Shown here: one piece after another, positions 1 to 21,217 of the stretch
Layout: each line of letters opens with the position of its first letter
Numbering within the stretch: the stretch's first letter is position 1
From: a virus
Virus record (IMG/VR): IMGVR_UViG_3300034104_000205
Location: 1-21,217 of that record
Reading direction: 5' to 3' (one strand)
DNA: 21,217 nt
Position numbers and translations under genes: made by a program
Notes under the pieces: generated by a model
Told to the model about the DNA's origin: nothing
The model's database searches: none
What the model saw: only the letters and a program-made list of their open reading frames with translations

Positions 1-2
1 AT

Positions 3-182
3 GCGGTCGCTGCCGCATCTACCTTCAAGAAAGTGTTGGAGCAGCGTGAGGTTGTGACGACCGTTCTTGAAATTGCGCCGACTCAGGGTGAGCCTGATGC
101 GGAAGCGACCGAAGCCGAACTTCTCGCAGCCCTAGAGCAGCGGGAAATTCTCAAGCATCTTTCCAATCGTCTGAAAGGCTGA
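3..182 (+). CDS. C-terminal end of upstream head gene, probably prohead protease (partial)
   Basis: An open frame enters from the window edge and gives 59 residues before a TGA two bases upstream of the major capsid start. The visible part is charged and mostly helical in character (VLEQREVVTTVLEIAP, then a Glu/Ala-rich stretch and LEQREILKHLSNRLKG). No catalytic motif lies in the visible part. In HK97-type phages the gene immediately before the capsid gene is the prohead protease, and its tail is often charged and variable, so that identity is inferred from position only. It could instead be a small scaffold or hypothetical protein. The near-zero gap to the next start suggests cotranscription with the capsid gene and probably translational coupling. 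Confidence 0.6.
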   Translation, partial: AVAAASTFKKVLEQREVVTTVLEIAPTQGEPDAEATEAELLAALEQREILKHLSNRLKG

Positions 183-184
183 TC

Positions 185-1528
185 ATGTCTAAGGAAATCA
201 TCGAAAAGTTGGACGCAATCGAAGCGTCTACCCTTGCCAAAGCTGAAGAAATCGCAGCCAAGGCTAACGAGTCGGTCGAAGCTGCCAAGGCTGAACTGAC
301 TGAGAAGGTCGCCACCTTGGAAGCCAAGGTTGCAAGCCTGAACGCCCCTGCTCTGATTCGTCCTATCGCCAAGTCTGTGCGTCAGGATGTGAATCGCAGC
401 GTGCGTGAGCAACTGCGCGATTACGCCAACGGCGGCAAGAGTTTCGAGAAGGAACTCAAGATGTTTGCCGACGAGTCTCAGTATTACGCGTACATGAACG
501 AAGCCTCGCAACTGACCGCAGGCGGCGACGGCAAGGGTGGTCGTACCGCATACGATCCCGTGTTTGTGTCTCTGCGTATGTATAACCCGATGCGCGGCCT
601 GTCGCGTACCGTGGCTACCGAGGGTTCGTCCTATCAGTTCCGGGTCAAGACCGGCAATGCAGGCGCTCAGTGGGGCTATGCCGTGCAAAATAACGGCGCA
701 GCAACGACTGAAAACACCTCGATTTGGCAACTGGTGCTGAAGGACATCAATGTGCAGTTCCCGATCCGCACTGCGGCTTTGGACGACATCGATGGTTTGG
801 AAGCCAATGTTGTTGATGACTGTTTGGCCGAATTCGCGCAAGCCGAAGCCCTGTCCATGATCATCAACGACGATCAGACCGGCACGGGCACTTCGGTGAC
901 CACCGGCGGCGCTGATGGTCTGCGCGGTTTGGATCAGTACGGCGGTGCAAATGCCACCTACACGGGCGGCACCACCTCCACGGCTGCATTCGGTTCGTCG
1001 GGCACTTCCTCGACCTCCGGCCTGCACTCGCTCGCAACGTATGACCAATTGACCACGAACGGTTTTGCAAGCGCGAACAACGTGCAATTCCAAGACCTCG
1101 TGAACATGGTTTATGCGCTGCCGCAAGCCTACTGGACGCCGAATGCCAAGTGGATGATCAACCCGGTCATGCTCTCGGCAATTCGCGGCCTGAAGGACAA
1201 CCAAGGCACGCCGATCTTTGAGCGTATGCACCCCGCCGCTGAAGACGGTATCGTGGGCAAGCTGCTCGGCTTCGATGTGGTGGTCAACACCTATGTTGAC
1301 ACCCCCACCGCCGCCGGTGCTTCCGCAGGCACGGTCGCCAAGTACCCCCTGTACTTCGCAGACTTCAGCCGGTTCCACACGATCATCGACCGTCTGAACA
1401 TGGTCATGCGTCGCTACGACCAAACGGCTCCGGGCTTCATCACCTTCTTCGGTGAGAAGCGTTTGGCCACGAGTGTGCGCGATCCCTTCGCAGGGGTTCG
1501 CTATCGCTCGACCGCTACGGGCGCTTAA
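185..1528 (+). CDS. Major capsid protein, HK97 fold (copy 1, with scaffold domain)
   Basis: This 447-aa protein should form the icosahedral shell. Residues 1 to about 75 are an Ala/Glu/Lys-rich coiled coil (EKLDAIEASTLAKAEEIAAK and following). That is what the delta/scaffold domain of HK97-type capsids looks like, which the prohead protease usually removes. The rest is the shell domain, with WGYAVQNN near residue 163, DGLRGL near 241 and the terminal SVRDPFAGVRYRS. Phage capsid proteins of the PF05065 type end this way. A Gly/Ser/Thr-rich insertion follows DGLRGL and may be a surface loop. The ATG is preceded by GAAAGG at good spacing. The next gene is a clear paralogue that lacks most of the coiled coil. 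Fold and role are quite certain. The cleavage site cannot be placed by eye. Confidence 0.93.
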   Translation: MSKEIIEKLDAIEASTLAKAEEIAAKANESVEAAKAELTEKVATLEAKVASLNAPALIRPIAKSVRQDVNRSVREQLRDYANGGKSFEKELKMFADESQYYAYMNEASQLTAGGDGKGGRTAYDPVFVSLRMYNPMRGLSRTVATEGSSYQFRVKTGNAGAQWGYAVQNNGAATTENTSIWQLVLKDINVQFPIRTAALDDIDGLEANVVDDCLAEFAQAEALSMIINDDQTGTGTSVTTGGADGLRGLDQYGGANATYTGGTTSTAAFGSSGTSSTSGLHSLATYDQLTTNGFASANNVQFQDLVNMVYALPQAYWTPNAKWMINPVMLSAIRGLKDNQGTPIFERMHPAAEDGIVGKLLGFDVVVNTYVDTPTAAGASAGTVAKYPLYFADFSRFHTIIDRLNMVMRRYDQTAPGFITFFGEKRLATSVRDPFAGVRYRSTATGA

Positions 1529-1534
1529 TAAAGT

Positions 1535-1558
1535 GGGGGGCTTCGGCTCCCCTCTTTT
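1535..1558 (+). terminator. Rho-independent terminator between the two capsid genes
   Basis: GGGGGGC (1535-1541) pairs with GCUCCCC (1546-1552), giving a seven-pair stem with one G-U pair. The loop is the extra-stable UUCG tetraloop closed by C-G. UCUUUUC follows directly. It lies seven bases after the stop of the first capsid gene. Partial termination here would make the first capsid transcript more abundant than the downstream genes, or a stable 3' end could protect it. Confidence 0.8.
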
Positions 1559-1621
1559 CAAAGGGATTCATTGAGTCTCTTTGAAAGGGATTTCGGGCGC
1601 ACTTTGCAAAGGACTACGCCA

Positions 1622-2650
1622 ATGGACAAGCAACATAGCACGGTAACTGAACTGCTGTTGAACGGCATCAAGTCTGCCATCCAAGAAAACCGCCAAGTCA
1701 AGGTGGACATCTCTGAAGCCTCGGCGCTTACCGGCTCCGGCTCGGGCATTGGTGGTCGCGTCATCTTTGACGACGCCTTCGCTGCTCTGCGCTACGCAAA
1801 CCCCTTCCGACAAGGCGCACGCATTCGGGACTGCGAAGGTTCCGATATGCAGTTCGTTGCCAAGACGGGTAACGCCACCAACCAAGCGGGCAACCCTTGG
1901 GGCTATGCGGTGCAGAACAACCTTGGTTCTCCCGACACGAACACGACCATTTGGCAGCTTCCCGTTCGCGTCGTTGCTGCGCGCCTGCCGATTCGCTCGG
2001 CTGTCCTGTCCGATGTGAACAACCTCGACGCCACGCTTGTCGAAGACCTGATGCTTGAGTTTGCCCAACTTGAGGGCGCGTCGATGGCGGTCAACTCCGA
2101 CCAAGCCGGTTCGACCACGACCACCACGGGCGCAACCGATGGTCTGCGTGGGTTGAATATGTACCTCGACGGTGCAGCATCGGCCTACGGCACCTCGGGC
2201 ACGGCGATCACCAACGGCATCCACACGATTGCCACGCAAACGGCAACGACCGCGATTGCCTACAACGACATCACCGCTGCGGCTTCCAAGCTGCCCGGTC
2301 AGTATTGGTCACTTCCCGGCACGGCATGGCACATCGCTCCGGCGACCATTGAACTGCTGCGCGAACTCAAGGACACCAACAACCTCCCAATCTTCCTCGA
2401 AACGGGTGACGATGACGGCGGTGCGGTGGCGCACATCTTCGGTTGGCCGGTGATTCCGAACCCTTACCTGTCGGCAACGTACCCGATCTACCTTGCCAAT
2501 TGGCCGCGCTTCCTGACGATCTGCGACCACACCGAATTCAGCATTCAAATGATGGAACAGACGCTGCCCGGTTTCGTGACCATGTATGCTGAAAAGCGTG
2601 TGGTCAGCTCTGTGCGCGACCCGTTCGCAGGGGTGCGGATCAAGCTCTAA
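1622..2650 (+). CDS. Second HK97-fold capsid protein (paralogue, no long scaffold domain)
   Basis: The 342-aa product is clearly related to the preceding capsid protein. Shared landmarks in the same order are WGYAVQNN (near residue 93), DGLRGLNMY (near 173), the PGFVTMYAEKR stretch and the terminal SVRDPFAGVRIKL. The N-terminus before WGYAVQNN is about 70 residues shorter than in copy 1, and the long coiled coil is replaced by one short helical segment. ATG 1622 is preferred because AAAGGA lies eight bases upstream. An in-frame TTG at 1571 (359 aa) with AAAGGGA before it is the alternative. T4 uses paralogous shell proteins for hexamers and pentamers, so a vertex or minor capsid role is possible. 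Two coexisting major subunits is the other option. The role is inferred, the homology is seen. Confidence 0.88.
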   Translation: MDKQHSTVTELLLNGIKSAIQENRQVKVDISEASALTGSGSGIGGRVIFDDAFAALRYANPFRQGARIRDCEGSDMQFVAKTGNATNQAGNPWGYAVQNNLGSPDTNTTIWQLPVRVVAARLPIRSAVLSDVNNLDATLVEDLMLEFAQLEGASMAVNSDQAGSTTTTTGATDGLRGLNMYLDGAASAYGTSGTAITNGIHTIATQTATTAIAYNDITAAASKLPGQYWSLPGTAWHIAPATIELLRELKDTNNLPIFLETGDDDGGAVAHIFGWPVIPNPYLSATYPIYLANWPRFLTICDHTEFSIQMMEQTLPGFVTMYAEKRVVSSVRDPFAGVRIKL

Positions 2651-2659
2651 GGGGTTGTC

Positions 2660-3346
2660 ATGTCAGTCAACAATTACCTGACGTATGGGGGACCGGCGCT
2701 TGCGCCGACCCGCAACCCTTTTAACTACGCGAAGTTTGAGCAGATTGACCGCGACAACGTGACGCCTTGGCTCACGCTTGAGGAAATCACTCAACAGCTA
2801 AACCTGTTCAACGACGAGTCTCAAGACACCTACCTGTTGATGCTTGAGGTTGCGACCCGTCAGGCAATCGAAGACTTGATCGGTCTGCCGATCATGCCGA
2901 TCAGCTATCGGGTGTACTACAACGCGAGCAGTCTGTACGGCGTACCTCTGTCGCTTGACTTGCCTGAGGTAAGCCAAGGGAGCACGGGTGGCTGCTACAA
3001 CGGCAACAACGGCGTGGTGATTGACCGGGTAGGGTATTGGAACGACGACACGCCTTCGGTGTTCGTGCCTCTTACTGCAAGTCAGTATATGTACGACAAC
3101 TCGGGCAACAAGGTAATCCTTGCTGACCTCCCGAGCGACCTCAACGTGTTTATGACCTCTCCGGTGGTCTGCGAATACACGGTGCAGCCTAGCCCCTTGG
3201 CGGCGTATCCCGTCATCAAGCAGGCCGGTCTGCTCTTGCTCACTCACCTCTACAACAACCGCAGCAACAGCACCGAGGGAATGCTTCGTGACATCCCCTT
3301 CGGCGTGACTGCTCTCTTGCGGCCTTACAAGCCTTTGGTGATGTAA
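2660..3346 (+). CDS. Head-tail connector/adaptor protein (gp6-like)
   Basis: This 228-aa protein resembles the HK97 gp6 / lambda-type adaptor family (PF05135), which forms a ring under the portal. The family signature is a short helical bundle, seen here as WLTLEEITQQLNLF and LMLEVATRQAIEDLIGLPI, and later IKQAGLLLLTHLYNNRS. The C-terminal PFGVTALLRPYKPLVM is very typical of the family. The central beta-rich part (about residues 85-160) is larger than in the smallest family members and contains a Gly/Asn-rich loop. AAGGGG precedes the ATG. The stop codon is followed at once by the next start, so it is coupled to the head-closure gene. Confidence 0.85.
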   Translation: MSVNNYLTYGGPALAPTRNPFNYAKFEQIDRDNVTPWLTLEEITQQLNLFNDESQDTYLLMLEVATRQAIEDLIGLPIMPISYRVYYNASSLYGVPLSLDLPEVSQGSTGGCYNGNNGVVIDRVGYWNDDTPSVFVPLTASQYMYDNSGNKVILADLPSDLNVFMTSPVVCEYTVQPSPLAAYPVIKQAGLLLLTHLYNNRSNSTEGMLRDIPFGVTALLRPYKPLVM

Positions 3347-3691
3347 ATGGCAATCGCACGGTTTGAGAACATCGCGGTAAACAATCTGACTTTCGGCAAG
3401 TCGGATTTTGGCGAGCAATCGACCACTCAAACCAAGTGGTTCGATACCCGTGCGCGTGTCTCAGACGTGTCCAACAGTCTTCGCATCTCCGAGAAGTACC
3501 GTCTTTATCAAGACATCGTGCAGTTGACGCTGAACTACACGCCCAACACCAAGCTGATGGTGGATCGTCAAGACCTGTATTCGATCACTTGGCGCGGGCA
3601 CGAGTGGCGCATCAGTGACTGCCGAGAGGCTAACGACCGCATGAGCATCACCTTCATGTGCTATCGCAACGATCCTGTGGCGGCGGTCTGA
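3347..3691 (+). CDS. Head closure / head-tail joining protein
   Basis: The 114-aa protein starts directly after the preceding TAA. The central DLYSITWRGHEWRISDCREAN and the final ITFMCYRND give the short beta-barrel pattern of the head-tail joining family (PF05521, SPP1 gp16 / HK97 gp7 like), in which a strand ending in a W-R-I motif is followed by a charged turn. Such proteins form the ring that closes the filled head and accepts the tail. Size and position between the gp6-like adaptor and the tail terminator agree. The N-terminal 40 residues (MAIARFENIAVNNLTFGKSD) are less typical. Assignment rests on order plus this weak pattern. Confidence 0.7.
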   Translation: MAIARFENIAVNNLTFGKSDFGEQSTTQTKWFDTRARVSDVSNSLRISEKYRLYQDIVQLTLNYTPNTKLMVDRQDLYSITWRGHEWRISDCREANDRMSITFMCYRNDPVAAV

Positions 3692-3692
3692 C

Positions 3693-4109
3693 ATGGCACA
3701 GAGCAATCCCGTCGTCTACGGCAAGGCAATCCAAGCGGCGCTGCAATCTGTCGTCACGCCTGTCCCCGTTTATGCGGCGTTTAATCGGAACTTTGCGACT
3801 CAACCCAAGTTTGTGACTTGGTTCCTGCGAAACATCCATCAGGATGTCTACACGGGTCAGAACCAAAACAACAAAGGGATTGATAGGCCAATCTTTCAGG
3901 TCAGCATCTTCACGCAGCAGATAGAAGACGGTTTCACAATTTCCAATCAAATCCTACAATCCTTGCACGGGTACAGCGGTTTGTTTGGGGGTTCACCAAA
4001 CGGCATCTATGTGTCCAAGGTTGATGTGATGTGGCTATATAACTCGTATGACAACGAAGAAAAACTCGCGCAGATTTTTCTAGATTGTCAGCTTGACATT
4101 CCAACATAA
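3693..4109 (+). CDS. Tail terminator / tail completion protein
   Basis: The 138-aa product begins one base after the previous stop. It has an N-terminal helix (GKAIQAALQSVVTPVPVYAAF), then beta strands with FQVSIFTQQIEDGFTISNQI and a C-terminal strand giving DVMWLYNSYD. This alpha/beta layout, the length and the gene position fit the DUF3168 / lambda gpU-like tail terminators, which cap the tail tube and bind the head connector. No single diagnostic motif is visible, so the call combines fold impression and order. The coding end contains TTGACA that may belong to a promoter for the tail tube gene. Confidence 0.62.
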   Translation: MAQSNPVVYGKAIQAALQSVVTPVPVYAAFNRNFATQPKFVTWFLRNIHQDVYTGQNQNNKGIDRPIFQVSIFTQQIEDGFTISNQILQSLHGYSGLFGGSPNGIYVSKVDVMWLYNSYDNEEKLAQIFLDCQLDIPT

Positions 4110-4122
4110 GACAATCGCATAA
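4093..4122 (+). promoter_or_regulatory. Candidate promoter upstream of the tail tube gene
   Basis: A perfect -35 hexamer TTGACA occupies 4093-4098. The best -10 match is CATAAC at 4118-4123, giving a rather long 19-base spacer. GCATAA with 18 bases is poorer. The stretch overlaps the end of the tail terminator gene and leads into the 39-base gap before the tube gene. A weak -10 and long spacer make it only a candidate. Confidence 0.3.
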
Positions 4123-4148
4123 CCCTGATTTCTTGGAAAGGAAAGAAA

Positions 4149-4670
4149 ATGGCTCTCCCGAATAAAGTGTTGCCCGGTTTTAGTGCTGCTTTGTGGGCAC
4201 AGTCCGGCGCTACCCCGACTCCCTTCTCGACCGCTAACCTCGCCACTTGGACTGCCCAAGTGCAAGACATCGTCGGCACCACTGCCGGTGGTCTTGGCAC
4301 CGAGGGTCTGCAACTGAACGTTGAGGCTGTCCCGGCCTTCGGTCAAGATGATGCAATGGCTAACTTCTCGGTTGCCGGTTCGCGTCAGTCTGACAAGATT
4401 CCGACCCAATCTGCCCCGACCTCTCTGACGGTCACCGCAGCTTGGAACCCCTCGGATGCCGGTCTGCTGCTGATGCGTGCTGACGCCGCCAACGGCACGA
4501 TTGACCGCACCTTCGTGGTGTCGGCCTATGACGGCACGAACGTGGTTGCCTATGCTTTCAACGGTCGCGTGAGTCAGTTCCAAATTGACGCACAACCCGG
4601 CGCGGAAGCTAAGTGTGTCTTCACGATCCACCCGCGTGGCAATCAGTACGGTTGGTCAAACAACACCTAA
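4149..4670 (+). CDS. Major tail tube protein
   Basis: The 173-aa protein is a good match in size and character for a siphovirus tail tube subunit. It is rich in Ala, Thr and Gly, has many short beta strands, and carries the LTVTAAWNPSDAGLLLMRAD stretch and a final strand pair (YAFNGRVSQFQIDAQPG, KCVFTIHPRGNQYGW). Subunits of this fold stack in hexameric rings around the tape measure. An unusually strong ribosome site (GGAAAGGAAAG at about 4136-4146) precedes the ATG, as expected for a product needed in many copies. It sits after the tail terminator and before the chaperone genes. No Ig-like decoration domain is visible. Confidence 0.85.
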   Translation: MALPNKVLPGFSAALWAQSGATPTPFSTANLATWTAQVQDIVGTTAGGLGTEGLQLNVEAVPAFGQDDAMANFSVAGSRQSDKIPTQSAPTSLTVTAAWNPSDAGLLLMRADAANGTIDRTFVVSAYDGTNVVAYAFNGRVSQFQIDAQPGAEAKCVFTIHPRGNQYGWSNNT

Positions 4671-4673
4671 GAC

Positions 4674-4898
4674 ATGACCACGACAATACAAAACACGAAT
4701 GACCTTCTTTCCTTTCTTGTGACCCAAGCCGAGTCCCGCAAGGACTGGTTTGGGTTCACACAACAAAGGATGACGGCGATTTCGTTGGCGCACGAGATTG
4801 CTGCGCGTCATGCCAACACGATGACTCCCGAAGAAGTCGTCGAGTACGCTATCGCAATCAATACGCAAATCTTCCACAAGATCATCAAGCCACAGTAG
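4674..4898 (+). CDS. Small hypothetical tail-region protein
   Basis: This 74-aa protein starts three bases after the tube gene stop. It appears all-helical: DLLSFLVTQAESRKDWFGF, then ISLAHEIAARHANTMTPEEVVEYAIAIN and a basic end. No membrane segment or catalytic motif is seen. I do not recognise the family. Its tight placement between tail tube and HK97-gp10-like genes suggests a small tail assembly factor or structural accessory. Confidence 0.7.
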   Translation: MTTTIQNTNDLLSFLVTQAESRKDWFGFTQQRMTAISLAHEIAARHANTMTPEEVVEYAIAINTQIFHKIIKPQ

Positions 4899-4904
4899 GT
4901 CATC

Positions 4905-5468
4905 ATGGCAGGCTTCACATTCAAAGTTGAAGGTCTGTCTGATGTGATCGGCGCTTTTAATGAGCTTGCCGAAGAGATTGGCGACAAGAAAGCACGAAGC
5001 CGGGTGCTAATACCGGCCATGCGTAAAGCGATGCAGCCGGTCTTGGCAGACGCCAAAGCTACGGCTCCGGTCGATACGGGTGCGCTTGCCAAGCATCTTC
5101 AGGTCGAGGCGCGTAGGCCAAACCGCAGGGATCAACGCTCAAAGTACGTCGATCCTAACGATGCGGTGATTGCGGCGGTCACGACCAAGGCATTCCCCAA
5201 GAAGCTGCGGGCGCAGTTCAGGGAACAAAACAAATCGCTTTTGGAAAGCAATCCATCGGCTTACCAAAAGAAGTTCAAGAAGTTCGCCATCTCGCAGGGC
5301 TTCCCCTACGATGCTCGTGCGGTGGCGCAAGAATTTGGATCGGCTAGGAACCCTGCTCACCCGTTCCTACGACCCGCGTTAGAAAATAACGCAAGCCAAG
5401 TTGCCAACAACTTGGGCAAGACATTGGGTGAACAAATCACAAGATACCGTACGAGGACGAAAAGATGA
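4905..5468 (+). CDS. HK97 gp10-family tail/neck protein
   Basis: The 187-aa product shows the signature of the HK97 gp10 family (PF04883). An N-terminal FKVEGLSDVIGAFNELAEEI is followed by APVDTGALAKHL (VDTGAL near residues 56-61) and EFGSARNPAHPFLRPAL (from about 143). Family members are tail completion or neck proteins in HK97-type phages. An inserted basic segment (about residues 68-130, many Lys/Arg) makes it longer than many relatives. The family usually lies between head closure and tail terminator genes. Here it follows the tail tube gene, which is an unusual order. The stop overlaps the chaperone gene start (ATGA), so the two are likely coupled. Confidence 0.85.
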   Translation: MAGFTFKVEGLSDVIGAFNELAEEIGDKKARSRVLIPAMRKAMQPVLADAKATAPVDTGALAKHLQVEARRPNRRDQRSKYVDPNDAVIAAVTTKAFPKKLRAQFREQNKSLLESNPSAYQKKFKKFAISQGFPYDARAVAQEFGSARNPAHPFLRPALENNASQVANNLGKTLGEQITRYRTRTKR

Positions 5469-5944
5469 GCAAGATTGCAGCCGCGCTTGGTGAGTCATAC
5501 CAAGCCAAGCGGGAAGAACTCCGCATTCGCAAGTTTGAACTTGGAGGCCACACCTTCAAGGTCAGGGTTCCGGTCGTCGCTGAGACTGATGCCATTTTCA
5601 AGCGCATCAACGAACCCGACGAAGCCAAGATTCAAGAACTCTTTGAAAAGCTGTCAAAGCCAATTCTTGAATTTAAGGACGACGCCGAAAAGACCGGCTT
5701 TGAATTCACCGAGGACGACATTCTGATTGAGGGCAAATCGACCCGGCAGACTGTCCGCACGCAAGTGATGACGCAAACGCGCATCACCGAATTCATCAAG
5801 CTGCTTGTCCCTGTAGAGGGCACGATGGCAGACATCACCTACGAGGACATCGAAGCGGAATTCCCGATGTCCACGCAGCTTGCCCTAATTGAGAAGATTG
5901 CCGAAGTCATCTCCCCGAACTACCGGGAATCGCGGGGAAACTGA
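5465..5944 (+). CDS. Tail assembly chaperone (lambda gpG-like)
   Basis: A 159-aa acidic protein (many Glu/Asp) starts in an ATGA overlap with the preceding gene and lies directly before the tape measure region, the standard place for the G chaperone. FELGGHTFKVRVPVVAETDAIF is a typical start for this group, which binds tape measure protein and recruits tube subunits. It ends ...RESRGN with TGA at 5942-5944, and the last two codons plus the preceding base form a GGGAAAC slippery heptamer. Most ribosomes should stop here, and a minority should shift into the next frame to make the longer GT form. Function follows from position and the recoding signal more than from sequence similarity. Confidence 0.85.
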   Translation: MSKIAAALGESYQAKREELRIRKFELGGHTFKVRVPVVAETDAIFKRINEPDEAKIQELFEKLSKPILEFKDDAEKTGFEFTEDDILIEGKSTRQTVRTQVMTQTRITEFIKLLVPVEGTMADITYEDIEAEFPMSTQLALIEKIAEVISPNYRESRGN

Positions 5945-6015
5945 CACGCTCGTTGAAGAAACAGGTAGAGGCGGCAATGATCTTCAACGGGCACACACAA
6001 GACTCAATTGCTGCC
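5935..6015 (+). promoter_or_regulatory. Programmed -1 ribosomal frameshift signal (GGGAAAC plus stem / possible pseudoknot)
   Basis: In the zero frame the sequence reads G GGA AAC (5935-5941), the canonical X XXY YYZ slip site, followed at once by TGA. After six bases a stem forms: 5948-5959 (GCUCGUUGAAGA) pairs with 5981-5992 (UCUUCAACGGGC), 12 pairs with one G-U. In addition loop bases 5970-5978 (GGCGGCAAU) can pair with 5997 plus downstream bases 6007-6015 (AUUGCUGCC); the nine pairs are those of 5970-5978 with 6007-6015, one being G-U. This gives an H-type pseudoknot. Slip site, spacer and stem are seen. Activity and the second helix are inference. Confidence 0.85.
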
Positions 6016-6300
6016 ATTGACTACGATTTAATGGGCGATATACAGACGATGTATGCCGACGGGATGCTTGGCAATCACAACGTCATCTACCTGTTGGGGT
6101 CGCTTGTCTCGGGCGTCTTCAACTACATGAGATCATCAAATGCGCCGCCGTTTTCGCTTGAGAAAGTGCTTGGTCCCGCATACGATTACATCTATCCCCC
6201 GCTAACCGAGGAACAGAAGAAGGCTCAAGCCAACGAGCAGCTTCTGACCTTTATGACGATGGCACCGGGCTTCAATAAAGAAAGGTTCAAACGTGGCTAA
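5941..6300 (+). CDS. Frameshift extension of tail assembly chaperone (T domain of gpGT)
   Basis: This frame is -1 relative to the G gene and has no convincing start. The first candidate is TTG 5953, which has no well-spaced ribosome site and lies inside the predicted stem. The frame is open from 5893, so a -1 slip at GGGAAAC continues with CTG at 5941 and adds 119 residues (LTRSLKKQVEAAMIFNGHTQ onward), giving a fusion of about 278 aa. The segment is helical with a Pro-rich PPLTEEQKKAQANEQ end. In lambda the T part binds tail tube protein while G binds the tape measure. The end overlaps the tape measure start by eight bases. Confidence 0.85.
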   Translation: MTRSLKKQVEAAMIFNGHTQDSIAAIDYDLMGDIQTMYADGMLGNHNVIYLLGSLVSGVFNYMRSSNAPPFSLEKVLGPAYDYIYPPLTEEQKKAQANEQLLTFMTMAPGFNKERFKRG

Positions 6301-8251
6301 CATGATTGCACGCTTGGGCGTACTGCTCGGGCTGAACACCGCCGAATTCAATCAGGGTCTTGCTCAATCGGGCAAGAAGATGGAAGAGTTTGTCGGCAAG
6401 GCAAAAGGCATGGCAACAGTGGCAGCAGGCGCATTCGCGGCCATGACTGTCAAAGCAACCATGTTCGCTGATGGAGTTGCCGATATTGCGGCGGCAAATG
6501 ATGTAGCGATTGATACTGTCGTCAAGCTACAAAACTCGCTTGAGAGGGCGGGGGGCGAATTCAATAATGCGGGCAAGATGTTTGCCTCGTTCAATAACTA
6601 TGTGGACAAGGCCGCAGAGGGATCGTTTGAGGCGCAACGCAACTTTGCCAAGATGGGCATTTCCCTCAAAGACCTAGAGAGTCTGACGGGTGAGCAGCTT
6701 TTCTTACAAACCATTCAAGGCATCGCCAACATTGAAGACCCGTTGACGCGCTCCGCGAAAGCAATGGAAATGTTAGGCAAGGCGGCCAAAGGGGTCGATC
6801 TTGCAACGATGGCCAAAGAGATGCAAAGCATGGAGTCGGTCACGGATCGACAGGCCAATGCGATCAAACTGCTTGCTGACTTTTATGGCAGTTTGGAAAA
6901 GGCAAGTCGCAATCTAACCTTGAGCTTCATCGACTTTTTGGAGCCTGCGCTTCGCAAGATCAATTCAGCATTGGACAAGATGAGCGAACACGCCAAGTCA
7001 GGCACGCTCGTCCAAGGCTTTTTCTCGACTCTTGCCGACGATTTCAAGACTGCGCGTATTCAAGCAACGCTTGAGGAAATTGAAAGATTAAACGCCAAGA
7101 TTGCCGACCCAAATGTCGGACAGTTTTGGAAGTCGGGATACAAGAAAGAACTGGCAGACGCCATCAAGCTGCTAGACGAACTTCGTGGGCCGCAAAAGCA
7201 AGCAACGCAGGCCGATGTGCGAAGGGTCGAACCCGTTGAACCGGCAATGACCGCTGAAGGCAAGACGGGCGGCAAGGTCAGGGATATTAAAAAGGGAGTT
7301 GACCCGGAAGAAGAAAAGCGCAAGAAAGAAGAAGAACGCGCAGAGTTGGAGCGTCGTCGTCGCTTTGTGGATGGTATGCGCCGTGCAGACGAAGAATTTG
7401 TCGCACGAGAGCAAGCGTCAATTGCCTACGCAAAGTACGTTGATCAAATCGTCAAGGGCGACGAGGCACAAAATCGAGCCATTACTACCGAAGAAAGACT
7501 GCTTCATCTTGAGTCGCAAAGGAAAGACATCAAGGAATACAACTATCAGTACCTTCGGTCTTTCATTAATCTGACCGCACAACAAGCCGAGGAACAAGAA
7601 AAACTCAGACAAGCCGAGTTGCTTCCCGCAGACCGAGAAGCGGCGCAAGAGCGTCTTAATCAAATCTATGAACGCAGGCTTAACCTCATCAAACAAATTC
7701 GAGATGCAGAGGAAAAAGCCAATCAAGACATCGGCGTGTTTGAAGGCTTAAAAAAGGCTGCGGGCGACTTCTTCAAAGAATTCCCGAGGGACATGGAAAC
7801 CGGCGCAATGATGTTCGGCTCGCTCATGGGCAACATGACCCGTGCGCTTGACGACTTCGTGCGTACCGGCAAGCTCAACTTCAAAGAGTTTGCCCGCAGC
7901 ATCATCCTTGACATGATTGCCATTCAACTGAAGGCTTCGGCCATGAAGTTGTTGTCAAGCGTCTTCGGCTTCAATCTCCCTGCGCGGGCGATGGGCGGTC
8001 CTGTAACGGGCAACTCTGCCTACCTTGTCGGTGAGCGTGGGCCTGAACTGTTCGTGCCGCGCATGAGTGGCACCATCATCCCTAACCACAATCTGCAAAG
8101 CGCAGGCGGTGGCACCACCGTGACCAACAACTACATCAATGCGATTGATGTGAAGTCGTTTGAAGAACGCATCATGGGCAGTTCAAACGCAGTGTGGGCG
8201 GCTAACCTGTACGCTCAGAAACGACTGCCATTGGGCGCAGGGAGAATGTAA
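6293..8251 (+). CDS. Tail tape measure protein
   Basis: The 652-aa protein spans the tail lumen and sets tail length. It has an Ala-rich helical N-terminal region (QSGKKMEEFVGKAKGMATVA and a hydrophobic stretch), a long charged coiled-coil centre (about residues 330-490, rich in EEEKRKKEEERAELERRRR-type sequence), and a C-terminal part typical of lambda-type tape measures (GGPVTGNSAYLVGERGPELF near 567-586). The start is GTG 6293, with AAAGG seven bases upstream. ATG 6302 would be too far from it. Using the roughly 1.5 angstrom per residue rule for helical tape measures, the tail would be near 100 nm. That figure is inference. No lytic transglycosylase or peptidase domain is visible. Confidence 0.92.
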   Translation: MANMIARLGVLLGLNTAEFNQGLAQSGKKMEEFVGKAKGMATVAAGAFAAMTVKATMFADGVADIAAANDVAIDTVVKLQNSLERAGGEFNNAGKMFASFNNYVDKAAEGSFEAQRNFAKMGISLKDLESLTGEQLFLQTIQGIANIEDPLTRSAKAMEMLGKAAKGVDLATMAKEMQSMESVTDRQANAIKLLADFYGSLEKASRNLTLSFIDFLEPALRKINSALDKMSEHAKSGTLVQGFFSTLADDFKTARIQATLEEIERLNAKIADPNVGQFWKSGYKKELADAIKLLDELRGPQKQATQADVRRVEPVEPAMTAEGKTGGKVRDIKKGVDPEEEKRKKEEERAELERRRRFVDGMRRADEEFVAREQASIAYAKYVDQIVKGDEAQNRAITTEERLLHLESQRKDIKEYNYQYLRSFINLTAQQAEEQEKLRQAELLPADREAAQERLNQIYERRLNLIKQIRDAEEKANQDIGVFEGLKKAAGDFFKEFPRDMETGAMMFGSLMGNMTRALDDFVRTGKLNFKEFARSIILDMIAIQLKASAMKLLSSVFGFNLPARAMGGPVTGNSAYLVGERGPELFVPRMSGTIIPNHNLQSAGGGTTVTNNYINAIDVKSFEERIMGSSNAVWAANLYAQKRLPLGAGRM

Positions 8252-8902
8252 ATGTCATTCCAAACAATCGTTGACATTCAGCAGTCGATGACTGTGAACA
8301 ACCGACGAACCATCGGTCAGCAAGTGACGCGGGGCGGGCAGATCAGAACGGCGCAGTACCTTACTTCCGTTCCTTGGGTGTTCACCATCGTCCCGCACAA
8401 CTACCTGTACTACCCACAGGTTCGGGATGTTATTCAGACTATCGACAACCTCGACCGGCAGACGGCGGCAAACATCACGTTTAGCGGCACCACGCTTTCT
8501 TGGTTCACGGCTTATCAGGGCGACCTAAGTGCAGGACAGGCTGCGGCTTTGACGCTTGCATCAGTCCCGCCTGCCAACTCTCAGACGATCACGGTTGGCA
8601 ATCTTCCTGCCGTATCTTCCACGTCCTATGTCTTTAAGGCGGGCGACTTCCTGCAACTCGGCAGCTATGTCTACAAAGTCACGGCCAATGTGCTGCGGGG
8701 AAGTGCCTCAACGGTCAGCGTCAATCTTCATCGTCCGGTGATTGGCACACCCGCCACAGGAACGCTCACGGCAGTTGGTTCGTCTGTTTACTTCCCGGTG
8801 TATGCGGAAGTCTGCCCGACCTACTCGCTCACGCCTATGACAAACGGCGCATTTGTGAATTGGGATGAGCCATTCGTGTTTCGGGAGAACGTCGCGCCAT
8901 GA
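8252..8902 (+). CDS. Minor tail protein, probable distal tail component
   Basis: The 216-aa protein starts directly after the tape measure TAA, with GGGAG seven bases upstream. It is beta-rich: an N-terminal IGQQVTRGGQIRTAQYLTS strand pair, a Tyr/Trp-rich middle, and a Gly/Val/Thr-rich insert (about residues 100-170) that looks like a small beta domain with GDFLQLGSYVYKV. The end WDEPFVFRENVAP resembles other phage tail proteins that follow the tape measure. In lambda this place is held by gpM/gpL, and in other siphoviruses by the distal tail protein ring. I do not recognise a named family for certain. Its stop overlaps the next start as ATGA. Confidence 0.65.
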   Translation: MSFQTIVDIQQSMTVNNRRTIGQQVTRGGQIRTAQYLTSVPWVFTIVPHNYLYYPQVRDVIQTIDNLDRQTAANITFSGTTLSWFTAYQGDLSAGQAAALTLASVPPANSQTITVGNLPAVSSTSYVFKAGDFLQLGSYVYKVTANVLRGSASTVSVNLHRPVIGTPATGTLTAVGSSVYFPVYAEVCPTYSLTPMTNGAFVNWDEPFVFRENVAP

Positions 8903-9552
8903 CCACCACGATGACCGCGCTTAATAGCGCAAACATCCGACACGCCGAATTCGTCAAGCTGTCAGTTGGCAATCCCGCATCGCCAACCGTCTACACCTTC
9001 TGCAACGCTGCTGCTCCCGTGACGGTCAGCGGTATCACCTTTAGTTCGCTCGGGGCGCTGTTGGCTGTCGGTGAAGTGCAGCGGGATGTCAAGGCAACCT
9101 CGTTTGATATGTCGATCTCTTTGACCGGCATTGATCCGAACTACGTTGCTCTGATTCTCTCAAGCGACATCAAGGGCAGCACCGTAGAGGTTTGGCGCGG
9201 CTTCCTTGACTCTGACAATCAGATCATCACCACGCCGACGCTTCAATTCTTCAAGCGGTGGCAAGGCATCATCAACAACGTCAACATTACAGAAGACTTC
9301 AACGAGCAGATGCGGCAGCGCGTGGCGACTTGCAACATCACTTGCTCAAGCATGAGGCGGGTGCTAGAAAACCGCCTTGCAGGCATCAAGACCAACAAAA
9401 CCATTTGGCAGTCGATCTATCCCGGCGATACCTCCATGAGCCGAGTCGATGCCATCTCGAACACCTACTTTGACTTCGGCGGCAAGCCCAACACGGGCAG
9501 CATTTCAGAGCCGGGTGGCGGGCAAGAAATACCGGAGACACAACAAAATTGA
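8899..9552 (+). CDS. Minor tail protein, probable baseplate hub (DUF2163/gpL-like)
   Basis: The 217-aa product begins in an ATGA overlap. It contains ITFSSLGALLAVGEVQRDVK, then SFDMSISLTGIDPNYVALIL and a strand-rich VEVWRGFLDSDNQII section describing a hub-like beta domain, followed by FKRWQGIINNVNITED. The C-terminal part (RVLENRLAGIKTNKTIWQS, then YPGDTSMSRVDAISNTYFDF) resembles the end of phage proteins annotated as DUF2163 or minor tail proteins, in which a Cys-containing segment precedes it (CNITCSSM here). In lambda the equivalent gpL carries cysteines that bind an Fe-S cluster. Here only the pair in CNITC is evident, so that function is not claimed. The final residues are Gly/Gln-rich. 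Confidence 0.65.
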   Translation: MTTTMTALNSANIRHAEFVKLSVGNPASPTVYTFCNAAAPVTVSGITFSSLGALLAVGEVQRDVKATSFDMSISLTGIDPNYVALILSSDIKGSTVEVWRGFLDSDNQIITTPTLQFFKRWQGIINNVNITEDFNEQMRQRVATCNITCSSMRRVLENRLAGIKTNKTIWQSIYPGDTSMSRVDAISNTYFDFGGKPNTGSISEPGGGQEIPETQQN

Positions 9553-9995
9553 TCCGCGAAGCATCCAAGTTTGATCTAGACGCTTGCGTTGAGATGATGC
9601 GTAAGTACGCATCAGAGTCGCCTATCTTCAAACTTCGGCAAGCTGCGTTTCACGACAACTATTATGTAAGGCACTTCCTGTTTAGTTTGATCTGCGGTCG
9701 CGGGTTCATCTTTGTTGACAGTCAATATCGCGGAATGATTGCCGCCATCGTCACGCCAAACATTTGGTGCCCCGGCGTGCATGAGGTTAAAGAGTTGGCG
9801 TGGTGGGTTGACCCCGAGCACCGAGATGGAACAATCGGCGGCAAGTTGTTTGTTGCCTATAAGGTCAAGGCCGAAAAGCTGATCAAGGAAGGTCGGGCGC
9901 AGGTTATGAGCGTGTCGCTTATGGCTAACAGCCCATCAATTGATTTAGAGGGTCGCGGGTTCAAGCGGATTGAATCCACCTTCTGCAAGGAATAG
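9549..9995 (+). CDS. GNAT-family N-acetyltransferase in the tail module
   Basis: The 148-aa protein has the GNAT shape: an N-terminal helix pair (ASKFDLDACVEMMRKYASES), a beta strand (GRGFIFVDS), a central strand and acetyl-CoA loop (VHEVKELAWWVDPEHRDGTI, residues about 78-96) leading into a helix, and a C-terminal GRGFKRIESTF. The loop reads R92-D-G-T-I-G97-G, where the usual R-x-x-G-x-G has Thr in place of the first Gly. It starts at TTG 9549, overlapping the previous stop as TTGA, with GGAGA ten bases upstream. The substrate is unknown. Acetylation of a tail or host surface protein, or a non-catalytic role, are both possible. Its position just before the J-like gene is where NlpC-type peptidases often occur. 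Confidence 0.82.
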   Translation: MIREASKFDLDACVEMMRKYASESPIFKLRQAAFHDNYYVRHFLFSLICGRGFIFVDSQYRGMIAAIVTPNIWCPGVHEVKELAWWVDPEHRDGTIGGKLFVAYKVKAEKLIKEGRAQVMSVSLMANSPSIDLEGRGFKRIESTFCKE

Positions 9996-9997
9996 AA

Positions 9998-12900
9998 ATG
10001 CCCGCAACCATGATTCTTGCCGCCATCGGTGTCAGTGCAGCCACGATTGGCGCAACGGCATTTGCTGCGGCTGTCTTTGCGATCAACTTTGCCGTTTCTT
10101 ACACAGTGACTCGGGTGTTTGGCGCGAAGCCCCCGCGTCAGCAGGACAACGGCGTAAGGCAGCAGATTCCTCCAAGCGCAGACAACTCTATCCCTGTCGT
10201 CTACGGTGAAGCATGGATGGGCGGCACCTTTGTTGATGCGGTGCTGACTTCTGACAACCAAGCGATGTACTACGTCTTGGCGATCAGCAACATCTCGCCA
10301 AACGGTCAGTTCACTTTCGACACTACTCAGTTTTACTACGGTGATCGGCTCATTACCTTTGCGCCCGGAACCAACCAAGTCGCATCTCTGACTGACGGCG
10401 CGGGTAACGTCGATACAAAGATCAACGGTTACCTCTACATCAACCTGTACACCTCGACCGCATCGGGAACCATTACAACCGTTCTCGGCACCGCGCCGAA
10501 TGTGGCAATGGGTGGCGTAGACATCCCCGTTGCGCTTCGATGGCCTGCCTCGGGTCGGCAGATGAACGGGCTTGCATTTGCAATCGTCTACCTAAAGTAT
10601 TCGACCGATGCGGGATCGACCGGCTTGCAGCCTCTGACCTTTAGGGTCAAGCACGCATTGAACGGCACCGGCGTTGCAAAGCCGGGTTCTGTCCTCAAGG
10701 ACTATCTAACCAACACGGTCTATGGCGGCGCGGTGCCTTTGGCAAACGTCAACACCACGGCTTGCGACGACCTTGATACCTACTCAGACCAAACCATCAC
10801 CTACACGCCTTCGGGCGGCGGGTCAGCGACTCAGGCGCGGTATCGAATCAACGGCGTCATTGATACGGGCGAAACCGTACTCAACAACATCGAAAACGTA
10901 CTGATTGCTTGCGACTCGTGGATTGGTTATCAAGCTGAGTCGGGTCAGTGGGCACCCATCATCAACAAGGCAGAGTCCACGGGCTTTGCGTTTGATGACA
11001 CCAACATCATTGGCGACATTCGGGTATCGGCCACCGACATCACATCAAGCATCAATCAGGTTGAGTTGTCGTTTCCTTGGAAAGACAACAAAGACAAACC
11101 CGGCTATGTCTTCCTTAATCTAGCGGTGCTCAATCCTTCGCTGCTTTATCCGAATGAGCCAGTGAACAAGTACACCGCGACCCTGAGCATGGTCAATGAC
11201 TCTGTTCAGGCGCAGTACCTTGGCAATCGAATGTTGGAGCAGGCCCGCGAAGACTTGATCGTTTCCTTCAACACGGCATACCCCGGCATTCAAGTCAATG
11301 CGGGTGATGTGGTGAGCGTGACCAACTCTGCCTATGGTTGGACGAATAAGCTGTTCCGCGTCATTAAGGTCAATGAGGCAAGTCTGCCGGACGGCAACCT
11401 TGGTGCGCGTTTTGAACTAAGCGAGTACAACGCTCAGGTCTATGACGATATGCCGATCACGGCATTTACGCCTGCGCCCAACAGCGATCTTCAGTCGGGC
11501 TATTACTTCCCAACGCTATCTGCTCCGACATTTACAGACCAAGCACCTAGCGTGCAGCCGCCGACCTTCAGTGTTGTCTGTCAACTTCCTTCGACCGTTC
11601 GGGTCACAAGGGTCACTCTTTACTACACAACGTCAGCATCTCCGACGCCTAGCGATTGGAAGGTTTGGAATACAGAATCGGCGTCCAACGCGGCGGCATT
11701 TACGCCGGGCCTGTCACTTAAGTTCCCGAACGTCAATCTTGCTCCGGCAACTTACTACTTCGCCTTCTCGGTAGAAAACGAAGTTTCCATCTCGCAGCTT
11801 TCTACAACGTCTGCTGCTTTTGTTTGGTCGCCAACTTCTGCGGTCGGCCCCACCGGCCCTACGGGAAGTTCAGGCGCAACCGGCGGTACAGGAAACAAAA
11901 CCGGGCGTGCCGTTGTCTATCAATGGGCGATCACCATTCCCGCAGGACCAACAGGCACCTCAACCTATACATGGGCAACAGGCGACATCAGTCCTGTTCC
12001 CGCCGGATGGTCAACCACCATCACGGTATCGCCAAGCGCGGGCTTCACTCTTTGGGCGGCGACCGCCAATTTGATTGCCACCGATGCCGACGCGACAAGC
12101 ACGATCAATTGGTCGACGGCAAGCATTCTGTCGGCAGGCTACGCGGGGGTGACTGGGCCAACTGGCACTACAGGGCCAACTGGGTCAGGCACAAATGGCG
12201 CATCCTCCCGCATCTGTTTTGCGCGGGTGCCTAACAACCCGGCTCCGGTGTCGGGCAACATCACCACATCGGGTTCAGCATCATTCCCCTCAAGCGCACA
12301 GTCTTTGTCCACTTGGGGCTTCTCGGCTACTTGGGGCGCGTCTGACCCTAATCCGTCTAGCACTGACTCGCTGTATCAAAGCGATGGCATCTATGACCCG
12401 ACCACCGGCAACACGGTGTGGACGACGCCTTACATCTCAAGCCTGAAGGTCGGCACGCTGTCGGCCATTACAGTCAACACGGGTGCGCTGACGGTTCAAA
12501 ACACTTTGACCATCAACACGCTTGGAAAGATTCAGGGCGGTCAGACCGACTACAACACCGGAACGGGTTTCTTCCTTGGCTATAGCGGTGGTGCGTATAA
12601 GTTCAGCATCGGCTCGACCACGCAATCTCTGTTGTGGGATGGATCAACACTAAACATTACGGGTAACTTTGTCGGCAAGTCGGCATTGTTTAATGGTTCC
12701 ACCGTTGACGGTTCTTCAACTGCCACGGTCATCATCAAGCCTTCCACAACTTCAGGCGCGAACAGTCTGACGGTTGAAGGCACGGGGGCCGGATACGCAA
12801 TTGGCGTTTCGTCTAATTCGACCACTACCCCCGCGATTTCTTCACAAGGATTTTGGTACGGCGTTGAGGGCATCGGCTTTGCCCCCGGCACTACACGCGC

Positions 12901-13714
12901 AGCTATCGGCGTGCGCGGAATCGCATATGGTCAAAACACGGTTGGTGGGCAGTTTGAAGAATCGGGAGAAATTACTTCTCTTGCGCTAAAGGCAGTTGGC
13001 AAAGCAGTCATTACGGGCGATCTAACCGTCAATGGCAGCACCCTGTCTAGCGGCGTTCAACTTCCGCAATCCAATGAACTTAGGTGGAGAAATTCGGTCG
13101 GTGGACTTGGTGCTTATGTCTATACAGATGGCAACGATGCGCTTTACCTAATTTCGGGAGCATCGGGGTCCGCAAGTCCAAAGGCTGTTTTGTTTGGAAC
13201 AAAAGGGACATCCCGCGCTCGGATAGACGACTCTTTTCTTCGTCCCGAAGTGGACAATTCAATGACCTTGGGGTCGGCATTTTTCCGATTTGTGGATGTG
13301 TATGCCGTAAGCGGGTCGGTCAACACCTCGGACGAACGGGAAAAGAACATCCTTGGTGACAACCCTCTCGGGCTTAACTTCATCAACAAGCTGCAAACCA
13401 TTCAATACAAGTGGAAGGCGGCGCAGGCTGCGGTCAAGGAAAACGTCTTCGACGATGAAGGCAACCTGACAGGCGAACGGGAAATTCAACCGGCTCGCGA
13501 GGGCGTGCGTACTTTCCACGGCTTGAGTGCCCAACAAGTCAAGGCGACCTTAGATCAGCTTGGCGTGGATAGCTTTGCCGGGTGGGTGTTGGCAGACAAA
13601 GACGATCCTGACAGCATTCAGGGTTTACGCTACAGCGAATTCATCGCTCCGCTGATCAAAGCGGTGCAAGAGCTATCGCAAAAAGTTGCTGACTTGGAGG
13701 CAAAACTTAAATAG
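9998..13714 (+). CDS. Tail tip / central fibre protein (J-like) with C-terminal S74 intramolecular chaperone
   Basis: The 1238-aa protein forms the tail tip and fibre. Residues 1-40 are strongly hydrophobic, followed by RQQIPPSADNSIPVVYGEAW, the start seen in gpJ-like proteins. An FnIII-like beta domain lies near 505-610, then short Gly-Pro-Thr collagen-like linkers (about 616-640 and 716-734). A fibre segment with KIQGGQTDYNTGTGFFLGY (about 843-860) and repeated beta-helix-like strands follow. The last 128 residues are a peptidase S74 / endosialidase chaperone domain: S1111-D-E-R-E-K1116 matches the Ser/Lys dyad five apart, and LRYSEFIAPLIKAVQELSQK is the typical end. This domain trimerises the fibre and is expected to cleave itself off before Ser1111. 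AAGGA precedes the ATG by about seven bases. Confidence 0.88.
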   Translation: MPATMILAAIGVSAATIGATAFAAAVFAINFAVSYTVTRVFGAKPPRQQDNGVRQQIPPSADNSIPVVYGEAWMGGTFVDAVLTSDNQAMYYVLAISNISPNGQFTFDTTQFYYGDRLITFAPGTNQVASLTDGAGNVDTKINGYLYINLYTSTASGTITTVLGTAPNVAMGGVDIPVALRWPASGRQMNGLAFAIVYLKYSTDAGSTGLQPLTFRVKHALNGTGVAKPGSVLKDYLTNTVYGGAVPLANVNTTACDDLDTYSDQTITYTPSGGGSATQARYRINGVIDTGETVLNNIENVLIACDSWIGYQAESGQWAPIINKAESTGFAFDDTNIIGDIRVSATDITSSINQVELSFPWKDNKDKPGYVFLNLAVLNPSLLYPNEPVNKYTATLSMVNDSVQAQYLGNRMLEQAREDLIVSFNTAYPGIQVNAGDVVSVTNSAYGWTNKLFRVIKVNEASLPDGNLGARFELSEYNAQVYDDMPITAFTPAPNSDLQSGYYFPTLSAPTFTDQAPSVQPPTFSVVCQLPSTVRVTRVTLYYTTSASPTPSDWKVWNTESASNAAAFTPGLSLKFPNVNLAPATYYFAFSVENEVSISQLSTTSAAFVWSPTSAVGPTGPTGSSGATGGTGNKTGRAVVYQWAITIPAGPTGTSTYTWATGDISPVPAGWSTTITVSPSAGFTLWAATANLIATDADATSTINWSTASILSAGYAGVTGPTGTTGPTGSGTNGASSRICFARVPNNPAPVSGNITTSGSASFPSSAQSLSTWGFSATWGASDPNPSSTDSLYQSDGIYDPTTGNTVWTTPYISSLKVGTLSAITVNTGALTVQNTLTINTLGKIQGGQTDYNTGTGFFLGYSGGAYKFSIGSTTQSLLWDGSTLNITGNFVGKSALFNGSTVDGSSTATVIIKPSTTSGANSLTVEGTGAGYAIGVSSNSTTTPAISSQGFWYGVEGIGFAPGTTRAAIGVRGIAYGQNTVGGQFEESGEITSLALKAVGKAVITGDLTVNGSTLSSGVQLPQSNELRWRNSVGGLGAYVYTDGNDALYLISGASGSASPKAVLFGTKGTSRARIDDSFLRPEVDNSMTLGSAFFRFVDVYAVSGSVNTSDEREKNILGDNPLGLNFINKLQTIQYKWKAAQAAVKENVFDDEGNLTGEREIQPAREGVRTFHGLSAQQVKATLDQLGVDSFAGWVLADKDDPDSIQGLRYSEFIAPLIKAVQELSQKVADLEAKLK

Positions 13715-13730
13715 AATTTAGCAAGATAAG

Positions 13731-13842
13731 ACACCATCCGTAGCCCCGCAAGAGTGTGGGGAGCGTCACTACCCGGTTAGGGGAAACAGGATGTCAAGCA
13801 ATCAGGGCTTCCTGTGCTTTGCAAGAAAGGCAGGGTAAAGCC
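13731..13842 (+). other. Structured 5' region with short upstream ORF before BppU-like gene
   Basis: This gap between two fibre genes is unusually rich in inverted repeats. CCCCGC (13744-13749) pairs with GUGGGG (13756-13761), flanked by GUAG (13740-13743) with CUAC (13769-13772). ACAGG (13786-13790) pairs with CCUGU (13811-13815) around AAGC/GCUU (13796-13799 with 13807-13810). AGGGG precedes an ATG at 13791 that opens a 15-codon frame ([15 protein letters not shown]) ending at TAA 13836-13838. It may control translation of the next gene. I do not recognise a known riboswitch or ribozyme class. Confidence 0.3.
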
Positions 13843-14331
13843 ATAGCGATCTTCAACAAGAATACGCTTGCCCAAGTCAGCGGGTTCGACAATCCAATTC
13901 TTGCCGGTGAACTGGTTTGGAACCAAAAGACCTATTGGAATCTTTCGTTCACCAATTGCGCTACCGGCCTGCCGATTCCTCTGACCGGCGCAACGCTTGA
14001 CGCTCAGATCGTCCGGCGACAAGTCAGCAACATCGTAGACACCCGCAACGGTCTGACATTCGACATTGCGGATTACACGCCGACCCCCACGCCGGTCAAC
14101 CTCACGATAAGCAACCGCAATGACGCGGCAGGCACGTTCACGCTTGTCATTGACGATTCCACTTGGTCGCTGATCAACAGCGATCCTCAGCTAGAAATCA
14201 ACGCTCAGGATTGCGTGGGTTTCTCAGGGCGCATCAAGGTTTCCTTCCCCGCTAGTGGCAGCACGCCGCAGGATGACGCAATCATCTTCCTGCTGTTCCT
14301 TGTTCGCTCCGACGGGGTGGTGGTGGTATGA
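13756..14331 (+). CDS. BppU-like baseplate/fibre N-terminal domain protein (start uncertain)
   Basis: The conserved part reads [20 protein letters not shown] followed by [14 protein letters not shown] and [13 protein letters not shown], a beta-rich pattern like the N-terminal domain of phage baseplate upper proteins (BppU), which anchors fibres to the tail tip. Hydrophobic strands close the protein. The start is a problem: GTG 13756 is the longest canonical choice but its first 29 residues look non-coding and lie in a hairpin. TTG 13819 has AGGG at a long distance. The natural N-terminus by similarity would be at 13843, where the codon is ATA and the ribosome site AGGCAGGG is well placed. Up to 191 aa. 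The stop overlaps the collagen-like gene (ATGA), indicating coupled production of anchor and fibre. Confidence 0.65.
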
Positions 14332-16643
14332 GCAACATCAAGGTTGTCGTCCAAGACGGTAATAACGTCAATCTTCAGGTCACTCCCACGCCTGATGTAA
14401 GCGTCAGGCTTGACCGCAGCGTTTCCGGGGCTACAGGACCGACCGGGCCTTCGGGTACTGCCGGACCCACTGGGCCTTCAGGTACTGCCGGACCCACGGG
14501 TGCCACGGGCGCTCCCGGTCCTGCGGGTGGGCCTACTGGTCCCACGGGCGCTACGGGCAATACCGGCGCGATAGGCCCGACTGGCGATGCAGGTCCAACC
14601 GGTCCGACGGGCAGCGCAGGCGCGACAGGCCCAACCGGCGATATGGGGCCAACCGGCGCGACAGGCCCAACCGGTGCACAAGGCGGGCAAGGAACAATTG
14701 GCCCGACCGGTCCGCAGGGCGTTCAGGGCATCCAAGGCATTCAAGGCGATCATGGGCCTACCGGACCGCAAGGCCCGACCGGACCACAAGGTGTGGCAGG
14801 CCCGACCGGCGCGATTGGCCCAACCGGAGATATTGGACCTACTGGACCGACGGGTACACAGGGTGCTCAAGGCAATATCGGCCCGACCGGCCCGCAGGGA
14901 AACCAAGGCATTCAAGGTGACCACGGCCCAACAGGACCACAGGGCGTTACAGGCCCGACCGGAGCGCAGGGAAACGTAGGCGCAACCGGCCCAACTGGAG
15001 CTCAAGGGGACACTGGACCTACGGGACCGCAGGGCGTACAAGGTATTCAGGGTGACCAAGGCGTACCCGGACCGACCGGCCCGATTGGACCTACAGGTTC
15101 TCAAGGCAACGTAGGCCCGACTGGTCCTACAGGGGATGCCTCAACCGTTCCCGGACCCACTGGTCCAACAGGCCCGCAAGGTATCCAAGGCGACCACGGC
15201 CCGACCGGCCCTCAAGGTGTACAGGGCGATCAGGGCTTTGTTGGGCCTACCGGCCCTCAAGGCTCGACAGGCCCGACTGGCCCGCAGGGCAACCCCGGCG
15301 CGGGCGGTACTGTCGCGTATTGGGGATCGTTTTGGTCTACGCAGGATCAAGTCGCGGCGGCTCCCGATACGGCTTACTCAATCACACTCAACAACACCGA
15401 TCCTGATTCGAACGGGATTAGCGTTGTCTCAAACAGCCGCGTCACGTTCTCGCAGGCGGGAACCTACAGCTTGACGTTCTCAATTCAGTTCGTCAACACC
15501 GACACGCAAATTCACGATGTGAACGTGTGGCTGCGGAAGAACAACGCGGGAAGCTCGGGCGACATTCCCGATTCCGATACTCGTCTGAGTATTCAGCAGC
15601 GTCACGGCAACGTGGACGGGTATGGTCTGATGACTGTCAACTTCGTGCTGAAGTTGGCAACGGCAGACTACATCGAAATGATTTGGTCAACGACAAATAC
15701 GACCACATCAATTCAGACCGTCCCGCCGGGAACAACTCCGGTTTCACCGCAGATTCCCGGCGTTATCTTCACGGCCACCCAAGTCACCTACACGCAGAAT
15801 GGTCCGACTGGCGCTGCCGGTCCTACGGGTCCACAGGGATTTGTTGGTCCCACTGGTCCGCAAGGCCCACAAGGCATCCAAGGCACTCCCGGCGATACGG
15901 GCGCAACCGGCCCAACGGGAGCACAAGGAAACACCGGCCCGACCGGACCTACGGGTGATGCTTCTACCGTTCCCGGCCCGACTGGTCCTACCGGCCCGAC
16001 TGGCGCACAAGGGATTCAGGGCGATCACGGCCCAACCGGCCCCCAAGGCCCGCAAGGCATCCAAGGCGATCAGGGTCCACAAGGGAACACTGGGCCTACT
16101 GGGGCGCAGGGTGCTGTCGGCCCGACCGGGCCTACCGGGGCGCAAGGAATCCAAGGTGACACCGGCCCAACGGGACCGCAAGGACCGCAGGGCAATCAGG
16201 GCATCCAAGGCGACACCGGACCTACCGGACCCACGGGCGCACAAGGCATCCAAGGCATCGCAGGGCCAACCGGCCCCACCGGACCCACGGGCGCTATCGG
16301 ACCCACTGGGCCTACGGGCGCACAGGGCATTCAGGGCGACGCGGGACCGACCGGCCCTCAAGGCGTGCAGGGCATTCAGGGTGTTCCGGGCAATACCGGA
16401 CCCACCGGACCGACAGGAGATGCCTCAACCGTTCCGGGACCAACAGGCCCAACAGGTGCAATTGGCCCGACCGGTCCTGCCGGAAGCGGTGGCAGCGGTG
16501 GGCCTATCTTGGAAAACAACATCACGATCAGCAGCAACTACACGCTGACCGCAGGCAAAAATGGTTTTAGTGTCGGCCCTGTAACCGTGGCAACGGGTGT
16601 GTCGGTTACTGTGCCAAGTGGTCAACGATGGGTTGTGATCTGA
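14328..16643 (+). CDS. Collagen-like tail fibre protein with internal C1q-like domain
   Basis: The 771-aa protein has a 33-residue N-terminal piece, a long Gly-X-Y collagen segment from residue 34 to about 325 (mostly GPTGPTG, GPQG, GIQGDHG units), a globular beta domain (about 327-491, containing [28 protein letters not shown] and NVWLRKNN), then a second collagen segment (492 to about 725) and a short C-terminal beta cap ([17 protein letters not shown] to PSGQRWVVI). The middle domain has the jelly-roll feel of C1q/TNF trimerisation domains. It is likely a trimeric fibre, and probably binds the host or extends the reach of the tail. Three copies of a [14 protein letters not shown] unit interrupt the strict Gly-X-Y phase. 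ATGA overlap with the BppU-like gene. Confidence 0.88.
15135..16438 (+). repeat. Three dispersed 20-bp repeats in the collagen gene
   Basis: Near-identical 20-base stretches encoding GDASTVPG lie at 15135-15154, 15957-15976 and 16419-16438 (first and third differ at one position, the second at about three). They are embedded in highly repetitive Gly-Pro-Thr coding DNA and could serve as recombination points. Confidence 0.75.
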
Positions 16644-16651
16644 GGTAAGAC

Positions 16652-17806
16652 ATGGCAATCACCATAAACGGCGGCTCAGGCAACAACTCCATCAGCGGCA
16701 CTTCAGCCGGTGCGAGTGTTGATAGCACTGGTGCCGTGACTATTCCTGTTGGCACGACTGCTCAACGCCCTGCAAGCCCGACTGCGGGGATGATTCGTCA
16801 AAACTCAACCACCGGATTGCCGGAATGGTGGGATTCTTTGGGCAATCAATGGGTGATATTTAGCACCCTTCCTTCATACTCCGCAGCGGTGCTTTTAATT
16901 GGTGGCGGCGCGGGCGGCGGTGGTGGAACTGGAGCCGGTGGCGGTGGTGCCGGAGGACTTTTATATTACGGCAGCGAAACCCCAAAAACCCCTAATGGAA
17001 GTGCGTTGTCATTTACCCCCGGAACTTCATATTCAATCGTTATTGGTGGTGGCGGCGCAGGCATTAGCGGTTCGGGAGCATCAAATTCGGGGTCAAATTC
17101 AACACTTACTGCGTTTTCGTTAACTTCAATTGGCGGTGGATACGCTACATCAGGCAACAATACTGCTCCGGGTGGTGGTGGTGGCTCAGGAGGTGGTGCA
17201 ACTGGTAATAGCGGCGGCACCGGACCCGGTGGTGGCGGTGGTGCCGGTACGGTTGGACAAGGAAATGCCGGTGGCAATGGTTATCATATTGGTGGCGTAA
17301 AAGTTGACGGTGGCGGTGGTGGTGGCGCGGGCGCGGTTGGAACTAGTGCCGATAACCTATCTTTTCCAAATGGTGTTTATCCGAATGGGGGAGTCGGGCT
17401 TGCATATTCCATAACAGGCACATCAGTCTTTTTTGCGGGCGGTGGCGGCGGCGGTGGTCACTTTGATGGTTCTAAAGCTGGAAATGGTGGCAACGGCGGC
17501 GGTGGCGGCGGTGGTGGAAATAATAATAACGGCACTGGCGGTTCAGGATTGAATTCCGGTGGTAATGGAACCACTGCATCAACCAATGCGCTAGGTGGAA
17601 ATGGCGGCGCAAATACTGGCGGCGGTGCCGGAGGTGGTGGCGGCACAACATCCGGCACGGGCGGCAATGGCGGTTCGGGTGTTTGCATCATTTCTTATGC
17701 AAGCCCTACGCAACGCGGAACCGGCGGCACCGTTACTTCGTACACCAGTGGCGGCACAACCTACTGGGTTCACAGATTTAATTCATCGGGGACATTCACA
17801 GCATGA
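16652..17806 (+). CDS. Glycine-rich tail adhesin/fibre protein 1
   Basis: The 384-aa protein begins with a short phage tail module (INGGSGNNSISGTSAGASVD, then VGTTAQRPASPTAGMIRQNS and PEWWDSLGNQW) seen at the start of many fibre proteins. The central two thirds are dense glycine runs (GGGAGGGGGTGAGGGGAGGL and similar, residues about 88-340), ending in SGVCIISYASPTQRGTGG and a conserved SGGTTYWVHRFNSSGTFTA. Such polyglycine-rich segments are known to pack as polyglycine-II sandwiches in the receptor-binding gp38 adhesin of phage S16, so a receptor-binding tip is a reasonable inference. GAGGT lies six bases before the ATG. It is the first of three paralogues in tandem. Confidence 0.8.
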   Translation: MAITINGGSGNNSISGTSAGASVDSTGAVTIPVGTTAQRPASPTAGMIRQNSTTGLPEWWDSLGNQWVIFSTLPSYSAAVLLIGGGAGGGGGTGAGGGGAGGLLYYGSETPKTPNGSALSFTPGTSYSIVIGGGGAGISGSGASNSGSNSTLTAFSLTSIGGGYATSGNNTAPGGGGGSGGGATGNSGGTGPGGGGGAGTVGQGNAGGNGYHIGGVKVDGGGGGGAGAVGTSADNLSFPNGVYPNGGVGLAYSITGTSVFFAGGGGGGGHFDGSKAGNGGNGGGGGGGGNNNNGTGGSGLNSGGNGTTASTNALGGNGGANTGGGAGGGGGTTSGTGGNGGSGVCIISYASPTQRGTGGTVTSYTSGGTTYWVHRFNSSGTFTA

Positions 17807-18924
17807 GTGAAATCCGCGCAGGCACTACGACCACCACTGCACTGGTCACAACCGGCGATACGACCGGGAATCTTGTGCTGACCCCGGATTCGGGTTTCGC
17901 TCAGGTAAACGCAACTGGTGCATTGGGCATTCCGGTTGGGACTACAGCGCAACGACCGGCAAGCCCGACTGCGGGCATGATTCGTCAAAACAGCACAACG
18001 GGACAACCTGAGTGGTGGAGTCCTTTGAGTAATGCGTGGGTTGCATTTAACGCAACACCCACATACCAAGTTTCATACCTAATTATTGCGGGTGGCGCAT
18101 CAGGCGGGGCAGTTTGTGGCGGCGGTGGTGGCGCGGGAGGATTACTTGCTAATACTTCTACGGTAAATCCGCTTACTGCATATCCTATTGTAGTCGGTGC
18201 CGGGGGCGCCGCTGTCACTGTTACAAATGTTCCAACTGGATCAAAAGGCAACAACGGGTCAAATTCTTCCTTTAACTCAAATACTGCAATAGGTGGTGGC
18301 GCCGGTGGCGCATATTCGGGTTCATCTAATCCATCACAAAATAATGGTACTGCCGGTGGTTCAGGCGGCGGTGGTGCAGGAACTGAGGGTACTGGTTTTT
18401 ATCCCGGTGGCGCAGGGACTTCGGGCCAAGGAAACACTGGAGGCAGTGGTTACATGGTCCAAGGCGAATGGCTTGTTGGGGGCGGCGGTGGTGGCGCAGG
18501 CAGTGTTGGTGCAAATGCCTCAACTGGTGGCGTGCCGGGTAATGGCGGCAATGGAACGTCCTCAAGTATTACTGGCTCTTCTGTAACTTATGCCGGTGGC
18601 GGCGGTGGCGGTGGTCATGTATCAAGTCCTGCGGGTGCAAGCTCATTTGGATCGGGTGGTACAGGTGGAGGTGGTAGAGGAGGCTCCGGTACTGTTACCA
18701 ATGGCACATCAGCAACCGTCAATACTGGCAGCGGCGGCGGTGCGGCCGGTTATCCCGCGCCCGGCTTGACTTATATTTCCGGCGCGGGCGGCTCGGGGGT
18801 TGTCATCATTTCTTACGCCAGTCCTACTCAAATAGGCACAGGCGGCACAGTAACTTCCTACACCTCCGGTGGCACTACCTACTGGGTTCACACCTTCACC
18901 TCTAGCGGAACCTTCACGGCCTAA
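17803..18924 (+). CDS. Glycine-rich tail adhesin/fibre protein 2
   Basis: The 373-aa paralogue starts in an ATGA overlap with the previous gene. The N-terminal module differs at first (IRAGTTTTTALVTTGDTTG, LTPDSGFAQVNATGALGIP) and then shares VGTTAQRPASPTAGMIRQNS and PEWWSPLSNAWV almost exactly with copy 1. The glycine-rich centre (about residues 100-335) has a different pattern of insertions, including YMVQGEWLVGGGGGGAGSVG. The end (VVIISYASPTQIGTGGTVTS, SGGTTYWVHTFTSSGTFTA) again matches copy 1. The conserved ends and variable middle point to a shared mount with different binding surfaces. A polyglycine adhesin role is inference. Confidence 0.8.
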   Translation: MSEIRAGTTTTTALVTTGDTTGNLVLTPDSGFAQVNATGALGIPVGTTAQRPASPTAGMIRQNSTTGQPEWWSPLSNAWVAFNATPTYQVSYLIIAGGASGGAVCGGGGGAGGLLANTSTVNPLTAYPIVVGAGGAAVTVTNVPTGSKGNNGSNSSFNSNTAIGGGAGGAYSGSSNPSQNNGTAGGSGGGGAGTEGTGFYPGGAGTSGQGNTGGSGYMVQGEWLVGGGGGGAGSVGANASTGGVPGNGGNGTSSSITGSSVTYAGGGGGGGHVSSPAGASSFGSGGTGGGGRGGSGTVTNGTSATVNTGSGGGAAGYPAPGLTYISGAGGSGVVIISYASPTQIGTGGTVTSYTSGGTTYWVHTFTSSGTFTA

Positions 18925-18936
18925 AAGGACAACAAG

Positions 18937-19995
18937 ATGCCATCAATCATCAAAGCAGACGACGGCGCTGTTTCCGGCATTTCAGGTATCACAAGCACTG
19001 CTGACACTAGCGGCATTCTTGAGTTGACTGCCACGAACAACATAGTTCGTCAGAATGTGACTGGAGCATCTGGTCTTGCTGTTGGTACTACAGCACAACG
19101 ACCTGCGTTGCCTTCTAATGGGGATACTCGCTATAACACTTCCACAAATGTAATGGAGGTTTACATCCTCGGAGCTTGGTTAACGCTAGCTACTCTCAAC
19201 TATTCTCTTGATTATCTTGTGGTTGCTGGCGGTGGCGGTTCTTCTGCTGGCGGTGGCGGGGCTGGTGGATATATTGTCGGTTCAATTAGTAATGTTTCTT
19301 CAGGGACTGCCTATTCAATCACTGTGGGTGCTGGCGGCGCCGGATCAACGAACACAAGTAACGGTGGTGCAAACGGTACTAATGGCTCTAATTCAACCGG
19401 CTTCTCTCAAACGGCTACAGGCGGCGGCGGGGGAGGTAAATGGAATAATCCGGGATCAAGTGGTGGTTCTGGTGGCGGCGCTGGAAATCGAGGTAGTAGT
19501 TCTGGGGGTTCTGGAACAGCAGGGCAAGGAAATGCTGGTGGAGCTTGTGGCGGCGAGGATATATCCGATGCTGGCGGTGGCGGTGGCGGCGCGGGTGCGG
19601 CAGGGCAAACAGGATCAAATGGAAATGCTCGCGGCGGCAATGGTGGTGCAGGGTTGAACTGGCAATCTCTTGGGACTTTTTATGCCGGTGGCGGTGGCGG
19701 CGGTGGTAGAAATCCCGGAGCAGCTAATTTATCTTCCGGTGGAGCAGGCGGGGGAGGCACCGGCGGCAATGGCACAAACGGGACGGCGACTGCCGGAACT
19801 GCCAATACAGGAGGAGGAGGTGGTGGTAGTGGCTATCAGGAATCTGGTGACAACTATTGGAATGGAACCAATGGCGGTTCTGGAATTGTGATTGTTCGTT
19901 ATCTCGGGACTCAACGCGGCACAGGCGGCACCGTTACCACTACAGGTGGTTACACCTATCACACCTTCACTTCTTCCGGCACATTCACTGCATAA
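18937..19995 (+). CDS. Glycine-rich tail adhesin/fibre protein 3
   Basis: The 352-aa third paralogue follows after 12 bases with AAGGA before its ATG. The N-terminus (IKADDGAVSGISGITSTADT) is like the opening of copy 2 in layout, and GLAVGTTAQRPALPSNGDTR replaces the TAGMIRQNS version. The glycine-rich core (about residues 97-320) includes GGGGGGKWNNPGSSGGSGGG and a Cys-containing GNAGGACGGEDISDAGGGGG. The end IVIVRYLGTQRGTGGTVTTT and HTFTSSGTFTA is a variant of the same C-terminal motif. It is the most divergent of the three and its codons look richer in A/T at the third position. Likely another adhesin or fibre tip subunit. Confidence 0.78.
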   Translation: MPSIIKADDGAVSGISGITSTADTSGILELTATNNIVRQNVTGASGLAVGTTAQRPALPSNGDTRYNTSTNVMEVYILGAWLTLATLNYSLDYLVVAGGGGSSAGGGGAGGYIVGSISNVSSGTAYSITVGAGGAGSTNTSNGGANGTNGSNSTGFSQTATGGGGGGKWNNPGSSGGSGGGAGNRGSSSGGSGTAGQGNAGGACGGEDISDAGGGGGGAGAAGQTGSNGNARGGNGGAGLNWQSLGTFYAGGGGGGGRNPGAANLSSGGAGGGGTGGNGTNGTATAGTANTGGGGGGSGYQESGDNYWNGTNGGSGIVIVRYLGTQRGTGGTVTTTGGYTYHTFTSSGTFTA

Positions 19996-20008
19996 CAGGA
20001 GCAGACAA

Positions 20009-20389
20009 ATGGGACATTTCGCAAAAGTTGTTGACGGCAAGGTCACTCAAATCATCGTGGCAGAGCCTGAGTTTTTCCAAACCTTCGTGGACTCAAGCCC
20101 CGGCGAGTGGCTGCAAACCTCTTATAACACCCGTGGCGGTGTTCACTACAACCCCGAAACCGGCGAACCGTCTGCGGATCAGTCAAAGGCTTTGCGGAAG
20201 AACTACGCAGGCATGGGCTATTCGTATGATCGTCAGCGTGATGCGTTTATCGCTCCGCAGCCTTTTGCGTCTTGGGTTTTGGATGAAGCCACTTGTTTGT
20301 GGAATGCGCCCGTGCCCTATCCCGCCGATGGCAAGCGATATGCATGGGATGAAGCCACAACTTCTTGGGTTGAATTCGTGGGCGCATAA
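20009..20389 (+). CDS. Conserved phage protein of unknown function (MGHFAKV-type)
   Basis: The 126-aa protein starts at ATG 20009 with AGGAG at 19997-20001. An upstream in-frame ATG at 19892 lies inside the preceding gene and is not credible. It has an N-terminal strand pair GHFAKVVDGKVTQIIVAEPE, a middle WLQTSYNTRGGVHYNPETGE and NYAGMGYSYDRQRDAFIAPQ, and a C-terminal ATCLWNAPVPYPADGKRYAW segment. I recognise this overall arrangement from many environmental phage genomes, where it is unassigned. It always appears compact and aromatic-rich, as in small structural or fibre assembly proteins. Its place just after three adhesins makes a fibre-associated or assembly role possible. No enzyme motif is visible. 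Confidence 0.75.
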   Translation: MGHFAKVVDGKVTQIIVAEPEFFQTFVDSSPGEWLQTSYNTRGGVHYNPETGEPSADQSKALRKNYAGMGYSYDRQRDAFIAPQPFASWVLDEATCLWNAPVPYPADGKRYAWDEATTSWVEFVGA

Positions 20390-20394
20390 CCATC

Positions 20395-20616
20395 ATGGAA
20401 TCGCAAGTTTTCATCAATTCTATTTTTGGTGTGGCCGCATTCCTTGGTGGATGGGTGCTTAACAACATCACGCGCACAATCAATCGGATTGATAAAGACT
20501 TGCGTGAGATGCCGCACATCTACGTCACGAAGGACACTTACCACCGCGACATAGACGAACTGAAGGACATCTGTAGGCAAATCTTTGCCAAGCTAGATCA
20601 CAAAGCAGATAAGTGA
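20395..20616 (+). CDS. Small membrane-anchored protein with coiled coil
   Basis: The 73-aa protein has one hydrophobic helix near the N-terminus (about residues 7-24, FINSIFGVAAFLGGWVL), followed by a charged helical tail (TRTINRIDKDLREMP and HRDIDELKDICRQIFAKLD) likely to form a coiled coil. It lies five bases after the preceding stop and overlaps the next start as TGATG. Phages often carry such a protein near holin/lysis genes. It could be a holin-like or spanin-like accessory, but no signature settles it. Confidence 0.72.
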   Translation: MESQVFINSIFGVAAFLGGWVLNNITRTINRIDKDLREMPHIYVTKDTYHRDIDELKDICRQIFAKLDHKADK

Positions 20617-21110
20617 TGGAACCGATAACCGGCATTCTTGCGGCAGTCTCAGCAGCGAATGCCGCCTTCGGTGCAGTCAAGAAACTTGTTGCCACTGGGC
20701 GCGAGATTCAGGACGTTGCCGGTCAGATCGGCAAATGGTACGGGGCGTTTGGTGATTTCAATCGCCTCGCCAACGAGAAGGCCAACAAGAAGCCTTCGGT
20801 CTTCAAACGGCTGCTGCATGACGACAGCATTGAGAACGAAGCCTTGCAGATCACGATGCACAAGCAGGCACTGATCAAGCAGGAGTACGAACTAAAGATT
20901 CTGATCGTCGCTCACTACGGTGAGAACGTCTACAACGAGATGATCATGGAGCGCATCCGGCTGAAGAAGGAGCGCGAGAAGAAGGAGCGTGAGCATCGCC
21001 TTCGGCAGCAGGAATTCATGCTCAACGCCAAGTACGGGGCAGCAATTGCTTTCGTGGCAGTCGCCCTGATTGCGGTTGGCTACTACTTAATCGACAAGGT
21101 ACAGCAATGA
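20616..21110 (+). CDS. Helical protein with C-terminal membrane anchor
   Basis: The start is taken as ATG 20616 (TGATG overlap with the previous stop). GTG 20613 is the alternative with one more residue. The 164-aa product has an Ala-rich N-terminal helix (ITGILAAVSAANAAFGAVKK), a long charged helical middle (ERIRLKKEREKKEREHRLRQ) and one C-terminal membrane helix (AAIAFVAVALIAVGYYLI) near residues 140-157 with a short basic-neutral end. No enzyme motif is seen. This topology, cytoplasmic coiled coil with a tail anchor, suits a membrane-associated phage protein in the lysis region, but its function is unknown to me. ATGA overlap with the next gene. Confidence 0.75.
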   Translation: MEPITGILAAVSAANAAFGAVKKLVATGREIQDVAGQIGKWYGAFGDFNRLANEKANKKPSVFKRLLHDDSIENEALQITMHKQALIKQEYELKILIVAHYGENVYNEMIMERIRLKKEREKKEREHRLRQQEFMLNAKYGAAIAFVAVALIAVGYYLIDKVQQ

Positions 21111-21217
21111 GTTTCAGGAAGCCGCCGGATGGCGCAAGCCGGTCAGAGAGGGAAGCCCATGTCAAGGCTCTTGCTGCGGTTTCTATTAGCCTGCTTGCTC
21201 TACTCCTTGCTGTTACA
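21107..21217 (+). CDS. Partial membrane protein, holin or spanin candidate (cut at window end)
   Basis: The first 37 residues are visible: a basic/charged start (MSFRKPPDGASRSEREAHVK) followed by a hydrophobic segment ALAAVSISLLALLLAVT that runs to the window end. It starts in an ATGA overlap with the preceding gene. A single N-terminal membrane helix after a charged leader fits an inner-membrane spanin, a class of holin, or another signal-anchored phage protein. The rest of the gene is needed to decide. Confidence 0.6.
   Translation, partial: MSFRKPPDGASRSEREAHVKALAAVSISLLALLLAVT

Follow-up and report, generated by a model that had tools for sequence, protein, structure and literature searches.

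A very probable programmed −1 ribosomal frameshift, with a covarying downstream stem, at the predicted tail assembly chaperone genes of a mostly uncultured phage group

The window we analyzed, the whole 21,217-nucleotide stretch of IMG/VR virus record IMGVR_UViG_3300034104_000205, very probably makes two tail assembly chaperones by a programmed −1 ribosomal frameshift of the phage lambda G/GT type. The case is a comparative one, built on the relation between the two frames, the slip motif, a downstream stem and the lack of a conserved start signal for the second frame, T. Most ribosomes would read G and stop at the TGA at 5942. A few, paused by a stem 6 nt downstream, would slip back one base on G_GGA_AAC, with the tRNAs on GGA and AAC re-pairing with GGG and AAA, and would continue as ...SRGN-LTRSLKK... 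through T to position 6297. As happens in lambda, G and the longer G–T would go on to load tail tube protein onto the product of the next gene, the tape measure protein. The slippage itself, its rate, the tandem slip and the chaperone roles are the parts we infer. Bacterial ribosomes tolerate AAC-to-AAA re-pairing less readily (excerpts of PMC4066793), and the frameshift rate may therefore be low. Such a frameshift would explain how a second tail chaperone arises in a large, mostly uncultured phage group, and would mean that the gene call needs correcting in relatives like Methylophilaceae phage P19250A (KX815270). An earlier note, made from the sequence of the window by itself, had read the locus in this way and thought the case unusually complete. 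The comparative checks support that reading, in a wider form, and the description is fair.

Coordinates of the features at and around the proposed frameshift (window numbering)
Feature	Position	Strand	Basis
G, tail assembly chaperone (predicted), zero-frame product	5465–5944	+	159 aa; ORF listing
Slip site G_GGA_AAC	5935–5941	+	read from sequence
Zero-frame stop adjoining slip site (TGA)	5942–5944	+	read from sequence
T, −1 frame extension reached by frameshift (proposed)	5941–6300	+	119 aa; ORF and comparison
5' arm of stimulatory stem (putative)	5948–5959	+	folding and covariation
3' arm of stimulatory stem (putative)	5981–5992	+	folding and covariation
Possible SD-like upstream stimulator, CGGGAA in window	5924–5929	+	RGGA throughout Asn clade
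Internal ATG in T frame, rival start	5977–5979	+	GAGG at 5968–5971
Tail tape measure protein gene, downstream	6293–8251	+	PF09718, E 1.6e-11; phrog_1538, E 8.9e-15
Major tail protein-like gene, upstream	4149–4670	+	phrog_158, E 4.8e-05; PF08813, E 0.034, below its cut-off

The G frame runs out as ...CGG GGA AAC TGA, so that the heptamer sits in the G_GGA_AAC register with the stop directly after it, just as the earlier note had it. The T frame is likewise open for the 119 codons claimed (5941–6297, with its stop at 6298–6300) and overlaps the start of the tape measure ORF. Two small genes lie between the major tail protein-like gene and G; the tape measure gene comes next after G/T, and the window thus carries two overlapping frames directly upstream of it. 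P19250A shows the same order of G, T and tape measure gene, and the second frame is −1 in all 190 distinct junctions of relatives. Searched at gathering thresholds, Rfam gave no match anywhere in the window, and a search of the window for tRNA genes found none.

Relatives came from IMG/VR scans, GTDB genomes and phage records (one record from each phage-record scan). The IMG/VR scans kept 28 of 28 relatives and then the best 80 of 221, 325, 587, 373 and at least 578. With the GTDB genome and phage records, these lists gave 414 loci including the window, of which 412 have both frames and reduce to 190 distinct junctions; we give counts as distinct junctions because the loci overlap heavily between scans. 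The 28 near relatives, all from IMG/VR, are 77–100% identical, and the farther ones split into two clades, Asn and Lys, named for the last codon of G. Counts of slip site, stop, stem and ATG refer to 148 distinct 85-base junctions. The window's own copy (L029) is excluded from both the 190 and the 148, L028 and L109 were dropped from the junction count because one or both frames are missing, and L356 is anchored 3 bases upstream of its stop. L142, the best T match of which lies elsewhere on its contig, is left out of several counts; its own junction is also −1. The main tree has 146 rows (two of the 148 were dropped), and a separate tree has 115 of 155 junctions, with copies of a junction merged and short or broken rows taken out. 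These are quick trees with many weak inner branches, and changes on them are counted without direction. L278, excluded from the 148, has an in-frame stop within G, an otherwise intact frame and the junction GGGAAAC TGA, which is either an error or a real truncation. The single relative among GTDB genomes, L270, lies on a 5.2-kb contig from a Crocinitomicaceae MAG and reads GGGAAAC TAA at its junction. It may be a stray phage contig, and no host follows from one such relative alone.

What rises above the routine here is the clean covariation of the stem and a switch in the slip site. The two arms of the stem (GCTCGTTGAAGA and TCTTCAACGGGC) form 12 pairs, one of them G.U, around a 21-nt loop. 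The 6-nt spacer from the slip site falls, as the earlier note had pointed out, within the 5–9-nt range. Folding the 57 nt after the slip site gives −18.6 kcal/mol and z −4.29, with none of 200 shuffles as good. A longer stretch of 89 nt fails to beat its shuffles (z −1.24, 24/200 as good) because another hairpin, 5970–5977 with 6008–6015 in the centroid, competes with the stem. That rival hairpin is not kept in relatives (49–93% paired per column, 147 rows), and a pseudoknot with the same pairing, suggested by the 89-nt fold, was rejected on these grounds.

Third codon positions face each other in the stem, so synonymous changes test the pairing, and double changes at synonymous sites are indeed seen. 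Of the 148 rows, 142 have standard pairing throughout pairs 1 to 9 and 113 throughout all 12; the upper end is looser, with pair 11 formed in 125. Pair 2, which joins wobble position to wobble position, is paired in every one of the 148 rows, as CG in 136, TA in 6, GC in 3 and AT in 3. Pair 5 is GC in 79, AT in 66, GT in 2 and AC in 1, and pair 8 is AT in 84, GC in 63 and AC in 1. The earlier note had proposed looking for covariation in homologous phages, and here it is strong: phylogenetically independent pairs (same–opposite–unchanged) score 6–0–0, 11–0–2 and 9–0–0 (sign test p 0.031, 0.001 and 0.004), and six out-of-register controls at wobble sites (G/C versus A/T) show no significant association (median p 0.25 to 1). 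Sliding the partner arm by one to three columns takes paired cells from 97.8% down to 29–57% (113 rows). For the covariation score, the paired cells and the double-change cells of these 113 rows, the observed value lies above all 500 shuffles. Two of the five covariation measures stay within the shuffles: pairs with a double change (136/500 at or above the observed value) and further pair types (500/500). Synonymous ratios of the stem codons in the Asn clade (74 loci) range from 0.18 to 1.07 and are not uniformly low, as expected if these codons change in pairs.

The heptamer by itself says little. GGGAAAC occurs four times in the window, near the 3.47 expected from shuffles, and a bare count therefore means little. 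Register is more telling: G_GGA_AAC is the only slip-register X_XXY_YYZ within the G ORF, against a background of 15 in 6734 codon positions across the 22 listed genes of the window. The heptamer and its stop are kept in all 27 near relatives that reach the site (the 28th, L028, ends before it), and across relatives the slip site stays near the 3' end of G. Over the 74 Asn-clade loci, the slip codons GGA and AAC have a synonymous ratio of 0.0, the lowest of 214 columns; the final codon of T, lying within the overlap with the tape measure gene, has this value too. The expectation of a conserved heptamer, then, held for the near relatives; the exact word is not universal. In the wider set, the slip words are G_GGA_AAC, G_GGA_AAT, A_AAA_AAC or A_AAR, and the sister (Lys) clade, P19250A included, has mostly NTC followed by AAAG, which is to say A_AAG without an XXX triplet. 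The earlier note had counted retention of both frames with loss of the heptamer against its reading, and taken literally that is what the sister clade shows. The frameshift reading survives in wider form because the replacement, A_AAG, is a known −1 motif and lies at an equal distance from the same stem.

The switch can be followed in the last codon of G, which is Asn in 79 and Lys in 69 of the 148 junctions. An XXX triplet precedes A_AA in 79 of 79 Asn-clade junctions, as GGG in 74 (one of these GGGAAAT) and AAA in five. Only three of the 69 Lys-clade junctions have one, GGGAAAG once (L175) and TTTAAAA twice; the others have GTC, CTC, TTC, TGC, GGA, CGA or AGA, then AAAG or AAAA. Across both clades, A_AAN lies directly 5' of the stop in 147 of 148 distinct 85-mers. 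The 146-row tree gives the triplet three changes within the Asn clade and 15 within the Lys clade. The three Asn-clade changes are all swaps between GGG and AAA, made by all three bases together and bringing a Gly/Lys change with them, so it is slipperiness that is kept and not the residue. Lys-clade changes fall 14 times at position −7, three times at −6 and five times at −5. To say that the triplet drifts freely in this clade would be too strong, given how seldom −6 and −5 change; UCA precedes AAR in 68 of 74 Lys-clade loci, and that codon shows no synonymous change, so the triplet there is not free either. Published tRNA behavior would predict this pattern: tRNA-Lys can slip alone at A_AAG, the E. 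coli tRNA-Asn slips in tandem only, and the 5' codon matters for A_AAG slippage (passages of PMC5009743), and among tetramers in E. coli, A_AAG is the best by a wide margin (passages of PMC4066793). We regard the fit as suggestive and not as many times independent, since the tree has Asn and Lys separated by one change only; the rule for XXX rests on that one split and on behavior inside each clade.

In 147 of the 148 junctions the slip codon is immediately followed by a stop (TAA, TGA or TAG). On the tree, this stop triplet undergoes 17 changes within the Asn clade and five within the Lys clade. The only exception is L356, with AAAG TTA TAG, where the stop comes one codon later and the 6-nt spacer is kept. 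Distance to the stop is also a predictor used by PRFect (PMC10885494, in the portion available). A tentative and, on balance, doubtful reading takes the family as a natural experiment in slip mechanism, in which stem, 6-nt spacer and abutting stop stay fixed and the slipping tRNA has changed once. Taken as one package, this reading would have the Asn type slipping in tandem, with XXX obligatory and an upstream RGGA helping, and the Lys type slipping with a single tRNA at A_AAG after a mostly UCA codon, with XXX unneeded. The stop in the A site might then do more than end G, letting the P-site tRNA slip while it awaits termination. Whatever its fate, the family offers natural variants for testing under which conditions −1 frameshifting in bacteria depends on tandem slippage, on an upstream Shine–Dalgarno (SD) element or on an adjacent stop.

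That upstream RGGA arises from codon −6, the third base of which is G in 79 of 79 Asn-clade rows, with no changes on the tree against 10 amino-acid changes, making it the most constant of 24 comparable columns in that clade. It is possibly a Shine–Dalgarno-like stimulator as in dnaX. In the Lys clade, the same base is G in only 26 of 67 rows, and a universal upstream SD was rejected; the element is kept in the Asn clade only.

Could T be a protein in its own right, started at the internal ATG or by re-initiation after the G stop, with the slip site incidental? The earlier note had held that T has no good start of its own, which is wrong for the window: the ATG at 5977 is in the −1 frame, has GAGG 5 nt upstream and lies 33 nt beyond the G stop. 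An ATG stands at this place in 135 of the 148 junctions, and the P19250A record annotates T from it as a hypothetical gene of its own (L030:4504–4812). We nonetheless consider a separate T very improbable. An SD-like 4-mer accompanies the ATG in only 10 of those 135, and the other 13 junctions have a Leu codon there (one is TTG, itself a possible start). Eleven of 154 junctions have no ATG in the T frame before the FNGH motif. Counting ATG, GTG and TTG, six of the 154 have no start between the stop upstream of T and FNGH (L164, L166, L168, L252 and L257 in the Lys clade, L186 in the Asn clade), which means that T cannot in general be reached through a separate common start. The conserved independent start that the earlier note had set against frameshifting was thus not found, and a separate T would leave the kept slip motif, the abutting stop and the covarying stem unexplained. 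For P19250A, the comparison suggests that T is the end of a G–T fusion rather than an independent gene. A mixed arrangement, in which frameshifting gives G–T and the internal ATG also gives free T in some phages, is unlikely too, if clearly the less unlikely of the two; GAGG and ATG are present in the window's own subclade, and with the SD-like element confined to 10 of 135 rows, free T would be at most a local extra.

Two further alternatives accept the change of frame or the stem and assign them other causes. The stem may be kept for mRNA processing or for control of the ATG that lies inside its loop, leaving the slip site alone to drive frameshifting; covariation by itself is silent on role. 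Against this, which we think improbable, the 6-nt distance to the conserved slip motif is constant in both clades, and relatives that have lost the ATG (L103, L186) still keep the stem. RNA polymerase slippage on a homopolymer run, in place of ribosomal slippage, is the least credible of the readings we weighed. Runs of six or seven A occur in a few relatives, yet no more than GGGGAAAC is present in the window, many relatives read CAAAG, a long run is absent, and a downstream stem at a fixed 6 nt plays no role in that model. Programmed ribosomal frameshifting remains, by a wide measure, the reading we prefer.

For the chaperone identity of G and T, gene order is firmer ground than any match of fold. 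Window G reaches no Pfam family above cut-off and no PHROGs family, and no named chaperone family in either collection gives G or T a useful match; of the family members aligned, 25 in all, one hits phrog_344 (tail assembly chaperone), weakly, at E 0.083. Against PDB sequences G found nothing, its best hit being xylose isomerase at E 0.95. The AlphaFold model of G (25-row alignment, pLDDT 86) has as its first match the HK97 tail assembly chaperone 2OB9 (Z 6.4, rmsd 3.6, 101/107 residues), where a Z below 8 may be background. 2OB9 leads 28 chains with Z of at least 2 and is tied with 5IR0, of unknown function, at Z 6.0. Foldseek places it at E 0.74, behind a metal regulator. Among viral models, G matches three uncharacterized phage proteins at E < 0.001 and tail assembly chaperone entries only at E 0.08 and worse. 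The T model is of low confidence (pTM 0.41), and its good matches are uncharacterized phage proteins only; a match to a "Minor tail T domain" (E 0.94) was set aside and is not evidence.

The lambda G/GT slip site is G_GGA_AAG, one base different from that of the window, and relative L175 has GGGAAAG itself. Frameshifted tail chaperones are widely conserved, and in lambda as in the window the tape measure gene is preceded by a −1 T extension that starts close to the end of G (passages of PMC5009743). Unlike lambda, the window has Asn (AAC) and not Lys as the last codon, a stop that touches the slip site and a covarying 12-bp stem at 6 nt, and its chaperones share no sequence family with those of lambda that Pfam or PHROGs can detect. 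The G/GT arrangement was, as the earlier note acknowledged, known already, and so was this very heptamer in phage tail chaperones (PMC3556154 and PMC5009743, in the parts available). Caulobacter phages Colossus and phiCbK have GGGAAAC and AAAAAAC, respectively, in their tape measure chaperones, two heptamers identical to those of this family in the same role; they are other phages, and the accessible part of PMC3556154 reports no stem or covariation. The three heptamers of a system with archaeal hosts (PMC5009743, in part) all occur within this phage family; that system differs from the sister clade, where A_AAG without XXX is in use as well. The A_AAG tetranucleotide is a bacterial frameshift motif known from IS elements (excerpts of PMC4066793 and PMC5009743). 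Followed by a downstream structure, it is what the sister clade, the P19250A type, has, and it is not the window's own motif. P19250A is 46.5% identical to the window in G and 50.9% in T and has the same stem and spacer, but differs in its junction, GTCAAAG TAG, and in that its G/T homologue is annotated hypothetical. The available portion of its paper (PMC7678222) discusses neither the stem nor the Asn/Lys switch. Among published titles and abstracts, with subscription journals mostly outside reach, we found none on the stem or the Asn/Lys switch of this family.

A few other features of the window deserve mention. The genes at 185–1528 and 1571–2650 are adjacent major head protein-like paralogues, 38% identical (E 1e-74); the corresponding places in P19250A are taken by a capsid gene and a hypothetical one. 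An acetyltransferase-like gene (9549–9995, phrog_1249) lies within the tail module. A collagen-like repeat gene (14328–16643) has two more slip-register GGGAAAC words, at 14897 and 14969, which are probably incidental, since a stop ends the −1 frame 7 and 28 codons away from the slip word. Beyond it stand three tandem glycine-rich genes (16652–17806, 17803–18924 and 18937–19995) with, by eye, similar starts and ends, the first of which matches phrog_2295.

Follow-up and report, generated by a model that had tools for sequence, protein, structure and literature searches.

Three tandem glycine-rich proteins, probable tail fiber adhesins, in an exchangeable cassette of an uncultured aquatic siphovirus

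Glycine-rich adhesins are key determinants of host range in the hafunaviruses (PMC8651126), in which a single adhesin gene is followed by a small gene in a hypervariable region. In cyanophage Pam3, the fiber protein gp24 is paired with the chaperone gp25 (PMC9608196); gp24 is a single fiber protein that forms a homotrimer with an alpha-helical shaft, and it has a beta-sandwich base, a glycine-rich lattice with a variable distal tip, and a small partner gene downstream. The gp38 adhesins of Salmonella phage S16 and the T-even-like phages carry glycine motifs with hypervariable loops (PMC6851490), and the gp38 gene lies directly past the stalk gene. The same glycine-rich domain is represented by Pfam family PF21722 (Gly_rich_2) and PHROG family 2295; our literature search on PF21722 found nothing. 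A related arrangement occurs in a cultured phage, the Autographiviridae podovirus CRP-143 of Roseobacter, in which three glycine-rich genes and a homolog of the partner gene described below (g21) form one cluster (gp39 to gp42).

Here, we analyzed a 21,217-base record from an uncultured aquatic bacterial virus (the window), which carries siphovirus head and tail genes. Its major capsid protein shared 57% identity with the one in Methylophilaceae phage P19250A, and the two phages had the same gene order through the tail genes as far as the J-like gene; by gene content and order, the virus was a siphovirus and a distant relative of P19250A. Following the J-like gene, the window contained g16, a collagen-like fiber gene, three glycine-rich genes (A, B, and C), g21, g22, and g23. 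In P19250A, g16 and a collagen-type gene were followed by genes that we read by eye as methyltransferase-like and glycosyltransferase-like in place of the array, and that phage's own glycine-rich protein was encoded upstream of g16. The window also had two adjacent genes (185-1528 and 1571-2650) that both matched phage capsid family PF05065 and were 38% identical to each other, and P19250A carried the same pair. A genome scan for a prophage or host produced a sole match, one contig of a metagenome bin. Genes A, B, and C were consecutive open reading frames (ORFs) on one strand; the stop codon of A overlapped the start of B (17803-17806), and 12 nt separated B from C. The features of the locus were as follows.

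14328-16643, plus strand: collagen-like fiber (stalk) gene, 5' of the adhesin genes (PF01391, E 3.8e-72)
16652-17806, plus strand: putative glycine-rich adhesin A, 384 aa (PF21722, 23.9 bits; AlphaFold pLDDT 86.1, pTM 0.82)
16748-16858, plus strand: GTTAQRP N-module of A (84% identity to the B module; match to CBA120 TSP3)
17714-17800, plus strand: C-terminal hairpin of A, ending in SGTFT (hairpin profile, 1.2e-9)
17803-18924, plus strand: putative glycine-rich adhesin B, 373 aa (PF21722, 1.2e-19)
17935-18045, plus strand: GTTAQRP N-module of B (from the alignment)
18835-18918, plus strand: C-terminal hairpin of B (hairpin profile, 6.2e-9)
18937-19995, plus strand: putative glycine-rich adhesin C, 352 aa (PF21722, 1.9e-23; AlphaFold pLDDT 88.0, pTM 0.80)
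19078-19185, plus strand: GTTAQRP N-module of C (from the alignment)
19915-19989, plus strand: C-terminal hairpin of C (hairpin profile, 1.8e-11)
20009-20389, plus strand: g21, 126 aa, candidate partner gene (phrog_7759, 4.7e-30)
20395-20616, plus strand: g22, first conserved gene past the cassette; its ATG is the right edge of the exchanged segment

Proteins B and C scored 71.6 and 84.1 bits against PF21722 (cut-off, 24.3 bits). Protein A fell 0.4 bits below this cut-off, yet it aligned lengthwise with B and C, and all three belonged to the phage glycine-rich proteins of phrog_2295. By profile and alignment, we classified A, B, and C as same-strand paralogs of the Gly_rich_2 family. A sequence-only reading of this DNA had described three tandem glycine-rich genes with conserved ends and different centers. 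This description was confirmed for A and B, as their ends were 88% identical (99.6th percentile, i.e., the top 0.4%, of 1,035 family pairs from 46 relatives) and their non-glycine cores were 28% identical (57th percentile of the same pairs). The pattern was weaker for C, whose N-module was 44% identical to those of A and B, compared with 70% between A and B. Identity of the C-terminal ends was 89% for A and B and 74 and 76% for the other two pairs; with narrower segment limits, the A-B values were 84% for the N-module and 91% for the C-terminal end. As the same reading had noted, a VGTTAQRPA-type N-module and a terminal SGTFTA were present in all three proteins.

At the DNA level, A and B were 73% identical on the N-terminal side (16727-16879 and 17914-18066) and 74% identical on the C-terminal side (17662-17802 and 18780-18920). 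The short DNA similarity reported between 16770-16800 and 17960-17990 was real, with 29 of 31 positions identical, but its register was off by 3 and the true partner was 17957-17987. The polyglycine middles had been said to differ; they did contain variable segments, but they were homologous (local scores 13 to 16 SD above shuffles) and shared a glycine frame. Outside G-G columns, the centers of A, B, and C were only 25 to 30% identical. All 24 invariant columns in the alignment of 46 relatives were glycine, and mean pair identity was 82% in the glycine frame versus 32% in the segments between glycines. Judged from this alignment, the diversity of the centers sits between the glycines and the frame itself is conserved. 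The family therefore resembled gp38 in having glycine motifs split by hypervariable segments.

Two confident AlphaFold monomer models (A and C) had strands in the N-module, at both boundaries of the glycine-rich domain, and in the C-terminal hairpin; the long glycine stretches in between were not strands. Read from strand layout and fold matches rather than from coordinates, the models suggested that a beta base supports a glycine lattice. The sequence-only reading had advised looking for a polyglycine-II sandwich in such models; the closest folds were of the Pam3 and ALK type, and S16 gp38 was not among the matches listed. The PDB matches of A and C were individually weak. The best was the Bxb1 tail tip (E 0.0019, for A); the Pam3 fiber matched with a probability of 0.60 to 0.84, an E value of 0.15, and a TM score of 0.27 to 0.41 (target TM, 0.35 to 0.41), and the ALK/LTK glycine-rich domains matched with modest scores. 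Foldseek searches of predicted viral structures produced 87 matches at E values up to 0.001, and those listed were mostly phage proteins named glycine-rich, including Q8V6M2 of halovirus HF2. The HF2 adhesin was a fold match only, as neither it nor its small neighbor was found by sequence profile. A PDB sequence search with the full glycine-rich profile yielded chance matches only.

The N-module matched the C-terminal end of the CBA120 tailspike TSP3 in sequence (5.7e-5), and the tightest structural match was a 42-column piece of TSP3 (rmsd of about 1 Å). A role of the TAQRP module in anchoring to the virion was considered but not adopted, given that its match of solved structure is C-terminal in TSP3. 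There were also differences from the described adhesins. The fold match between Pam3 gp24 and A or C was moderate, and the A and C monomer models had no helical shaft. In the case of gp38, which has an N-terminal helical attachment domain and a beta-helix, no such helices appeared in the A and C models, and no gp38 chain was found among the sequence matches or the listed fold matches. The hafunavirus locus has one adhesin, whereas the window has three putative ones.

The proteins also differed from the canonical PF21722 domain in strand order. The canonical first strand is N-terminal; in A, B, and C, the hairpin followed the core, and the profile was matched only from position 14-15. In contrast, CRP-143 gp39 and gp41 have the canonical order, with the hairpin before the core and a match from position 1; the stretch of CRP-143 that we read also lacked a collagen stalk. 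According to these profile alignments, the SGTFTA ending is the first hairpin of the glycine-rich domain, circularly permuted, which would account for its conservation. The hairpin was on the C-terminal side in 74 single-core relatives and on the N-terminal side in 5, a ratio biased by the use of the window's own profile to gather the relatives. Protein A was left unassigned in this count, as its core match stops early, and its hairpin was located at residues 355-383 (model strands at 360-366, 369-376, and 380-383). Both ends of the domain would meet in its base, and such a junction would explain why the ends are conserved and the segments between glycines vary.

In a quick tree, A and B formed a pair (SH-aLRT 86), and C grouped with proteins of two other loci, L013 and L025 (SH-aLRT 98; loci gathered from other contigs carry L numbers). 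The tree indicated at least two origins for the three genes, with C separate from A and B. Comparison of C with its L013 relative (core, 73 to 78% identity; N-module, 50%; leader, 26%) supported the idea that C is a domain mosaic. The sequence-only reading had called the locus recombination-ready on account of DNA shared at the gene ends, a view that our data did not support for these copies. At fourfold silent sites, the A and B ends matched at a frequency of 0.37 to 0.43, compared with 0.42 in the core and 0.28 at random. The silent sites of the ends were nearly as scrambled as those of the core and were close to saturation, which argued that the ends are held by selection on the protein and not by fresh exchange, and which ruled out recent duplication or gene conversion of A and B. 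The L013/L025 pair showed a recent core replacement (P = 0.003). Array-mates on one contig shared C-terminal ends slightly above expectation (P = 0.012; 0.037 without the window) and had weakly alike N-modules (P = 0.034; 0.11 without the window), and their cores were no more alike than expected; these were small effects from 13 to 16 pairs.

To compare the locus among relatives, we used profiles and anchor genes because direct searches were empty: a tblastn search of the glycine-rich proteins against cultured phages and a related-locus search with A found no matches, which we attributed to low-complexity filtering. Degenerate DNA patterns derived from A and B matched no other viral contig, and we thus saw no strain carrying this A or this B. 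With g16 and g23 as anchors, 160 loci were fetched. The best DNA matches among them were 100% for g16, 100% for the stalk, 95.5% for g22, and 96.4% for g23; only 69% for C and about 71% for g21; and for A and B, none over at least 70% of the length. Relatives that were near-identical in parts of the flanks carried no A, B, or C. On the left, homology ended within the stalk gene (at 16408 or 16468 in L055, L057, L073, L074, and L075), so that the last 175 to 235 nt or so of the stalk gene, with its C-terminal tip domain, were inside the exchanged segment. On the right, homology resumed exactly at 20395, the ATG of g22, in seven loci (L057, L061, L073, L074, L075, L142, and L207). The sequences 5' of this position differed among the seven, some being alike among L073, L074, L075, and L207. 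The edge was sharp and fell on the g22 start codon despite these several upstream sequences.

The slot between the edges was filled in different ways, based on our reading of S74 and LamG motifs by eye. In L057, it held other glycine-rich genes, g21, and a LamG-like protein. In L061 and L073 to L075, the stalk was extended by a long fused tip of the S74 type, whereas L142 and L163 carried LamG-like proteins and further loci carried other genes. The swaps, gains, and losses that the sequence-only reading had suggested looking for were all seen between relatives, in line with its proposal of a variable repertoire locus. We read the stalk tip, the adhesin genes, and g21 as an exchangeable host-range cassette; its replacement is apparent in the alignments, and a role in host range would follow from its contents. 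The filling of the slot with fiber-tip genes was the main reason for placing A, B, and C at the putative recognition end of the fiber. Based on phmmer, the stalk tip domain preceded a glycine-rich gene in 8 of 21 cases, from which we drew no enrichment because glycine-rich genes had served to fetch most of the loci.

Arrays of three or four glycine-rich genes were found on other phage contigs (L032, L034, L035, L038, and L040), and the members of those in L034, L035, L038, and L040 were often far apart on the tree, as if drawn from a shared pool. Elsewhere in the window, a small acetyltransferase-like gene (phrog_1249, 9549-9995) lay within the tail operon directly before the J-like gene (9998-13714), whose product ended in an S74 chaperone-type domain. 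The C-terminal half of the J-like gene had a full-length DNA match in L054 only and the N-terminal half was more widely kept, which suggested that the J-like protein is a second variable tip.

The g21 gene came after a glycine-rich ORF in 31 of 33 cases among adhesin-fetched loci and in 9 of 11 cases among anchor-fetched loci, the latter being unbiased (P = 4e-6, against a background in which 17% of long ORFs in anchor-fetched loci were glycine-rich). Homologs of g21 also adjoined glycine-rich genes in the cultured phages CRP-143 and HTVC025P, the latter a Pelagibacter phage; in phiPsal1, none of the g21-neighboring genes read was annotated as glycine-rich. Another kind of gene was downstream of 17 of 95 glycine-rich ORFs, so g21 was not obligatory. 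The g21 product matched no Pfam family, and a link to Tfa-type chaperones was therefore not supported; in addition, a profile comparison found no homology to the hafunavirus small protein. By its linkage and by analogy with Pam3 (PMC9608196), g21 may be a chaperone or a tip subunit.

Taken together, we consider it likely that A, B, and C are distal tail fiber adhesins in a swappable cassette and are co-expressed rather than switched. Each would begin with a variable leader, followed by the small beta module bearing GTTAQRP, the glycine-rich domain, and the C-terminal beta hairpin, with the glycine motifs forming a frame that carries the variable segments and the hairpin closing the base of the domain. 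The collagen stalk gene upstream, the three adhesin genes, and g21 probably form one operon, and g21 probably helps to fold or mount the adhesins. Segments that contact receptors would diverge freely, and selection on the protein would hold the frame and ends. It is rather improbable that only one copy, perhaps C beside g21, binds the receptor, with the remaining two being accessory or decorative proteins or relics that await recombination. In several contigs, the match between C and other phages continues into g21, and neither A nor B has a close relative, but all three reading frames are intact with a full glycine frame and conserved ends, glycine-rich arrays recur in other contigs, and the maintenance of the A and B ends over saturated silent sites points to function. 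We also regard it as unlikely that the proteins are general decoration or structural components of the virion. Glycine-rich domains occur in many phage proteins of no tested function and need not all sit at a tip, and relatives of the N-module are often annotated merely as virion structural proteins. Against this, the slot in relatives holds tail fiber tips, and the hafunavirus, Pam3, and gp38 adhesins provide precedent; the family and slot evidence likewise supported the earlier description of the proteins as receptor-binding types.

The suggestion that the copies are used alternatively, with DNA switching or recombination between their ends selecting a single copy, is very unlikely. They are paralogs with similar ends, and core replacement has occurred in L013 and L025. 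However, the genes overlap on one strand, promoter and terminator signals within them did not exceed chance, no homopolymer tract was longer than 6, the only two inverted-repeat matches (78 to 80% over 20 to 23 nt) were not credible, and the saturated silent sites also count against exchange at the ends. The gene layout, repeats, and promoter and terminator scan ruled out switching by inversion. There was no credible repeat pair in 15500-21217 for a diversity-generating retroelement (DGR) or an invertible switch, and no recombinase or reverse transcriptase gene was recognized in the window, which is an incomplete genome. A branched tip built from A, B, and C, as the sequence-only reading had imagined, is possible. 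The more particular idea that matched bases (N-module and hairpin) let the three co-assemble into a hetero-oligomeric tip with three recognition faces is decidedly unlikely; it would account for the tendency of array-mates to have ends, and not cores, in common, but array size ranges from one to several among relatives.

For the likely reading of A, B, and C as co-expressed tip adhesins, the locus would represent a recurrent layout in aquatic phages, in which a fixed stalk is followed by a recognition end that is either fused to it or supplied as tandem separate adhesins with a partner gene, and this end is swapped en bloc, with a sharp edge. The reading offers testable parts, namely, which of the proteins bind receptors, whether they share a tip, and what g21 does. 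The permuted domain can also help to annotate many unnamed proteins of marine and freshwater phages.
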